From the NCBI GenBank assembly GCA_902812405.1, contig CADDZI010000006.1, positions 1 to 64,000 of the forward strand: a stretch of DNA of 64,000 bases. The letters are read 5' to 3'. Positions 1 through 64,000 of the stretch are shown in pieces. Numbering within the stretch: position 1 is the first letter of the stretch; each line of letters begins with the position of its first letter. The notes beneath the pieces are model-generated. The model was given only the letters and a program-made list of their open reading frames with translations. It was not told the origin of the DNA and searched no databases. Origin of the DNA: a bacterium. GTDB lineage: Bacteria; Vulcanimicrobiota; Vulcanimicrobiia; Eremiobacterales; Eremiobacteraceae. The position numbers and the translations under genes are program-made.

Positions 1-43
1 ACCGCTACATTTCCGTGGGGTGCCGGTTGCGCAAGGGCGAAGG

Positions 44-1096
44 CTACGCGGACGGTCGCTCGATGAGCATCGCGTCACCGAAAGAGTAAAAGCGGTATTC
101 GAGGCGCACGGCCTCCGCATAGGCCGCCAGCATACGCTCGGTGCCGGCAAAGGCGCACACCAACATGAGCAATGTCGATCTCGGCAGGTGGAAGTTCGTT
201 ATGAGAACGTCGACGCTTGTGATCCGCTGCGGCGGGGCCACGAAGAGATTCGTCCAGCGCCGCCCGGGCTGAATGTCAGCGTCTGCCTGGCGCGCCGCGT
301 CCTCGAGAGCACGCAGCGTGGTCGTCCCGACGGCAATAACACGCCGCCCCGCACTCCGCGCGCGCCGGATCCGGTCCGCCGTCTCGGCCGTGATTTCATA
401 TTCTTCCGCATGCATAACATGTCGGCGGATGTCGTCGGTCTTCACGGGTCGGAACGTCCCGGCACCGACATGCAGGGTGATGGTGGCCCATTCGATCCCC
501 TGCTCCCCCAGGCGCTTCAAGAGTTCGGGAGTAAAATGCAGACCGGCGGTCGGTGCCGCGACGGATCCAGGCTGTCGCGCATAGACCGTTTGGTAGCGTT
601 CGGCAGCCCCGGGGGGCGGCGTGCGGATGTAAGGCGGCAGAGGCACCTGCCCGTAGCGAGCCATCGCGGCCTGGGCATCAAGACCGTAGAAACGCACGAT
701 CCGGTTTCCGCCCGGTGCGCGGTCCACGACCTCAATGCCCACACCTTCTCCCAGCGCCAAGCGGTCACCCGGGCGGATGCGTTTACCGGGACGTGCCATG
801 GCAACCCACGTCTCCGGCGAGTCGCCTGGATGGAGAAGCAAAACCTGACATGCTCCGCCTCCTTTGCGGCGCGGGAAAAATCGGGCTGGTATCACCCGCG
901 TGTCGTTAGCGACAAGAAGGTCGCCGGGCCGCAGCACCTCGGGGAGCTTCGAGAACACAAGGTGCCTGTGCTCTCCGTGCGCCGCCACGACGAAAAGCCG
1001 GGCGGCATCCCGGCGCTGGGCAGGCGACTGAGCAATCAGGTGGGTGGGCAGCGGGTAGTCGTAGGTCGCCGTCGCGTAGGGATCTCTTTCCGTCAC
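44..1096 (-). CDS. queA: S-adenosylmethionine:tRNA ribosyltransferase-isomerase
   Basis: This cytosolic enzyme transfers the ribosyl moiety of SAM to preQ1 in tRNA and isomerises it to epoxyqueuosine, the penultimate step of queuosine synthesis. The 350-residue protein has the usual family length. Family hallmarks visible are the N-terminal DYPLPTHLIAQ-like start, the PTAGLHFT segment in the middle, GTTTLRALE further on and the terminal FGDAMLI. It begins with GTG 9 bases after the SpoIID-like gene and is the last full gene of the long minus-strand directon. The 43 bases beyond its TAG stop show no gene start I can support; tgt often follows queA but is not seen here. Confidence 0.95.
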   Translation of the reverse strand: MTERDPYATATYDYPLPTHLIAQSPAQRRDAARLFVVAAHGEHRHLVFSKLPEVLRPGDLLVANDTRVIPARFFPRRKGGGACQVLLLHPGDSPETWVAMARPGKRIRPGDRLALGEGVGIEVVDRAPGGNRIVRFYGLDAQAAMARYGQVPLPPYIRTPPPGAAERYQTVYARQPGSVAAPTAGLHFTPELLKRLGEQGIEWATITLHVGAGTFRPVKTDDIRRHVMHAEEYEITAETADRIRRARSAGRRVIAVGTTTLRALEDAARQADADIQPGRRWTNLFVAPPQRITSVDVLITNFHLPRSTLLMLVCAFAGTERMLAAYAEAVRLEYRFYSFGDAMLIERPSA

Positions 1097-1105
1097 CGAT
1101 GCAGG

Positions 1106-2386
1106 TCAGCGGAGGGCTGCCGCTGCAGCCGGAGCGGCCTGACGCTGGACCATGCGGGGCGCGGCCACGGAGGCGAGCTGCGTCAAGACCGCCCCCGGGT
1201 AGTAAAAGTTCAGGATCGCATACACCCCAAAACCTGCCTGCGCCATACCGCGGGCACCCAGCTGGCACATTCCGACTCCATGTCCGTATCCGGCGCCGGT
1301 GACGAAGATGATGCCGTTGCTGTAGGAGAGGGCTCGTATGCGCGTGCTCTTGACGAGGCTCGTACCGGCTGCCTCCCGAAAGGCGGTTGCCGGGATGGCA
1401 ATCCGTTCGCCGTGTGCGATAAAAAGGACCGAGAGCAATCTGCCGGAGTCATCCGCCGGACCGGCGAGAACCTGGGTCAGAGAAGCCGCATCCAGAGACG
1501 GCGGAGCCTGGCCTGCAAGCGCGAGCCTGCGGATGACGTCGGAGGCGGCGACGCTGGCGGCCCAGTTCATGTAGGGCGAAAACGGACAGTAGGGGTCGCG
1601 GACGCTCTGCAGATAGGGTTGCGGGTCGCCAAGCGCCCTCCCGTTGGACGTGAAGCCGCCGTCGCAGGCCGCATAGTACGCGTGCACAAGTTGCCCGCGG
1701 TATACCAAGACCACGCCCCGCGTGGCGTCCACCGCATCGACAACCGGCACGGACTCTGCCGCCACGCCGTTGTACGCCTGATCGCGATTGCCGGCTCGCA
1801 GGTCAAAGCCCAGCTCATCGTGCGCGCCGAGGTGTTGCACGGCGTACGTGCGGGCGACGATGGCCTGCGCCTGAAGAGCCGCCGGCGGCGTGTCTGCGCC
1901 GACCTCGCTGCCGACGACGCTGTACAGATACTGCTCGAGGTCGATGATGTTGAGGACACTGAGTTCCCCGCCGGCATCACGCCGGACGAGAATGCTGCCC
2001 CGGTACGGCTGCCCATTGACGGCGAGCGTCAGATCCGTGAGAGGCGTGATGAGGACTTGGTCCGCAGCGCGGATGCTGCCGGCCAACAGCAGCCCGTCGG
2101 CCTCGGGTCTGACGTCGAGGACGGTCGTCAGATCCGGCGTGACCAGCGGGCGCGAGCCCTCGACATAGGGCCTCACAACGAGACCGCCGGGCGAGGCGAC
2201 AATGGTCTGCAGCTGGTGTTCCAGGAGCAAAACCCGCACCGGCGTTTGTGCGGACGCCCGCGCGACGCAACCCACCAAGCACGCGACGACAACCACGATC
2301 CAGCCACACGGCCGGCTGGGCCCCGGGTGCAAGCGCAAGCGCGACGCTAAAGGCCCAGCAGGCGCCCGAAACGGAGATTTCGTCAC
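1106..2386 (-). CDS. Exported SpoIID/LytB-domain protein
   Basis: A 426-residue protein with a hydrophobic signal segment (about residues 28-46) and a SpoIID domain from about residue 125 to near the C-terminus. Hallmarks are the [18 protein letters not shown] block, the [13 protein letters not shown] helix and the terminal [13 protein letters not shown] and FYYPGA motifs. In sporulating Firmicutes SpoIID is a lytic transglycosylase acting on stem-peptide-free glycan; homologues are also common in non-sporulating phyla, where their role is unclear. The ATG overlaps the ruvB stop by four bases (ATGA), fixing the start. No other sporulation gene is present in the window, so a sporulation role should not be assumed; a cell-wall hydrolase role in the periplasm or wall is the better guess. 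Confidence 0.9.
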
Positions 2387-3468
2387 AACAAGCGGGGATG
2401 CTCGCTCGCCGGCGCCCCGCCCAGGTAGGCGTGCGCCTTCGGGGTGGCGCGCCGCCCGGCGGCTGTGCGGGCGACGAAGCCTATTTGGATCAAGTACGGC
2501 TCAACGACATCGACCAAGGTCTCCTCGTCTTCGTTGAGACTGGCCGCCAGGGCTGCAATGCCGACGGGACCGCCGCCATACTGCTCGACGAGTACGCGGA
2601 GAAAGCTTCGGTCTAAGGGGTCCAAACCCAGCCGGTCGATGCGCTCCAATTCCAGCGCAGCGCACGCGACCTCGCGCGTAATGGTTCCCTCCGAACGCAC
2701 GAGCGCAAAATCTCGGACGCGCCGCAACAAGCGGTTGGCGATGCGCGGTGTCCCCCGTGCGCGCGAGGCGATTTCGTGAGCGCCGCCGTCGTCAATCGGA
2801 ACTCCCAGGACACCGGCCGAGTGGGTCACGATGGTGCGCAGGTCCTCGACGCCGTAGTAATCGAGGCGGTGCACGATGCCGAAGCGCTCGCGCAGCGGCG
2901 CGGTCAACATGCCGGGGCGCGTCGTGGCACCGATGAGGGTGAAGTGTTTGAGCGTAATCTTGATCGTCTTGGCGTAGGCGCCCTTGTCCACCATGAAATC
3001 GATCGCGAAATCTTCCATTGCCGGATAGAAGAATTCTTCCACCACCCGGCTTAAGCGGTGGATCTCATCGACAAAGAGGACGTCGCCGCGTTCCAGGTTG
3101 GTCAGGATGCCGACGAGGTCGCCGGGCCGCTCCAAGGTCGGCCCGGATGCCTGCCGAAACGTCGCCTCCATTTCCCGAGCGATAATGTTGGCCAAAGTGG
3201 TCTTCCCGAGACCCGGAGGGCCGTGCAGCAGGATATGGTCGAGCGGCTCGCCGCGGCGTTTGGCGGCCTCGATGGAGATTTTGAGATTCTCGACCACGTC
3301 GCGCTGGCCGACATAGCGGTCGAAGCGCGTTGGGCGCAGCGTGACCGTGATGATCTCATCTTCGATCGTCTCCCCGGCGTGCACCACCGGGTGGACCGGC
3401 GCGCCGAGGTCCCGCCGCTGAGGCTCCGGCTCGCCCGCGTCACCGCGCACAGTCGTCTTGCGCGGCAT
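2383..3468 (-). CDS. ruvB: Holliday junction branch-migration ATPase RuvB
   Basis: RuvB is the hexameric AAA+ motor that drives Holliday-junction branch migration with RuvA. The 361-residue protein shows Walker A GPPGLGKT at residues 83-90, Walker B DEIHR at 134-138 and the sensor region [18 protein letters not shown], followed by the family winged-helix C-terminus. The N-terminal tail of about 40 residues before the ATPase core is a little longer than in E. coli. The ATG immediately follows the ruvA stop. The gene order ruvC-ruvA-ruvB is complete here and the operon is embedded between a wall-sensor kinase and a SpoIID-like gene. Confidence 0.98.
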
Positions 3469-4119
3469 TTAGGGGCTCCCGTTGCGGCGGGCGGCGGGGC
3501 TATGTTGCTGGCGCCGATAGATTTCGGTCAAAAGCTCCTCGGCGCTGGTCAGGCTGCCGTTTGTGGCCAGCGCCTCGCGTGCCATGCGCTCGGCCTCAGC
3601 GCGGCGGTACTGCAGCTGAAGGAGCACCTCAATGGCCTCCGCGACAAAGTCCGGGGTTGTCTGTGTCCGCGCCGCCGCCGACCCGCCTTGGATGAGGCCA
3701 AAACGGGCCACCTTTCCCTGCAGCTTCGCGATGATGTCTTTGGCCTTTTGGTCGCCGATACCCGGCAGCCGGCGCAAGCTGGCCTGGTCACCCTCGTCGA
3801 TAAAGCGCGCGATCTCCGCCATCGGGAGCGAAAACGCCTTGACCGCCGTCTTCGGGCCGACGCTGGCGACGGTAATGAGTGCTTGAAAAAACTCGCGTTC
3901 GACGGCGTTCGTAAATCCAATGTACATGGGAAGAGCACGGTTGCCGTCGATCTGCAGGTACGCGTAGATCTCCAGCCGGACCGGCTGCCCCACGGCGACA
4001 TCCGCCAATTTGTCCGCCACACAGCGGGGTAGGAGAATCGGGTACGTGAGCCCACCGGCGGCCACCAAGACGCCCTCCTCGGTCTTCTCCTGCAGCGTTC
4101 CCTCGATGCGCGAAAACAC
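3469..4119 (-). CDS. ruvA: Holliday junction-binding protein RuvA
   Basis: RuvA tetramers hold the four-way junction and load RuvB. The 216-residue protein begins MFSRIEGTL and carries the expected OB-fold start, the tandem helix-hairpin-helix region (ASVGPKTAVKA and RRLPGIGDQKAKDII) and a short C-terminal domain that binds RuvB. It is slightly longer than the typical 190-205 residues because of a charged C-terminal tail. It starts directly after the ruvC stop and ends directly before the ruvB start, so the three genes are almost certainly cotranscribed. Confidence 0.97.
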   Translation of the reverse strand: MFSRIEGTLQEKTEEGVLVAAGGLTYPILLPRCVADKLADVAVGQPVRLEIYAYLQIDGNRALPMYIGFTNAVEREFFQALITVASVGPKTAVKAFSLPMAEIARFIDEGDQASLRRLPGIGDQKAKDIIAKLQGKVARFGLIQGGSAAARTQTTPDFVAEAIEVLLQLQYRRAEAERMAREALATNGSLTSAEELLTEIYRRQQHSPAARRNGSP

Positions 4120-4596
4120 TCAGCCTCCCCGGCGCCGCGCGTGAGCGATTGCCAGCGCCAAGGCATCGGTTACGTCAGACGGGCCCGGACGCCTGCGCAA
4201 TCGCAGGGCTTGGACGACAAGAGCCGCCACCTGCTGCTTGCTCGCCGCGCCGTTGCCGGCCAGCGCTCGTTTGACGGCGCTCGCCGAGTAGTGGTAAACG
4301 TGAAGGTGGGCCGCGGCCGCGGCACAGAGCAGGGCGCCGCGCGCATGAGCCATGAGAATCGCCGTCCGCGGATGGCCGGTCCGCGAAAAGACCTCCTCGA
4401 CGACCATCACCTCGGGCCGGTGCGTTCGGATCACCTCGCCCAAGCTGCGTTCCAAGTCCGCCAGGCGATGCTCGATGGCCGACGCCCGGCGAGGAGAAAT
4501 CACGCCGCCTTCAACCAGACGTATCCGACCGGCGCGGGATTCAATGACCCCGTACCCCGTGGAGTGGAGGCTGGGATCGACGCCCAGGATCCTCAC
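4120..4596 (-). CDS. ruvC: Holliday junction resolvase RuvC
   Basis: RuvC is the dimeric endonuclease that resolves Holliday junctions. This 158-residue protein has the four acidic residues of the RNase H-like active site: D7 (GVDPS), E67 in the VVEEVF strand, and D141/D144 in PSDVTDALA. Length is normal. The start ATG overlaps the stop of the upstream kinase gene (ATGA), which is unusual company for ruvC but follows the overlap style of the whole directon. Confidence 0.97.
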   Translation of the reverse strand: MRILGVDPSLHSTGYGVIESRAGRIRLVEGGVISPRRASAIEHRLADLERSLGEVIRTHRPEVMVVEEVFSRTGHPRTAILMAHARGALLCAAAAAHLHVYHYSASAVKRALAGNGAASKQQVAALVVQALRLRRRPGPSDVTDALALAIAHARRRGG

Positions 4597-6692
4597 GGTT
4601 TCGGGCCTCCCAGGTAGACGACAACGGCGCTGCCGGGCGGCACGCTGGCACCCGCAGTGGGATCGGTGCCTCCGACGGGCGCGTCCGGGCGGCTGCCCGG
4701 TACGACGATGATCCGAACGACGCGCAGCCCCAAGTTGGTGAGGGCTGCCTGCGCGTCCGCCAGACTCATCCCGATCACGTTCGGCATGACGACGGCGGCT
4801 GGTCCGGACGCGGCCGGAGCAGGCGAGCTCGAGGCTTGCGGCTGCGGGGATGCTGGAACTTGTGAGACGACGATGTTGACCGCTGTTCCCTGTGGGACCT
4901 GTGTCTGAGCAGACGGGTCTTGCCCGATGATCATGCCTGGACTCGTGTCGGTCACGGAGGCATAGCCCACGGTTCCCAGAGCAAGTCCGGCTTGCAGCAG
5001 GGTATTCCGCGCATCCTGGACGCTCATGCCGACGAGGTCCGGCACGGCGATCGCATTCGGCCCGGCGCTGATGTCGGCCGTCACGGTCGAGCCTGGCGGA
5101 ACGGTGGCGCCAGCAGCCGGCTCCTGGTCGATAACGGTGCGCGCGGGAATCTCCGGGCTGGGGACAATCGCGGTGGTGAGTTTGAGACCAAGCCGGCGCA
5201 AGGTCGCAGCAGCCTGATCCAGAGGCAGCGACACGATATTGGGCACGCTGACCAAAAGCGGACCCAGACTGGGCAGGAGGATAACGGTATCACCCTTCGT
5301 CAGCGTACTGCCCCCGACAGGATCAGTGCGGGCGACGAGCCCGGGCTGTACGGTCGCCGAGTGAACGCCCGGGCCGGTGCGACTGCGTAAGCCCAGGGCC
5401 CCCAAGGTTTGAGAGGCGGTCTTGACATCCTCGCCGGACACGTCCGGTATCACGATCGCAGCCGGCCCGGTGCTCACGTACATGGTGACGCGTTCGCGGG
5501 GTTGCACGGGGGAGCCGGCGGGCGGTTGCGTCCCGTCCGCCAAACCGGCGGCGACATCCGGGTCTGGCCGCGTCACCAACGTGACATCCTCGATCCCCAC
5601 GTCGTGCAAAGCGGTGAGGGCGTCCAGCTGCGACTTACCCGCGACATCCGGGACGACCAGCTTGCGTGAAGTTCCCTCACGCACGGCGAAGATAGCAAAG
5701 AGCGCCACGAAGGCGACGACCAACGAGGCTCCGAGCACGGTTGCACGATGCAGGTTCCAGCGTGGCTCGAGCAGGACCGCGTGCCGGGGTCTGTCCTCGT
5801 GCACGGCCCCGGCGCGCCGGCGGAGGACCGCGGTCTGCGTCGGATCCTCCGGTACGCCGTTATCCGGACGGTGCTCGTCCCGGCTGCACCGGCGCAGCGC
5901 GGCCAAGGCTTCCCCAGCGCTTTGAAAGCGTGCGGCTGGGTCCTTCTCGAGCAGTTTCATCACGATGTCGCGCAATGCGGGCGTTACGGTGATGCCGTAC
6001 GTCGTCGGGTCGGGCACGGCTGCGTTGAGGTGGCCCATAGCGACGCCGAGCGCGGTCTCGGCAACGTAGGGGCACCGTCCGGTCAGCATTTCGAAGAGAA
6101 CGACGCCCAGGCTGTAAAGGTCGGAGGCCGGCCCCAAAGCCGCTCCCAAGAGTTGCTCTGGGGAACAATACGGTACCGAGCCCATCACCGTATCGGCATG
6201 CGACAACGTTCCGGCGGTGACCGCCCGCGCGATGCCGAAATCCGTCACCCGGACGACGTCGTCATGCGTGATGAGAATGTTGGATGGTTTGACGTCGCGA
6301 TGCAAAAGGTCGGCTCGGTGTGCGGCGGCCAGCGCGAGGCAAATCTGGACGGCATACCGGACAGCCACGGATTCCGGCAGCCTGCCCTGGCGGGCCAGGA
6401 GAGCCGCCAACGTTTCACCCGGGACGTACTCTTCGACGATGTAGTGCGACCCCTGGACTTCACCCACGTCGTACGTCGTCACGATGTTGGGATGCGACAG
6501 CCTGGCTGCGGCACGCGCTTCGTCATAGAAGCGGTGCACAAATGACGGATCGGCGGCGTGGTCCGGCCGCAGGATCTTGACGGCAACCTGACGGCGCAGG
6601 AGCAGATCGTATCCGCGGTAGACGACCGCCATGCCGCCTTCACCGACGACGGCGTCCAGGCGATAGCGATTGTTGAGAATCGTCTCGGTCAC
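4593..6692 (-). CDS. PASTA-domain serine/threonine protein kinase
   Basis: A 699-residue membrane kinase of the PknB/PrkC/Stk1 family that senses muropeptides or lipid II and regulates growth and wall synthesis. The kinase domain spans about residues 8-270: glycine loop GEGGMAVVY at 17-25, catalytic Lys39, HRD at 131-133 with HRDVKPSN, and DFG from D151. A single membrane span lies at about 325-350, followed by five PASTA-like repeats (starts VPDVAG, IPDVSG, VPNIVS, VPDLVG, MPNVIG) reaching the C-terminus, with an Ala/Pro/Ser/Gln linker before the last. The start is GTG at 6692, overlapping the PBP stop (GTGA); the open frame extends upstream but without homology. No partner PP2C phosphatase or FHA gene is nearby. 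Targets are unknown, but the upstream PBP is an obvious partner. Confidence 0.95.
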   Translation of the reverse strand: MTETILNNRYRLDAVVGEGGMAVVYRGYDLLLRRQVAVKILRPDHAADPSFVHRFYDEARAAARLSHPNIVTTYDVGEVQGSHYIVEEYVPGETLAALLARQGRLPESVAVRYAVQICLALAAAHRADLLHRDVKPSNILITHDDVVRVTDFGIARAVTAGTLSHADTVMGSVPYCSPEQLLGAALGPASDLYSLGVVLFEMLTGRCPYVAETALGVAMGHLNAAVPDPTTYGITVTPALRDIVMKLLEKDPAARFQSAGEALAALRRCSRDEHRPDNGVPEDPTQTAVLRRRAGAVHEDRPRHAVLLEPRWNLHRATVLGASLVVAFVALFAIFAVREGTSRKLVVPDVAGKSQLDALTALHDVGIEDVTLVTRPDPDVAAGLADGTQPPAGSPVQPRERVTMYVSTGPAAIVIPDVSGEDVKTASQTLGALGLRSRTGPGVHSATVQPGLVARTDPVGGSTLTKGDTVILLPSLGPLLVSVPNIVSLPLDQAAATLRRLGLKLTTAIVPSPEIPARTVIDQEPAAGATVPPGSTVTADISAGPNAIAVPDLVGMSVQDARNTLLQAGLALGTVGYASVTDTSPGMIIGQDPSAQTQVPQGTAVNIVVSQVPASPQPQASSSPAPAASGPAAVVMPNVIGMSLADAQAALTNLGLRVVRIIVVPGSRPDAPVGGTDPTAGASVPPGSAVVVYLGGPKP

Positions 6693-8080
6693 GGGTACAC
6701 CGGGAGGGCTGCGGCGAGAATATGGCGTGCGACAGGGGCGGCAGCAACGCCTCCATAGCCGGCGTCTTCGACGACGACCGCAACCACCAAGCGCGGATCG
6801 TCGGCCGGAGCAAAGCACGCAAACCACGCATCCGGCGGACCACCCGGATGCGTCGCCGTGCCCGTCTTCCCGGCAACCGTCACCCCGCGCAGCTGGGCCG
6901 CCGTCCCCGTGCCATAGCGGACGACCGCTTCCATGAACGAGCGCACGTCGTCAGCGGTTTGCGGCGCGATCGGCCGGCCCCACGCGACCGGTATCGTCCG
7001 CAACGCTGGCCGGCCGGGCACCTGAATCTGCTTCACGAGCCAGGGGCGCATCAAAACGCCGCGGTCTGCAATCGTCGCGGCGATCAGGGCAATCCGCAGG
7101 GGCGTGACAGCCAAGCTCGCCTGGCCAAATGCCATTTGTGCCAGCTCCGACGGGGAGACGGTGTCGGGCTCCGGCACCTCATCTTTGGCGACCGCCACCG
7201 GGAGGTTCATGTCGTCGCCGACGTGGAAGCGCTTCAGGTAGTCGTAGAACGTTGGGACGCCGAGCGCAACGCCGATCTGGGCGAAGTCAACGTTGCTGGA
7301 GTAGGCAAAGGCATTGACGAGCGGCTGGACCCCGGTCGCTTCATGCTCCGCATTGTGCAGTGTAAAACCGCCGATGGTGAAGTATCCCGGGTCGTTGAAC
7401 GTGCTCTGGGGCGTGAACGCGCCGCTGTCGAGGGCCGCGCTGGCGGTCACCATCTTAAACGTCGATCCCGGCGGATACACCCCCTCCAGGGCCCTGTCGA
7501 GTAGCGGTGCGTCCGACTGAGAACGCAGCGTATTCCAGACCGCGGCCAGCCTGTTCGGATTGTAGCTGGGGTGACTGACGGCGGCCAAGATTGCTCCGGA
7601 ACGCGGATCCAGGACGACGACCGCGCCGCGAGCCCCGGCTGGGAAGGCTTGGTCGGCAATGGAGGCAATGTCACGGCGCAGCGTCAGGACGATGCGGGCG
7701 CCGCCTTGTCCGGCCGCGGGCGTGCTCCCTCCGAAGAGACGGCCCAACTGGGTCTCCTCGCTTGTGCCCGGGGGGGCCAGAAACGGATCGAGGGCCGCCT
7801 CGAGTCCCGACTCGCCATAACGCGTCGAGGAGTAACCGATGATCTGAGCCAGAGCCGGACCTGCGTCGTAGACCCGCCGGCTGCCGACGCTGCGGGCGAG
7901 AGGCTGACCCGCCGCATCCAGCAACTCCCCGCGCAACGCGATGCTCTGGGCGCGCCGTGGATCTCCGGGGTGTGCCGCAATTGCGGACCGATCCAGGAGT
8001 TGGATCCGCGCTTCTTGCCAGGCTACGATTGCGAAGACGGCAACGAACGCGTACCCGACTACCAAAATCCGGCCGCGCAT
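6689..8080 (-). CDS. Class B penicillin-binding protein (PbpA/FtsI-type transpeptidase)
   Basis: A compact D,D-transpeptidase that cross-links peptidoglycan from the outer face of the membrane. With the ATG at 8080 it has 463 residues: membrane anchor at about 5-23, a short RGELLDAAGQPLA pedestal segment, then the transpeptidase with SxxK S206-T-F-K209, SxN S261-S-N263 and KTG 405-407. A GTG at 8089 overlaps the carB stop (GTGA) and would add three residues; I cannot decide between them. It resembles actinobacterial PbpA, being much shorter than FtsI/PBP2 because the N-terminal dimerisation region is reduced. In actinobacteria pbpA neighbours rodA and pknAB; here the PASTA kinase follows directly but no SEDS glycosyltransferase gene is in the window. 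Confidence 0.93.
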   Translation of the reverse strand: MRGRILVVGYAFVAVFAIVAWQEARIQLLDRSAIAAHPGDPRRAQSIALRGELLDAAGQPLARSVGSRRVYDAGPALAQIIGYSSTRYGESGLEAALDPFLAPPGTSEETQLGRLFGGSTPAAGQGGARIVLTLRRDIASIADQAFPAGARGAVVVLDPRSGAILAAVSHPSYNPNRLAAVWNTLRSQSDAPLLDRALEGVYPPGSTFKMVTASAALDSGAFTPQSTFNDPGYFTIGGFTLHNAEHEATGVQPLVNAFAYSSNVDFAQIGVALGVPTFYDYLKRFHVGDDMNLPVAVAKDEVPEPDTVSPSELAQMAFGQASLAVTPLRIALIAATIADRGVLMRPWLVKQIQVPGRPALRTIPVAWGRPIAPQTADDVRSFMEAVVRYGTGTAAQLRGVTVAGKTGTATHPGGPPDAWFACFAPADDPRLVVAVVVEDAGYGGVAAAPVARHILAAALPVYP

Positions 8081-8085
8081 GGCGC

Positions 8086-11000
8086 TCACCCGACGGCCAG
8101 TTGCGGGCGGACGCGATCCTGGAGGGGACGAACGGCAATGGGTTGGCTCGTCTGGGCGGCGAGGGCAAGGCACAGAGCGCGGACGGTATCCAGCGAGGTG
8201 AGACACGCGACGCCACTTTCCAACGCGGTATGCCGGATACGAAAGCCATCGCTCTGGGCATTGGCGGTGGGATTGGCGTTGTTGACGACCAAGTCGACAT
8301 CGCCGCTGCGGATGACGTCGAGCACGTGGGGCGACCCCTGGGCGATTTTGTTGACGCGCTCCGCCTCCAGACCGCGCTCTCGGAGATAGTGCCACGTTCC
8401 GGACGTTGCAAGCAGCCTGAACCCCATGCCGGCAAGATTGCGCGCCACGGAGAGAGACTCTTCCTTCTCGTGATCCGCGATCGAGAGGAGAATGCGCCCT
8501 CCCGGCGGCGGCAGATGCAGGCCGCTGCCTACCAGAGCACGCAGCAGCGCATCCGAGAACGTGTCGGCGATTCCCAACACCTCGCCGGTTGACTTCATCT
8601 CCGGTCCAAGGAGCGTCTCGATGCGGCGCAGCTTGGAGAAGGAAAAGACGGGTGCCTTCACCGCCACAAAGTCGGGTGCCGGGCCAAGACCGGCGGGCAG
8701 ACCCGTCTCGGACAAGGTCGCGCCGAGGGCAATCGCCGTTGCGGCGGCAACCAGCGGTACGCCGGTCAGCTTGGCGATGATGGGGACGGTCCGGCTGGCG
8801 CGAGGGTTGGCTTCGATGACGTAGAGGCGGTCGTCCTGAACAATGTACTGGACGTTGAGGAGACCGCGGATGCCCAGACCTCGCGCCAACTGCTCGGTCA
8901 CCCGGGCGATGTGCTCCTGAAACTCCCGGGAGATGCTTTGGGGGGGATAGACCGCCATCGAGTCGCCGGAGTGGATCCCCGCGCGCTCGATGTGCTCGAA
9001 CACGCCGGGTATGCACACCTCGCGTCCGTCGCACACCGCGTCGACTTCGACTTCGGTGCCGGGCAGAAATTTGTCAACCAGCAAGGGCGTGTCCGGCCCG
9101 ACGGATGGGGCGCTCTTGGCATAGCCTGCCAGTTGCGCCTCGTTGTAGACGATTTCCATACCCCGCCCACCCAAGACGTACGAGGGGCGCACGAGAACCG
9201 GGAAACCCAGCCAGCGGGCAATCTCGCGCGCCTTGCGGAAAGACGATGCAGCCCGCCCCGGCGGCCGCAAGAGTCCCAGGCGCTCCAGCAGCTCGTCGAA
9301 CTTTCTCCTGTCCTCGGCCTCGTCGAGAGCCGTCTGCGCGGTGCCCAGCACCGGGATGCCGCGCCGGGCAATGTCGCGGGCCAGATTAATCGGCGTCTGC
9401 CCCCCGAACATGAGGAGAACGCCGCGCGCCTGCGTGGCGCGGACGGCTTCTTCGACTTCGTCGGCACACGGCGGCTCGAAGATCAAGATGTCGGAGATGT
9501 CAAAATCGGTGCTGACCGTTTCCGGGTTGTTGTTGAGCATGACCGCCGCGCTGCCGCTCCTGCGCAGCGCCCACGCAGCATGGACGCACGAGTAGTCAAA
9601 TTCGATGCCTTGCCCAATCCGAATCGGCCCGCTGCCGACCACAACGACGGCGGGCTGGCCGGGAGAGCGCAGCTCGTTCTCTTCTCCCGGCGAGGCGTAG
9701 TAGTACGGCGAGCGGGCTGGGAATTCGCCAGCCGCCGTATCCACCATCTTGTAGGATGCTCCGGCTAGGCGGCACGCTTGACGTACGGCGCCCGCGGGTG
9801 CTTGGCTCAGACGTGCGATTGTACTCTCGGCATAGCCTGCACGCTTGGCCTGGTGCCAGACAGCGTGGGGCTGGCCGGGCCGACCGTCACCGCCGCCGGT
9901 GTGACGGAGATCGTCCTCCAGCCGAACGAGCGCCTCAAGTTCCCATAGCCAAAACGGGTCGATGCCGCTGCGGCGCGCCAGATCCTCCACCCGGGCGCCG
10001 CGGCGCAGGCATTCGGCGAGCACGAATAACCGCTCGTGAGTCGCCCGCCGGACGACCTCCTCGAGCTCGTCGTCGCTCCAGCGCTCGAACGAACCGCCCG
10101 TCAGACTGTCGCGGCCGATATCCAGGCCGCGGATTGCCTTGAGCAAGGCCTGGCTGAACGTGCGGCCGATGGCCATCACCTCGCCGGTCGACTTCATCTG
10201 GGTGCCCAACCGGGTGTCGGCCAGGGGAAACTTATCAAACGGCCAGCGCGGAATCTTGACGACGCAGTAGTCCAGTGCGGGTTCGAACGCCGCCTTGGTG
10301 ACGCCGGTGACGGGATTGGGTAAGTTCCGCAAGCGTCGCCCAAGGGCGATCTTCGCCGCGATCTTGGCAATCGGGTAGCCGGTCGCCTTGCTTGCCAGTG
10401 CCGACGAGCGCGAGACCCGCGGGTTGACTTCGATGACGTGGTATGCATCACTGGCCGGATCCAGGGCAAATTGAATGTTGCAGCCGCCTTCGATACGCAG
10501 AGCGCGTATGATGTTGATCGCTGCGCTGCGCAGCCGCTGGTAGTCCCGATCGGACAGCGTCTGTGACGGCGCAACGACGATCGAGTCGCCGGTGTGAATG
10601 CCGACCGGATCGATGTTCTCCATGTTGCAGATCGTCAGGCACGTATCGTCGGCGTCACGCAGGACTTCGTACTCGATCTCTTTCCAGCCCAGAAGCGAGG
10701 ACTCGACGAGAACCTGATGGATGATGCTGGCGGCCAGTCCGGCGCGCACGACCGCCAGCAGCTCCGGCTCATCGTGGACCAGGCCGCCACCCGTACCGCC
10801 CAGCGTATACGCAGGCCGCACGACGAGCGGAAATCCGGCTTGCCGTGCAAACGCCAGCGCCTGCTCGGGCTGGGTGACCACGGCGGATGCCGGTACCGGT
10901 TCGCCCAGCTCGGTCATCGCCTGCTTGAAGCGCTGGCGGTCTTCGGCCAGGTGAATCGTCTCCAGGGGCGTTCCCAAAAGCCGGACGCCGAAGCGCTCCA

Positions 11001-11316
11001 GGGCGCCGCGGCGCGCGAGCTCGACCGCCAGATTGAGTCCGGTCTGTCCTCCCAGCGTCGCCAGAATGGCATCCGGGCGCTCGCGCTCGATGATCGCCTC
11101 GACGTATGCCGGCACAAGGGGTTCAAGGTACACTGCATCCGCGATGTCCGGGTCGGTCATAATGGTGGCGGGGTTGGAATTGACGAGCACGACCCGTACA
11201 TTCTCCTCGCGCAACGCCCGGCACGCCTGGACGCCGGCGTAGTCGAACTCGGCCGCCTGACCGATGACGATCGGACCTGATCCGATCACGAGGACGGACC
11301 GCACCCCGGCGTTCAC
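8086..11316 (-). CDS. carB: Carbamoyl-phosphate synthase large subunit
   Basis: CarB makes carbamoyl phosphate from ammonia (supplied by CarA), bicarbonate and two ATP, for pyrimidines and arginine. The 1076-residue product matches the normal length: two ATP-grasp halves, the first opening VLVIGSGPIVIGQAAEFDYAG and the second PVVVVGSGPIRIGQGIEFDYS, then the MGS-like allosteric domain in roughly the last 140 residues, where UMP or ornithine bind in characterised enzymes. The start is GTG at 11316, forming GTGA with the carA stop; the longer open frame upstream is antisense to no family sequence. The gene lies within the pyr cluster, suggesting its main role is pyrimidine synthesis. Confidence 0.98.
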   Translation of the reverse strand: MNAGVRSVLVIGSGPIVIGQAAEFDYAGVQACRALREENVRVVLVNSNPATIMTDPDIADAVYLEPLVPAYVEAIIERERPDAILATLGGQTGLNLAVELARRGALERFGVRLLGTPLETIHLAEDRQRFKQAMTELGEPVPASAVVTQPEQALAFARQAGFPLVVRPAYTLGGTGGGLVHDEPELLAVVRAGLAASIIHQVLVESSLLGWKEIEYEVLRDADDTCLTICNMENIDPVGIHTGDSIVVAPSQTLSDRDYQRLRSAAINIIRALRIEGGCNIQFALDPASDAYHVIEVNPRVSRSSALASKATGYPIAKIAAKIALGRRLRNLPNPVTGVTKAAFEPALDYCVVKIPRWPFDKFPLADTRLGTQMKSTGEVMAIGRTFSQALLKAIRGLDIGRDSLTGGSFERWSDDELEEVVRRATHERLFVLAECLRRGARVEDLARRSGIDPFWLWELEALVRLEDDLRHTGGGDGRPGQPHAVWHQAKRAGYAESTIARLSQAPAGAVRQACRLAGASYKMVDTAAGEFPARSPYYYASPGEENELRSPGQPAVVVVGSGPIRIGQGIEFDYSCVHAAWALRRSGSAAVMLNNNPETVSTDFDISDILIFEPPCADEVEEAVRATQARGVLLMFGGQTPINLARDIARRGIPVLGTAQTALDEAEDRRKFDELLERLGLLRPPGRAASSFRKAREIARWLGFPVLVRPSYVLGGRGMEIVYNEAQLAGYAKSAPSVGPDTPLLVDKFLPGTEVEVDAVCDGREVCIPGVFEHIERAGIHSGDSMAVYPPQSISREFQEHIARVTEQLARGLGIRGLLNVQYIVQDDRLYVIEANPRASRTVPIIAKLTGVPLVAAATAIALGATLSETGLPAGLGPAPDFVAVKAPVFSFSKLRRIETLLGPEMKSTGEVLGIADTFSDALLRALVGSGLHLPPPGGRILLSIADHEKEESLSVARNLAGMGFRLLATSGTWHYLRERGLEAERVNKIAQGSPHVLDVIRSGDVDLVVNNANPTANAQSDGFRIRHTALESGVACLTSLDTVRALCLALAAQTSQPIAVRPLQDRVRPQLAVG

Positions 11317-12422
11317 GACGGCCGCTCCCTCGCCGCGCGCACCTGCGCCACAAAATCCGACAAGACATGCCGGGCGTCGCGCGGCCCGGGCGCCGCCTCG
11401 GGATGGAACTGGACCGAGGCGATGGGCAAGTGACGGTGACGCAAGCCCTCGTTCGTGCCGTCGTTGAGGTTGACCATTGTCTCCTCGACGCACGCCGGCA
11501 GCGTACGGGCGTCCACCGCGTAGCCGTGGTTTTGCGTCGTGATGATGACCTCGTTGGTCCGGCAATCCAACACCGGCTGATTGGCGCCGCGGTGGCCGTA
11601 CTTCAGCTTGAAGGTCCGGGCTCCCAGTGCTTGCGCGAGCAGTTGGTGCCCCAGGCAGATCCCGAAGATGGGCAGGCTGTCCGCCGCGCGCTCGATCGTC
11701 GTGCGCAGCGTTGCGACAGCGCGCTCCAATTCAGCCGGATCGCCCGGACCATTGCTGACGACGAGCCCATCCAGCCGCAGTGCCAGAATATCATCCGTTT
11801 CGTAGCTGCCCGGCACGTCTACCACCGTTGCGTTGGCCCCCTTCAGGCAGCGGGCGATCTCGGCTTTTGCGCCATAATCGAGAAGTCCGATCCGAACAGA
11901 CCCGTGGCCATGAGCCGCGAGAGCGGTCGGGGCGACCGTCTCAACCAGAGCCGGTGTATCGAGCGGGCAGCGCAGATAGGACTGTAATGCATCGGCTGCA
12001 TTTGCAACCGCGGCCTCGCCGACCGCAAGGACCGCACGCATCGTCCCGGCTTCGCGCAGCCGGGTGACAAGAGCCCTGGTATCCACGCTTTCCAGCGCCC
12101 GCACCCCGCTTGCGGCAAGCCAGCCCGCAACGTCTCCCTGGCCGCGGTGATGACTGGGATGGCGGCTCACGCGTTTGAAGACCGCTCCGGCGGCGCAGAG
12201 TGTCGGGTGCTGGCGGACCGCTGGGTCGATCCCGTAATTGCCGATCAGCGGGTAGCAAAAAACGAGAATTTGGCCCGCATACGATGGATCCGTGAGAGCC
12301 TCTTCGTAACCGGTCATCGCCGTCGTAAACACCGCTTCCCCGCGGGCGAATCCATCCGGACCGATTCCGTCGCCGTCGTAGAACGTGCCGTCGGCCAAAA
12401 TGAGACGTGCCGGGCGAGTCAC
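11313..12422 (-). CDS. carA: Carbamoyl-phosphate synthase small (glutaminase) subunit
   Basis: CarA hydrolyses glutamine and channels ammonia to CarB. The 369-residue protein has the CarA-specific N-terminal domain (TAMTGYEEALTDPSYAGQI, VFCYPLIGNYG) and a class I glutamine amidotransferase with nucleophile C256 in GICLGHQ and H340/E342 in the FHPE motif. The GTG start at 12422 overlaps the pyrC stop (GTGA); the open frame continues upstream for about 55 codons without family similarity. Spacing and overlap with pyrC and carB show a single transcription and probably translationally coupled unit. Confidence 0.97.
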   Translation of the reverse strand: MTRPARLILADGTFYDGDGIGPDGFARGEAVFTTAMTGYEEALTDPSYAGQILVFCYPLIGNYGIDPAVRQHPTLCAAGAVFKRVSRHPSHHRGQGDVAGWLAASGVRALESVDTRALVTRLREAGTMRAVLAVGEAAVANAADALQSYLRCPLDTPALVETVAPTALAAHGHGSVRIGLLDYGAKAEIARCLKGANATVVDVPGSYETDDILALRLDGLVVSNGPGDPAELERAVATLRTTIERAADSLPIFGICLGHQLLAQALGARTFKLKYGHRGANQPVLDCRTNEVIITTQNHGYAVDARTLPACVEETMVNLNDGTNEGLRHRHLPIASVQFHPEAAPGPRDARHVLSDFVAQVRAARERPS

Positions 12423-13765
12423 GGCATCCCTCGTACGGTATTCGCCACGCCCCTGCTGTGCGGGGCTCCGGCATACATGAGAACGTGCCCGCCGACAACG
12501 GTCAGGGCGGGTTGCACCGTGAACGTCCAGCCGGCAAACGGGGTGACCTTGCCTCGGGATCGGAAAGCGGACGGGTCGACAACCCACGGCCGGTTGAGGA
12601 AAAGTCCGGTGATGTCGGCCGGGGCGCCGGGTGCCAAACTACCGCCGGGAACCCCCAACAGGCGCGCAGGATGAGCGGAAAAATTGGCCACCATGGCCGT
12701 CAGGGGCACGTCCGGGAGGGCCGCAAAGGTTGCACCCACGGCGGTCTCCAGGCCGCTGAAACCCGGACAGGCGCACGACACGGGGCCTTCCTTCTCATGG
12801 CGTGCATGCGGCGCATGGTCGCTGGCGAAGATGGTAATCGTACCCTCCGCGACGGCGCGCTTCAGCGCATCCCTGTCGGTTGCCGGCCGCAAGGGAGGGT
12901 TGACGCGCATGCCGGCTGCAAACCCCTCCAGCGCCTCGTCCGTGCAGAGCAGGTGGTGCGGGGTCACTTCGGCGCTGACATCGACGCCGATCGATCGTGC
13001 CCAGCGCAGCACATCCACCGTCATGGCCGTGCTGACGTGACATATGTGCCAACGCTTGCGGGTGGCGCGGGCGACGAGCACCTCGCGTGCGGCCACGGCG
13101 GCCTCCGCGAGAGCCGGCGCTCCCGGTAGTCCCAGACGATCGCTGACCTCCCCTTCGTGCATGACCGCATCATCGAAACTGGGATCGTGACAGTGGGAGA
13201 GAAACGCCTGCGGGATGGCGGCTGCATATCGGGCGGCGTTGTAGAGAGCGCGCAGCGACGTGGTCGTGGCCCCGTCGTCCGAGAATGCAACCGCACCCGC
13301 CGAGGCCATCCCCAGCAAGGGAGCCAGCTGGCAGCCGTTACGCCCTTGGGTCACGGCACCGATGGCATAACAGCGCACGCCTCCCGCGGCCCGGGCGTCG
13401 CGCAAGAAGGCGGTCACACGCTCCGGAGTGTCCAAGGCAGGGCGGGTGTTGGGCATCGCAGCAACGGCCGTGAAGCCGCCGGCTGCCGCCGCCGCCAAAC
13501 CGCTGGCAATTGTCTCCTTATGGGAGTCGCCCGGCTCGCGCAGGTGCACGTGGGGATCGATAAATCCCGGGCACAGCACCATGCCGGCGCAATCGACCCT
13601 CTCGCAGGCGGCGTCGCTCTCCGCGGGCGCCCGGTCAAGCAGCGCTGCGATCCGCCCTCGGCGGATCACGACCGTCCGGATGGCATCCAATTTCAGCGAC
13701 GGATCGACGACGCGCCCGCCGACCAGGTCGCAGTTGGGTTCAAGATTGTGGTTGCCCGCCTTCAT
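12419..13765 (-). CDS. pyrC: Dihydroorotase (type I)
   Basis: This amidohydrolase cyclises carbamoyl aspartate to dihydroorotate, the third step of pyrimidine synthesis. The 448-residue protein has the metal-binding HVH pair (H72, H74 in PGFIDPHVHLREPG), later histidines in FLSHCHD and WHICHVST, and the SDHAPH motif near residue 320 that supplies the catalytic aspartate. The length and the long C-terminal strand domain fit class I enzymes, which often associate with PyrB, rather than the shorter E. coli type. The ATG overlaps the pyrB stop by four bases. Confidence 0.97.
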   Translation of the reverse strand: MKAGNHNLEPNCDLVGGRVVDPSLKLDAIRTVVIRRGRIAALLDRAPAESDAACERVDCAGMVLCPGFIDPHVHLREPGDSHKETIASGLAAAAAGGFTAVAAMPNTRPALDTPERVTAFLRDARAAGGVRCYAIGAVTQGRNGCQLAPLLGMASAGAVAFSDDGATTTSLRALYNAARYAAAIPQAFLSHCHDPSFDDAVMHEGEVSDRLGLPGAPALAEAAVAAREVLVARATRKRWHICHVSTAMTVDVLRWARSIGVDVSAEVTPHHLLCTDEALEGFAAGMRVNPPLRPATDRDALKRAVAEGTITIFASDHAPHARHEKEGPVSCACPGFSGLETAVGATFAALPDVPLTAMVANFSAHPARLLGVPGGSLAPGAPADITGLFLNRPWVVDPSAFRSRGKVTPFAGWTFTVQPALTVVGGHVLMYAGAPHSRGVANTVRGMP

Positions 13766-14688
13766 GCCGCATGCTCGCGGTCGGCGTGCCCAAGGGTGCG
13801 TTCGAGAGCCGCCATGCGTACGTAGACGCCGTTTTCGACCTGGTGTGCGATACGGCTGCGCTCGGCGGCGACGAGCTCGGGGGCAAGTTCCAGGCCGCGG
13901 TTGACGGGTCCCGGATGCATCAGGATCGCGTGCGGCGCCATGGCCTGGCTGCGCTGGAGCGTCAGACCGTAGGCCCGCGCAACGTCATCCGCCGGAGGCA
14001 GCTCACCGTGCGTGCCTCGTTCGATCTGCAGTCGCAGCATGATGACGGCGTCTGCACCGGGTAAGGCCGCCTCCAGGTCGCTCGTGCATGCGGCAAATCC
14101 CCACGCCGGCTGCGACGGCAGCAGCAGCGGGGGCCCGCACAGGACCACGTCTGCACCCAGAAGGTGGGCGGCCTTGGCACTCGAGCGTGCCACGCGGCTG
14201 TGGGCGATATCGCCGACGATGAGCACGCGCCGTCCGGTCAGATCGCCAAACTCTTCGACCAGCGTCAGTGCATCGGCCAGCCCTTGCGTGGGATGGGCGT
14301 GTGCGCCATCGCCGGCGTTGTGCACCGATCCGGGAAAGTGACGCGCCAGGAGGTGGGGAAAGCCAGCTTCGCGGTGCCGCACGACGACGGCGTCGGCACC
14401 GATGGCCCGCAAGGTCCGCATTGTATCCTCAAGCGACTCGCCCTTTCGCAGCGACGACTCCTCACTGCGAAAATCTAGCCAAACGGCGCCCAGACGCTGT
14501 GCCGCCACGGCGTAACTGGTTGCCGTGCGCGTGCTGGGTTCGAAGAACATGCCGACGACGATCCGGCCGCGCAGCCGCAGGCCTTGGTTCGGCACGCCGG
14601 CTTTGAATTGACGAGCCCGCGATACCAAGGTCTCGACAAACGGCCGTTGTGCACCGTCGAGGTCAAGCAGGTGGCAAGCCGTCGTCAC
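13762..14688 (-). CDS. pyrB: Aspartate carbamoyltransferase catalytic chain
   Basis: PyrB condenses carbamoyl phosphate with aspartate. With the GTG at 14688 (GTGA overlap with pyrR) the protein has 308 residues, the normal catalytic-chain length. The carbamoyl-phosphate loop is FFEPSTRTATSY with S52-T-R-T55; HPTQ and the terminal HPGPVNRG are also present. The open frame extends some 50 codons upstream of this GTG into pyrR, but that part is unlike the family. No pyrI regulatory chain is present, so allosteric control as in E. coli is unlikely; interaction with the adjacent dihydroorotase is possible. Confidence 0.97.
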   Translation of the reverse strand: MTTACHLLDLDGAQRPFVETLVSRARQFKAGVPNQGLRLRGRIVVGMFFEPSTRTATSYAVAAQRLGAVWLDFRSEESSLRKGESLEDTMRTLRAIGADAVVVRHREAGFPHLLARHFPGSVHNAGDGAHAHPTQGLADALTLVEEFGDLTGRRVLIVGDIAHSRVARSSAKAAHLLGADVVLCGPPLLLPSQPAWGFAACTSDLEAALPGADAVIMLRLQIERGTHGELPPADDVARAYGLTLQRSQAMAPHAILMHPGPVNRGLELAPELVAAERSRIAHQVENGVYVRMAALERTLGHADREHAA

Positions 14689-15239
14689 GCTCGTTCCAAA
14701 ATGACGACCCGGTCGGAAGGGGACGGGTCGCGGCCGATGTTTACCTGGATGTGCTCGCTGCGTGAGGTCGGGATGAAACGGCCGGCATAGTCGGCTTGGA
14801 TGGGCAATTCGCGAAGGCCGCGATCGACTAACACGCACAGGCGCACGACGCGCGGTCGCCCGAGGTCGGTGAGAGCGTCCAGGGCTGACCGCACGGTGCG
14901 CCCGGTGTAGAGAACGTCGTCAATCAGCACGACGTCCTTGTTCGTGATGTCCATACCGATGTCGGAGTCAGGCATGTCACGTGCCACATCGTCGTCGCGG
15001 TAGATCGTCACATTCAGGAAACCAAGCCCGGGCGCGGATCCCGCCCGCTCGCGGATGTGGGCCGCAATGCGGTGCGCCACGTTCTCCCCGCCCTTGCGAA
15101 TGCCGATCAGCACCAGGTCCGGCCCCGCGCCGGCCGGTTCGATGATTTGACACGCCAGGCGCTCGATCGTTCGTTGCACGTGGGCAGCCGAAAGGACGAC
15201 CCGCTTTTCCCGCAGGGTCGTTGCCTGTCCTGATGTCAC
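14685..15239 (-). CDS. pyrR: Bifunctional pyr regulator / uracil phosphoribosyltransferase PyrR
   Basis: PyrR is a phosphoribosyltransferase-fold protein; in Bacillus it binds pyr mRNA in a UMP-dependent way to promote attenuation and has minor UPRTase activity. The GTG start at 15239 gives 184 residues, the standard size, with the PRPP loop VVLIDDVLYTGRT at 104-114 and the family SEHIQVNIG segment near the C-terminus. A GAAAGGG Shine-Dalgarno-like stretch lies at 15251-15257. It heads the pyrR-pyrB-pyrC-carA-carB series and is only 34 bases from valS, with no room for a classical attenuator. Confidence 0.95.
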   Translation of the reverse strand: MTSGQATTLREKRVVLSAAHVQRTIERLACQIIEPAGAGPDLVLIGIRKGGENVAHRIAAHIRERAGSAPGLGFLNVTIYRDDDVARDMPDSDIGMDITNKDVVLIDDVLYTGRTVRSALDALTDLGRPRVVRLCVLVDRGLRELPIQADYAGRFIPTSRSEHIQVNIGRDPSPSDRVVILERA

Positions 15240-15273
15240 GTGCTGTCCAGCCCTTTCCCGCGTTGCGGCGCCG

Positions 15274-17904
15274 CTACAGGGACGCCAGCCGTTCGGAACT
15301 GATGGCAAGAGTTGTCCGCAATGCTTCGAGCCGGGCCCTCTCCTTCTCGACGACGCTGGGAGGCGCCTTCTCCAAAAATCCCCGCGAGGCCAGTTTGCGC
15401 TCCAGCTCTGCGATCGCCGCCTGCTGCGACGCGATCTCGGAGCGCAGCGCCGACCGCTCGCGCTCGAGGAAGGATGCGTCAACCGGGAGCAACACCTCGA
15501 CCTGCCCCATGCGCCGCGACAGCGCGTGCGGCGGCCGCACATCACCCGGACCCAGGGCTCGAATGGCGGCCACGCCGGCAAGGGTTCGCAGAATGGCGTT
15601 CTCGGCGTTGAGGACTGCCAGAACGTCGCCGGGCGCGCCGGCGACGACGATCTCACGCGGCACCGAGCGCGGCAGCTTCGGGACCGCACGTAGCGACAGC
15701 ACGGTCTCGACGAACTGCAGGAGCATACCCATCTCATGCCGTGCCCGCTCGTCACGGCGGCCGGCCCGGTCCGGCCAGGGAGCCTGCTCGATGCGCGACT
15801 GCGCATGCGGCACGTGTTGCCACAACTCTTCCGTGACGAAGGGCATGATCGGATGGAGAAGTTCCAGAGCCCGGCTCAGCACGTAGGCCAGAACGGGCGC
15901 ACGCGTCGGACCGCGATCCTTGGCGATCTCGATGTAGACGTCGCACAGGCGGTTCCAGATGAAGACATGCAGCGTGCGTGCCCAGCCGGCAAAGTCGAAC
16001 GTGTGCGCTGCCTGCTCGACCTCGTGAGCTGCCTCCGCCAGCGCGTCCAGAATCCAGCGGTCGGCCAGGGTCAGGGCCTCTTCGGCAGGCAAAGGCAGGG
16101 GCATTTCGGCCGCAGCCAGCGCGGGAAACGTCCCCAGGGCAAAGCGTGTGGCCTGCCAGATCTTGTTGCCGAAACGGCGGGCCGCCTCACAGCGTTCTTG
16201 AGAGAACCGCACGTCTTGTCCGGTGTGCATCTGGCTCACGATACCCAGTCGGGTGGCGTCCGCTCCGTAGATGCGCACGAGGTCCATGGGATCGGTTGAG
16301 GTCCCGAGCGACTTGCTCATCTTGCGGCCTTGTTCGTCCAAGATCAGCGGTGCAACGAACACGGTCTGAAAGGGCTCGCGCCCCGTAAAGTGCAGACCCA
16401 TCATCACCATGCGGGCCACCCACAGGAAGATGATCTCGCGGGCGGTGACGAGGAGCTGGGCCGGATACCAGACCGCCAGTTCGCGCGTCTCGTCCGGCCA
16501 GCCCAGAATGCCGAACGGCCAGAGAGCGCTGGAGAACCACGTGTCGAGCGTATCCGGAACCTGCGTCAACGTGCGCTCACCGCACACACTGCAGGCGGAC
16601 GGAGCTGCGGACGCGACCGTGACGTGCTCGTGTGGGCACAGCCACACCGGGAGACGATGGCCGAGCCAAATCTGCCGGGAAACGCACCAATCCCGGATGC
16701 GCTCCAGCCAGTCTTCGTAGATGCGGGTGTAGCGTTCGGGAACAAAGCGCACACGACCGCTGCGGGTTGCGTCGAGAGCCGGACCGGCGAGCGGCGCCGT
16801 CTTCACGAACCACTGTAAGGAGAGCAGGGGCTCGACCGCCGTGCCGCACCGATAGCACACACCCTGCGCGACGGTGTGTGGCTCTTCCCGTACGAGATAA
16901 CCGCGCTCCGCCAGCACGTCGCGGGCGAGCCGGCGTGCCGCCGCCCGGTCCAAACCGGCAAAGGACGGCTCGACGTCGGAGGTCATGTGGCCCTCGACGT
17001 CAATCACCGAGCGCGCGGGAAGTCCGTGGCGCTCGCCGATGTCGGCGTCTGCCTGGTCGTGCCCCGGGGTGATCTTGAGGGCGCCGGTACCAAACTCACG
17101 ATCTACGGCCGGATCTGCGATCACGGGGATAGGGGCGGGCGACAGGGGCCGTAGGACACGCCGCCCGATGAGGTGCCGGTATCGGGGGTCGTCCGGGTGA
17201 ACCGCGACCGCCTCGTCTGCGAAGATCGTTTCGGGCCGCGTCGTTGCAACGACGATCCCGTCGCCGCCGTCGGCATCCGGATATCGAACGAAGACCAGAC
17301 TGGCCGCCACGTCCTCCCGCTCCACCTCGCTGTCGGAGAGCGTGGAACGGCAGTGCGGGCACCAGTTGACCAGGCGCGTTCCGCGATAGATAAGCCCCTC
17401 GCGGTACAAGTCCACGAACACCTTGACGACTGCCCGGCTGAAACCGGCGTCCATCGTGTAGCGGTCGCGCCGCCAATCCGGGCTGAAGCCTAACGCGCGA
17501 AACTGCTCGTAGATAATGTGCCCGTACTTCTCTTTCCACGCGGCCGCCCGTTCGCGAAACTTGTCTGGTCCGAGGTCAAAACGGGTCAAACCTTCGGCCG
17601 CCAGCTCCTTCTCGATGACATTCTGGGTGGCGATGGCGGCGTGGTCCTGCCCGGGCAGCCAGACGGCGTTGTCCCCGCGCATGCGGTGGTAGCGGGTCAG
17701 GATGTCCATGACCGTGTAGGTTGACCCGTGCCCCATGTGGGCGCGCCCGGTAATGTTGGGCGGCGGCATCGGGATGACGAATGGCGGGCGGCTGGGATCG
17801 GGCTCGGCGTGGAAGGCGCCCTCGGATTCCCAGCGCCGATACCAGACAGACTCAATGGCCGCCGGGTCGTACTTCTCGAGCAGCGGCTCGCGGGGCAGAC
17901 TCAT
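15274..17904 (-). CDS. valS: Valine--tRNA ligase
   Basis: Class I aminoacyl-tRNA synthetase that charges tRNA-Val and edits threonine. The 876-residue protein has the HIGH-type motif HMGH at 56-59, the editing domain with TTRPETIFADEAVAVHP, zinc-like cysteine pairs (WCPHC and VCYRCG), KMSKS at about 536, an anticodon-binding helix bundle, and the C-terminal coiled-coil tail typical of ValRS. I chose ATG 17904 (MSLPREPLLEKYDP), which fits family N-termini; a TTG at 17949 would add 15 unrelated residues. No T-box is visible in the short gap to clpX. Confidence 0.97.
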   Translation of the reverse strand: MSLPREPLLEKYDPAAIESVWYRRWESEGAFHAEPDPSRPPFVIPMPPPNITGRAHMGHGSTYTVMDILTRYHRMRGDNAVWLPGQDHAAIATQNVIEKELAAEGLTRFDLGPDKFRERAAAWKEKYGHIIYEQFRALGFSPDWRRDRYTMDAGFSRAVVKVFVDLYREGLIYRGTRLVNWCPHCRSTLSDSEVEREDVAASLVFVRYPDADGGDGIVVATTRPETIFADEAVAVHPDDPRYRHLIGRRVLRPLSPAPIPVIADPAVDREFGTGALKITPGHDQADADIGERHGLPARSVIDVEGHMTSDVEPSFAGLDRAAARRLARDVLAERGYLVREEPHTVAQGVCYRCGTAVEPLLSLQWFVKTAPLAGPALDATRSGRVRFVPERYTRIYEDWLERIRDWCVSRQIWLGHRLPVWLCPHEHVTVASAAPSACSVCGERTLTQVPDTLDTWFSSALWPFGILGWPDETRELAVWYPAQLLVTAREIIFLWVARMVMMGLHFTGREPFQTVFVAPLILDEQGRKMSKSLGTSTDPMDLVRIYGADATRLGIVSQMHTGQDVRFSQERCEAARRFGNKIWQATRFALGTFPALAAAEMPLPLPAEEALTLADRWILDALAEAAHEVEQAAHTFDFAGWARTLHVFIWNRLCDVYIEIAKDRGPTRAPVLAYVLSRALELLHPIMPFVTEELWQHVPHAQSRIEQAPWPDRAGRRDERARHEMGMLLQFVETVLSLRAVPKLPRSVPREIVVAGAPGDVLAVLNAENAILRTLAGVAAIRALGPGDVRPPHALSRRMGQVEVLLPVDASFLERERSALRSEIASQQAAIAELERKLASRGFLEKAPPSVVEKERARLEALRTTLAISSERLASL

Positions 17905-17952
17905 GCGGGGATGGCTTTCGGGCGTCCGGCCATCCGCCCTGCGGGGCAAGGG

Positions 17953-19218
<1,266 letters not shown>

Positions 19219-19245
19219 GGGCGTGGCGCAATCCTCTCGTGCCGG

Positions 19246-19869
19246 TTACGAGGCCGGCGGCTTCACGGTCGCGGCTTCCCGCGACTGGCGGTTGATGACC
19301 GCATCCACCAACCCGTAGGCAACGGCCTCTTCGGCCGACAAGTGGTAATCGCGGTCGATGTCGCGCTCGATTCGTTCGAGCGGCTGTCCCGTGCACTGCA
19401 CGTAGATGTTGGCCAGGATGCGTCGCGTATTCAGGAGGTCCCGCGCATAGATTTCGAGATCGGTGGCCTGGCCGCCCACCTGGGAGACCCATGGCTGGTG
19501 GATGAGAATCTTCGAGTACGGCAGGGCAAAGCGCTTCCCCTTGGCGCCCCCGGTGAGGAGGATGGAGGCGGCGCTCGCGGCCAGGCCGGCGCAGAAGGTC
19601 GCGACGTCGGGCTTGATCAGCTGCATCGTATCGTATATGGCAAGCCCGGCGGTCACGCTTCCGCCGGGGCTGTTAATGTACATCTCAATGTCCTTATCGG
19701 CATCTTCCTTTTCCAAGAAGAGAAGCTGGGCAATGACCAGATTGGCCAAGTTATCGTCGATCGGGCCGCCCACAAAGACGATACGCTCCTTGAGGAGCCG
19801 CGAAAAGATGTCGAAAGCCCGCTCCCCGCGGGCGGTTTGCTCGACGACCATTGGTACCAAATGTCCCAT
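19246..19869 (-). CDS. clpP: ATP-dependent Clp protease proteolytic subunit ClpP
   Basis: ClpP is the serine-peptidase barrel partnered by ClpX. The protein shows the catalytic Ser99 in [11 protein letters not shown], His124 in LIHQP and the Asp region near 170-174, plus the SPGG oxyanion segment at 67-70. Two starts are possible: GTG at 19881, which overlaps the tig stop (GTGA), and ATG at 19869, which has a GAGGG ribosome-binding sequence just upstream; I prefer the ATG (207 residues). The active-site context ASA rather than the more common ASM is within family variation. Confidence 0.97.
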
Positions 19870-19877
19870 GATGTCCC

Positions 19878-21197
19878 TCACGCGCTCTGGGCTGCGACCG
19901 TGACCGAAGCGTCGGTCACCTGTGCTTGTTCGACAAGAAACTCCAAGGCCTTGCTGCGACGCACCACGTTGACAAGGGGTCTGAGGCCGGTCGTGGCACG
20001 CAATGCCTCCAACACCGCCTTGGGCGAGCGGCGCGACGACCGGGCAAGGAGGGCGATTTCAGCCTCGATGTCGGTACTCGTCGCCTCCAGACCTTCGCGG
20101 CGCGCAATTGCCTCCAGGAGGAGGGTGATCCTAACGCGGCGCTCGGCTTCGGCTCGCGCCGCTTCGCGCTCTGCTTGCCTGGCGCCGGCAGGTTGCGGCT
20201 CGCCCGGCACGTCATGGCCGCTGTGCGCGTGCTCGTCCGCATCGGCGATCAGATTGTCGATCTCGCGCTCGACGAGCACACCCGGCAGCGGCACGTCGGG
20301 GTGTGAAGCCAAAAGCGTCTCAATGACCTGGCGCTGCATATCGCGGCGGGCACGCGCCGCAGCCGCGGCCTCCAGTCGCGCCCGCAGGTCGTCGCGCAGT
20401 TCGGCCAGAGTCTGCCGGTCGGAGACACTGCGTGCAAATTCATCGTTGGCTTCGGGCAGAACAAGCCGCTTGATCTCGTGGACGGTGATGGTGAACTGCA
20501 CCGTCTTGCCGGCGACGTCGTGCACCGGGTACTCCTGCGGAAGCGTCACGTCCACGACGCGCGTTTCCCCCACCCGTTGGCCATACAAGCCTTCGGCCAG
20601 ACCGGGGAGCAGACGATCCGGCCTCACCTCGGTCGTATGGTTGACGGCATGCGCGCCCTCCACAACCCGGCCCTCGATGCGTCCCTCGTAGTCGAGCGTG
20701 ACGTAGTCGCCCTCGGCAACCTCGCCCTCCTCGACCGGTTCCAGCACGGCGGCTTGCCTGCGCAGCGCCTCAAGGCTCCGCTCAACGTCCTCTTCGGTGA
20801 CTCCGACCGGCGGACGCCGCACGGGAATACCCTTGTACTCTCGCAGCGTGACCTCCGGACGGACGCTGACGCGCGCGCGTGCCCGCACGCCGTGCTGGGC
20901 GCCGTACGGCGCGTCGACGTCAAACTGCGGACGGTCCATCGGCTCGAGCTGATGTTCCGCCAGGGCGCGCTCGTAGGCTGCGGGCAGGACGTCCTCAACG
21001 GCTCGGGCGTCGAGGGTCTCGCTGCCAAGCTGCTTTTCCACGATTGCACGCGGCACGTGCCCGGTGCGAAAACCAGGCCACCGGAAGCGAGACGCGGCTG
21101 TGCGCAGCGCCGCTTCCCGGGCGCGCGCGAATTCCTCGGGCGATACGACGATCTCGAGTTCGACGTCGGTGGGCGTTAGTCTGCGCAGCACGGCCAT
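19878..21197 (-). CDS. tig: Trigger factor (ribosome-associated chaperone/prolyl isomerase)
   Basis: Trigger factor binds the ribosomal exit tunnel and shields nascent chains. From the ATG at 21197 it has 439 residues: the ribosome-binding N-domain with the signature region [15 protein letters not shown] (equivalent to GFRxGKxP), a central FKBP-like PPIase domain ([12 protein letters not shown]...[13 protein letters not shown]) and a long helical C-terminal arm containing an acidic/His-rich insert (residues about 325-350). The frame remains open upstream to 21275 without similarity. It is the first gene of the 21-kb directon; no convincing -10/-35 was found in the 137 bases up to tRNA-Gly. 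Confidence 0.95.
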
Positions 21198-21334
21198 GCC
21201 GGAATGCGCTTCGCCCGGGCGCCCGCGCTCCCCCTTTGGCGTGCACTGGCGCACCCCATGGAGCAGGCGATGCACGCATCAGTTGCGATTTTCCGGGAGT
21301 GCGGCAGGGAGGTCCTTGTGGACGAAAGACGACA

Positions 21335-21406
21335 AGCGGAAGACGAGATTCGAACTCGCGACCCTCGCCTTGGCAAGGCGATGCTCTACCGCTGAGCTAC
21401 TTCCGC
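21335..21406 (-). tRNA. tRNA-Gly (anticodon GCC)
   Basis: Cloverleaf read by eye: acceptor GCGGAAG pairs with CTTCCGC, anticodon loop TTGCCAA gives GCC, T-loop TTCGAAT, discriminator U typical of tRNA-Gly. No CCA is encoded. Confidence 0.95.
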
Positions 21407-21511
21407 ATTCTTGCACGCGCGGCCGTGACACGTGTCCCGGCTCGATTTTTTCGCGATTTCCCGGCTTATCCTTGCGGGGGATCGAGCCCTGCGGCCGCGA
21501 ACCAGCGGCCT

Positions 21512-21643
21512 ATGACTGACGGGGCGCTCGTCGGTACCTTGCTGACAGTGGGCGGGGCTTTCTACTTGACCGTCGTCCTCTGGGCGACGGCGTCGAGCGT
21601 TCGCGAGTCCAAGGCCAACACCCCGCCCGACGAACACGCATAA
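21512..21643 (+). CDS. Small predicted single-pass membrane protein
   Basis: A 43-residue reading frame from ATG to TAA between tRNA-Gly and tRNA-Leu. It has one hydrophobic stretch (about residues 5-26, rich in Leu/Val/Thr with Tyr and Trp) and a polar charged tail ending DEHA, which is a plausible membrane micro-protein composition. There is no clear Shine-Dalgarno sequence and it is on the plus strand, opposite to nearly all neighbours. I recognise no family. It may be a real small protein or chance. Confidence 0.4.
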   Translation: MTDGALVGTLLTVGGAFYLTVVLWATASSVRESKANTPPDEHA

Positions 21644-21688
21644 CAGGTCGCCCCCGCGTCGCGGCGGTCCCAGCCGCACCCTGAGACC

Positions 21689-21770
21689 TGGGCACGAGAG
21701 GAGTCGAACCTCCACGGGTTTCCCCACCGGATTCTAAGTCCGGCGCGTCTGCCGATTCCGCCACATGCCC
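21689..21770 (-). tRNA. tRNA-Leu (anticodon UAG)
   Basis: Class II tRNA with acceptor GGGCATG/CGTGCCC, anticodon loop CTTAGAA giving UAG, and a long variable arm (GGGGAAACCC). Discriminator A; CCA not encoded. Confidence 0.95.
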
Positions 21771-21800
21771 GCAAGCGCCGTGTTTCTGTATCGGCAGTCG

Positions 21801-22250
21801 TCAGTCCGTTTCGGACCGCACGTGGATGAGATTGCGAACGGCGCCGTCGGGAGACGCCAAACGGGCCAACAGGTCGGCCGAACGCCACTCGTCGTCGCTG
21901 GCAACCACGCCGTGCAGGAGCAGTGTGTCCCCGACCGCATCCACCCAAATCGCTCTCCGTGAGAGAATGGGATCGGCGGCAAAGGTATCTCGTAGGCGAT
22001 CGGCGACGGAGGGATGGACCGCAAAGGGAGCCGTCATGCGCCGGGCCCAGCGTCCGGCATTCGCGGATGCCGTCGCCAGGCCACGCGCTGCCCGCCGCCC
22101 GGATCGCAGGGCCGCCTCCTGCAACGTCAGCCAATTTCTCCCCGCCCTCCGGCCCAGCTCCCGGCGGGCCAGGGCGGGTGCGGCATAGTATCCTGCGGCA
22201 ACCCCCAAGGTTGCGGCCGCAACAAGTCCCCAAACGGCTCGTGAGGTCAT
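21801..22250 (-). CDS. Membrane-anchored BON-domain-like protein
   Basis: A 149-residue protein starting at an ATG (22250). Residues about 5-28 form a signal or anchor helix with Gly/Ala-rich sequence, followed by a basic helical stretch and a C-terminal alpha/beta region (ADRLRDTFAADPILSRRAIWVDAVGDTLLLHGVVASDDEW...) whose pattern of a helix, a strand, LLHGVV and a second helix resembles BON domains, which bind membranes or surfaces in secreted and OsmY-like proteins. The family call is by pattern only. It lies alone between tRNA-Leu and tRNA-Lys. Confidence 0.65.
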   Translation of the reverse strand: MTSRAVWGLVAAATLGVAAGYYAAPALARRELGRRAGRNWLTLQEAALRSGRRAARGLATASANAGRWARRMTAPFAVHPSVADRLRDTFAADPILSRRAIWVDAVGDTLLLHGVVASDDEWRSADLLARLASPDGAVRNLIHVRSETD

Positions 22251-22287
22251 CGGTGTCCGTACAGACGGATGCGGAGGGAGCGGCGCG

Positions 22288-22359
22288 TGCGTCGTGAGGG
22301 ACTTGAACCCACAACCAACGGATTAAGAGTCCGCTGCTCTACCATTGAGCTAACGACGC
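22288..22359 (-). tRNA. tRNA-Lys (anticodon CUU)
   Basis: Acceptor GCGTCGT/ACGACGC, anticodon loop CTCTTAA giving CUU, T-loop TTCAAGT, discriminator A. CCA not encoded. Confidence 0.94.
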
Positions 22360-22475
22360 TCCTCGCGCCGGTGTCATTCCTTCGCCGCCGGACGGCGGAT
22401 TCTTGCCGAGTTCGGCCGCCTGCGTCGCACGTGGTCACGCGCCGACGACAGGCTCGCCGTCGCAGGGACGTGAAC

Positions 22476-24056
22476 GTGCCGCCCATGCTGACCGAGGCCC
22501 CGCCCGGAGCGGTCCGCACCGCGTCCGGCACCGGAGCGACGCCGGTGATGACGCTGCGTCTCTTCTTGGTCGCGTCGACCGTCATGGTCGGCATGATCAT
22601 GGCAATCATCGACGCCTCCATCGTCAACGTTGCGCTGGATACGATGGCCGGCAACCTGGGAGCCTCGATTGATGAAATCGGCTGGGTTGCAACCGGCTAC
22701 CTGCTCTCCAACGTCGTTATCATGCCCCTCAACGGCTACTTGACGGCGGTCTTGGGCCGGCGCAACTTCTATGCCGCGTGCGTGGCCATCTTTACCGTCG
22801 CATCCTTTCTGTGTGGGACCGCGACGAGCGTCTGGCAGCTGGTCGCCTACCGCGTCCTGCAGGGCATCGGCGGAGGAGCATTATTGCCCACAGCGCAGGC
22901 GATCATGTTCGAATCCTTTCCGCCGGAGCGGCGGGGACAGTCCATGGCGCTCTTCGGCCTGGCCGCCATGGTCGGTCCCGCTCTTGGACCGACGCTCGGC
23001 GGGTATATCGTCCAGAATTACAGCTGGCCTTTGATCTTCTTCATTAACATTCCGCTTGGGATTCTGGGCTTCTTCATGACCCTGGCCTTCATCGAAGACC
23101 CGGCATACATCAAAAAGCCTGAGCGCTCCGCTGACTGGATTGCCATGACCGCCATGATCGTCGGGATCGCTTCCCTGCAGTACGTCTTGGAGCGCGGTCA
23201 GCACGACGACTGGTTCAATTCTCCGGCCATCCTCGCGCTGTCGGCGGCCGCCGTGGCGGGCATCGGCTACTTCATCTACCGCGAGCTGCGGGATCCGCAC
23301 GCCTTCGTCGACCTGCGGGTCTTCCGCTACCGCTCGTTCAGTGTCGGCAATCTGGTCGGTGTCGTGACCGGGTTCGGCTTGTTCGGCTTGACGCTCATCA
23401 TTCCGCTGTTTTTGCAAATCTCGCTGGGCTTCGATGCCTGGCAGACCGGGCTGGCCTTACTACCGGGTGCACTCGCAACCGCGGTCGGCATGCCCATTGC
23501 GGGCCACTTGGTCAACCGCGTCGACGGACGGTACCTCATTGCGTTCGGGCTTGGCCTATCCGGTATCGCAGCCTGGTGGATGGGATCCTTCACGCAGTAT
23601 GCGGGGTACTGGGATATCTTCTGGCCGCGAGCCCTGCAGGGATTCGCGATGGGCTACATCTTCGTGCCCCTTTCCACCATCATGCTGACCCCGATCCCGC
23701 GCAGCGCTCTGACACATGCAACCGGCCTCTCGACGCTGATCCGTCAGCTGGGCGGGAGTTTCGGCATCGCGATCCTGACCACGCTGCTCGTGTGGCGTGA
23801 AAAGTACGTCTTCTCCAATCTCACCGCCCAGGTCACGCCGTCACGCTACCCGGTCCACGCGTTTCTCCTGCAAACCGGCTTGCCCATCGATCCACTGCAC
23901 GAGTTGGCCCTCATGCTGCAGGGCGATGCAACCCTGATTTCCTTCAACTTCCTCTTTCGGCTGTCCGCGCTTGTCTTCTTTGCCTCGGTACCGTTGGCAT
24001 GGGCGTTGCCGCGGGTCGCCGTCATGGGGCGGCCGTCGGTCGGTCTGGCCGAGTGA
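22476..24056 (+). CDS. DHA2-family MFS multidrug efflux transporter (EmrB/QacA-like)
   Basis: A drug:H+ antiporter-like inner-membrane protein of about 526 residues with 14 predicted membrane segments. Family signatures are visible: TM1 motif with DASIVNVAL (motif D1), GYLTAVLGRRN (motif A), YRVLQGIGGGALLP (motif B) and GPALGPTLGG (motif C, the antiporter motif). The start is uncertain among GTG 22470, GTG 22476 and ATG 22485; a CAGGGA at 22463-22468 favours 22476. It is the only long, well-supported gene on the plus strand and stands alone between two tRNA-Lys genes, with no adjacent TetR/MarR regulator or HlyD/EmrA partner, suggesting independent expression and possibly acquisition. Substrate is unknown. 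Confidence 0.92.
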   Translation: MPPMLTEAPPGAVRTASGTGATPVMTLRLFLVASTVMVGMIMAIIDASIVNVALDTMAGNLGASIDEIGWVATGYLLSNVVIMPLNGYLTAVLGRRNFYAACVAIFTVASFLCGTATSVWQLVAYRVLQGIGGGALLPTAQAIMFESFPPERRGQSMALFGLAAMVGPALGPTLGGYIVQNYSWPLIFFINIPLGILGFFMTLAFIEDPAYIKKPERSADWIAMTAMIVGIASLQYVLERGQHDDWFNSPAILALSAAAVAGIGYFIYRELRDPHAFVDLRVFRYRSFSVGNLVGVVTGFGLFGLTLIIPLFLQISLGFDAWQTGLALLPGALATAVGMPIAGHLVNRVDGRYLIAFGLGLSGIAAWWMGSFTQYAGYWDIFWPRALQGFAMGYIFVPLSTIMLTPIPRSALTHATGLSTLIRQLGGSFGIAILTTLLVWREKYVFSNLTAQVTPSRYPVHAFLLQTGLPIDPLHELALMLQGDATLISFNFLFRLSALVFFASVPLAWALPRVAVMGRPSVGLAE

Positions 24057-24074
24057 GGAGGACACTCCGGCCTG

Positions 24075-24145
24075 TGCCCCGCCTGAGAATCGAACTCAGA
24101 CCTGCCGGTTAAAAGCCGGATGCTCTGCCATTGAGCTAGCGGGGC
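24075..24145 (-). tRNA. tRNA-Lys (anticodon UUU)
   Basis: Acceptor GCCCCGC/GCGGGGC, anticodon loop CTTTTAA giving UUU, T-loop TTCGATT, discriminator A. Last tRNA of the five-gene run transcribed from 24637 leftwards. Confidence 0.94.
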
Positions 24146-24170
24146 GCACGCGGTGTGCCGATGGATGCAG

Positions 24171-24244
24171 CGCGCCTAGAGGGTCTCGAACCCCCAACCT
24201 TCGGGTTCGAAGCCCGACGCTCTATCCAATTGAGCTATAGGCGC
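24171..24244 (-). tRNA. tRNA-Arg (anticodon UCG)
   Basis: Acceptor GCGCCTA with 3' TAGGCGC, anticodon stem TCGGG/CCCGA with loop CTTCGAA giving UCG, T-loop TTCGAGA, discriminator G. Confidence 0.94.
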
Positions 24245-24255
24245 ATGCACCGTGG

Positions 24256-24330
24256 GGTGAATGAGGGGACTTGAACCCCCGACCTTCGGTTCCACAGACC
24301 GACGCTCTAACCAGCTGAGCTACATTCACC
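24256..24330 (-). tRNA. tRNA-His (anticodon GUG)
   Basis: Anticodon loop CTGTGGA gives GUG. The His-specific identity elements are in the DNA: an encoded G at position -1 (base 24330) opposite discriminator C (base 24256). Confidence 0.96.
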
Positions 24331-24392
24331 ACGCCCGTCTGCGTTCTCCGGGGCTCGCACGCCGCCCTTGAGAGCGGCTGCGAGCAGGCGTG

Positions 24393-24466
24393 CGCGCCCG
24401 GCGAGAGTCGAACTCGCGACAACCCGCTTAGAAGGCGGGTGCTCTATCCAGCTGAGCTACGGGCGC
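24393..24466 (-). tRNA. tRNA-Arg (anticodon UCU)
   Basis: Acceptor GCGCCCG/CGGGCGC, anticodon stem CCCGC/GCGGG with loop CTTCTAA giving UCU, discriminator G. Confidence 0.95.
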
Positions 24467-24502
24467 ACGGGCCGCGCCGGCCGCGTCTCTCTCCATCGGC
24501 CA

Positions 24503-24576
24503 TCGGGCGGACAGGACTTGAACCTGCGACCTCGTGCGCCCAAGGCACGCGCTCTACCAGCCTGAGCTACCGCCCG
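24503..24576 (-). tRNA. tRNA-Pro (anticodon UGG)
   Basis: Acceptor CGGGCGG/CCGCCCG, anticodon stem CGTGC/GCACG with loop CTTGGGC giving UGG, discriminator A. First gene of the five-tRNA run. Confidence 0.95.
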
Positions 24577-24608
24577 TTGTGGACACCTCTCTTCGACCGC
24601 CCGCTACC

Positions 24609-24637
24609 CTTTTACTTCGGACGTAGCGCGATGTCAG
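24609..24637 (-). promoter_or_regulatory. Sigma-70-type promoter of the Pro-Arg-His-Arg-Lys tRNA run
   Basis: On the minus strand CTGACA (24632-24637, 5/6 match to TTGACA) is followed after exactly 17 bases by TAAAAG (24609-24614, 4/6 match to TATAAT). Transcription would start near 24602, about 25 bases before tRNA-Pro. Position and spacing fit a stable-RNA promoter; not tested. Confidence 0.65.
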
Positions 24638-24674
24638 GTAAGATCAGGCCGGCCCGCATATGCCGCGACCTTGG

Positions 24675-25319
24675 TTAGCCGCCCATCTGGCACAACGCGT
24701 TACAGCCGACCAGCCGGGCTTGGAGCGCGCGCACGGCACGGCCGCGATGAGAGACGGCATGCTTTTTTTCCTCCGGCACCTCGGCCAGCGTTGCACCGTA
24801 CGGCGGATAGAAAAAGAGCGGGTCGTAGCCGAAGCCGCCGCTTCCTCGTTCTTCCGGCGCGAGCCGGCCCTCGACCTCGCCGCGGGAGAGCAGCGGTTCG
24901 TATCCCGGCACGACCAAAGCGCAGACGCAGACAAAGCGCACCCGGGTCGGCCGGCCGGCGACGGCGCGCAGAAGGTACGCATTTCGTTCGCCGTCCGTCG
25001 CGTTCGGGGATGGCGTGCGCGCCGAGTGCACTCCGGGTTTCCATCCCAAAACCTCGACCTCGATTCCGGAGTCGTCCGCCAGTGCCGGGGCACCTGCGGC
25101 TTGCGCGAGAGCCCGCGCCTTGAGCAGAGCATTCTCCTCGTACGTGGCACCGGTTTCCTCAACGGGACGGTAGAGCGGGCCGGCGGGCTGCAAAGGCGGA
25201 CGAAACGGGCCCCACAGGGTCAGCAGCTCGTGAATCTTGGCGGCATTGGCGGATGCCACGAGAATGGGACGCTTCCGATCCAGGCGCAGCCTGCCGCGCT
25301 CCGCCGCACCCTCAGTCAC
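24675..25319 (-). CDS. rdgB: XTP/dITP diphosphatase (RdgB/HAM1 family)
   Basis: A house-cleaning pyrophosphatase that removes deaminated purine nucleotides (XTP, dITP) from the pool. The 214-residue protein has the family N-terminal motif [11 protein letters not shown] (T/SxNxxK), the [10 protein letters not shown] helix, ADDSGIEVE, and the C-terminal FGYDPLF and HRGRA segments. It starts with GTG at 25319, overlapping the end of lepA by eight bases, and is probably cotranscribed with it. The C-terminus NALCQMGG is ordinary. Confidence 0.95.
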
Positions 25320-27135
25320 GCCGCAGTTTGAGGACGGCCATGAACGCCTCCTGCGGCAGCTCGACGTTGCCGACCTGTTTCATGCGCTTTTTGCCTTCCT
25401 TTTGCTTCTCCAAGAGCTTGCGTTTGCGGGTGACGTCGCCGCCGTAGCACTTGGCCAAGACGTTCTTGCGCATGGCTTTCACCGTCTCGCGGGCGATGAT
25501 ACGATTGCCGACCGCAGCCTGAATCGGAACGTCGAACAGCTGCCGTGGAATCACCTCCCGCAAACGCTCCGTCAGCTGCCGCCCCCACACCTCGGCCTTC
25601 TCGCGATGGACGATGAACGAGAGGGCATCGACCGGCTCCCCGTTGAGGAGAATCTCCAGCTTGACGAGATCGCCGGGCCGGAATCCGAGCAGTTCATAGT
25701 CCAAACTGGCATATCCCCGGGTGCGGGACTTCAGCTGATCGAAGAAGTCCACAATCACCTCGGCCAGCGGCATCTCGTAGCTGAAGACAACCCGAGTGGG
25801 CGAGAGGTATTCCATCGAGACAAGCGTACCGCGGTGCGATTGGCACAAGTCCATGACCGCCCCGATGAACTCCGCCGGCGCGATGATCGAGCAGCGCACG
25901 TACGGCTCCTCGATCCGCGCGATCGCGTGCGGCGGGGGGAGTTTCGCCGGATTGTCGATGACGAGCTCCTCGCCGCCGGCGGTCACGACGTGGTAGACGA
26001 CCGAGGGCGAGGTCGCAATCAGGGACAGGTCGTACTCGCGCTCGAGCCGTTCTTGAACGATCTCCATGTGCAGCAGGCCCAGAAAGCCGCAGCGAAAGCC
26101 GAAGCCCAAGGCCAATGAGGATTCGGGTTCAAACGAGAGGGCCGCATCGTTGAGCTTGAGCTTGTTGAGAGCCTCGCGGAGATCGCCGTACTCCGAACCC
26201 TGATTGGGATACAACCCGCAATACACCATGGGGGTGACCGTGCGGTAGCCGGGCAGCGGGAGGTGTGCCGGGTGGTCGGCGTCGGTCAGCGTATCGCCGA
26301 CCGCGATCTCGGAGAGGGCCTTGATGTTGGCGATGACGTAGCCGACCTCGCCTAGCTCCAGGCTGGCCGCCGGACGCATGGCCGGGCGGAACGTCCCCAC
26401 CTCGAGGACCTCGAAGATGCGGTCGCCCGCCATCGAGCGGATGCGCATGCCGCTGCGCAGTGCCCCGTCGACGATCCGCACGTAGCAGATGACCCCGCGG
26501 TAGGGATCATACTGCGAGTCGAAGACTAAAGCCCGCAGGTGGTCGGGTTGGCCCCGGGGCGGCGGCACACGGGTGACGATGGCTTCCAGGATGTCATCGA
26601 TGCCGATACCTTCCTTGGCCGATGTTCGAAGGCAACCCGCAGCTTCGATCAGCAGCGTGTCTTCTATGCTGCGCACCACGGCATCCGGGTCCGCCGAGGG
26701 AAGATCGATTTTGTTGACGACCGGGATGATGGTCAGCCCGGCTTCGCTGGCCAAGTGAAAGTTGGCCAAGGTTTGCGCCTCGATACCCTGCGAGGCGTCA
26801 ATGACCAAGAGCGCACCTTCACAGGCCGACAGCGAGCGCGAGACCTCGTACGCGAAATCGACGTGGCCCGGCGTGTCGATGAGGTTCAACTCATAGGTCT
26901 GGCCGTCTCGGGCGCGATACTCGAGTGTCACCGGATGGGCCTTGATCGTAATGCCCCGCTCGCGCTCGAGCTCCATGGAGTCCAAAACCTGCTCCTGCAT
27001 GTCCCGCGCGGCCAGTGCGCCGGTACGTTCGAGAAGGCGGTCCGACAGCGTGGTCTTGCCGTGGTCGATGTGGGCAATGATGCAGAAATTGCGAACCCGC
27101 GGGTTCTCCTTCGCGGGGGCGGAGCGCTGTGTCAT
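25312..27135 (-). CDS. lepA: Elongation factor 4 (back-translocase LepA)
   Basis: LepA is a translational GTPase that acts on stalled ribosomes or during subunit biogenesis. From ATG 27135 it has 607 residues: G1 AHIDHGKTT at 21-29, RERGITIK switch [10 protein letters not shown]3, NKIDLP G4, then domains II, III, V and the LepA-specific C-terminal domain with the [25 protein letters not shown] signature split over its basic tail. A GGAGG lies at 27138-27142, rather close to the ATG; the frame stays open upstream to 27177. LepA lacks EF-G domain IV, as expected. Confidence 0.98.
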
Positions 27136-27300
27136 AACCTCCACACTACGCGCTGGGTGGCTCAAGCTCCGTCCCAAAAACCCTGTCGCACCTGGCGCTA
27201 GCGGGCGCCACCGGCCCCACCCGAGGGCGGAGGCCTAGAAAACGCCTTGCCGGCACCTGCTCTGACGCAGGCAACCGAGAGTTCACCCGGACGCGGAAGT

Positions 27301-28383
27301 CTAGGGAGCGGTCTGCGCGACGACCGTGACGCTGCCGTTCAGGTAGGGCGTGGGATCGATGGGTTTGCCCCACAGCTCGATTTCGTAGTGCACGTGGGGT
27401 CCTGTCGCAAAACCGGTCGTACCGACCAGCGCGATCTCCTGACCCTTGTGAACGGTCTGGCCGTTCTGCACCAAAATCTGTGAGGCGTGGGCGTACATCG
27501 TCTGCAGGCCGTTGCCGTGGTCGATGATGACCCGCAGACCGTAGCCGCCATCCCAGCCGGCGGCGACGACCTGACCGGCCGCCGTCGCATAGATCGGAGC
27601 GCCGTAGGAGTTGACAATATCCAGTCCCGGATGAAACTCTGCGTCCGGATACGAGCGGTAGCCGAATCCCGACGAGATGTAGCCCACAGTCGGCCAGATG
27701 GACGGAATGGCGGCGAGATACCGTTCGCGTGCCTCGCGAGCGGCGATAACCCGGTCGGCGGCGGCGCGGATGCCGGCGGCCAGGGCTTGTGTCTGCTGCG
27801 CGGTGACGTCGACGGTGCGGCTCAAGGAGGACAACTCCGCCGCCTCGGCTTCGAAGCCCACGTTGCTGACGGTCGGCAGACCGGCAAGCCAGGCGCTAAC
27901 AACCTGCCAGGCGGACGCAACTCTGGCCGGCTGAACAGGCCGGACACCCGCGCGATTGTGTGCGCGGTCCGTCGTGCCTGCAACCGGTCGGTGCGCGACC
28001 GGCGCAATCACCCGCGTCAGGCGGTGCATCTCCTCGTCGTCGCGCTGCAGCCGGCCTACCTTCTGCCAGAGGATTTGCGTTTGCGCCGAAAAGGCCGCCA
28101 ACTGCCGGCCCTGTCGTTGCTCGAGCGCGACGAGGGCGCGCGACCGCGCCTCGGCGGCACGGACGTCGCAGACGTGCACCGCGACAAACAGCGCGAACAG
28201 GGCCGCCGCCATCAACACCCCGCAGCTGAGCTGGCGATGCGAGACATCAAGCTTGTACACCGCCGCGCCGTCGTGTGGAACGATCTTGACAAGGAGGCGT
28301 TTGTGGGGACAAAACGCCCAACGCAGGCCGCGCCCAAGCGCCGAACGCGCGGCTGCAAACCCGGTTCGCAGCCGTGCAGACAC
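27301..28383 (-). CDS. Membrane-anchored M23-family metallopeptidase
   Basis: A peptidoglycan endopeptidase-like protein. After a basic N-terminus there is a membrane-spanning helix (about residues 53-75), a coiled-coil-prone periplasmic stretch, and a C-terminal LytM/M23 domain with the zinc ligands HPGLD and HVHYE, plus MYAHAS typical of active enzymes. The conserved ligand set suggests catalysis rather than a degenerate NlpD/EnvC activator, but the coiled-coil-plus-LytM layout is similar. The start is uncertain: GTG 28383 (360 residues, 19 bases after the upstream stop) was chosen over GTG 28446, which would overlap the upstream gene by 44 bases. It follows a DUF4446 gene. Confidence 0.9.
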   Translation of the reverse strand: MSARLRTGFAAARSALGRGLRWAFCPHKRLLVKIVPHDGAAVYKLDVSHRQLSCGVLMAAALFALFVAVHVCDVRAAEARSRALVALEQRQGRQLAAFSAQTQILWQKVGRLQRDDEEMHRLTRVIAPVAHRPVAGTTDRAHNRAGVRPVQPARVASAWQVVSAWLAGLPTVSNVGFEAEAAELSSLSRTVDVTAQQTQALAAGIRAAADRVIAAREARERYLAAIPSIWPTVGYISSGFGYRSYPDAEFHPGLDIVNSYGAPIYATAAGQVVAAGWDGGYGLRVIIDHGNGLQTMYAHASQILVQNGQTVHKGQEIALVGTTGFATGPHVHYEIELWGKPIDPTPYLNGSVTVVAQTAP

Positions 28384-28402
28384 CGGCCGCGCGGCGCCGC
28401 GA

Positions 28403-28867
28403 TCAGCGGTCCCGCGCGATGTTGAGGGCGCGACGTTCCTCGTCACTCAGTTCCTTGTCCGCGGCGAAGTTGCGAACGGCTTTGGCATAGGTCCTCACTT
28501 CCTCGCGCGAATAGATGCTTGACAGGACGAACCCGTTGCCGTCCTCGTCCAGGACGGCCAAAGCATACGAAAGCTCCGAGCCGACGTCGGGAAACGCGTC
28601 AAAGCGTACGAACCCGACTCTGGTCAGGCTGCGCCGGGCAACCGCCTCAAGCGCATCCAGCCGCTCCCGAACGGCGCCGAGCTCCCCCGCCGGACCCGCC
28701 CGTGTCGAGGCCGGGGCCGCCGGTTTCTGCCTGGCAAACAGCCGCCTGGCAAAAGCCCAGTGGTAGACGGCGGCGACGACGATCGCACTCACAAGCGACA
28801 GCGCGAAGACCGGTGATGCGAGCGCCTGGCCCAGGCCGGTCACGAACGTCGAAAGGGCGCCGTTCAT
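28403..28867 (-). CDS. DUF4446-family membrane protein
   Basis: A protein of 154 residues from ATG 28867 (a GTG at 28924 is possible). It has one N-terminal membrane helix (about 16-38), a short helical linker, and the conserved DUF4446 core: LTRVGFVRFDAFPDVGSELSYALAVLDEDGNGFVLSSIYSREE is readable in pieces, with the terminal acidic LSDEERRALN segment. The family is widespread in Firmicutes and other Terrabacteria near spo0J/parB or wall genes; its function is unknown. Here it is followed by an M23 peptidase and preceded by the SRP RNA gene. Confidence 0.85.
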   Translation of the reverse strand: MNGALSTFVTGLGQALASPVFALSLVSAIVVAAVYHWAFARRLFARQKPAAPASTRAGPAGELGAVRERLDALEAVARRSLTRVGFVRFDAFPDVGSELSYALAVLDEDGNGFVLSSIYSREEVRTYAKAVRNFAADKELSDEERRALNIARDR

Positions 28868-28946
28868 GACGCTGCGACGGCTGTTTCGAAGTCTGCCAAG
28901 CCGCTCCTCCACGACATAGGTCACAGACGGGAGGCGTCAGACCGGC

Positions 28947-29045
28947 AAAAACCGCGGCACCCGAAGGGTCCGCGTACCGCTGCTACCTTCCGGTCCTGAC
29001 GGGGTTGGCGGACTTTCGTCGCGCGGGTACCGGTCTTCGCCCCCC
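28947..29045 (-). ncRNA. ffs: Bacterial SRP RNA (4.5S type)
   Basis: The minus strand carries the invariant SRP domain IV: GTCAGGACCGGAAGGTAGCAGC, with the GGAA tetraloop and the asymmetric loop for Ffh binding (around 28982-29003). Flanking arms pair as expected: AGTCCGC with GCGGACC, GTACCCG with CGGGTGC and ACCGG with CCGCGG-type bases, giving one rod of about 100 nt. A T5 run at 28947-28951 marks the likely 3' end. It is the short form lacking the Alu domain. Ends are approximate. Confidence 0.9.
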
Positions 29046-29100
29046 ACGCAACGGCCGAGCGTATGTTCGACCGTCCGACGCTGGTTCACGCTCCGCAGGC

Positions 29101-29128
29101 ATCATAACCTGCCCACCCGCACTGACAG
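29101..29128 (-). promoter_or_regulatory. Candidate promoter of the SRP RNA gene
   Basis: Minus-strand CTGTCA (29123-29128, 4/6 to TTGACA), a 16-base spacer, then TATGAT (29101-29106, 5/6 to TATAAT). Transcription would begin near 29094, about 50 bases before the predicted 5' end of the rod, implying 5' processing. Confidence 0.5.
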
Positions 29129-29207
29129 GTGCGGCAACGGTTCTTCGTTGATCGCAGGTTGGCTGCCTGACCCCGCGGGCTACCGCGTCTCGGGCAGCCG
29201 AACTCCT

Positions 29208-29239
29208 CCTCGCGGCTCCCCAATTGTCGGGCCGCGAGG
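29208..29239 (-). terminator. Strong hairpin right after the substrate-binding protein gene
   Basis: Perfect 9-base inverted repeat CCTCGCGGC (29208-29216) and GCCGCGAGG (29231-29239) with a 14-base loop, beginning one base after the stop codon of the upstream-coded protein. There is no U-tract on the minus strand, so it may be a factor-dependent terminator or a 3' stabilising stem rather than a classical terminator. Confidence 0.45.
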
Positions 29240-30226
29240 TCAATGCCGCCCCTCAGGCGGCGGTTTCCCAAATCCGTATCGGCGGTAGGCAGCTTGCGCT
29301 TGTGCCGAGCGCAGATATGCGCACCACAACACGCCCGCCCCGCTATGCGGTGCCGTACGCAGGACACCCGCCGCGTACGTTGCGGTCACGTTATCCGCCT
29401 TCGGAATGGCCACGCCGCCGATCGGATTGCCGGCCGACTCCTGAAAGCGGACTTCGGACGCCCAGGTGACGCCCGCGTCCACCGTTCCCTGCATAATCCA
29501 CATCGGCGTTTGACGGTGATGAATCTGGGTCAAGCGCGTCCGGCCGTCGGCAACCTTTGTCACGTAGACCGCACGATACAGGGCGTCGCCGCCCGCCGCA
29601 CGCAGAGCGGCAGCAATCTGACGGGCAACGCCTTCGTAGCCCGGGTTTGGCATCGCGAGCCGCACGTCGGAGCGGGCAAGATCGCGCAGCGTGCGGATAT
29701 GCCGCGGATTACCGGCATGCACCATCATCGCCAGGCTGTTGGTCGCATACGTCGTGACGTGTGTCACCTCACCTCGCTTTCGCATGGCGGCCAGCGTGCG
29801 CACCCCCGCTTCGTAGACGTCGGGCGCGACGCGTATCGTCAGGTTACCCAGCGTGAGCCGGCCGCCGGCGTGGATCTGGCGTGCCAGAATACCCGGGGGC
29901 AGGCTCTCGTAAAAGATGTGCCCGCGGAAGCGCGGGTATTGCCGCACGAATCCGTCAATCAGTGCCGGCATGACAAAAAACTGGTTCCCGCCGACGAAGA
30001 GAACCAGCATCGCGCCCTCGGGGTTGCCGTGCAGGTCTGCGACGTTGTCGATGTCCGGCACCGCAAACGTTTCGCCTCGATCAAGGGCGGGGTTCATGTC
30101 TCCATCAGCCCACGGCGGAAAGGGCCCCGCGGCAACCGGGGCGCCGAGCACGGCTCCGAAAAGGCAAACCGCGGCGAGGGCCGCCCGTGCCGCTGTACGG
30201 AGGATGGCGCGCTCCACCAGCATCAC
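29240..30226 (-). CDS. Exported substrate-binding protein (ModA/PBP-II-like)
   Basis: A 328-residue protein with a signal peptide (about residues 10-33, cleavage near APVAAG) and a type II periplasmic-binding fold. The block FVGGNQFFVMPALIDGFVRQYP followed by ILARQIHAGG, and later TYATNSLAMMVHAGNP, RTLRDLARSDVRLAMPNPGYEG and VDAGVTWASEVRFQ, follow the layout of molybdate/thiosulfate-type binding proteins (SBP_bac_11-like). No permease or ATPase gene is adjacent. Its GTG overlaps the stop of a DsrE-like exported protein (GTGA), so the two are translationally coupled and probably work together. Ligand unknown; an oxyanion is a guess from the fold family. Confidence 0.75.
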   Translation of the reverse strand: MMLVERAILRTAARAALAAVCLFGAVLGAPVAAGPFPPWADGDMNPALDRGETFAVPDIDNVADLHGNPEGAMLVLFVGGNQFFVMPALIDGFVRQYPRFRGHIFYESLPPGILARQIHAGGRLTLGNLTIRVAPDVYEAGVRTLAAMRKRGEVTHVTTYATNSLAMMVHAGNPRHIRTLRDLARSDVRLAMPNPGYEGVARQIAAALRAAGGDALYRAVYVTKVADGRTRLTQIHHRQTPMWIMQGTVDAGVTWASEVRFQESAGNPIGGVAIPKADNVTATYAAGVLRTAPHSGAGVLWCAYLRSAQAQAAYRRYGFGKPPPEGRH

Positions 30227-30936
30227 ACCGTGATGTAGGTGTAGCGGCCGTCGCTTTGCAGCAGTGCGATGGCCGCGACCATCGCCGCAACCACCAGAAC
30301 ACCGGGTTGCACGTGGGCCAGCATGTCACGGACGATCGTCTCCGGCTCTTGGGTCAAGCCGAAGCGGTGGATGAGAGCCCGGGCTTGTTCTTCGGTTGCC
30401 GTGTGGCAGCTCAAAAAGACGACACCGCGGCGCTGCAACGCCTGCATGCTCGTGTCCTGAAAAAGGGATTGCATGCTGTCGGGATCGTTGCTCGGATAGC
30501 GGCCGTCGGCAACCGGACTTGCATAGAAGGGGTTGCGCGTTGCGGGTTGACCGGTATGCGGGTCCGTGACACCTAGCCATTCACCGATGCGATACCTGCT
30601 CCAGACGGTGTCATCGAAGTTGAGCATGTTGGCAGGCCCGTGGAGGGCACCGACCACCTGGATCTGGTCGGCCGGTATGCCAAAACTGAAGTGCAAGCCG
30701 TTGAGAGAGTTCTTCATATTGTTGAGGAACTTGCCGTCGCCGATCTGGGTCACGTCGTAGACTTGTTTGACGCGTGCCCCGGCGTGGACGAGCCTCTCAA
30801 ACGGCTCGGGGTTCCAATCGTGCGTCGTGTACACCAATTGAGCGTCTGCTCTTTGCGCCGCCCTGGCTGCGAGGCCGACCCCGATGGCGCCGGCCACGGC
30901 GCGGCCAACGAAATGCTTGCGAGATAGCTTCTGCAC
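30223..30936 (-). CDS. Exported DsrE-family protein with Tat-like signal
   Basis: A 237-residue protein. The N-terminus MQKLSRKHFVGRAVAGAIGVGLAA reads like a twin-arginine signal with Lys replacing the second Arg, with cleavage near RADAQ. The body follows the DsrE/DsrF plan: an early THDWNPEPFERLVHAG strand-helix, QVVGALHGPANMLNF (compare the family VVxHGxA block), a single Cys in GVVFLSCHTATEEQA, and the terminal PGVLVVAAMVAAIALLQSDGRYTYI, equivalent to the usual end of this fold. DsrE-like proteins handle sulfur or serve redox roles in the cytosol; exported members are poorly known. Coupled by GTGA to the following binding-protein gene. Family assignment by pattern, moderately sure. Confidence 0.7.
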   Translation of the reverse strand: MQKLSRKHFVGRAVAGAIGVGLAARAAQRADAQLVYTTHDWNPEPFERLVHAGARVKQVYDVTQIGDGKFLNNMKNSLNGLHFSFGIPADQIQVVGALHGPANMLNFDDTVWSRYRIGEWLGVTDPHTGQPATRNPFYASPVADGRYPSNDPDSMQSLFQDTSMQALQRRGVVFLSCHTATEEQARALIHRFGLTQEPETIVRDMLAHVQPGVLVVAAMVAAIALLQSDGRYTYITV

Positions 30937-30979
30937 GGGCGTGCTCCTTTGGAAGAGTCATGGAACCGGGTCGGGGTGG

Positions 30980-31067
30980 CGGAGAGGGAGGGATTCGAAC
31001 CCTCGAGACGCTTGCGGCGCCTACACGCTTTCCAGGCGTGCCTGTTCGACCACTCCAGCACCTCTCC
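30980..31067 (-). tRNA. tRNA-Ser (anticodon GGA)
   Basis: Class II tRNA: acceptor GGAGAGG/CCTCTCC, anticodon stem CACGC/GCGTG with loop CTGGAAA giving GGA, long variable arm, discriminator G. Confidence 0.95.
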
Positions 31068-31083
31068 ACGAGACGGAATCCGA

Positions 31084-31170
31084 CATGCGGCAAGCGACCT
31101 TTCCGGTGTCCAGGCTGTGATGTGGTAACGCGTTCGGCGGACGGCCGCATACGGCGGGCGACCTTTCGGC
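31084..31170. repeat. Imperfect 23-base direct repeat upstream of tRNA-Ser(GGA)
   Basis: CATGCGGCAAGCGACCTTTC at 31084-31103 and CATACGGCGGGCGACCTTTC at 31148-31167 differ at only three or four positions and are 64 bases apart. They lie in the gap between tRNA-Ser and the fibronectin-III gene, upstream of the tRNA on its own strand. Confidence 0.5.
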
Positions 31171-31272
31171 TGCAGGGCCCGCCGCCCTACCGGCAGCGCG
31201 TTGAAAGCCGCGGATCAGCCCCGCCTTCCCCTACCGGCCAGACCGGCCGTGACGACCCCACGCCACGCGAAC

Positions 31273-33279
31273 CTACGGCAGGGTAACTTCGGCCGAAGCG
31301 GACGGCTGACCCAGCGCGCCGTTGGCGGCTTCGTAGACGATGCGATACAGGGCTCGCATTCGTCTGGGAGGATTCACGTCCAAAGCCTTCGTCCCGAGGA
31401 CCACGGGCCCGGCGATGACAAGCCAAGTCCCCTTTCCGCCCGCCTGGCGTTCGACGACGACCGCCAGCCCGTGTGGGATTTTGCCGAACGTCACTTGCAC
31501 GTGGGCAAAAGGCGTCGCCCGATAGGACACGCCCGGAGCGTCCGGGACCGGGAGAGGTGGGCTCCCAACGTGGACCACAACCGGACGTGTGGGTTGACTT
31601 CGGTTGCCGTAGCGGTCAACAGCGACAAAGCGATACCAATAATCTTGTCCCGGCTCAACGTTGCGGTCGACGTAGACGCGGGCGCTGCCCGGCAGCGGCA
31701 GCCCCATGACGACGCCCAGACGGCCCTCCGCGCCGGACCGCAACGCAATGATGTGCGTGGTCTTGCCGGCCGGTGCGGCCGCCGCCAGACCGATCGTGAC
31801 GATACCGTTTCGACCGCTCGCCGAGCGCACGTATGGCATGTCGGGCGGCGTCGTGTCGAGCAAAGTAACGGCGACGGTTTGGCTGGGTGAGGATTCCTTG
31901 CTATCGAATCCTACTGCTACCACGCGATACATGAGCGTGCCGGTCGTACCCAAGCCGACGAAGTCGTTGTAAAAAGGCGCGGGTGTCACCTTGGCGTTCA
32001 ACGTTTCCCACCGTGGGTCGGTGTCGGTGCGGCGCTCAATGAAGTACCCGGCGATGGCATAGCGGGCCGGCTGCCACGTCAAGCGGACTCGTGAACGGCC
32101 CACCTGGGCGTGCAGCCCAGCGACCGGTGCCGGAGCCGCAGGGGATGTCGGCTGCGCGGCAACGGGAAGGCTGGGGGGTCCAAGGTCTCCCTGGGGGCTG
32201 ACCGCGAGGACGCGGTAGTAGTAGACCGTTCCTCCCCGCAGGCCGCGATCCACGTAGGTGCCGGTCGTCGGCCCCAGGGGCTTGATCGTGAGCGGGACGT
32301 AAGGCCCGTCGTAGAGCGTTGACCGCTCGACGACGTAGCCCGCCGTGTGCCGGTTCTCGCGCGGCCGCCAGTGTAGCGTGTTCTCCTCGTGGCCGGCCGT
32401 CGCGCTGACGAAGACCGGGGCGATGGCCTGCATATCGACTGCAAAGAACGACGTTACCGCAGCCTGGCTGCGCCGTCCGAACGGATCCAGAGCATAGACC
32501 CGATACGTCAGCTGGGTGTCGGTCGGTGCCAGCGCATCGATGAACTCGGGCTGATCCGGCCGCCAGCGGACGGTCAAGACGAGCGGCCTTTGCGTCACTG
32601 AGACCCCACGCTGCCCGCCGCCGTCGCGCTCGATCGCATAGGCAATCACGGGTGCCGTGCGGTTGAGCTGCGGTAGATTCCAAAACAAGACAACGCCGCG
32701 CATGGTGGACGTGCCGTGCAGACCGCTGACGGCTGGCGGGAGGGGGGTCGGCACGAGGGGATTGACCGGCGGTCCATCGATGACCGGCCCCGCCGGGGAA
32801 CCGGCGGAATTCAGACCCACGGCGCGATAGCGGCGCTCGCCGCCCGAGCGATCTATTGTCGTCAACGTCAGGCCGGCCGCTTGGGCGTAGGTCTGATTGG
32901 TGAACGCCTTGAGCCCCAGCACGCCGTACAGATTGGCCAGATCTGCGGACCGTGTTGCACGTTGCTGGCTGGGGAAAAAGTCGCGGATACTTTGCTGGTC
33001 TGCAGCCGACAGTCGTGCCAGCGCGGCAGGGTTGCCCAGGCTGACCCGCGTCGCAACGACGTGCGGGCTGCCCGCTCCCAACTCCAGGATTTGCCAACCC
33101 CCGTTCGGCATGCGGCCGACCGGAGGAAACCACAGCAAGCGGATGGTGCCGTGTCCATCGGAGACGGCCAGCATGCCGCCGCCGGCCGCGCTGTCGGCAC
33201 GCGCCGGCACAGCCGAACCAAAGAGCCAGACCAAGCAGGCCACGACCGACAGAATGCCGGCACGGACGCGACGCTTCAC
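31273..33279 (-). CDS. Secreted fibronectin type III repeat protein
   Basis: About 668 residues from GTG 33279; the preceding frame to GTG 33348 is possible. A signal peptide (basic VKRRVR, hydrophobic core, cleavage near VPARA) is followed by an N-terminal region of about 170 residues without clear family, then four to five FN3-like beta-sandwiches marked by repeated elements such as VRLTWQPARYAIAGYFIERR, LHWRPRENRHTAGYVVERS, YYYRVLAVSPQGDLG and YWYRFVAVDRYGNRS. These are typical extracellular adhesion or spacer modules. No catalytic domain, LPXTG or type IX tail is seen. It is the last of three consecutive surface-protein genes, 91 bases after the giant protein. Confidence 0.85.
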   Translation of the reverse strand: MKRRVRAGILSVVACLVWLFGSAVPARADSAAGGGMLAVSDGHGTIRLLWFPPVGRMPNGGWQILELGAGSPHVVATRVSLGNPAALARLSAADQQSIRDFFPSQQRATRSADLANLYGVLGLKAFTNQTYAQAAGLTLTTIDRSGGERRYRAVGLNSAGSPAGPVIDGPPVNPLVPTPLPPAVSGLHGTSTMRGVVLFWNLPQLNRTAPVIAYAIERDGGGQRGVSVTQRPLVLTVRWRPDQPEFIDALAPTDTQLTYRVYALDPFGRRSQAAVTSFFAVDMQAIAPVFVSATAGHEENTLHWRPRENRHTAGYVVERSTLYDGPYVPLTIKPLGPTTGTYVDRGLRGGTVYYYRVLAVSPQGDLGPPSLPVAAQPTSPAAPAPVAGLHAQVGRSRVRLTWQPARYAIAGYFIERRTDTDPRWETLNAKVTPAPFYNDFVGLGTTGTLMYRVVAVGFDSKESSPSQTVAVTLLDTTPPDMPYVRSASGRNGIVTIGLAAAAPAGKTTHIIALRSGAEGRLGVVMGLPLPGSARVYVDRNVEPGQDYWYRFVAVDRYGNRSQPTRPVVVHVGSPPLPVPDAPGVSYRATPFAHVQVTFGKIPHGLAVVVERQAGGKGTWLVIAGPVVLGTKALDVNPPRRMRALYRIVYEAANGALGQPSASAEVTLP

Positions 33280-33369
33280 GGGGATGAGCTTCCCCGGCCA
33301 AGCCGGCGGCGCTTGTTGCGCGACGGAAGCGCTGTCACAGCTGTTCACGGCGGTTCGAACTCCACGGAC

Positions 33370-36300
33370 TCATAGGTGGACGCAGAAGTGAATGTCAGGC
33401 AAAGGCCACGGCGTGCCGATAGACGCACACCCGGTGACGTCAAGAGGCATAGCCGAAGCCTTGATGTCAATCGACTCCGAAACGCTGAAGCAGCCGCCTG
33501 CGATGCACGCGCCGCATTGTGCGGTTTCCGAAAACTCCCCGCTAACGTGCGGTTCCGGTGTTATCGTCAGGTCAACGTCTCCCTCGAAGTCGATGTAGGC
33601 CGATACGACGCTTGAGTCGCCGACGTCAAGATTCATCGTCGCACTGCCCCCGACGTCCACGCCTTGATTGGAGAGCATGAGGTAGCCGTCGACGTCGCCG
33701 ACGAGCAGGTGCGCCTGCACCCGCGGGCCGCTCTTCTGACCGACGTAGATATGCCAGTCGCCTCCTCCAAAGTGGAGGCTGGCGGCGTACTGACTGGAAC
33801 CATATTTCGGGCCCGGAATCTCCAGGTAAGCGATGTTGTTGAGCGGATCGGGTGCGTCGAACTTTCCCTCAAGACCGCCGTCGAAATTTCCTCCGCCAAA
33901 CTGAAAGTAACCGTCGATCAAGGGGTTGCCGCTGTGGTCGGGACTGGCGAACCAGGCCGCGTAGTCCATGCGAACACTCGGACTGCTCCCCAACGTGATC
34001 GTGAAGTTGCCGTCGAGGAAGTAGGTAAAGCCGTTATCCACCGATCCCAATTGCAGGCCCGCCAGCAGCGTCAGGTCGGAGCTCGGGTCGAACGTCGCCT
34101 TCGTAACGTCTTCGGGATTCTTGAGGTGGATGTGGTAGCCCGCCCCGCCGCCGATGCGGTAGAGGCTCATCGCTGCGGGGATGATGACGACGCCCGTACC
34201 GGGAAAAGACACGTCGACGCGAATGGCCCAGTAATCCGTGCCGCCCTGGTAGCCCAGCAGGAACTGCGCCTTGACCGGCGGGCCGCCGAAGTTCGACAGG
34301 TCGACGTCGCCCGTGTACTGGTCGTCGTTTGCCGTTTGCCGGTACACAGGCCGGATGTGGGAATCCGACGCCGGCTGACCGGCCGGGAAGGCCACCTCCT
34401 CATCGAAGGTGTTCATGCTGGGCGGCGAGACGACGTACTGCGTGCCCTCTTGGGAGAATCTGTAGTTGACCTGGGTCCCAGCCGCGGGCATGTAGGGACT
34501 CGACGAGAGGTGGACCGTCACCGCAAAGGCGACATCCAGCAGGTCGTTGCCGGCCGTCGGAGCGATCATGTGCACCGATTGCAGCTGAACCGGCGTACTG
34601 CCGAACATGGACGATCCCCCCAAGGGGATGTCTGTTTCCGTCGTTCCTCCCGCAAATGACGGCCGTCCTGCCAAGGTGAAGAACATGTGCGGGACATCCA
34701 CGTGCGCGAAGTGGTTGGGACCGTTGGAGAAATCAAAGTGCCCGTCTCCGCCTACCACCCAGCCTAAACCCTGCTGGGCTTGGAACTGCAGGTTATCGAC
34801 GGCAATGCTGATCTGTCCAAACTGCCGGCTCACCGGAGCGGACGACAGCGACAGGTAGGCCGTCCCGCTGCTCACGAGCGTTCCCGTTCCGGTTAGGTTG
34901 GCGTCGATGAAGGGAACGTGGACGAGCATGTTCGGGTATGTCGCCGTGAGTTCGGACTTGGTGACGTTGACGGTGGCGTGTGGGATGCTCACGTATCCGT
35001 TCTCGACGTCGGCTCGGAAGTTGATGTCGCGGTCGAAACTGCCCTCGAGACCCTCGGCATCCACGTACCAGCCGTTGACCTGCGCCGTGCTGTTGCCGAA
35101 GCCCAGCGTGAAGAGCGTCAGCTGCGCCTGTCCCAGGTCGATATTTTTTGTCAGGTCAAATGTGACGTTGTTCGAGGCAAGGAAGAACTGGCTGTGCCCG
35201 ATTTCGGTCGCAGGGAGCACCGCATGCTTGTAGACCCACGTCCCGTCGGGAAACACGGGAGCGACGAGGTTCTTCCATGCCGGCGCATGCGGCAGGTTCG
35301 TGATGATGCGTAGTTCCTGGCTCGTCAGCGACAGATTGAGGCCCATCAACATGTCGTAGTCGGGTTTGCCGTCCGTTTGGCCGTCGAGGGATGCCACGGA
35401 AGCGGTCACGCCGACGAGATGGAGATTTTGCGCCTCCCCAGGGGAGCCGACGTGCAGCCGGGCTTGCGCAACGTTGAGCCCATCCGGCACGTGCCAATTC
35501 TGAAAGTTGACGCGCACGGGTATGGCTTCGCTGGCGCCGCCGCCGACCGGAAAGTGCAGTACCAGCGAGCCGTGGCCGCTCCATAATCCCGGGCCGCTCG
35601 CGGTGATATTGTGCTGCAAGCCCGAGATCTCAAACGTACCTTCTTTGGTTGCAAACAGAAACGTACACGGCATTTTTGGGTTCGCTGGTTGCGCATCGTA
35701 GAAAGCGGGTCCCGACGTCACCGCCCCACCGGCGCGCCGAGGCGGCGCCCTCAGCGGTGCTTGTGCGACCGTCAGACCACCCGACGACCCGATCATAGGG
35801 TGGCTGGCAGCGGGTGCGACATACGCAACGAGAGGGACACGGTGAGATCCCTGCGTGAAGGGAGAGAGGAAACCCACGCTGCTTCCGAGCGCGGACGGTG
35901 ACACTCGTCCAGCTGCGAGAAGGACATCCAGGTTGGGGGCGCTCGCTGTCGGCGGCGCCACCTCGACCTCGACGACGACCCGGTGGTGTCCTGGCTGAGT
36001 GGTCAGGGTTTGCCGGGGGTACAACACCTGGGAGTCCACGTTCGGTGGACCGCTGCAGCCGCCGCGGCCACAGCCGTGACGCGGGTGCGAGCTCAAACCC
36101 GGCACGGCGTCGGTCTCCAGCTGCTGACCGTCGAGCAGCCACCTTGCCTGCGCATCGCCCGTCCCGTAGTAGCGCAACGTCGCCTGCGCCGTGACATCGT
36201 CGTCACACGTGCTGCACACGCCGTACACGGATCCGGCAGCCATTGCCGTGTGAGGTGCGCTGACGCGATGATTGGGAAAGTCCGTGATCGCCACGCTCTG

Positions 36301-38316
36301 GAGATGGAGCGGACCTTCGGCCGCCGCATCGACGCCCTCGTCGATGGTCACTTCCTGGCAGAACAGCTCGTAGGCTCGCGCGGCCACGTCGGCTGCACTC
36401 GGCAGCGTCTGCCGCAGGGCACCGGTGAAACGCGGTGGTGCAGACTTCGGGTCTGATCCGGCTACCGCTGACACGGAAACGAGCCGAAAGTACGGGTTGG
36501 CGGCAGCCAACGCCGCACCGTCAATGGACGCCCCAAGCTCGGTCGGCGACAGACTTTGCGCGTCGGACTCTGCAATTTGAAAGATGCGGATCGCGTAGCG
36601 TCCGGTTACGGCGTAGCGATGCATGTTGACGTTGACGCCGTTGGAGTCATGGAATTGGTCGGCGTTGAGGTTGAGGGACGCATGTGCCGCCTGGGGCAAG
36701 GTCAAAGCGGTGGGGTGCGGCTGGCGCTGCGTGTACTGACCGCCATAGGCAGCTTGTGCGGGTACCGCGCGCAAGGGCTCAACCGTTCCGTCGCCCCAGT
36801 CGATGAAAACGTTGTCGAAATCCGCTTCCAGCATCGGCGGAGCGAACGAGTTGGGAACGTTCTGCGTGACCACATTGGGGTGAGAGAGATACGGAGAACC
36901 GGAGAGATCGAGGTTGCCGTACACGACAAAGGGGTCGCCGATGTAATTGGTCACATCTGTTGCGCCATGGGAAGTCTGTAACGCAAGATTTTCGGCAACC
37001 AATCCGCCCCGGCTTATGGGGCAGGCCCCGAGCCCGTTCGCGTTGTCTGGCTTGCCCAGCGGCCATTGATCGGACTTCTCCACCTCCACCGTTTTGGTCT
37101 GCGCCGGCTGGTTGGGATCCGGGGCGAACTGTTTGTAGCCGCGCACCTCCCATAACAGGTTGGCGTCCTCGAGGTACGGCGCGATATTCTTCGTGACGCC
37201 GCTCGGCAGTACGTTCGCTCGGCTCACGTCGACGGCCAGCTGCCGGGCTTGTGCAAAAACCAGGCGATGCCGGCGCTGCCAGGCGTACAGCTTCTGCAGG
37301 ACGGTTTCGAGGAAGGCCGGGTCGGGAGCGTAGTAGGTCTGGGTCTGATCCAGTCTCTTGGCGAGCAGCAATTTCCCCTGTGGCGTCAAAATACGTAGCT
37401 CGAAGTAGTCCGCAGTTCCGGGATTTCGCTCATGCCAGGAAAACACGGCCGAGTCGTCGAGCATCGGCGTGCCGTAGTCGCAGGTAAAACCTTCGCCGCA
37501 TTCCTGCTTGCCCCACTGGGGTGTGACGAGGTCGATTCTTCCCTCCACGAACGTCAGGCCGAGGCGCGGAAACTTCACGACCGGGAGCGGGCCGCTGTAA
37601 TAGCCGGTGGCAGTTTGCACGCCAGCCGCGTACGCATAGGCGATGGGCGGGGGCGGGGTAGCCGTGGCGCCCGTCAGGTACGAGGGCGAGAGCACCGCAA
37701 GACTCACGCTGTGCTGGCCGCTGTTGGGTAGCGGCAGCGTAAGAGTCAGACGCTGCGCGCCCCCCGTGGCAACACTCTGCGTTGCCGTCTGGATGGGATT
37801 ACCGTCCAGCTGCCACTGAACGATGAGCGTGCCGCTGCCCGACGTCTGCACGACGGCGACGGGGTGAGGCGGAGGTGCCGACCCGGATAGACTCAGGGAC
37901 GTCTGGCCGTTCGGCCACGACAACGCGATGGAGGTGACCGCAAGGCCGCGCGACGGTGCGGGCGCCGGCGTGGGCGTTGCCGGAGCGACGACCGTCAAAC
38001 GCAGGCGGGCAACGACTTGCAAAATGAGGCCCGACGAATACAGCACGAGAACGTACTGTCCGGCCTGAGCGTAGGAATGGTACACCGGTACGTTGGCTTG
38101 CACCGTGGCCCGCTGGGAACCATCCCCAAAGTCCACGAGCAATTGGCCGACGGGAGTACCGGGGCTCGGGCGTGCCGTGATGGCGACGGGCTGTCCCACG
38201 AACGCCGGATTGGGCGTTGCGCTCAAGCTGAAGTCGGCTGCGGCCGATGAGACGGCCAGGACGAGCGCGCCGACAGCGGCCAGGACGATCAGACGGACGG
38301 ACGTTGCATGTCTCAT
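33370..38316 (-). CDS. Giant secreted beta-rich PKD-containing protein
   Basis: About 1648 residues from ATG 38316, giving a standard signal peptide (MRHATSVRLIVLAAVGALVLAVSSAAA); ATG 38385, which overlaps the upstream stop (ATGA), would add 23 residues. An N-terminal PKD-like domain carries LLVDFGDGSQ, and a second, FIDWGDGTVEP, lies in the first third. The rest is mostly repetitive beta-strand sequence rich in Gly, Asn, Asp, Val and Ser, for example GDGHFDFSNG, DGYLMLSNQGVDVGGS and YIDFEGDVDL, with low Lys. The last 80 residues hold five cysteines (CGAC, GGC, TGC, FC), plausibly disulfide-bonded. No enzyme motif was found. I recognise no named family; a structural or binding role at the cell surface is inferred. 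Confidence 0.85.
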   Translation of the reverse strand: MRHATSVRLIVLAAVGALVLAVSSAAADFSLSATPNPAFVGQPVAITARPSPGTPVGQLLVDFGDGSQRATVQANVPVYHSYAQAGQYVLVLYSSGLILQVVARLRLTVVAPATPTPAPAPSRGLAVTSIALSWPNGQTSLSLSGSAPPPHPVAVVQTSGSGTLIVQWQLDGNPIQTATQSVATGGAQRLTLTLPLPNSGQHSVSLAVLSPSYLTGATATPPPPIAYAYAAGVQTATGYYSGPLPVVKFPRLGLTFVEGRIDLVTPQWGKQECGEGFTCDYGTPMLDDSAVFSWHERNPGTADYFELRILTPQGKLLLAKRLDQTQTYYAPDPAFLETVLQKLYAWQRRHRLVFAQARQLAVDVSRANVLPSGVTKNIAPYLEDANLLWEVRGYKQFAPDPNQPAQTKTVEVEKSDQWPLGKPDNANGLGACPISRGGLVAENLALQTSHGATDVTNYIGDPFVVYGNLDLSGSPYLSHPNVVTQNVPNSFAPPMLEADFDNVFIDWGDGTVEPLRAVPAQAAYGGQYTQRQPHPTALTLPQAAHASLNLNADQFHDSNGVNVNMHRYAVTGRYAIRIFQIAESDAQSLSPTELGASIDGAALAAANPYFRLVSVSAVAGSDPKSAPPRFTGALRQTLPSAADVAARAYELFCQEVTIDEGVDAAAEGPLHLQSVAITDFPNHRVSAPHTAMAAGSVYGVCSTCDDDVTAQATLRYYGTGDAQARWLLDGQQLETDAVPGLSSHPRHGCGRGGCSGPPNVDSQVLYPRQTLTTQPGHHRVVVEVEVAPPTASAPNLDVLLAAGRVSPSALGSSVGFLSPFTQGSHRVPLVAYVAPAASHPMIGSSGGLTVAQAPLRAPPRRAGGAVTSGPAFYDAQPANPKMPCTFLFATKEGTFEISGLQHNITASGPGLWSGHGSLVLHFPVGGGASEAIPVRVNFQNWHVPDGLNVAQARLHVGSPGEAQNLHLVGVTASVASLDGQTDGKPDYDMLMGLNLSLTSQELRIITNLPHAPAWKNLVAPVFPDGTWVYKHAVLPATEIGHSQFFLASNNVTFDLTKNIDLGQAQLTLFTLGFGNSTAQVNGWYVDAEGLEGSFDRDINFRADVENGYVSIPHATVNVTKSELTATYPNMLVHVPFIDANLTGTGTLVSSGTAYLSLSSAPVSRQFGQISIAVDNLQFQAQQGLGWVVGGDGHFDFSNGPNHFAHVDVPHMFFTLAGRPSFAGGTTETDIPLGGSSMFGSTPVQLQSVHMIAPTAGNDLLDVAFAVTVHLSSSPYMPAAGTQVNYRFSQEGTQYVVSPPSMNTFDEEVAFPAGQPASDSHIRPVYRQTANDDQYTGDVDLSNFGGPPVKAQFLLGYQGGTDYWAIRVDVSFPGTGVVIIPAAMSLYRIGGGAGYHIHLKNPEDVTKATFDPSSDLTLLAGLQLGSVDNGFTYFLDGNFTITLGSSPSVRMDYAAWFASPDHSGNPLIDGYFQFGGGNFDGGLEGKFDAPDPLNNIAYLEIPGPKYGSSQYAASLHFGGGDWHIYVGQKSGPRVQAHLLVGDVDGYLMLSNQGVDVGGSATMNLDVGDSSVVSAYIDFEGDVDLTITPEPHVSGEFSETAQCGACIAGGCFSVSESIDIKASAMPLDVTGCASIGTPWPLPDIHFCVHL

Positions 38317-38381
38317 CGTTCGACGAAAGCTCCCGTGTGCTCGAGCAGGCCGGCGGCCGGCATTTCCGCAATCGCCGATCT

Positions 38382-40709
38382 TCATATGTTGACGTCGAGC
38401 CGCGCCCGGAGCACGGCTGAGGTCCCGTTCTTGGTCGGCGTGTAAAAATCGGTGTGATGGTTGGTCTGGGCGTGAAGGCCCAGACTCACGTGAGGTCCCA
38501 GGTGGTACGACAGCATGCTGCCCAGGTAGAGATCCCGCGTTTTGGCCGACACGGCGTTCTGATTGAGGTTGGCCGCCGACAGGGAGAGCTCAAAGCCGTG
38601 CGCGGCTGCGAACGCGTTGGCGGGCGGATTCGGGGATTGGCCGGCACGCCCGGTGCCAATCGGCAGCGAAAGAACAATCGATTCGCCCAGTGTTGAGGAC
38701 GTGGTGTTCCCCTGATTTTGCGTGCCGTTGAGGCCGATGTTCAAACTCCCGGCACCCCGCGTCCACGTGTACTGCAGCGTACCCGTCCGCGTCACCCCCG
38801 CGTCTGTGGGCTGCAGGGCGTCGCGCAGCGTCGCCAGCGACGCCGTCAGTGCGAACGAGCCCGACGTCCCCGGCGTCGCAGCCGAGAACGAATAACTGTG
38901 GGTGCTGGTTTTGCTGGTTGCGGACGCCGACTGGTCGCCCGTCTCGCTCAAGCTCAGGTTCAAACCCCCGGCAGGTGCCAGCGTGAGGATGGCACCCTGC
39001 TGCGCATCCGAGAACGGCGATGAACGCTTCTCTTCGTGAGCGTAGGTAAGTGCCAAGGTGGCGCTACGCGTGAGGCCCAACGTCGCCTGCCCGCTGCCGC
39101 CCACGCTGTCGGAGGTGGCGCCCACCCCGTTGCCGGTGGCGAAGTTCGGTCCAAAGTTGTGGTATTCGAAGCTGAGAGTGGTCGCACCGTTGCTGTAGCC
39201 CAGTTGCGCCTTCTCGGCTGCATCTTTCGTTGTCGGGCCCCCGGTCAGTTCCGGACTGGCGCCGGATTGGGCGGCGCCGAGCGCCAGTGTGATGTGCTGC
39301 GCAAACGTCTCGTCGAACTCCACGCCACCCGCCCGTGCATCCAGAGGCTTCGTCGCACCGCCGGGTACGAATGTGTACGGATCGTCGATGTTCTGCAGGA
39401 ACGTCATGTGCAGGATCTGAGCGGCCGAAAACATTCTGGCCACGTTGACGAGGTAGCCGTCCTGAGCACCAAACACCGGTCCGGCGAGCTGCGGGTACCC
39501 CGCTGCAGCCTCGTAGCGCCAGCCGGAAGGGCTGACGACGGCGTCCAGGCCGCGCAACGACTCACCTCCGGAAAAGAGCAGGGAGGGCAGCTGCGCAGTG
39601 ACCGGACCCAGGCTGTCCTGGTAGTGGGGAGTTGACGATACGCCGGGATTGGGCGCAGGAGACGCCTGCGGCGGCGGCTGCTCATTGGGCGAAGTGACTT
39701 CGGGCGTGCCGGGCACGAGGGTCAAGAGCGGATCGATGCGCCGAGATGTGGGGTTGATTGTCGAGGCTGCGGTGAGCGTGTACGTCAGATTCTGAAATGC
39801 CAGCGCCAGGTTGGCGTTGAGGTTCGCATTTGCGGCGCTGCTGGGAATGGTTCCCGCCCCTCCGCCGACGGAAAATGAGGGTCCGGCTTCCAGCGATCCC
39901 GTCGCGTGGATGGTTGCAGAGATGGCAGGCTGCGGATCAGGCCCGCCGACGACGACGAGAGGAGCGGCCTGGCCCACGGCCACCGTACCGCCCACGTCCG
40001 CCGTCCGGATGTACGCGCGGACGCGGTACGCGCCGCGTGCGTCGCTGGGTACCGTGAACGGAATGTTGGCCGTTGTCAATGCGGCGCTGACGTTCGTAAC
40101 CGCGAGTTTCCCAACGACCGGCGGCAGCGCCACCGGGTCGCCGCGGGCGACAAGCCTGCCCTGCGCATCCAGCAGGTCGATGACCACGACCAGCTGCGCC
40201 GGCGGTGTATAGGCGACCCCGGTGGGGGTTTCGATACGATAGGTAATTTGAATATTTGTGCCGTCACCGGCCAGCACCGGCGACACGAGGGGCAGAGTTG
40301 AGAGGATGTGGCCGTGCGGGACGCGCGGAGTAGGCGCCGTCACGAAGATGTTGAGGAACACCGGCCGGGTCGCCGTGGACGTAAAGACGGCGGTATACAC
40401 CCCGGGCGTGGTGTACACGTGACCAACTCTGACTGGAAAGACCGGTCCCACAGGCACCGGCGCACTGCCGTCACCGAAGTTTACACTGCCCGTCACAGGT
40501 GCTGGTGCACCCACAGCCGTGACGTTGACGGTGAACGTCACCAGCGTGCCTGCAAGCGGCTGCGGATTGGAAACCGACAGACTGGCGGTTGCGGCACGGG
40601 CGGCGGCTGGAAAGACGGCCAACAAAAACCCGGCCCACGCGGCAAAAAGAAATGCCTTGCACGTGGGTGGAGAGGAACAGCGACCTCTCCGGCCATCCAC
40701 GCCGCGCAC
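38382..40709 (-). CDS. Secreted PKD-domain protein with C-terminal beta-barrel-like region
   Basis: A 775-residue protein starting at a GTG, with a signal sequence (about residues 18-40, cleavage near AAARA). Residues about 43-130 form a PKD-like domain (SVNFGDGSAPVP...HVYTTPGVYTAVFTS); 140-250 a second Ig-like domain. The remaining ~500 residues alternate short amphipathic strands with turns (LNANLALAFQNLTYTLTA, YSNGATTLSFEYHNFG, GSLNIGLNGTQNQGNTT) as in outer-membrane barrels, though the final residues (LRARLDVNI) lack the usual terminal aromatic. It would suit an outer-membrane anchor or exporter for the giant protein encoded next, whose start overlaps or closely follows this stop. Family not recognised. 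Confidence 0.8.
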   Translation of the reverse strand: MRGVDGRRGRCSSPPTCKAFLFAAWAGFLLAVFPAAARAATASLSVSNPQPLAGTLVTFTVNVTAVGAPAPVTGSVNFGDGSAPVPVGPVFPVRVGHVYTTPGVYTAVFTSTATRPVFLNIFVTAPTPRVPHGHILSTLPLVSPVLAGDGTNIQITYRIETPTGVAYTPPAQLVVVIDLLDAQGRLVARGDPVALPPVVGKLAVTNVSAALTTANIPFTVPSDARGAYRVRAYIRTADVGGTVAVGQAAPLVVVGGPDPQPAISATIHATGSLEAGPSFSVGGGAGTIPSSAANANLNANLALAFQNLTYTLTAASTINPTSRRIDPLLTLVPGTPEVTSPNEQPPPQASPAPNPGVSSTPHYQDSLGPVTAQLPSLLFSGGESLRGLDAVVSPSGWRYEAAAGYPQLAGPVFGAQDGYLVNVARMFSAAQILHMTFLQNIDDPYTFVPGGATKPLDARAGGVEFDETFAQHITLALGAAQSGASPELTGGPTTKDAAEKAQLGYSNGATTLSFEYHNFGPNFATGNGVGATSDSVGGSGQATLGLTRSATLALTYAHEEKRSSPFSDAQQGAILTLAPAGGLNLSLSETGDQSASATSKTSTHSYSFSAATPGTSGSFALTASLATLRDALQPTDAGVTRTGTLQYTWTRGAGSLNIGLNGTQNQGNTTSSTLGESIVLSLPIGTGRAGQSPNPPANAFAAAHGFELSLSAANLNQNAVSAKTRDLYLGSMLSYHLGPHVSLGLHAQTNHHTDFYTPTKNGTSAVLRARLDVNI

Positions 40710-41093
40710 CGTTCCACGGCCGGTGCCGGGTCCCCTCCGGGGTGATACGGCTCACAGACGCGAGCACCGTCACCGGGAATCGGTGCATGGAGAACCGGCA
40801 CAATTCAGGCTGCCATGCGGCCAGAGACAACCGCCGGCCACGCCGGACAGTCATGATCCCGGGGAGGATGGCGCACAGTGAACCAGCCCCAATCGATGCG
40901 ATGATGCACGATCAGGCCCTTCTCGATATCCATCATCTCCATGAGATCAACGAGATCAACCTCTCCATCCGGTGTTTGATGAACCGGACTGCATCGTCGT
41001 TCATGCAGAACCTCTTTCTGTGTCGCGCCCGCTGCTCATCTTCGACATCATGGCGCTGACGCAAACACAAGGCTGACTGACGAATGGAAATGC
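40710..41093 (-). other. 384-base gap upstream of the surface-protein genes; two candidate short ORFs
   Basis: No recognised gene. Two overlapping minus-strand frames are present: 40933-41004 (23 residues, starting MNDDAVRF, preceded by AGAGG with good spacing) and 40805-40942 (45 residues, starting MEMMDIEK), overlapping by 10 bases. A tandem TTGATCTC occurs in this stretch. It may be the leader of the surface locus; no convincing promoter or known riboswitch could be matched. Confidence 0.3.
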
Positions 41094-41182
41094 CGGAGAG
41101 GGTGGGATTCGAACCCACGAACGGGTATTAGCCGTTACTCGCTTTCGAGGCGAGCGCGATCAACCAGCTCTGCCACCTCTCC
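41094..41182 (-). tRNA. tRNA-Ser (anticodon CGA)
   Basis: Class II tRNA: acceptor GGAGAGG/CCTCTCC, anticodon stem CTCGC/GCGAG with loop CTCGAAA giving CGA, long variable arm, discriminator G. Confidence 0.95.
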
Positions 41183-41325
41183 GCGGTTGATTCAGCGACT
41201 GCGTTCCACCGGGGTTGCCGGCGGACTCTTCGCTGCCGGCAGGGCGGGCTCCTTAGGATGACGCGCGCTCTTCATCATCTTCGACGTTGCCCACGACGTG
41301 CATGCGCGGTGCGATGCGCTGCGTA

Positions 41326-41796
41326 TCACTCCTCCTTACGCCGCTCGGCAAAGAACGACGTCAAGAGCGCGGCGGCCTCCTCGCGACACACGCCGCGCGT
41401 AATCCGGATGCGGTGGTTAAGGCGCGGGTCGTCGGCCAGATTGTAGACCGACCCGGCGCCGCCACCCTTGGGATCGTCGCACGCATAGACCAGGCGCTCG
41501 ATCCGAGCCGCCACGCAGGCTGCGGCGCACATGAGGCAGGGCTCCTTTGTGACATATAACGTGGCTCCGCACAAACGCCACCCGCCCCGGCGCGCGGCGG
41601 CCTGGCGCAGCGCAACGATCTCCGCGTGGGCCGTGGGATCGTGGTTGGCTTCCTTCTGGTTGAAGCCGACGGCTTCGATCTGGCCGTCGCACGCGAGGAC
41701 GGCGCCGACGGGGACATCTCCGCGTTCGCGGGCCACCTCCGCCAGGGCCAGGGCGCGGCGCATGAACTCTTCGTCGCGTACGTCGGCGTCTGTCAT
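41326..41796 (-). CDS. tadA: tRNA(Arg) adenosine-34 deaminase
   Basis: TadA converts A34 to inosine in tRNA-Arg(ACG), allowing it to read CGU, CGC and CGA. From ATG 41796 the protein has 156 residues with the zinc deaminase signature: H57-A-E59 and P-C87-L-M-C90, with an N-terminal FMRRALALAEVA helix and the PVGAVL strand typical of TadA rather than guanine or cytidine deaminases. It lies between tRNA-Ser(CGA) and tRNA-Arg(CCG), two tRNAs away from its own substrate, tRNA-Arg(ACG). The extra ten codons upstream of the ATG overlap the tRNA and are unlikely to be used. Confidence 0.95.
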   Translation of the reverse strand: MTDADVRDEEFMRRALALAEVARERGDVPVGAVLACDGQIEAVGFNQKEANHDPTAHAEIVALRQAAARRGGWRLCGATLYVTKEPCLMCAAACVAARIERLVYACDDPKGGGAGSVYNLADDPRLNHRIRITRGVCREEAAALLTSFFAERRKEE

Positions 41797-41799
41797 TCT

Positions 41800-41873
41800 C
41801 GCGCCCGAGTGGGCTCGAACCACCAACCTTCGGCTTCGGAGGCCGACACTCTATCCAATTGAGCTACGGGCGC
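41800..41873 (-). tRNA. tRNA-Arg (anticodon CCG)
   Basis: Acceptor GCGCCCG/CGGGCGC, anticodon stem TCGGC/GCCGA with loop CTCCGAA giving CCG, discriminator G. Ends four bases before the tadA start. Confidence 0.94.
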
Positions 41874-41900
41874 ACAACGGGGGAGACGTACGGGCCGACA

Positions 41901-41972
41901 TGCCTCGGGCAAGATTCGAACTTGCGACCAAGGGCTTATGAGTCCCCTGCTCTACCTCTGAGCTACCGAGGC
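41901..41972 (-). tRNA. tRNA-Met (anticodon CAU)
   Basis: Acceptor GCCTCGG/CCGAGGC, anticodon loop CTCATAA giving CAU, discriminator A. It is not an initiator: position 1 pairs with 72 (G-C) and the anticodon stem lacks the three G-C pairs. A lysidine-modified Ile tRNA reading AUA cannot be excluded by eye; one apparent mismatch closes the anticodon stem. Confidence 0.88.
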
Positions 41973-42054
41973 ATGGGCGCGGCTGCCCGCCGGCGCCGGC
42001 AGATCTCCGACGGCCCGGTCGTGCCGGCAGGCGGGCCGGGCAGCCGCTGACATT

Positions 42055-42129
42055 CGCGCTCGGAGGGACTCGAACCCCCGACCTCCAGATTCGTAGTCTG
42101 GCATTCTAATCCAGCTGAACTACGAGCGC
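42055..42129 (-). tRNA. tRNA-Arg (anticodon ACG)
   Basis: Acceptor GCGCTCG/CGAGCGC, anticodon stem CCAGA/TCTGG with loop CTACGAA giving ACG, the substrate for TadA. Discriminator G. Confidence 0.95.
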
Positions 42130-42170
42130 CCACGTCGTCTGGCTCCGCGTGCCGGGCTGTGAAATCCTGG

Positions 42171-42263
42171 CGGAGAGAGAGGGATTCGAACCCTCGATAG
42201 CGCCTTGACGGCACTATAACGGTTTAGCAAACCGCCGCTTTCAGCCAGCTCAGCCATCTCTCC
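42171..42263 (-). tRNA. tRNA-Ser (anticodon GCU)
   Basis: Class II tRNA: acceptor GGAGAGA/TCTCTCC, anticodon stem GCGGT/ACCGT with loop TTGCTAA giving GCU, very long variable arm, discriminator G. First gene after the promoter at 42441-42469. Confidence 0.93.
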
Positions 42264-42440
42264 GTCACGGCGCAGCACTCATTGCGAGATTCGCCGCAGG
42301 TGCAGCCGCCTCATGCCGCCCCGCCGGCCATCGGGATTTGGCCGCTCGCCCGTGACAGACCGGTTCCGATTCCGGCGAACATCGCCGGGCATCTCGACGC
42401 ACGGTGAGCTGCGGCGCGACAGGGCCAGGACCCGCCCCCG

Positions 42441-42469
42441 ATTGTAGCTGGACGCCGCACCGACGGCAA
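42441..42469 (-). promoter_or_regulatory. Sigma-70-type promoter for the Ser-Arg-Met-Arg-tadA block
   Basis: Minus-strand TTGCCG (42464-42469, 4/6 to consensus) and TACAAT (42441-42446, 5/6) with a 17-base spacer. Start predicted near 42434. The downstream tRNAs and tadA are close enough to form one transcript. Confidence 0.65.
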
Positions 42470-42471
42470 GC

Positions 42472-42550
42472 GTTGCGCACACCCCAAACGTCGAACCCGG
42501 CCGGCGATCGCGTAAGGAACGGCGTCGCATTCTCCCGGTTGCGCACACCC
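42472..42550. repeat. 13-base perfect direct repeat upstream of the tRNA promoter
   Basis: GTTGCGCACACCC occurs at 42472-42484 and 42538-42550, 66 bases apart, the nearer copy abutting the -35 element. Possible activator sites; no known regulator consensus recognised. Confidence 0.5.
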
Positions 42551-42562
42551 TTAAGGGCGTCG

Positions 42563-42576
42563 GGCCGGCTTCGGCC
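42563..42576 (-). terminator. Possible hairpin terminator after the glycosyltransferase gene
   Basis: GGCCG-AAGC-CGGCC, a five-pair GC stem, begins 8 bases after the TAA stop at 42585. No U-tract follows, so termination activity is uncertain. Confidence 0.3.
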
Positions 42577-42584
42577 TGGCAACC

Positions 42585-43742
42585 TTATGCCGGAGCAGAC
42601 GAGCGGGCAGTCCTCGCAGCCGCCAGGTCCAGCACAAGTTCGGCAACCGTCGCCGCGGCCTCCGGGCGGGCCAGGTTGCGGGCGTTGCGTCGCATTCGCT
42701 CGGTCATCTGCGGGGCGGCCAAGAGCCCTGCGATGACCTTGGTCAGGTCGCGCGACCGCTCGACGCGGATGCCGACGCCGCGTTCCTCCAGATACCGCGT
42801 GTTCCGCTCTTCCTGTCCGGGCAGAGGCCGGAGCATGATCATGGGGAGGCCCGCGACGAGCGCCTCCGAGCTGGTCAAGCCGCCCGGTTTGCTGACCAAA
42901 ATATCGGCAGCGCACATATAGTCGTAGACATTGGGGACGAAACCCGCAACGGTCACGCGGTGGCGCAGCGCGTGGGCGACCTCTCGCAGCCGCCGCTCCA
43001 GCGACCGGTTCTTTCCGACGATGACGACGGTCTGCACGCGGCTGCCAAGCCGCTCGATCGCCAGCAGGGCGTTTTCCAGCGGTCCGATCCCCAAGCCGCC
43101 GCCCATGAGCAGCAGGGTGGTCATGTCGGGGAGCAGACCGATGCGCTGGCGTGCCCGGCGCTTGCTCGAGGTTTGTGCGAAACGAGGATCGACGGGAATG
43201 CCGGTGACCACAACCCGCTGCGGCGCCACACCGCGGCCAATCAGCGTCTGTCGCATGGCCGGCGTCGCAACCGCATACCGGTCGATGTTGCGGTGGATCC
43301 AAAACGGATGAACGACGAAGTCCGTGACGATGCCGACGACGGGCGGTGCGTCCGCAAATTCGCGCTTGTATTCGGCCATGACCCCGCACGGAAAGGCGTG
43401 CGTGCACACGACGACGTCGGGTTGCAACGCCGTGACGAACTGCCGGAGATTCAGAGCCGTGTAGCGGTGCAACCATGTTTTGAACGCCGAGATCTTCGTT
43501 GCGCGCTCGGCTTGGTCATATGCGAACTTGTACAACTGCGGGAGAAGTTTGACGATCCCGATGTACCCGTTGCTGGCAACGCGGTGAAAGACCGTTGAGG
43601 CGTAGCGGTACGAGTCGACGACCTCGCAGCGCATGCCGGGCAGCCTCTGGTTGAGAACGCCCGAGACGGCTTGGGCGGCGGCGGTATGCCCCTCGCCGAC
43701 GCACGCCGAAAGGAACAGAACGCCCGGCCGCGCGGACGGCAC
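42585..43742 (-). CDS. UgtP/MGDG-synthase-type glycosyltransferase
   Basis: A 385-residue GT28-family enzyme like processive diacylglycerol glucosyltransferases (UgtP) and monogalactosyldiacylglycerol synthases, which build glycolipids at the inner membrane. Visible are the N-terminal VLFLSACVGEGHTAAAQAV acceptor-side motif, THAFPCGVMAEYK, TDFVVHPFWIH (characteristic of the family), GGGLGIGPLE, and the nucleotide-sugar motif SKPGGLTSSEAL. Starts with GTG at 43742, 33 bases after the DUF1292-like gene. MurG is excluded by the TDFVVHPFWIH block and the absence of MurG-type HEQN. Sugar donor unknown. Confidence 0.9.
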   Translation of the reverse strand: MPSARPGVLFLSACVGEGHTAAAQAVSGVLNQRLPGMRCEVVDSYRYASTVFHRVASNGYIGIVKLLPQLYKFAYDQAERATKISAFKTWLHRYTALNLRQFVTALQPDVVVCTHAFPCGVMAEYKREFADAPPVVGIVTDFVVHPFWIHRNIDRYAVATPAMRQTLIGRGVAPQRVVVTGIPVDPRFAQTSSKRRARQRIGLLPDMTTLLLMGGGLGIGPLENALLAIERLGSRVQTVVIVGKNRSLERRLREVAHALRHRVTVAGFVPNVYDYMCAADILVSKPGGLTSSEALVAGLPMIMLRPLPGQEERNTRYLEERGVGIRVERSRDLTKVIAGLLAAPQMTERMRRNARNLARPEAAATVAELVLDLAAARTARSSAPA

Positions 43743-43775
43743 GGCGGGAACCGTGGGCTGCAGGTCGAGGGCTAT

Positions 43776-44102
43776 TTACGTATCCTCCTCCCGGAGGTCG
43801 TCGTCGAGAAAACTCTCCACAACCTCCCTGGCCAGGGCCTCGTCTTCCAGCAAGGCACCTTCCTCATCGGTGACGAGGAACTCATCTGTCCGTCGGCAGT
43901 AGCAGATGGCATACCGTGCGCCGGACTCGGCATCTTCGACGATGCCGACGACGTCGAATTCTTCCTCGCGCTCCGAGCCGGGTGATCCGGTCGCGGCCTC
44001 GTCCTCGACGTATCGGGTCACGATGACCGTGTCCTCGATGGTCAGGCGGGCGGGGCCGGCCGGCCGATGATCGCCGACGGTCCGAAAGCGTTCGTCGCTC
44101 AT
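43776..44102 (-). CDS. DUF1292-like small acidic protein
   Basis: A 108-residue very acidic protein from ATG 44102 with a GAGAGGG ribosome-binding site a few bases upstream. The C-terminal half (FDVVGIVEDAESGARYAICY...DEFLVTDEEG) resembles DUF1292/YrzB proteins, which in Firmicutes sit between ruvX and mltG homologues; here it directly follows mltG, supporting the assignment. Function of the family is unknown. The start seven codons further upstream has no support. Confidence 0.7.
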   Translation of the reverse strand: MSDERFRTVGDHRPAGPARLTIEDTVIVTRYVEDEAATGSPGSEREEEFDVVGIVEDAESGARYAICYCRRTDEFLVTDEEGALLEDEALAREVVESFLDDDLREEDT

Positions 44103-44141
44103 GGCACCCTCTCTTCCCCGCACTCGCGCCCGCAGCCCGGG

Positions 44142-45137
44142 TTACGGCAGGTATCGCCGTTCGGCGGCCTGCTGTTCTTGGAAGGTCCGAGAAAAGACAT
44201 GCCGTCCGTGTCCGCGATACACGTAGTAGAGATAGTCTACCTCAGCCGGATGGAGCGCCGCAAGCAGGGACTTCACGCCCGGGTTGGCGATCGGACCGGG
44301 CGGTAACCCGCCATGGCGGTAGGTATTGTAGGGGCTGTCGACGTCGAGATCGTGCCAGCTGAGGGCCGGCTTGTGACGCGGCAGCGCGTATTCCACGGTT
44401 GCGTCCACCTCAAGCCGCATGCCGGCACGCAAGCGGTTGTAGATGACGGCTGCGACCAGCGGCCTTTCGGCATCCACCTTAGCCTCCCGCTCGACCATGG
44501 ACGCCACGGTGACGACCTGAGGCAGCGTCATGTGCAGACGCCGGGCTTGTTGCGCCGCATGCGGCGGCAGGTGCCGCACGAAGTTTGACGTCATGAGACG
44601 GACGATCTGCGCGGCGGTTGCATCCCGCGGCACAAGGTAGGTATCCGGGAAAAGGTAGCCCTCGCAGCCATGCGTGCGCCATCCATCCAGGATAAGGTCT
44701 GTCGCCCGGACCGTGCCCACAAAATCCTTGGCGCCACGGATGCCGGCACGTGCCAATCTGATGGCGATCTGGCGCGCCGTGAAACCCTCCGGGATCGTGA
44801 TCCACGCCTGCGCCGGGCGTCCTCCCGTCAGCAAGATCCGGGCTGCGTCGAGGACGCTGATGCGCGCCGGAAAGGCATACTCCGCAGCCTCGATCGTCGC
44901 ACCGGGCTTCTCCAGCCGCACTGCGAGCACCAGGAGCGCGCTCGAGCGTACGATGCCGTCGGCAGCCAGTTGACGCGCGATGCCGTGCAGACTCTCCCCG
45001 GCTGGGATGCCGACGTTCTGCGGCGACACGGGCAGGCGGCGATCGCCGGCGAGCAGCCACGCACTCGGGGCCAACACAGCCGCAAGCAGCGCGAGGGCAG
45101 CCGGAGCTGCGCGCCGCGCCCACGGTCTATTGGGCAT
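44142..45137 (-). CDS. mltG: Endolytic murein transglycosylase MltG
   Basis: MltG cleaves nascent glycan strands at the membrane and sets their length. From ATG 45137 (overlapping the ruvX stop by 11 bases) the protein has 331 residues: one N-terminal membrane span (about 8-30), a LysM-like region (IPAGESLHGIARQL), and the YceG domain with EGYLFPDTY, the catalytic Glu in ASMVEREAK, IYNRL and the terminal YNTYRHGGLPPGPIANPG. Length and motifs are standard. The ruvX-mltG pair is widely conserved. Confidence 0.95.
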   Translation of the reverse strand: MPNRPWARRAAPAALALLAAVLAPSAWLLAGDRRLPVSPQNVGIPAGESLHGIARQLAADGIVRSSALLVLAVRLEKPGATIEAAEYAFPARISVLDAARILLTGGRPAQAWITIPEGFTARQIAIRLARAGIRGAKDFVGTVRATDLILDGWRTHGCEGYLFPDTYLVPRDATAAQIVRLMTSNFVRHLPPHAAQQARRLHMTLPQVVTVASMVEREAKVDAERPLVAAVIYNRLRAGMRLEVDATVEYALPRHKPALSWHDLDVDSPYNTYRHGGLPPGPIANPGVKSLLAALHPAEVDYLYYVYRGHGRHVFSRTFQEQQAAERRYLP

Positions 45138-45543
45138 GACGGTCGAGGTACGACTGCAGAATGTCCGCCGCCGCGACAGCGTCGACGGCATCCCGCCGCG
45201 CTGCTCGCGCAGCTCCTCCGTCGCGAAGCCGGCGTGCCGCCAGGCGCGTCGTGAAGCGCTCGTCGCAGTGCAGGATCTCGCCGTCAAACCGCTGCGCCAG
45301 CGCAGCCGCAAAGGCCTCAACGAAGCGTGCCGAACGCCCGGATGTTCCATCCAGGTTCAACGGCATGCCGATGACGATGCGCCGTGCCCCATACGCTGCG
45401 GCGAGGCGCAGGATCTCGTCGATGAGCTCCCGGCGTTTGCTTCCGCGCAGAGTGCAGACCGGCAGTGCAGGCAATCCGGGCTGCTTGCACACCGCGACGC
45501 CGATCCGCCGGCTGCCGACATCCAGGCCCACAAGAGCGTTCAT
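45127..45543 (-). CDS. ruvX: RuvX/YqgF-family putative pre-16S rRNA nuclease
   Basis: A 138-residue RNase H-fold protein with D8 in GLDVGSRRIGVAV, GMPLNLDG, the ERFTT motif and C-terminal DAVDAVAAADILQSYLD, which supply the acidic residues. YqgF/RuvX is implicated in 16S rRNA 5'-end maturation. The ATG overlaps the recO stop (ATGA). Standard size. Confidence 0.95.
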   Translation of the reverse strand: MNALVGLDVGSRRIGVAVCKQPGLPALPVCTLRGSKRRELIDEILRLAAAYGARRIVIGMPLNLDGTSGRSARFVEAFAAALAQRFDGEILHCDERFTTRLAARRLRDGGAARAARRDAVDAVAAADILQSYLDRHAQ

Positions 45544-46325
45544 GCGTTGCGCCGTGGCGACGTCAGAGCGGTTGCCACCGTCAGCGAGCGCGGCGTGCGG
45601 CCCATGGTCGCCGTGACGAAAGGCCGCGTTGCCCGTCGGAGGTCCGCGCCGCCCTCCAGTGCCGCGGCCTGCTCGAGCGTCGCGTCACGCAGCGTCCGCA
45701 GGCGGCCGAACAGCGCGGCGCTGAGAGAGAAGGCGTCGCTGGCGGCGGGGGCTTCGGCGCGCAGTTCGTGGAGGCACGCGGTGCAGACAAGCCCGCCGCT
45801 GCGGGGCGAAAGCCAGGCACGCGCCTTCGCCAGCGGCCGGCGCGCCAGGGCCGCTCCGCAATGCGAGCACGCATCCAATTCAGGGGCAAAGCCCAGGGCG
45901 CGGAGGACATGGTACTCGGTGGCGGCCAGCAGAGCGTCCGACGCTCCGGCCGCGCCAACGGCGTCCTGAAATTGGCACAGGACGTCGTACAACTCCGGTA
46001 CGGCAAGGCCCGGTTCGCAGAGCGCATCGGCGACTTCGGCGACGTAGGACACGGCGGCGAAGACCTGGGGATCGACCAGCCGCTCCCACACCGTGCGCAC
46101 CGTGCGGACGGCGGTGAGAACGTCGAACGTACGCCCGACATGCAAGCGTGCGTGGAGCCGGGTGAAGAAATCCAGGCGCCCGCCAAACCGGCTTGCGCTC
46201 TTGCGGACCCCGCGGGCAACGGCCTGGAGCTTGCCGCGCTCGCGGGAGAACAGGGTCACGACGCGATCCGCCTCGCCCAGCGCCCGCGCGCGCAGCACGA
46301 GTGCCTCGACGGAATAGGAGTTCAC
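45540..46325 (-). CDS. recO: DNA repair protein RecO
   Basis: RecO anneals DNA and helps load RecA with RecR. The 261-residue protein has an N-terminal OB-fold (YSVEALVLRARALGEADRVVTLFSRERGKLQAVARGVRK), a helical middle domain, and a zinc-type Cys cluster C-x2-C ... C-x2-C (DACSHCG and LVCTACL). Start GTG at 46325. It lies between cdd and ruvX in a conserved-looking era/recO-type neighbourhood with ybeY, dgkA and cdd, although era itself is missing. Confidence 0.93.
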   Translation of the reverse strand: MNSYSVEALVLRARALGEADRVVTLFSRERGKLQAVARGVRKSASRFGGRLDFFTRLHARLHVGRTFDVLTAVRTVRTVWERLVDPQVFAAVSYVAEVADALCEPGLAVPELYDVLCQFQDAVGAAGASDALLAATEYHVLRALGFAPELDACSHCGAALARRPLAKARAWLSPRSGGLVCTACLHELRAEAPAASDAFSLSAALFGRLRTLRDATLEQAAALEGGADLRRATRPFVTATMGRTPRSLTVATALTSPRRNA

Positions 46326-46350
46326 GAGCCGCGGCTGCCGGACGGACGGC

Positions 46351-46800
46351 CTATGCGACGCCGGCCGTCTCCCGGGGTGCGGTCTTGGCTTTCTCGACGG
46401 TTTGGCCGGTGAACGGCGAGGACAGCAAGTCCGCGAGCGAGGTCACCGTATGCGAACCGTCGGGGAGGCACCGGATGATGAGGACCTTGGGGGAAAATTC
46501 GCTGAGCACCTGGCGGCAGGCGCCGCACGGCACGACACCCTCGTCGTCGCAGCCGGCGACGGCGATCGCGACGAGGCTACGGGCTCCGGCGGCGGCAGCG
46601 GCACCCAGGGCGACGCGTTCCGCGCACATGGAGAGCCCAAGCGAAGCGTTTTCGACGTTCGCCCCGGTGAAAACGCGCCCGTCCGCGGTCAGCAATGCCG
46701 CCCCGACGTGAAACTGCGAGTACGGCGCGTAGGCGTTCAGGCGGGCTTCCCAGGCGCGGCTCACGAGCGATTCCCGCGTTGCGTCGTCTAACCTCGGCAC
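46351..46800 (-). CDS. cdd: Cytidine deaminase
   Basis: Cdd converts cytidine/deoxycytidine to uridine/deoxyuridine in pyrimidine salvage. The 149-residue tetrameric-type enzyme has NVENAS substrate loop (48-53), C59-A-E61 and P-C92-G-A-C95 zinc and proton-shuttle residues. GTG start at 46800 preceded by GGGAGGT at ideal spacing. Sits in the ybeY-dgkA-cdd block common in Firmicutes (where era follows). The C-terminal tail after the core is about 15 residues longer than usual. Confidence 0.96.
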   Translation of the reverse strand: MPRLDDATRESLVSRAWEARLNAYAPYSQFHVGAALLTADGRVFTGANVENASLGLSMCAERVALGAAAAAGARSLVAIAVAGCDDEGVVPCGACRQVLSEFSPKVLIIRCLPDGSHTVTSLADLLSSPFTGQTVEKAKTAPRETAGVA

Positions 46801-46840
46801 CGATTACCTCCCGGCGGCGCATGGCTGCCGCTGCTGTCCA

Positions 46841-48145
46841 TCACGTGTCGGCCGGCGTCTTGCCTGCCGTCCCGGCCGTCTGCTGTGCGGTCTTCTTGAT
46901 GCGCACCGAGAGCAATCTCCTCCCGGCCATCTTTTCCACGATGAGCGTGACGCCGCCGTCGATGACGATCTGCTCGCCCGGCGCCGGGACACGACCGAAC
47001 AACCCGAACGTATAGCCGCCGATGCTCTCGAAGTCTTCCGTGGGGAGGGACAGTCCCAGGCGCTCGTTGACGTCGTCAATGTTCATGCGGGCGTCCACGA
47101 TGAACTCACCCTCGCCAACCTGCGTCAGGTCCGGCGGCCGGTCGCCTTCGGTGGCGTCGTACTCGTCCATGATCTCGCCGACGATCTCCTCCAGCAGATC
47201 TTCCATCGTCACCAAACCCGCGGTGCCGCCGTATTCGTCGACGACGATCGCGACCGAGACGTGCTCGGCCTGCATCTCGCGTAGCAGCTCGTCAATCTTC
47301 TTATTCTCAGGGATCGCCTTAATGGGCCGCATGAGACGCCTCAGCGGGACATCCAGCTCACCCCGCGAGACGCACAGCAAGAGCTCGCGATCGTGGACCA
47401 CGCCGACGATGTGGTCGATGTTACCCTCGTAGACGGGAAGTTTTGAGTACCCCTCGCGGACGACGATCTCGACCCCGGTACGCACAGGCTGGGCGGCGTC
47501 GGCGCAGACCATGTCCGTCCGGGGCGTCATGACCTCCCGAGCCACCTTATCGCCGAACTCGAAGATGGAGTGGATCATCTCCTTTTCCTCCTCCTCGAGC
47601 ACGCCTTGCTTCTCGCCCACGTTGACCAGGTTGCGGATGTCGTCCTCGGTGACATACGGGCCGGTGCGTGCAGGGTCGCCGCCGAACAGGCGTAGGGTCC
47701 ATGACGTGAGGCCAACGATCGTCCACGTTACGGGCTTCAGGATGGTTGAGACGACCGTCAAAAAACGTGCAAAGCGCGGCGCCCAGCGCACGGGGTCCTG
47801 GACGACGATCATCTTAGGAACGATTTCTCCCGCGACGAGCAGTACGACGGTCATCGTCGCGGTCGCCGTGAGGACGGGGCGCCACACGCCGGCTTGAATG
47901 GCGAGCCATGTCGCAAGGGACTGCGCCGACAGCAAGACGACGGTGTTGCCGACGAGGATCGTCGTCAGGTAGCGGTTTCGGTCGTCCAATAAACGCAGCA
48001 GCTGCTGGGTTGTGCCATCCGTGCTGCGCTGCAGAACGCGCAGGCGGCTCAAGGCCAACAGCGCCGCCTCAGCGCCAGCAAAAGTGCCCGCCAGGACAAC
48101 CAGGCACACGATGCCGAGGATGGCCGGACTCACCGGTGGATGCAT
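46841..48145 (-). CDS. CNNM/CorC-type membrane protein (DUF21, CBS pair, CorC/HlyC domain)
   Basis: A 434-residue membrane protein from ATG 48145: DUF21 transmembrane domain (about 1-190, with VGNTVVLLSAQSLATW and GEIVPKM), a linker GVLEEEEKEMIHSIFEFGD, two CBS motifs (REVMTPRTDMV; KKIDELLREMQAEHVSVAIVVDEYGGTAGLVTMEDLLEEIVGEI), and a C-terminal CorC_HlyC domain. Related proteins transport or regulate Mg2+/Co2+; old 'hemolysin C' names are misleading. The family often neighbours ybeY and dgkA, as here. Confidence 0.93.
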   Translation of the reverse strand: MHPPVSPAILGIVCLVVLAGTFAGAEAALLALSRLRVLQRSTDGTTQQLLRLLDDRNRYLTTILVGNTVVLLSAQSLATWLAIQAGVWRPVLTATATMTVVLLVAGEIVPKMIVVQDPVRWAPRFARFLTVVSTILKPVTWTIVGLTSWTLRLFGGDPARTGPYVTEDDIRNLVNVGEKQGVLEEEEKEMIHSIFEFGDKVAREVMTPRTDMVCADAAQPVRTGVEIVVREGYSKLPVYEGNIDHIVGVVHDRELLLCVSRGELDVPLRRLMRPIKAIPENKKIDELLREMQAEHVSVAIVVDEYGGTAGLVTMEDLLEEIVGEIMDEYDATEGDRPPDLTQVGEGEFIVDARMNIDDVNERLGLSLPTEDFESIGGYTFGLFGRVPAPGEQIVIDGGVTLIVEKMAGRRLLSVRIKKTAQQTAGTAGKTPADT

Positions 48146-48203
48146 GGAAGCGTCTTCAACGCATGCCTCTTCTTCGCGCTGGGCGCCGCTTTCTCCACCC
48201 CCT

Positions 48204-48587
48204 TCATCCCGGCGCGCGGATCGCGTGCAGGATCGCTTGGCCGTACAACAGCACGCCCGCAGCTGCGGCAGCGAGGCTGACCGCCAGAACGCCGGCCGCG
48301 CCGGCATGCTTGGCCGCGCGGGCAAGAGGGTGCGCACGAGGCTCGACCAGGTCGATAGCATGCTCCAGACACGTATTGAACAGTTCGGCCGCGAGGACGC
48401 CGCCCACAATGAGCCCTAGCAGCGCCCACCGCAGGACGTCGAAATGCAGACCGGCGGCAGCCGCAACGGCCAGCATTCCCACTCCGACCTGAATGCGGAA
48501 ATTGGGCTGCTCCACAAAGGTCCGTTTCAGGCCGTCGGCGGCGTCGGCGAAGGCGCGCCATAGCGTGCGACTCGGCAAGATTCTCAC
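48204..48587 (-). CDS. dgkA: Diacylglycerol/undecaprenol kinase family protein
   Basis: A 127-residue trimeric membrane kinase with three hydrophobic helices. Family residues are present: EQPNFRIQ in the first loop, AELFNTCLEHAIDLV with the Glu/Asn of the active site, and HPLARAAKHAGAAGVL. In Gram-positives these act on undecaprenol rather than diacylglycerol; substrate cannot be told here. GTG start overlapping the ybeY stop (GTGA). Confidence 0.92.
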   Translation of the reverse strand: MRILPSRTLWRAFADAADGLKRTFVEQPNFRIQVGVGMLAVAAAAGLHFDVLRWALLGLIVGGVLAAELFNTCLEHAIDLVEPRAHPLARAAKHAGAAGVLAVSLAAAAAGVLLYGQAILHAIRAPG

Positions 48588-49015
48588 GCCGCCAACGTGC
48601 GCAGCACGCGCCGCGTCAGGGCATGCATGCGCGCCGCCTCCCGGCGCTCCTTATGGTCATAGCCGCACAGGTGGAGGGTGCCGTGCACGGCCAGGCGGCG
48701 CAGTTCCGCCACGGGCGGCGCCCCATAACGCCGAGCCTGCCGCCTCGCCGTCTCGAGGGAGATGATGATGTCGCCAAACGGTTCTCCGCGCCGGCTTCCG
48801 TCGCCCAGCGGGAACGCGAGCACATCGGTCGGCGCGTCGAGGCTGCGGAAGCGTTGGTTCAAGTCCTGGATGCCTGCATCGTCGGTCACCACAACGCACA
48901 CCTCCCCGACCACCGCGGGCGCGGCCATCTTCAACGCACGAATGACCGCCTGCCGCAGCGCTTTACGCATCCTGGGCGAGACGCCCGGCGCCCGGATGGC
49001 GACCTGCGCAGGCAC
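48584..49015 (-). CDS. ybeY: Endoribonuclease YbeY (rRNA maturation/quality control)
   Basis: A 143-residue metalloprotein whose HGTLHLCGYDH motif supplies zinc ligands H111, H115 and H121. The preceding TDVLAFPLG segment is also conserved. YbeY acts in 16S rRNA 3' maturation and ribosome quality control. Starts with GTG at 49015, 6 bases after the upstream gene. The first ~35 residues are the variable part. Confidence 0.95.
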   Translation of the reverse strand: MPAQVAIRAPGVSPRMRKALRQAVIRALKMAAPAVVGEVCVVVTDDAGIQDLNQRFRSLDAPTDVLAFPLGDGSRRGEPFGDIIISLETARRQARRYGAPPVAELRRLAVHGTLHLCGYDHKERREAARMHALTRRVLRTLAA

Positions 49016-49021
49016 CGGCGG

Positions 49022-49621
49022 CTACCAGCCTCCCGGGGTGTGTCCGGGAGCGCGAAGCGCCGCGCACGGGCCAATGATGGCAGCGGCCACAAAAAGGCCG
49101 GCCGGACTCATCTGACCGCCCGGCAGCAAGACGATTGCCGCCGAACCGCGAGCCCTTTGCGCAACGGCGCTATCGCCCGGCAGCACGGGGAGTCCGGGCG
49201 CCATTGGGGGCAGTCCGAATACCTCGGCGGCCGACGGTAGCGTGATGCGCGAACCGGCTTGCACCGCTAGATCCGTGGAGAGCAAACGGGCAGTCTGTGG
49301 GCCGCCCATTGTCGATACAATCGGCGGCCTGCGCCCAGCGGCAGCCGGCCCTGTGCGGATCGGGCTGCCAGGCGGCGAACGCCGCTGCGCCGACGGCACC
49401 CGCGCCGGAGCCGAACTTGCAGGAGCCAGCTCCGATACCGGGCGGTCGGGCAAAGGGCTGGCGACCGGCGACGGACGGGTCTGGCCTAGCGGCGGTGACT
49501 GAGCCGAGCGGGCCCTGCGCAGCCCCTGCACGATTGATGAAACGATGTTGGCAAGGATAATGATCAGGATGACCAGCCCGACGAGGTCTGTCTGGGCGAA
49601 AACGGGCACCAGATGCGTCAT
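49022..49621 (-). CDS. Uncharacterised small membrane protein of the floA operon
   Basis: A 199-residue protein of no recognised family. Residues about 12-34 form a single strongly hydrophobic helix ([20 protein letters not shown]), followed by a Pro/Ser/Arg-rich flexible stretch (35-100) and a less polar C-terminus containing a second mildly hydrophobic stretch near 160-190. Its ATG overlaps the floA stop by four bases (ATGA), so it is translationally coupled to the flotillin-like scaffold and may be a partner. No signal cleavage site is evident. Confidence 0.7.
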
Positions 49622-50637
49622 TGAGGCGGGGCTGGGGGAGGGGTTGTCGGCGGCGGACCGCTCGGCGTCTGCCCGCCTCCCGAGGCTTGAGCAATCGCGT
49701 TGCGCATGTCGGTATCGGACAACACGTTTTGCATGCGGTAGTAATCCATGATACCCAGGTGTCCGGCACGAAACGCATCTGCAATTGCCGCCGGTACCAA
49801 TGCCTCAGCCTCCACAACCTTGGCGCGCATGGCTTGGGTTTGGGCCTTCATCTCTTGCTCTTGCGCCAGGGCCGCGTACTGGCGCTCGGCGGCTTTGGCC
49901 TGTGCGACGCGGCGATCGGCCTCGGCCTGTGCGGTTTGCAAGTCCGCCCCGACGTTCCGCCCGACGTCGACGTCCGCGATATCGATCGACACGATCTCGA
50001 AGGCCGTACCGGCATCCAAGCCCTTGGCTAACACCGTCTTGCTGATGTGGTCGGGATTTTCCAACACCTCCTTGTAGGTGTTGCTGCTGCCGATTGCCGC
50101 CACGACGCCCTCGCCAACCCGCGCAATGACGGTCGCCTCGCCCGCACCGCCAACGTAGCGCTCGATGGCGGCCCGGACCGTGACGCGGGCCTTGACGTTG
50201 AGCTGGATGCCATCCTTGGCGACACCCTGGAACGTCGGCGTCTCGATGACCTTCGGGTTGACGGACATCTGGACGGCTTCTTGCGGGTCGCGGCCTGCCA
50301 GGTCGACCGCGCACGCCCGCTCCCAGGGCAGCGGGATCTGCGCGCGCTGGGCCGCGATGAGGGCGCGCGTCACGCTGTCGATGTGGCCGCCCGAGAGGTA
50401 CTGCGACTGCAGCTGATCCACCGTGATGTTGATGCCGGCCTTGCGCGCATTGATGAGCGCGTCGACGATGAGCGACGGCGGAACGCGCATCAGCCGCATG
50501 CGCACGAGGCTGAAGATACCCAGGTGCACCCCGGCAGCCTGGGCCCGGATCCATACCCCGAACGGAAAGTAGTACAAGAACATGAAGAAGGCGATGATCG
50601 CCGCAAAAGCGATGAGGGTGACGAGGAACAGGGTCAC
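49618..50637 (-). CDS. floA: Flotillin-like protein FloA
   Basis: FloA is a membrane scaffold that organises functional membrane microdomains. The 339-residue protein has the N-terminal membrane hairpin (about 3-28), the conserved block [24 protein letters not shown], an SPFH-type domain and an Ala/Glu/Gln-rich coiled coil (about 240-300), then a Pro-rich tail. Length matches FloA/YqfA (about 330). It follows nfeD by 13 bases, the classical YqeZ-YqfA pair. Confidence 0.95.
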
Positions 50638-50650
50638 GACTGGTTTCTCC

Positions 50651-51946
50651 TTAGGCGCGCGTCACGAAGATGGTGGCGCCCTCGACCCGCTTGACGCGAA
50701 TGCGGGTTTGCGCGGGCAGGAACTCGCCCTCGGTTTGAACCTGGTAGCGTTCGCCGCCGATGATGGCGGCACCGGCGGGCCGCAGGTAGGTCTGCGCGAC
50801 GCCCTCCGCACCGACGAGATTGGGCCGCGGGGGGGCGGCCGTGTAGCCCTCGTCCACGGATTGCGCTCCGGCGAAAGCCAGCCGCCGCAAGAGCGCGCTC
50901 TCCGGCAGCCAGCGCAAGGCGAAAAAGAAGATTGCTACAGCTGCGATCAGCGCGATCGCGGTGGTGACGAGGCCCACGTACCAGGCGCCGAACGCCAGGA
51001 CCATGCTAATGACGATGAGCAAGGCCCCGACAAGTCCCGAGATGCCGTGGCCGGGCAGCACATGCAGCTCGACGAGCAACGCGAGAACGCCCAGTCCAAA
51101 GAGTGCCAGGACAATCCAATTCGACATACCGGCGACGATGTGGGCCCCAAAGAACAGCGCCAGGGCCGCAACGCCGATGACCCCGGCGATAAGGTGCAAG
51201 GTTTGCATCTCGATGAGCAGACCTAAAACACCGATGGTCAGGAGAATGCCCGAGACGATGGGATCCGCCGCAAATTGCGCGATGCGTTCTCCGAACGTCA
51301 GGCCGGCCACCCGCAGGCGCGGCTGCCGGAAGCCAGCCATGGCCAGGGCTTGCACCTCCGATGACGCGATGCCGTTGATGAAGTGGTAGCGCAGCGCCTG
51401 ACCCGGCGATAGCGTCAGAATCTGGCCTTTGCTCTTCAGGCCCGGGACCACGACCCCAGGGTCGGTCATGGCAGCCGCCAGCGCCGTGTCGCGATGGTGC
51501 GCTTCAGCCAGCGAAACAAACTCGGCGTGCAGGGCGGATATCGTCTTCGCCGTTGAGGGAATCGGCTCTGCGGCACCGATGCTCGATCCCGGCGCCATGT
51601 AGATCTTGTCGCAGGCCAGGGCGATCAATGCCCCCGCGGACCAGGCCCGCTCCTTGACGAACGCGATGCTCGGGAGGCCCGATGAGATGATCGCGTCCTT
51701 GATGTCGTTGGCATCGTCCACAACGCCGCCGTTGGTCGCCAAAACAATCAATACGGCGGAGGCGCCCTCGGCGCGGGCGTCGTCCACGGCGCGCGCTACC
51801 AGGTGTGACATCCCGGCATCGATCGTGTTGTCGATGTCGATCACCTCGACCAAGGGCTGTCCGTTCGTCGCCTGTGCCGGGTGGACCGCCGGCGCGGCCA
51901 AACCGAGTGCGCACACGAGCGCACACGCCGCGGCCCGCCCCGTCAT
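50651..51946 (-). CDS. nfeD: NfeD family membrane serine protease-like protein
   Basis: A 431-residue long-type NfeD: signal peptide (1-26), a ClpP-like crotonase-fold domain with the putative catalytic Ser in [15 protein letters not shown] and Lys region nearby, then five to six transmembrane helices (about 225-355), and a C-terminal OB-fold ([29 protein letters not shown]). It pairs with FloA in many bacteria and is thought to process or organise membrane proteins. ATG overlaps the yqeY stop. Confidence 0.94.
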
Positions 51947-52398
51947 GACGCCTGCTGGGCGGTGTCCAGTGCCGCACGCACGGCAGCCGCAATGTCCTTT
52001 CCCGGCGCGCGGCCGCGCAGCGCCGCCATCGCCGCCTTCATGGCTGCACCAAATTCGGGTTTCGGCCCGAGGCCGGCCAGGATGTCGCGCACGGCGGCAC
52101 GCAGCTCATCCGGGCTGAGGGGTGTCGGCAGGTACTCGGCCAAAATATCACGCTCGCGCCGTTCCTGTTCGGCCCTCTCCGGACGCCCGGCACGCAGGTA
52201 CTCGGCTATCGCGTCTTCGCGCTGCTTGACCTGCTTGCGCAACACCTCGATCTCGTCTTCCTCGGACAGCGGAGCCTGCCGTTCGATGCGCCGGTAGGTG
52301 ATGGCGGAAACGGCAAGACGGAGCGTCGAGAGACGCTCCGTGTCGCGGTTTTTCAGCGCGGCCTGGACGTCGGCGGTCAGCTTTTCCAGCAAGCTCAC
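51943..52398 (-). CDS. yqeY: GatB/YqeY-domain protein
   Basis: A 151-residue stand-alone YqeY domain: N-terminal SLLEKLTADVQAALKNRDTERLSTLRLAVSAI and the C-terminal helical three-helix region with LSPDELRAAV and PGKDIAAAVRAAL, akin to the tail of GatB that grips tRNA. The exact role is unknown. It follows rpsU by 43 bases, a conserved rpsU-yqeY order. Start GTG at 52398; the upstream open frame overlaps rpsU and is not similar to the family. Confidence 0.92.
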   Translation of the reverse strand: MSLLEKLTADVQAALKNRDTERLSTLRLAVSAITYRRIERQAPLSEEDEIEVLRKQVKQREDAIAEYLRAGRPERAEQERRERDILAEYLPTPLSPDELRAAVRDILAGLGPKPEFGAAMKAAMAALRGRAPGKDIAAAVRAALDTAQQAS

Positions 52399-52441
52399 GT
52401 TGTCGACGCATTCGGCGCGATGGGCGGGGTTCTCATTGCGC

Positions 52442-52612
52442 TTACGCGCGCCGCTTGCGTGCTGCGGCGCTCTTCTTCTTCCGCCGAACGCTGGGTTTCT
52501 CGTAGTGCTCGTGGCGGCGTGCCTCCGCCAGGACACCCGATTTCTGGCACATCTTCTTGAAACGCTTGAGGGCGCTTTCGATGGACTCGTTTGCTCCTAC
52601 CCTGGTCTCCAC
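52442..52612 (-). CDS. rpsU: Small ribosomal subunit protein bS21
   Basis: A 56-residue basic protein with the bS21 pattern [40 protein letters not shown] and a Lys/Arg-rich tail. GTG 52612 preceded by AGGGGGTG at good distance was chosen; the frame continues upstream but without similarity. Heads the rpsU-yqeY-nfeD-floA unit. Confidence 0.95.
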
Positions 52613-52749
52613 GTACAACACCCCCTTTGCGTACGACCCGGCGGCGTGCCGCTCGCGGGCCGTCTCTGAACTCGCCGGCTGACTCTCGCTCAGACGTTCG
52701 ACGACCCCCTCCGCCCACCCCCTCGCTTGCTTGCGCGTTGCCGCAGACG

Positions 52750-52780
52750 AAAAGACCCGGGTGCGGCCGACACGCCGGGT
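52750..52780 (-). terminator. Intrinsic terminator after the HIT gene
   Basis: Minus-strand ACCCGG ... CCGGGT stem with an inner GTG/CAC extension and a seven-base loop, followed by C-T-T-T-T. It lies 39 bases past the HIT protein stop and before rpsU, separating the two units. Confidence 0.6.
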
Positions 52781-52819
52781 TACTCGTAAAGCCACTCTGG
52801 GAGCGGGGGTCTGCCGGCC

Positions 52820-53170
52820 TTAGCCGGGAGGCCAGGCAAAATGCCGACCCGAGAGCAGGTGCAGGTGCAGGTGGTAGACCGTCTGTCCCGCGGAGGCCCC
52901 GTTGTTGATGGTGATGCGAAAGCCGCGATCGGCGCCCGGGTGCTCTGCGGCAATCCGAGCGGCTACCTCCAGTAGTCTGCCCAGCAGGTCGCGTTCGCCG
53001 GCAGACGCGGCGTCGAGAAGCGTTGGGTAATGCTTTTTTGGGACAATCAGGATGTGCGAAGGGGCAACCGGACGGATGTCGGCAAAGGCTGCGACGTGTT
53101 CATCCTCGTGGAGCAGCCGGGCCGGCGTCTTACCCGCAATGATGTCGCAAAAGATACAAGGCTCACTCAT
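52820..53170 (-). CDS. HIT-family nucleotide hydrolase/transferase (HinT-like)
   Basis: A 116-residue histidine-triad protein from ATG 53170. The catalytic motif is H100-L-H102-L-H104-LL, with the paired C5-x2-C8 near the N-terminus typical of zinc-binding HinT members and PSHILIVPKKHY in the middle. HinT enzymes hydrolyse adenosine phosphoramidates; the cellular role is poorly defined. It stands alone with a terminator downstream. Confidence 0.94.
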   Translation of the reverse strand: MSEPCIFCDIIAGKTPARLLHEDEHVAAFADIRPVAPSHILIVPKKHYPTLLDAASAGERDLLGRLLEVAARIAAEHPGADRGFRITINNGASAGQTVYHLHLHLLSGRHFAWPPG

Positions 53171-53638
53171 GCGTCCAGCCTGCTGCCGCCCGGTTGCTAA
53201 TTCCTCCTCGTTGGTCATCACCGGGGATGTGGGCTCTTTTCGCGTCGACCATGGACGCCTGGTGATGAAAGCTAGGCCGCGCAAAGTCTTGCACGTGATT
53301 CCGTTCTACAAGAGGCGGAATGTCCGACGTGCGTGTCTCGGGCCAGTCAACAAAGGCCGGCCCTACCGGACCGCCGGGGTCGCGGTGCACGAGCCCGCCG
53401 CCGCGAGGCCGGGCTCGTGTTTACTGCTTGGCGTAAAAGACCCAACCGTCAACCGGTTGCGCACCTACCTGCCCGCACGATCCCTGGCGGTAAGCGGCAC
53501 CATTCCGCAGAACGCGGCGATCACCGCTGCCAGGAATGCAAGAACCCATCGGCTCGTTCTCACAAGTGACGATCACCCCCGTCCCAGAGCTGCCGCGCTC
53601 ACGACAACCGCGGCAGCGCGTGATCTGCGAGCGCGGCG
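53171..53638 (-). other. 468-base gap between the HIT gene and the peptide-binding protein; one possible micro-ORF
   Basis: No recognised gene. A minus-strand frame at 53465-53563 (GTG start) would encode 32 residues starting MRTSRWVLAFLAAVIAAF, a membrane-helix-like peptide, 75 bases after the binding-protein stop; it lacks a good ribosome-binding site. Further downstream lies a strong hairpin (53388-53419). The remaining sequence up to the HIT start shows nothing I can name. Confidence 0.3.
53388..53419 (-). terminator. Ten-base-pair GC hairpin, possible terminator
   Basis: CACGAGCCCG (53388-53397) and CGGGCTCGTG (53410-53419) pair perfectly around a 12-base loop. It lies about 220 bases after the peptide-binding protein stop. 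On the minus strand no U-tract follows; on the plus strand TGTTTACT follows but no plus-strand gene precedes it. Confidence 0.4.
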
Positions 53639-55261
53639 TTACGGGTTCCCGGGGAGGATGGACATCACCTGAAACGGCTCCGAGCCGTCCGGGTTGGCGA
53701 TGTACCCCAAAACCGTTCGCTTAAAGACAATGGGAGCCGCCGTGTGGGCGATTGGGACCAAGGGCGCCTCGTCGTGGACAAGCTTCAGCGCCGCCAGGTA
53801 GTCTTGGGCGCGCCGGCTACGATCCGTCGTCCGCTGGGCATCCAGCATCAGCGCGTGAAAGCGGTCATCGCGCCAAAACGAGAGATTTTGCGCACCCGGC
53901 GTATTGGCCCCATCCTTATCCAAAATGACGTAGAGAAAGTTGTCCGGGTCGCCGTTGTCGCCGATCCACCCGGTGAGCGCCAAATCGTGCTCGCCGCGCC
54001 CGGTTTTGTCCAGAAAGGGTCCCCATTCAAGCCCTTCCAGGCGCGCGTCGATGCCGACGGCACGCAGGTCGGCCTGGATTGCTTCGGCGACGCGTTGCGG
54101 TTCGGGGTCGTATGGCCGGGGCACCGTCGGGTACCATAGCGTCGTCGTAAACCCGTGCGGGAAACCGGCCTGTGCCAGGAGGCGCCGCGCCTGGGCCGGA
54201 TCGTAGGGATAGGATGTTTGGTTGGGATGCGGCCACACCGCCAGCGGCAGAAAGTCGGTCGCCACCGTGGCCGACGGGTCGAAGAAATTCTTCACGATGG
54301 CCCGCGCATCGATGGCCTCGTTGATCGCGCGCCGCACGAGCAGGTTCGTGAACGGCGGCTTTTGGGTGTTGATGGCCAAGAATAGGACGTCGTTGGGCGG
54401 CTGGTGGTAGATCGTCAGATTCGTGTTGGCCGCCAGAAGCGGGAGGTCGTCCGGGCGCGGGTACTCCCATCCGTCAATGTCACCCTTCTCGAGCGCCAGC
54501 AGGCTGGTGGCCGCATCCGGAATGTCGCGTACGATCACGGTTTGGATCTTCGGCTTCTCGCCCCAGTAGCCCGCAAAGGCCTTCAGCGTGATATGGTCAT
54601 CTTTCACCCATTCGGCAACGTAGTAGGGCCCCGTTCCAACGGGCGCCCGAAAGTAATTCTCGCCTTCCTTCTTCATTGCGCTGGGCGACGAGATGGCAAA
54701 CGACGGCATTGCCAGGTCGCTGAGCAAGGGAGCCAAGGGCCGGCTTAAGTCGATCTCGACTTCGTCCGGAGCCACAACCTTGACGTCGCGGATGACGCCC
54801 GGAAAACCGCCAAATTGACTCTCGTAGTACGAGTAGTCCGTCGAGCCGCGCAAGGCCGTATGCCAGGGATTATTTGGCAGACGCCAGCGGTCAAAATTGA
54901 ACTTGACGGCATCCGCGTCGAACGGGGTGCCGTCTTGAAATTTGACGTTGTGACGCAAGCGAAACCGCCAGACCGTGCCATCCGCGGACGAGGACCATGA
55001 GACCGCGAGCGCAGGAACGACCTCAAAGGTCCCCAGCTTGTACGTCGTCAGGCCGTCCATTGTGACCCGCGTCACGTTGAGCGAGTTGCCATCCGTGGCC
55101 ACGGCCGGGTCAAGACTGACCGCGTCCTTGTTGCGTCCGAACACGAGAGTCGTGCCGGACGGCTGCTGTGCCGGGCCGCTTGACGGGCCGCACGCCCACA
55201 GCAGCGTGCACACGGCCGCCCCGGCCAGGGCCGCCGCCGGCCTACGCCATGCGCGTTTCAC
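53639..55261 (-). CDS. ABC-type peptide/nickel substrate-binding lipoprotein (DppA-like)
   Basis: A 540-residue SBP_bac_5 family protein. The signal ends in LLWAC with lipidation expected at C24. Family features: an N-terminal NKDAVSLDPAVATDG strand, FRLRHNVKFQDGTPFDADAVKFNFDRW, GTGPYYVAEWVKDDHITL, YWGEKPKIQTVIVRDIPDAATSLLALEKGDID, and the C-terminal LTGWIGDNGDPDNFL block. It captures oligopeptides or related solutes for import. No permease or ATPase genes are adjacent, so it is an orphan binding protein or uses a transporter encoded elsewhere. GTG start at 55261. Confidence 0.93.
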   Translation of the reverse strand: MKRAWRRPAAALAGAAVCTLLWACGPSSGPAQQPSGTTLVFGRNKDAVSLDPAVATDGNSLNVTRVTMDGLTTYKLGTFEVVPALAVSWSSSADGTVWRFRLRHNVKFQDGTPFDADAVKFNFDRWRLPNNPWHTALRGSTDYSYYESQFGGFPGVIRDVKVVAPDEVEIDLSRPLAPLLSDLAMPSFAISSPSAMKKEGENYFRAPVGTGPYYVAEWVKDDHITLKAFAGYWGEKPKIQTVIVRDIPDAATSLLALEKGDIDGWEYPRPDDLPLLAANTNLTIYHQPPNDVLFLAINTQKPPFTNLLVRRAINEAIDARAIVKNFFDPSATVATDFLPLAVWPHPNQTSYPYDPAQARRLLAQAGFPHGFTTTLWYPTVPRPYDPEPQRVAEAIQADLRAVGIDARLEGLEWGPFLDKTGRGEHDLALTGWIGDNGDPDNFLYVILDKDGANTPGAQNLSFWRDDRFHALMLDAQRTTDRSRRAQDYLAALKLVHDEAPLVPIAHTAAPIVFKRTVLGYIANPDGSEPFQVMSILPGNP

Positions 55262-55273
55262 CAGGACATCACC

Positions 55274-56797
55274 TCACGGGTTGATGGTAAAGCCCCATTC
55301 GTAGGAGAGGCTGTTACCAGCAATATCGGTCCCTTGGACCACAACCCGTACCGCACCCGGAGGCAAATCTCTCGTCGGATAGTAGGAGATGAAAGCCGGC
55401 GTGCGTGTGGTGTGCGACGTCACGTCCCGCCCATTGACCGTCAAGCGCAGACTGTCCGGTGCCATACCCGTCTGCGCCACCGTCGCAAACGTCACAACAA
55501 TGTTCGGACGAGCCAGGTTGATGTTCGCTCCCGGTACGGGCTGCACGCTCTCCACGGCCGGCGGCGTGGTAATGATCGAGATGGGGCTCGCCGCCTCGGC
55601 GACCGCGCTCGTGGCGCCTCGTGACAGGCGCACGATGAGGGGAGCACCGGTCAGGTTCGTTCCAACCGTCACCGGCCAGCGCCCGCTGTACTCCCCGGCA
55701 CGTGTCTCCGACAGTCCAAAGCGCAGGACGTCGCTGATCTCGGCCTGAGCCTGGCAACCGGGTGTACCCGTAACCGCCACCGATACCACATCGCCCGCGC
55801 GCAGCGCGCGGCCGGGCAACGCAACGGTCACGCGGTCGATGGACGGCCCGCCTGCGCCGTGACTGACCGGGCGACCACCGGGCGTCAGAGCAACGATTTC
55901 GTGAACGTCGCCGCTCACCGGATCCGCCCGCGCGCTCAGAAGATCACCGGCCTGCAACGCGCCGAACGCGACGGGCTCTCCGTCGAGGGTGATCGTCGTA
56001 TCCGGGCCGGCCGCGATCACGCGGCCGCTCGTCAGCACGAGACTGCCATCGGCAACCCCGCCAACGGTTCCGTTGAGACTCGCGAACAGATCGACAACGG
56101 AGAGCGCGTGATCCGAAGCGTCGAGCGCCAGCACGACCTGGTCGCCCACGTGAACGGAGGAGACGTCTCCATATCCCGTAAACGCCCCACGCACATCCCG
56201 AAAGACAACCCCCTGGGTCGCCGGCATGCTGGCCGCATATGCGCCGGCGCTGCCGGCAACTGTCAACTGCATGCGGGAGCCCTCGTGCACAATCCGAGTA
56301 ACGGTTCCCGTCATGGTCCTGACCGCCGGCCGCGGTGCAGCCGGGGGCATGGGCCTTGGGATCCGTCCGGGTGTGATGATGATGGTACGCCGTGCGGCAT
56401 CGTAGCCGACCCGAGTGCCGAAAAGTACAGGCAGAGAGCGGACCGCAAGCATGAGGTGCCCGGCGAGGATGAGGGGTGGTGCGGGCATAGTGACCGGCTG
56501 ACCGTTGACAACCGCCTGCTGCTGACCCGCTGTCAACACGACCTGACGCAGAAGTGTGGTTAGAACCACGGTGCGCGAGCCATGCGCCAGACGTACCTCC
56601 GCGCCATACGCCGCTGCAATCGGGCGCAGCGCGACGTACGCGATGCCCCCGACCAGCGTGACGTCGCCGGCGATGAGCGGTCTGCCGGCCAACACGACGC
56701 GAGGGGCGGGGACAGGCGCCCCCGCGGTCAGCACAAACGCCAGCACGGCAGCCACGACAACCCTGAGCGACCAGCCCATCCCGGTGGGAGCGATCAT
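55274..56797 (-). CDS. Secreted stalk-domain (copper amine oxidase N-domain-like) protein
   Basis: A 507-residue protein with a signal peptide (about 9-28). Residues about 35-145 form two 'stalk' (Cu amine oxidase N-like) beta-alpha units (YVALRPIAAAYGAEV and LMLAVRSLPVLFGTRVGYDAARRTIIITPG), followed by OB/beta domains (GTVTRIVHEGSRMQLTV..., VGDQVVLALDASDHALSVV) and a C-terminal Ig-like domain ending SYEWGFTINP. Such proteins are surface or wall binding modules in Firmicutes-like lineages. ATG 56797 overlaps the glycosyltransferase stop (ATGA). Ligand unknown. Confidence 0.82.
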   Translation of the reverse strand: MIAPTGMGWSLRVVVAAVLAFVLTAGAPVPAPRVVLAGRPLIAGDVTLVGGIAYVALRPIAAAYGAEVRLAHGSRTVVLTTLLRQVVLTAGQQQAVVNGQPVTMPAPPLILAGHLMLAVRSLPVLFGTRVGYDAARRTIIITPGRIPRPMPPAAPRPAVRTMTGTVTRIVHEGSRMQLTVAGSAGAYAASMPATQGVVFRDVRGAFTGYGDVSSVHVGDQVVLALDASDHALSVVDLFASLNGTVGGVADGSLVLTSGRVIAAGPDTTITLDGEPVAFGALQAGDLLSARADPVSGDVHEIVALTPGGRPVSHGAGGPSIDRVTVALPGRALRAGDVVSVAVTGTPGCQAQAEISDVLRFGLSETRAGEYSGRWPVTVGTNLTGAPLIVRLSRGATSAVAEAASPISIITTPPAVESVQPVPGANINLARPNIVVTFATVAQTGMAPDSLRLTVNGRDVTSHTTRTPAFISYYPTRDLPPGAVRVVVQGTDIAGNSLSYEWGFTINP

Positions 56798-57888
56798 TGC
56801 GACATCAGCTGTGCGTAGATGCGGGCGGTCGCCCGGGCCGTTTCGTCCCACGAAAAGGCGACCGACCGGCGCCGGCCTGCCTCGCTCAAGCGCGCCCGCA
56901 GGCTCTCGTCCTCAATGAGGGATTCCATATGCCTCGTCAGAGCGGCGGCGTCGAGCGGTTCAAAGGTCACAGCGGCCTCATCCGCTACTTCCAGGAGCGC
57001 GGGTGTTCGCGCCAGGATGACGGGGGCCCCTGCGGCCATCGCCTCAACGGCGCCCAATCCGAAGCCTTCGTACAGCGAAGGCACGACGGCCCCCGTGCAG
57101 CCTGCGTACAGCGCGGCAAGTTCGGCCTGCGATACGTGACCCGGCGTGACGATGCGGCCGTTTGTTTTGGGTGCAGCCTCCAAGCTGCAGTCAAAGGGAC
57201 CGTCTTCGGTCAGAACAAGGTCGCACGCTGCCCGCACCCCGCGCCAAGCCGCGACGAGTGTCGGGATATTCTTGTGAGGCCGGTGGTTCCCGGCATAGAC
57301 AAAGAAATGTTCCTGCAGCCCAAAGCGTTCGCGTGCCTCCCGTGCTGCGGACAGGCGCTCTTCCTCCGTGAGGCGATAGCCTTCCTCACACCCCAGGGGG
57401 ATAACCGCCACACGTTCGGGCGGAACGCCGAGAAAGCGTTCCAGATCCGCCACCGTCGCCTGCGCGTCGGTGATGACGCAGTGCGCGCGGCGCGCCGCCG
57501 GGCCGACAATGAAGCGGTAGTACAGCCGCACCTTCCAGGACGCGTACGCCGGATAGCGGAGGTGGATGAGGTCGTGAATCGTGCACACGGCCGCACAGCC
57601 CACGGCGCGCGGCATGTAGACGCTGAGAAAGTGCACGAGGTCGGGGTGCAGACGCCGCACGATGTGCGGCAGAACGCACTGCTCGCCAAAGCCGCCGTTA
57701 CGCGCGACGGCATCCGGCACGAGGACGGTGCGCCCGTGGCTCCCATCCACATCCGACGGCCGATTGGTCAGGATGACGATGTCCGTCCCCGAACACGCTC
57801 GCGGCAGGCGCCGAACCATCTCGCGGACGTAGATCTTCATGCCGACCGACATGTGGCGCGTCAGACGGGCATCCAGAACGATACGCAC
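56794..57888 (-). CDS. GT4-family glycosyltransferase
   Basis: A 364-residue retaining glycosyltransferase of the GT-B fold. Visible: N-terminal IVLDARLTRHMSVGMKIYVREM (acceptor side), HDLIHLRYPAY, FVYAGNHRPHKNIPTLVAAW, and the donor-binding PSLYEGFGLGAVEAMAAGAPVI (E-x7-E). It probably adds mannose or similar residues to a surface glycan. GTG 57888 starts 4 bases after the upstream GT2 stop; the open frame further upstream overlaps that gene and lacks similarity. Confidence 0.9.
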   Translation of the reverse strand: MRIVLDARLTRHMSVGMKIYVREMVRRLPRACSGTDIVILTNRPSDVDGSHGRTVLVPDAVARNGGFGEQCVLPHIVRRLHPDLVHFLSVYMPRAVGCAAVCTIHDLIHLRYPAYASWKVRLYYRFIVGPAARRAHCVITDAQATVADLERFLGVPPERVAVIPLGCEEGYRLTEEERLSAAREARERFGLQEHFFVYAGNHRPHKNIPTLVAAWRGVRAACDLVLTEDGPFDCSLEAAPKTNGRIVTPGHVSQAELAALYAGCTGAVVPSLYEGFGLGAVEAMAAGAPVILARTPALLEVADEAAVTFEPLDAAALTRHMESLIEDESLRARLSEAGRRRSVAFSWDETARATARIYAQLMSQ

Positions 57889-57892
57889 CTGC

Positions 57893-58654
57893 TTAGCGTA
57901 CCTGTCGCCGCCGGCTTTTGCTGGCCACGACGGCGGGGTAGGCTGCGCTTGCCGCGCACAGGAAAGCACCCCGCCACCCATCCAGGATTCCGCGCCGCCA
58001 CAACCACAGCCATGCAAAGCGGACCGGGACCAAAACCCAGCTCGCAACCAAGCCCGTCAGGCTGGGCCGGACGGCGCGCGCCTCCAAGTCCGTATAGGCG
58101 GCGAACTTGCGCCGGTAGGAGGCAAGCGTCGGGTACGTGTCGTGCTCGAGGGGAGACGCGAGGTCGCAGCAACGGCCCGGCACCGACCACGTTTCGTGGA
58201 CGGCCCACGGACCGTCGCCCGAGGTCGACGATACGGTCGCGGCCGAGGTCCGAAACAGGCGTAGCAGCCGATCCGGCCACCAGCCCGCACCACGGATCCA
58301 GCGGCCGCAAAACCAGTTACGCCGCGTAACGCGGTATCCGTCCACGGACGCCGGAGGGTCTAAAGCCAAAAGCTCGTCTCGCAGCGCGTCCGTCAAACGC
58401 TCGTCCGCATCCAGCATGAAGGTCCAAGGGGTAGCAACCGCGGCCAGCGCCTCGCGCCGCGTCGCGACGAATCCCCGCCACTCGCCTCGCACGACGCGCG
58501 CCCCGAAGCCTGCGGCCTGCGCGGGTGTGTCGTCCTCGGAGCCCGTATCATAGACGATCACCGGCGCGCCCGGCGGCAGCGTCGCCAGGCAACGCCCGAT
58601 CCGTGCCGCCTCGTTGCGTGCGAGGATGACGAACGTGATGTCCTTGGCGTCCAC
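57893..58654 (-). CDS. GT2-family glycosyltransferase (WaaE/KdtX-like)
   Basis: About 253 residues from GTG 58654 (a TTG at 58669 is also possible). The GT-A start DITFVILARNEAARIGRCLATLP, the metal-binding D-x-D in FMLDADERL, and the C-terminal WAVHETW...LEHDTY region follow the family of lipid A-core glucosyltransferases and relatives; a hydrophobic stretch near the end may attach it to the membrane. With the next GT4 gene it suggests a small surface-glycan unit. Acceptor unknown. Confidence 0.85.
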   Translation of the reverse strand: MDAKDITFVILARNEAARIGRCLATLPPGAPVIVYDTGSEDDTPAQAAGFGARVVRGEWRGFVATRREALAAVATPWTFMLDADERLTDALRDELLALDPPASVDGYRVTRRNWFCGRWIRGAGWWPDRLLRLFRTSAATVSSTSGDGPWAVHETWSVPGRCCDLASPLEHDTYPTLASYRRKFAAYTDLEARAVRPSLTGLVASWVLVPVRFAWLWLWRRGILDGWRGAFLCAASAAYPAVVASKSRRRQVR

Positions 58655-58681
58655 GGCGGGCGACGTCAAGGTGGCGGCGGG

Positions 58682-60322
<1,641 letters not shown>

Positions 60323-60413
60323 GCGGGCCGGACCGGGGCGGGATGCATGTACTTTGCGGTTCGCGGGACCGTGCGGGGCTCCCTTGCCGGATCTTGCGGA
60401 CCCCACCCGCGGC

Positions 60414-60492
60414 CCTATTGCGCGTGGGGAGCGGGCAGCGAAGCACTACTTCGAGGCGTTCGCACTCCCCCGGTCCTATCGGGCGTGGGGAG
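60414..60492. repeat. Imperfect direct repeat at the hemF 3' end
   Basis: CCTATTGCGCGTGGGGAG (60414-60431) and CCTATCGGGCGTGGGGAG (60475-60492) match at 16 of 18 bases; the second copy contains the hemF stop codon region. Looks like a small local duplication. Confidence 0.45.
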
Positions 60493-61390
60493 TGGCCTCG
60501 AGACCCAGCCAGTCCTGCGGGGCGAAGTACGTCATGGCCTGCGCCTCTGCGGTGCCCGGTTCGGGGGTATAGCCGTACTCCCAGGCGGCCAGCGGCGGGA
60601 GCGACATGAGAATCGACTCCGTGCGCCCGCCGGTGGCGAGCCCGAATGCCGTGCCCCGATCGTAGACCAAATTGAACTCGACGTACCGCCCGCGACGGAA
60701 GAGTTGAAAGCGCCGCTCGCGTTCGCCGTAGGCATCGTTGCGGTGCCGTTCGACGAGCGGCAGGTAGGGCATCAAGACATGGGCACAGCAATCCGCAACA
60801 AAGGCGAAGAGAGCCTCTTCATCACCCCGCAAGTCGTCGAAGAAAATTCCGCCCACGCCGCGTGTCTCGCCGCGGTGCGGCAGGTAGAAGTATTCGTCGC
60901 ACCAGCGTTTGAAGCGCGGGTAGTAGCCGGGATCGTGGCGGTCACAGACCGCCTTCCACGCGGCGTGGAAGGCGATAACGTCGTCGCGCTGCGGATACAT
61001 GGGCGTCAGATCGCTGCCGCCGCCGAACCAAGCATCCTCGCCGCGTCTGAGGTACCGGAAATTCGCGTGCATCGTCGGCACGAAGGGGTTGCGAGGATGC
61101 AGTACCATCGAGAGGCCGGTTGCAAAGAAGGAACGCTCCGAGCCGCCCAACCGGCGCAGCGCCGCCTCGTCCAGCTCGCCCCAGACGGTTGAGACGTTAA
61201 CGCCGGCCTTCTCGAACAGGGGACCATCGGCAAGTACCGCGCTCACGCCTCCCCCGCCTCCAGGCCGCTGCCAGGCATCGAACCGAAAGGCAGTGCCGTC
61301 CAGGGCGCTCAACTGGGCGCACACCTCGCGCTGGCGCTCCTCGCAGAGCGCCTGCATCCTGCTTCCCATGCCCCCGCCGCTGTTTGACAT
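60476..61390 (-). CDS. hemF: Oxygen-dependent coproporphyrinogen III oxidase
   Basis: HemF uses O2 to decarboxylate coproporphyrinogen III to protoporphyrinogen IX. The 304-residue protein has the family blocks NVSTVWG, LHPRNPFVPTMHANFRYL, WFGGGSDLTPMYP, KRWCDEYFYLPHRGETRGVGGIFFDD and YVEFNLVYDRGTAFGLATGGRTESILMSLPP. Length matches (E. coli 299). Presence of the oxygen-dependent enzyme argues for aerobic heme synthesis. Transcribed after prmC across a 60-base gap. Confidence 0.97.
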   Translation of the reverse strand: MSNSGGGMGSRMQALCEERQREVCAQLSALDGTAFRFDAWQRPGGGGGVSAVLADGPLFEKAGVNVSTVWGELDEAALRRLGGSERSFFATGLSMVLHPRNPFVPTMHANFRYLRRGEDAWFGGGSDLTPMYPQRDDVIAFHAAWKAVCDRHDPGYYPRFKRWCDEYFYLPHRGETRGVGGIFFDDLRGDEEALFAFVADCCAHVLMPYLPLVERHRNDAYGERERRFQLFRRGRYVEFNLVYDRGTAFGLATGGRTESILMSLPPLAAWEYGYTPEPGTAEAQAMTYFAPQDWLGLEATPHAR

Positions 61391-61450
61391 GTCACATCCT
61401 GACCCCCAGGCGTCCGTGGGTCATGTCCAGCCGGCACACAAATCGCCCGA

Positions 61451-62356
61451 TCATTCTTGCGACTCCAGGCCGGCTGTGCCATAACCGGCGCTGTGACTCT
61501 CGCAGGCGACGATGCGGTCGAGCCCGGCTGCATCCCGGTGCAACGAGCACTGCCATCTCGGAAACGCCCGGCGGGCCAAGGACAAGAGTGTCTGCGCGTG
61601 GAGCGGAGAGCACTCCATGTAGAGTGCCCCGCCGGCCACAAGACGCTCCGGCGCCTGCGCGAGCAGGCGGCGGTAGACGTCCAATCCATCCGACCCGCCC
61701 AAGAGTGCCAGGTGTGGTTCGTGTTCCAGAACGCCGGGCTCGACGAGGTCAAGCCGCGTCTCGGCCACGTAGGGAAGATTCGCCACGGCAGCGTCAAAGC
61801 GCACCCCGGGGGCAAAGGCCTCGAAGAGATCGCCCTGCAGGAGGCGCACCTGATCCGAGAATCCTAAGCGGGCGACGTTCGTAGCGGCCAGCTCGAGTGC
61901 GTCTGCGCTCACGTCGGATGCGTCAACGCTCCCGCGGGGCAGAAAGTGCGCCACGGCGCACGCGATCGCACCGCTGCCGGTTCCGATGTCCGCAACCCTC
62001 GGCGCCGGGCTGGCGGCCAAGCGCTCGACGACGAGCGCGACGAGGTCCTCGGTTTCCGGCCGTGGCACAAGCGCCCGCCGGTCAACGGCAATCTCCAGCC
62101 CGCAGAACCACGTCCGGCCGACGATGTACGCCATCGGTTCGCCGTCCGCACGTCGCGCCGCCAAGGCAAACACCCGCTCGGCCAAACGGTGCTCTAGCCG
62201 GGCGTCGCCATAGGCGACGACGGCCGACGCGTCAAGGCCCGTCACGAACTGCACAAGCAGCCGTGCGTCCAACCACGGCGTCGGGGAGACGCCGCGCAGG
62301 CGCTGCCGGCACGCCTCTACCACATCGGCGATTGTTCGGCCTTTAACGGACCGCAT
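61451..62356 (-). CDS. prmC: Release factor glutamine methyltransferase
   Basis: PrmC methylates the Gln of the GGQ motif in release factors. The 301-residue protein has an N-terminal helical domain (1-75), the SAM-binding [16 protein letters not shown] at about 121-136, and the catalytic tetrapeptide N193-L-P-Y196, a variant of NPPY. The C-terminus is longer than in E. coli (277). The ATG overlaps the prfA stop by 14 bases: enzyme and substrate are encoded together. Confidence 0.95.
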
Positions 62357-63440
62357 GCTCCGCCAGGCGCCGGCGCTCCTCGTCAGCTAAGAGCGCCTCG
62401 ACGACGGGATCCAAGTCGCCGTCCATGATGTTCCTCAAGTTGCCGGTCGTGAATCCAATGCGGTGGTCGGTGAGTCGATCCTGCGGAAAGTTGTAGGTGC
62501 GGATCTTCTCACTGCGGTCGCCGGTGCCCACCTGGGCGCGCCGTGCGGACGCCTGCGCCTCCTCCACCTCGCGGCGCTTGGCTTCGTACAGATGGGCGCG
62601 TAAGAGTTGCAGCGCGCGTTCGCGGTTTTGGAGTTGCGAACGTTCCTCCTGGCAGGCAACCGTGATGCCCGTCGGCTTGTGCGTGATCCGCACGGCGGAT
62701 TCGGTCTTGTTGACGTGCTGGCCGCCCGCCCCTTGCGCCCGGAACGTGTCGATCTCCAGATCCGCAGGGTTGATCTCGACCTCAACCGCGTCCGCCTCGG
62801 GCATGACCGCAACCGTCGCGGTCGAGGTGTGGATGCGGCCGCTGGCTTCGGTGACCGGCACCCGCTGAACGCGGTGCACGCCGCTTTCGTGCTTAAAGAG
62901 GCGGTATGCACCCTTGCCCCGCACCCCGATGACGACCTCCTTGAAACCTCCGGCTTGCGACTCCGAGGCAGTGACGAGCTCGGTCTTCAACTTGTGCTGT
63001 TCGGCAAACTTCAGGTACATGCGCAGCAAATCGCCGGCGAAGAGGCTGGCTTCGTCGCCGCCCGTGCCGGCGCGGATTTCCACAAAGATGTCTTTGTCGT
63101 CGTTCGGATCGCGCGGTACGAGCAGCGCGCGGACGCGGTCCGAGGCAGCCGCGACCTCCACCCGAAGCCGCTGGACTTCGCTGCGCGCCAAAGCCGCCAA
63201 TTCCTGGTCGCTCTCGCGCACCAGCGCCTCGGCCGAGGCGAGTTCCGCCTCCAGCCGCTCCAGATGCTCTCCGGCTTCCATGACCGGTTCCAGCGCGGCA
63301 CGTTCCTTGGCCAGATCGCGTGCCGCCTGCGCATCGTAGGACGCGCCAAGCGCGGCCAGTCGGGCCTCGATCTCGGCGAAACGGGCTCGTACCACTTGAA
63401 GGCGCTCCGCCAACAAGGGATCGCGTTCAGAGCCGGCCAT
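62343..63440 (-). CDS. prfA: Peptide chain release factor 1
   Basis: RF1 recognises UAA and UAG. The 365-residue protein has [18 protein letters not shown], the stop-codon-reading P-V-T tripeptide in [17 protein letters not shown] (E. coli has PAT), and the catalytic GGQ in [15 protein letters not shown] at about residue 240. The domain spacing is that of RF1, not RF2 (no SPF, no programmed frameshift site). It is followed by prmC and preceded by rpmE, the common rpmE-prfA-prmC order. Confidence 0.97.
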
Positions 63441-63485
63441 CGTGGATGTCAGAGCGCAATGCGCCCGTCAGCGGGAGAACGGCGT

Positions 63486-64000
63486 CTATGGCTGAGTATC
63501 GCCTGCGGGCGCAGCCGCTTCGGCCGCGGGGGTCCCGGCCGCGGCTGCCTCCCCATCCGTCTGCGCGGGAGCTTGCGCCTTGGGCTTGCGCGCACGCGGC
63601 TTGGCGGCCGGCGTGCGGCGGGTCCGCGGTTTGCGGGCGGTACTTTCGGATACGGCCGCAACGGCCTCCTCGGACGTTCCGGCTTGCGCGGTCTTGCTTG
63701 CGGCCTCGGCGCCCTCGGCCATAGGCTGCGCCGGAGCCGCCCCTGCAACGGCGGCATCCGGGGTGCTGGCGGCCGGCGTGTCGGCGGCCGGCGTGTCGGC
63801 ATCCGGTGCTGTGGCGCCTGCCGGGTGGGCTGCCTGCGCCTGCGTTGTGCTTGCGGCAGTCTCCTTTTTCGCCTGCTCCTTGCGGGCACGTTTGCTCGTG
63901 ACCGTGCCGTACTTGGTGAGGAACTTCTCCACCCGGCCTTCCGTATCGACGAACTTCTGATTGCCGGTGAAAAAGGGATGGCAGGCCGAGCAGATCTCGA
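63486..64000 (-). CDS. rpmE: Large ribosomal subunit protein bL31 with long low-complexity C-terminal tail (partial)
   Basis: The 5' end lies beyond the right edge. The visible N-terminal part reads [26 protein letters not shown], unmistakably bL31 of the zinc-binding (C+) type with CSAC. The family normally stops after about 70 residues; here the frame continues without a break for roughly 120 further residues of Ala/Pro/Thr/Lys-rich sequence, including tandem TPAAD-type repeats (around 63740-63800) and two basic patches ([21 protein letters not shown]). The tail may contact rRNA or the outside of the ribosome. Real rather than a frameshift, as the reading frame is open to a proper TGA and has the codon use of the region. 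Confidence 0.93.

Follow-up and report, generated by a model that had tools for sequence, protein, structure and literature searches.

A divergent homologue of thiosulfate dehydrogenase paired with a solute-binding protein gene in an Eremiobacteraceae genome, and evidence for its distant relationship to DsrE

In this study, a window of 64,000 nucleotides (positions 1 to 64,000 of contig CADDZI010000006.1, from a genome of the Eremiobacteraceae) was analysed, in which two overlapping minus-strand genes, A and B, occupy positions 29240-30936. Profile comparison identifies the product of A as a divergent homologue of the tetrathionate-forming thiosulfate dehydrogenase (TSD) of Acidithiobacillus; B encodes a predicted solute-binding protein (SBP). 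With slightly better than even confidence, we read the pair as a tsd-sbp cassette, which would serve periplasmic metabolism of thiosulfate and tetrathionate by means of Cys177 of A, with B acting as the anion donor. The tsd-sbp pair as such is already known; what our analysis adds is evidence for the DsrE ancestry of TSD, a recurrent linkage of TSD genes with those of TsdA, and a clean insertion site.

Results

Layout of the gene pair and its expression signals

The features to which the text refers are as follows.
30223..30936, minus strand: ORF A, TSD-type (NF052225) protein, putatively of the DsrE superfamily, predicted to be exported, 237 aa
29240..30226, minus strand: ORF B, predicted exported solute-binding protein (PF13531, SBP_bac_11), 328 aa
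30223..30226, minus strand: GTGA overlap between the stop codon of A and the start codon of B, read in the sequence
29208..29239, strand not given: inverted repeat immediately after the B stop codon, which might fold into a hairpin at the transcript's 3' end
28937..29035, minus strand: SRP RNA (RF00169), border of the inserted interval, 3' of B
30977..31067, minus strand: tRNA-Ser(GGA), border of the same interval, 5' of A, which adjoins the SRP RNA in relatives

ORF A begins with GTG, 5' of which lies the Shine-Dalgarno-like sequence AAAGGAG. The junction of the two genes reads ACGGTGTGATGC, so that the GTG of B overlaps the TGA of A (GTGA), as the initial annotation had stated; an alternative start of B, ATG, lies one codon later and would give the overlap TGATG. 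No separate Shine-Dalgarno sequence is apparent for ORF B, as would be expected if its translation depended on that of A, and such translational coupling through the overlap is likely. The inverted repeat behind B is not followed by a run of T. That A and B are chance open reading frames was ruled out, since their homologues align along the entire mature proteins and many alignment positions are invariant.

The leader of A, with the motif SRKHFVG, is Tat-like and bears RK in place of RR; the Tat twin-arginine motif is S/T-R-R-x-F-L-K. RR is present in all seven Acidobacterial relatives of A in the alignment, and RRx with F, M, I, V, L or A as the next residue occurs within the first 90 residues of 18 of 39 A homologues. 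B starts with a hydrophobic, Sec-like leader. We infer from these N-termini that both proteins are exported, which for A agrees with the earlier proposal of a Tat-like signal.

ORF A belongs to the surroundings of the TSD family

ORF A matched the NCBIfam model of thiosulfate dehydrogenase, NF052225, with an E-value of 1.6e-29 and 103 bits, residues 35-234 being aligned on profile positions 66-257, i.e. over the mature length. As the equivalog cut-off of 300 was not reached, A should be regarded as a divergent TSD homologue and not as a certified member. The same model was matched by 39 of 39 aligned A homologues, taken from Acidobacteria, the window's class and plasmids, and all six plasmid homologues that were scanned singly lie above the cut-off (342-418 bits). 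Seven columns of the 39-member alignment stand out as invariant: N79, W112, Y115, N135, R170, G171 and C177. The last of these is the sole cysteine of A, conserved in 39/39 homologues, 31 of which contain exactly one cysteine.

Neither a CxxCH nor another redox cofactor motif was recognised in ORF A, and no Pfam family scored above its cut-off. Matches to a glycosyltransferase and to TauD were dismissed as sub-threshold, confined to single short stretches and not common to the A family. No credible solved homologue of A was found, nor were viral copies in one viral scan. The AlphaFold2 model of A, built on 8 sequences, had a mean pLDDT of 45.8, a quality too poor for judging the fold.

Distant relationship between the TSD family and DsrE

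The initial annotation had assigned A to the DsrE family. As a direct assignment this did not stand, since the DsrE Pfam model was matched by none of the 39 A-family members at E<=0.1; a distant relationship is nevertheless supported by profile-profile comparison. When the A family was aligned by hhalign with five PF02635 proteins, it gave a probability of 96.8% and 2.2e-10 (a pairwise E-value, not one of a database search), with similarity over about 115 columns and C177 placed on the conserved DsrE cysteine. One of the five, from locus L092, matches MTH1491 (1L1S) at 7e-14. The signal persisted, with varying strength, when the sets were changed: 86.8% and 4.3e-6 against a more varied set of nine DsrE proteins, 1.4e-8 without the protein of L095 (a locus adjoining a TSD homologue), and 1.6e-6 against the proteins of L092 and L097 alone, while those of L069 and L070 alone gave only 12.6% and 0.0023. 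With the A side restricted to the window's protein and its seven closest relatives the value was 1.5e-5 (3.9e-4 without L095), and with members of the window's class alone it was 2.5e-5. Null controls, ten with shuffled columns and one reversed, returned 0.081-0.75, and the control alignments of SBP and TsdA 0.18 and 0.12, respectively. These comparisons support the view that the TSD family of A is distantly related to DsrE and shares its cysteine. Apart from this profile similarity and the shared cysteine, A differs from the DsrE/DsrF superfamily (PF02635; MTH1491, 1L1S) in that it has no Pfam match, is longer, has an insert ahead of the segment with the cysteine, and is predicted to be exported.

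It had also been assumed that DsrE proteins are usually cytosolic, which fails in this material: PF02635 proteins with signal-like leaders are encoded in relatives at positions 1345-1860 of L095, 1288-1743 of L092 and 1495-1956 of L097. The L095 gene adjoins a divergent TSD homologue (G034:C8:55917-56537).

ORF B encodes a predicted solute-binding protein that scores below the ModA cut-off

The second protein had been described as a ModA-like binding protein. Its binding-protein character is borne out by the match to PF13531, SBP_bac_11 (2.3e-40, 139 bits against a gathering cut-off of 25), while membership of the ModA family is not, as TIGR01256 gave 24 bits, far below its cut-off of 62.5; molybdate binding of the ModA type was therefore rejected as a role for this protein. 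Among solved proteins, the sulfate binders SubI (7.9e-14) and Sbp (1.1e-10) are closest by profile, followed by PEB3 and molybdate binders. The models of sulfate/thiosulfate SBPs, TIGR00971 and NF008106, gave 26 and 29 bits against cut-offs of 155.5 and 308, and B also remained far under the cut-off of CysP. Among the residues invariant in 24/24 homologues of B are H236, H237, R238, W255, E258, N279 and Y284. The predicted structure of B (mean pLDDT 48.5) was of unusable quality.

One could suppose that B serves an unlinked ABC transporter, for uptake of sulfate, thiosulfate or molybdate, and that its coupling to A reflects co-regulation only. Membership in SBP_bac_11, the resemblance to sulfate and molybdate binders and 34 PF00005 matches elsewhere in the genome speak for such a role. 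We nonetheless consider it improbable, given that B scores well short of the cut-offs for ModA, CysP and sulfate SBPs, and given the recurrence of B beside A and electron-transfer genes, and the lack of annotated ABC importer genes in the plasmid neighbourhoods that were read. Moreover, the 64-kb window contains no ABC ATPase gene (PF00005), in line with the earlier statement that no transporter genes lie nearby; the sole one listed on this contig, C6:64569-65018, is situated just beyond the window. The proteins encoded around the pair, namely an XTP-diphosphatase-like protein and LepA (both recognised by eye), an M23 peptidase, DUF4446, fn3 and PKD proteins, are housekeeping or unrelated, and neither doxDA or terminal electron-transfer genes nor a TsdA-like gene adjoin A-B in the window.

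Recurrence of the pair and linkage with TsdA

Close homologues of A, with 58-66% identity, are present in eight Acidobacterial loci. One of them (L032) is cut off downstream and was left out of the count; among the seven with a readable downstream side, B follows A in six, L029 being the exception. A gene of a fused cbb3-type oxidase precedes A in 5/8 loci, and a dihaem cytochrome gene, C, is found downstream in 5/8, the order being cbb3 oxidase-A-B-TsdA-like. The C family is that of TsdA: it matches solved 4wqc at 9.4e-70 over nearly the whole length, and two CxxCH motifs are present in 19/19 members.

Counts of the three families cover 61 genomes, 60 of relatives besides that of the window, with thresholds of E<=9.6e-35 for close A, E<=8.7e-30 for strong B and E<=2.6e-35 for strong C, weaker B and C rows having been excluded beforehand. 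C lies within 2 kb of 27 of the 33 close A homologues (directly downstream on the same strand in 26 cases, divergent in one), and B accompanies 10 of the 33. As 23 of the 33 close A homologues in the window's class have no B alongside, B is not obligatory. Seen from the other side, an A adjoins 10 of the 14 strong B places and 30 of the 35 strong C places. Weaker A homologues (36) are accompanied by B in no case and by C within 2 kb in three.

The arrangement B-A-C is found in nine other genomes of the window's class. A gene of a YeiH-type membrane protein follows the TsdA-like gene in eight of these nine loci (L045-L053), and also at 5135-6508 of L054; the one that was checked is PF03601 (conserved hypothetical 698), and a role as an anion exporter would fit such a protein.

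Among plasmid records, A was found in 24 and B in 22; the two occur together in 17, and A lies directly upstream of B in all 17. A without B was seen in seven records and B without A in five, one of which, the Komagataeibacter plasmid CP004363, was opened and has a PF02635 DsrE gene before B instead. In a Gluconobacter plasmid the order is A-B-DoxDA, and in a Bosea plasmid genes of an SQR-like oxidoreductase, a cytochrome c and Blh (sulfur transferase/dioxygenase) lie near A-B. On Paraburkholderia and Komagataeibacter plasmids a second extracellular binding protein is encoded beside tsd/sbp (6259-7023 of L069, 8925-9695 of L070).

The adjacency of A and B is thus far above chance: Acidobacteria, Pseudomonadota plasmids and the window's class all show it, which is what the suggested search for co-occurring pairs was meant to reveal. 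The proposal that the pair is sulfur-related also gained ground, both from the TSD match of A and from the sulfur genes that neighbour its homologues.

Insertion site and history in this genome

For comparison, 12 loci of the same family were found through the neighbouring DUF4446 gene, one of them on a contig that was too short. In all 11 readable relatives the distance between tRNA-Ser(GGA) and SRP RNA is 19-179 bp; in the window the two are 1,941 bp apart, with A, B and little else between them. A close A or B is present in none of 13 same-family genomes. In the tree of A the window's protein groups with seven Acidobacteria (95/95), and in that of B with five (98/97). Base composition does not stand out, and no convincing attachment-site repeats were found at the ends. 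A-B is probably a transferred cassette, and the simplest reading is that it came from an Acidobacterium-like donor or is shared with one.

A second insertion at this tRNA cluster is the adjoining region 31067-41092. It measures about 10 kb, encodes an fn3 protein and a PKD-containing protein of 1671 aa, and separates tRNA-Ser(GGA) from tRNA-Ser(CGA); in the 8 same-family loci that show both tRNA genes, the distance between them is only about 150-660 bp.

A TsdA-like homologue is encoded on another contig of the window's genome (G000:C43:14425-15156), with a TauE-type exporter gene upstream. The surrounding locus (L073, G000:C43:7000-15397) contains selA- and selB-like genes, recognised by eye, then genes of a permease, TauE and the TsdA-like cytochrome. 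Further distant A matches in this genome are G000:C1:13357-14055 and C1:124512-124760, the latter short (85 aligned residues). DoxD gave a weak match of 34 bits, and SoxB had no match above the cut-off.

Discussion

The view that such a pair had not been described before had to be abandoned. In published accounts it appears as AFE_0042/AFE_0043 of A. ferrooxidans (PMC2754497), as tsd/sbp (PMC6335251) and as TPY_2171/TPY_2170 of Sulfobacillus acidophilus (PMC5114278). AFE_0042, a Tat signal protein and later TSD, AFE_0043, a periplasmic SBP, and AFE_0044, doxDA, form one operon, named the 'thiosulfate-quinone oxidoreductase complex operon' and reported to reach higher levels on sulfur than on iron (PMC2754497); the names tsd, sbp and doxDA, in two sets, come from a review and the legend of one of its figures (PMC6335251). 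The Sulfobacillus genes TPY_2171-2170-2169, of a Tat-signal protein, a periplasmic SBP and doxDA, were described as strongly co-regulated (PMC5114278). Our pair resembles the A. ferrooxidans arrangement (AFE_0042-0043-0044, and a second set with AFE_0050) in having a predicted exported TSD-type protein followed by a periplasmic SBP, in the order A-B, and differs from it in the score of A below the TSD cut-off, the absence of an adjoining doxDA, the 4-base overlap and the flanking RNA genes. Sulfobacillus, likewise, has a Tat-signal protein and a periplasmic SBP, and differs in that doxDA is present. Both likenesses were drawn through NF052225 and gene order, not through direct sequence comparison.

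In the favoured reading as a tsd-sbp cassette, B would capture thiosulfate (or tetrathionate or sulfate) and present the anion to A. The latter might hold thiosulfate as a Cys177-S-thiosulfonate and condense it with a second thiosulfate to tetrathionate, two electrons leaving via a c-type cytochrome, for which the TsdA-like protein encoded next door to A in relatives is a candidate. The proposed thiosulfonate has precedents in cytoplasmic DsrE3A, reported to form Cys-S-thiosulfonates and to transfer thiosulfate (PMC4175335), and in TsdA, reported to form a Cys-S-thiosulfonate (PMC4423706). TsdA probably catalyses the same reaction as that assumed for A, and its genes adjoin A homologues; by profile the two are unrelated (E 0.12), and A has no CxxCH.

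Several observations count against the cassette reading. A scores well under the TSD cut-off, and no TsdA-like or DoxD gene adjoins it; the genome has a weak DoxD match and no SoxB above the cut-off, and B is not obligatory in the class. The TSD of A. ferrooxidans, about 25 kDa in size, with a pH optimum of 2.5, makes tetrathionate; according to a review, neither ubiquinone nor horse cytochrome c was reduced by the purified protein (PMC6335251). In the Sulfobacillus report, the operon was higher on FeSO4 than on sulfur (PMC5114278).

The strongest rival explanation is that A is not an enzyme and acts as a periplasmic carrier of thiosulfate or sulfane sulfur, its C177 thiosulfonate or persulfide being passed to an oxidising cytochrome of the TsdA or SoxA type. 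Such a role would suit a protein with one cysteine and no recognised redox cofactor motif, whose DsrE relatives are sulfur carriers (among them the thiosulfate-transferring DsrE3A) and whose close homologues in the class so often have a TsdA-like gene within 2 kb. It is set against the report that A. ferrooxidans TSD is an enzyme with an identified gene (Kikumoto 2013, cited through PMC6335251), and against the lack of a cytochrome gene beside the window's copy. We regard the carrier role of A as rather unlikely, while sequence by itself decides for neither enzyme nor carrier. An extension of this idea, which we put forward tentatively and to which we give a similarly low probability, is that Acidithiobacillus-type TSD in general could be a periplasmic thiosulfate carrier of DsrE fold and no dehydrogenase in its own right, loaded by the SBP and holding the thiosulfonate on C177, from which a TsdA- or DoxDA-type partner would extract electrons. 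This would account for the failure of purified TSD to reduce quinone or cytochrome c, and for the presence of two unrelated 'thiosulfate dehydrogenases' in one operon, both in Acidobacteria and in the window's class.

That the pair senses sulfur compounds in the periplasm, as had also been suggested, seems very improbable. Bosea and Bradyrhizobium plasmids do carry two-component genes no more than about 8 kb away from the pair; however, none were recognised beside it in the window, where the sensing role finds no support, and the wider neighbourhood of the pair is metabolic.

Neither a DsrE ancestry of TSD nor its linkage with TsdA turned up in our literature search, which reached few subscription papers, and we do not claim that they are unpublished. 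In a 2024 review, the electron acceptor of TSD is marked '?' in the pathway figure (PMC10859504). The linkage makes a TsdA-type cytochrome a candidate for this acceptor. For the TSD enzyme family, our results point to DsrE as its likely ancestry and to C177 as its likely catalytic cysteine; and the family, known mainly from acidophilic iron and sulfur oxidisers, is now linked to Acidobacteria and to the lineage of the window.

Follow-up and report, generated by a model that had tools for sequence, protein, structure and literature searches.

The question raised by this locus is whether three adjacent genes for exported proteins, one of them giant, encode a dedicated cell-surface system, and which of them form its conserved part. 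In the window, by which we mean the whole stretch of 64,000 nucleotides that was analysed, genes A, B and C lie head to tail on the minus strand (Table 1). A and B are translationally coupled through a 4-bp overlap (ATGA) at the junction AACATATGAAG, and 21 bp separate the end of B from the start of C. Each protein contains exactly one hydrophobic segment, which is N-terminal and of the signal-peptide type, and translation of B and C likely begins ~23 codons inward, just before the signal peptides. An earlier note on this DNA had described three genes in a row, the first two with touching ends and all with signal sequences, and an FN3 protein in third place; these points are borne out, as are its coordinates. 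GC3 is 0.76-0.77 for A, B and C alike, and an open frame of 1671 codons would occur by chance at the local GC with a probability of ~1e-19. The genome comprises 2.3 Mb in 110 contigs, and the operon is flanked by tRNAs, tadA, and genes for a glycosyltransferase, MltG, a solute-binding protein, M23 and LepA.

Table 1. Genes and protein features of the A-B-C locus, in window coordinates
Feature	Coordinates	Strand	Basis and remarks
Gene A, 775 aa	38382..40709	-	Signal sequence, PKD, Ig-like, ~22-strand outer-membrane-type barrel (predicted)
A residues 41-125, PKD	40335..40589	-	PF18911 E=1.3e-4, below gathering score; strands in AlphaFold2 model
A residues 130-255, Ig-like	39945..40322	-	AlphaFold2 strands; conserved GGPDPxP boundary
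A residues 362-774, predicted barrel, 22 antiparallel strands of ~10-15 residues	38388..39626	-	AlphaFold2, Foldseek
Gene B, 1671 aa, giant secreted protein (predicted)	33370..38385	-	Likely true start Met24; homologues found
B residues 52-113, N-terminal PKD	38047..38232	-	PF00801 E=5e-4, below gathering score
B residues ~146-256, Ig-like 'LSWPNG...WxLDG'	37618..37950	-	Also in B type 2; hhalign 97.3% over B 56-257
B residues 265-1671, conserved core without known family	33373..37593	-	Found in both phyla
B residues 520-603, degenerate PKD-like module (FDNVFIDWGDG...HxYxxxGxYxIRxFQ)	36577..36828	-	Motif in alignment, no Pfam match; kept in all type 1 homologues
B residues 1627-1632, CxxxxC	33490..33507	-	Kept in the 4 aligned homologues reaching that site
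Gene C, 691 aa	31273..33348	-	Signal peptide, tandem FN3; PF00041 E=2.5e-9, two stretches

Judging from its predicted structure, protein A is probably an outer-membrane barrel. The AlphaFold2 model (13 sequences, mean pLDDT 67.5) consists, in order, of a signal helix, the PKD domain, the Ig-like domain, a low-confidence linker, and 22 strands that continue to the C-terminus. The first protein had been read in the earlier note as PKD-containing and barrel-like over residues 250-775; the PKD domain and a predicted barrel are retained, but the barrel starts only near residue 362, and the preceding 130-255 stretch is Ig-like. PKD is the sole match of A in a Pfam scan at E<1, and a profile of A compared with PDB sequences finds only collagenase PKD domains and a few others. 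In Foldseek searches against the PDB the top rows are mastigoneme filaments and complement-type proteins, not barrels, and the barrels found among the Ig-type matches are Deinococcus SlpA and SDBC, FimD, a chain of the Mtr complex, porins, MOMP and LptD, with TM-scores to known outer-membrane barrels of at most 0.41 for a model of this pLDDT. A viral fold search returned generic Ig/tail proteins only. The Mtr chain raised the idea of extracellular electron transfer, which was rejected, as the operon proteins have no CxxCH haem motif and the operon no cytochrome gene.

By the sequence comparisons made here, B and C form an uncharacterised family, and the core of B lies outside every family library searched. 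As the earlier note had proposed for its giant protein, ~1400 residues of B have no match in Pfam, NCBIfam or PDB sequences; a Pfam scan at E<1 gives only PKD and BiPBP_C, the B profile matched zero PDB chains, and window-wise hhalign found no internal repeats in the core. This core keeps many invariant Gly, Pro and aromatic positions across phyla among type 1 proteins, the type found in the window, and three cysteines are invariant in five of five aligned rows, with the CxxxxC motif likely forming a disulphide. The N-terminus is swapped, being composed of PKD and the 'WxLDG' domain in this class and of IPT/TIG-type repeats in the Mizugakiibacter homologue. In the latter (L002:8198-14746, 2182 aa) the N-terminal repeats match PF09099 (quinohemoprotein amine dehydrogenase domain III; E=1.9e-17) in addition to IPT/TIG. 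An AlphaFold2 model of B residues 482-1671 (six sequences) was unusable (pLDDT 38.8), and since the model is this poor we set aside as evidence the Foldseek list obtained with it, in which LptD is the sole match at E<0.001, TamB and ApoB100 are weak, and TM-scores are ~0.1.

A divergent protein, which we call B type 2, is found for example in G033 and G092, where its length is ~1330 aa. Types 1 and 2 align only over their first ~200 residues (hhalign 97.3%), so that full-length homology was rejected and type 2 is considered equivalent by position and N-terminus, with homology of the cores unproven. At the type 2 loci (L024, L035, L037, L025/L036) the protein occupies the same operon slot as type 1, and its long C-terminal beta-rich part constitutes a second unclassified family.

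Protein C gives generic FN3-type fibre matches in NCBIfam, PHROGs and PADLOC and nothing more, and its profile matches titin- and fibronectin-type FN3 chains of the PDB; for A and B these three libraries yield no additional match. Modules characteristic of PKD/FN3 surface proteins are present on all three exported proteins, as PKD below the gathering score in A and B, and as FN3 in C. In a tree of C, rooted at the midpoint only, the window's sequence and that of G002 cluster with Pseudomonadota and not with their class's other family, which suggests, though it does not prove, inter-phylum transfer.

Among 117 genomes of the class, B of either type is present in six and C in the identical six, all of which also carry A, directly upstream of B in five. 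Besides the window, the A-B-C order, with gene ends overlapping or near-touching, is found in G002, G092, G033 and G082. G002 belongs to the window's family, and its B is 42% identical to that of the window; G033 and G092 belong to another family of the class and have A, B type 2 and a divergent C; and in G082 a contig break falls inside B, the contig ends overlapping by 214 bp, of which 213 are identical. In the sixth genome, G031, the order is C-B and A is on a separate contig. Outside the class, B and C are adjacent in three Pseudomonadota-like MAGs (Mizugakiibacter, Rhodanobacteraceae, and U-2019 MAG004, the last classed so from gene content only). Either A-B-C or B-C/C-B linkage thus occurs in nine genomes counting the window's, and because it recurs across genomes and phyla it is not due to chance. 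This settles in favour of linkage the neighbourhood check proposed in the earlier note, which had asked whether the homologues are ever neighbours.

B is rare. It was not found in 295 genomes sampled from the order of the U-2019 genome, nor in 199 genomes from its family, beyond U-2019 itself, and in the family of the Mizugakiibacter genome the search rose above marginal scores in the two known carriers only; no plasmid or viral copies were found. All three genes are under purifying selection (dN/dS 0.08-0.29), with values of 0.24 for A, 0.19 for B type 2 and 0.29 for C between G033 and G092. In the comparison of the two Rhodanobacteraceae MAGs, C has 0.16 and B, measured in two parts, 0.08-0.17.

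The distribution of A is wider. It is present in 13 of the 117 genomes, and in seven of these (G004, G005, G011, G013, G062, G020 and G107) it occurs without B or C, next to unrelated genes; together with its location on another contig in G031, this indicates that A has a function of its own. In the two Pseudomonadota-like loci with full context, to which the following observation is limited, a different beta-rich exported protein lies close to B-C, of 595 aa just downstream in L003 and of 706 aa two genes upstream in L002. No homology to A is detectable by hhalign in either, and a common origin is not supported, the 'LG...RG' motif noticed by eye scoring no better than noise; they are candidate barrels by sequence pattern only. 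The conserved unit is therefore the B-C pair, and A is a frequent, replaceable and independently used neighbour, since it stands alone in more than half of its genomes, is unlinked in G031 and gives way to unrelated proteins in the Pseudomonadota-like loci.

Two observations concern the surroundings of these genes. In four genomes of the window's family (L058, L059, L060 and L023) the lone A is followed by a gene for a ~300-aa exported protein with the motif HRVGDxxDYTxxG, a second gene partner of A, of no known family, that lies near nuo genes in three of the four. A neighbourhood of APC permease, prolyl-tRNA synthetase and M16 peptidase genes holds C-B in G031 and A alone in G062 (L024 and L061), which would fit an exchange or partial loss of the locus at this one site.

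We propose that A, B and C form a diderm cell-surface assembly composed of an outer-membrane anchor or conduit (A), a giant modular surface protein (B) and an FN3 partner (C), a reading to which we give an even chance. A would cross the inner membrane by Sec, and the Bam machinery would insert it into the outer membrane as a folded, wide barrel whose PKD/Ig domains lie in the periplasm; an Omp85 gene is present in the window's genome. B would be a giant protein with disulphides that combines Ig/PKD-like modules with long beta sheets, and C would consist of FN3 modules in a chain. After joint expression and export the two would be kept together at the outer membrane, where A would act as anchor or conduit, and contacts to neighbours, matrix or surfaces would be made by C through its FN3 modules and by B through its modular ends, which are of PKD or IPT/TIG type. 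What the sequences demonstrate is the order and coupling of the genes, an export signal on each protein, the unfailing co-occurrence of B with C, and purifying selection; the barrel fold of A is predicted. We infer that B and C are outer-membrane or extracellular proteins, that they contact A and that their role is adhesive or structural; no sequence signal for the exit of either from the periplasm was seen. The earlier note had gone further and suggested a dedicated surface-display or secretion system. The conserved linkage and the predicted barrel of A speak for this, but the independence of A just described does not, and to call it a new secretion system would claim more than the evidence shows.

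The same distribution is the basis of a tentative alternative, possible though rather unlikely, in which B-C is the sole real unit and leaves the cell through a general pathway such as type II secretion, A being a porin-like protein captured into the operon. The solitary copies of A, the separation of A from C-B in G031, and the Pseudomonadota-like loci without a detectable A homologue are what it would predict, but it accounts less well for the fact that every B-C genome of the class carries A, nearly always directly upstream of B, and that independent loci also place a beta-rich exported protein near B-C. A bolder reading, which we find unlikely, makes B-C a mobile surface apparatus of two proteins, able to pass between phyla and to use any outer-membrane barrel that its host offers. 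Its corollary, that A in this class and the unrelated beta-rich proteins in Pseudomonadota would serve as an interchangeable export or docking port, we hold to be equally doubtful.

It is still less probable that B acts as a scaffold or lipid handler in the periplasm or across the whole envelope, working in the manner of TamB or LptD and docking on A, with C as a periplasmic spacer. Long antiparallel strands (12-15 residues) make up the central part of B in its model, and LptD is the one Foldseek match at E<0.001, but the model is too poor for either to weigh much. Moreover, no AsmA/TamB or LptD profile matches at E<1, B has no membrane anchor beyond its signal-peptide-like segment, and disulphides together with PKD/FN3/TIG modules typically mark a secreted protein. 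PKD and FN3 modules are also common companions of extracellular hydrolases, which, with the weak match of the A profile to collagenase PKD domains, is what would favour B being an extracellular enzyme of unrecognised fold whose modules bind substrate as in chitinases and cellulases. We consider this very improbable, given that no catalytic family was found for B in Pfam, NCBIfam, PHROGs, PADLOC or PDB sequences and that the haem motif is lacking. The earlier note had likewise seen no known catalytic or sorting motif, and indeed there is no LPxTG motif and no Pfam or NCBIfam match to a type IX C-terminal sorting domain.

The proposed A-B-C assembly, the best-supported account, would work most like the barrel-plus-Ig surface layers of Deinococcus or like usher-type display, but falls in none of the families tested. 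In Deinococcus, SlpA and the S-layer deinoxanthin-binding complex (SDBC) form an outer-membrane barrel with a periplasmic part, and the surface layer is large, beta-rich and made of Ig domains (PMC9388160, PMC10120038). The combination of a barrel with separate Ig-type modules is similar, and these proteins are among the best barrel matches of A by Foldseek; in contrast, A has PKD/Ig domains and no recognisable SLH, there is no sequence match, and B matches no S-layer family. The SlpA/OmpM tether, in which an SLH domain and a coiled coil precede the barrel, is also absent: Pfam finds no SLH, and the stretch that leads from the signal to the barrel in the AlphaFold2 model of A contains beta domains but no long helix. 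Chaperone-usher systems (FimD/PapC) likewise combine a wide barrel carrying periplasmic Ig-like domains with beta-sandwich cargo in one operon, and FimD matches A, but this likeness is at the fold level only (TM ≤0.41), as A has no usher Pfam match, the cargo has no recognised pilin domain, and no PapD-like chaperone gene is found among the genes flanking A-B-C. Two-partner secretion (TpsB/TpsA) shares the arrangement of a barrel gene beside a giant secreted beta-rich gene; however, at E<1 in Pfam A has no POTRA or Omp85/TpsB barrel and B no TPS (haemagglutination activity) domain. The plug and TonB_dep_Rec domains of TonB-dependent receptors gave no Pfam match either. PKD/FN3/IPT-TIG modular surface adhesins resemble the system in module types and N-terminal module swapping, whereas none of the family libraries searched contains the conserved core of 1400 residues in B. 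The literature searched holds no description of an A-B-C-type cluster.

The travelling of B-C together between phyla points to an undescribed cell-surface structure. A conserved protein core of 1400 residues that belongs to no known family, is maintained by purifying selection and in both phyla is always accompanied by the same FN3 protein would represent a surface system not yet described, in bacteria of which few have been cultivated. Should A indeed export or hold B and C, this would be a new way to build diderm surface structures, and the swapped barrels would tell what such a system cannot do without; an interchangeable barrel port for a giant protein would, if real, be a display principle not described before.

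Some further features of the window were noted. Two tRNA-Ser genes in like orientation (30977-31067 and 41092-41183) bracket the A-B-C operon, and their ends have 30 nt in common at 90%, so that an integration context is possible. We do not claim a genomic island, as isoacceptor tRNAs share such ends anyway and the base composition equals that of the flanks. At 29240-30936 there is a gene pair with overlapping ends, encoding an SBP_bac_11 solute-binding protein and a 237-aa protein that has a Tat-like N-terminus and no Pfam family. The bacterial small SRP RNA (RF00169) is located at 28937-29035, beside genes for an M23 peptidase and a DUF4446 protein.
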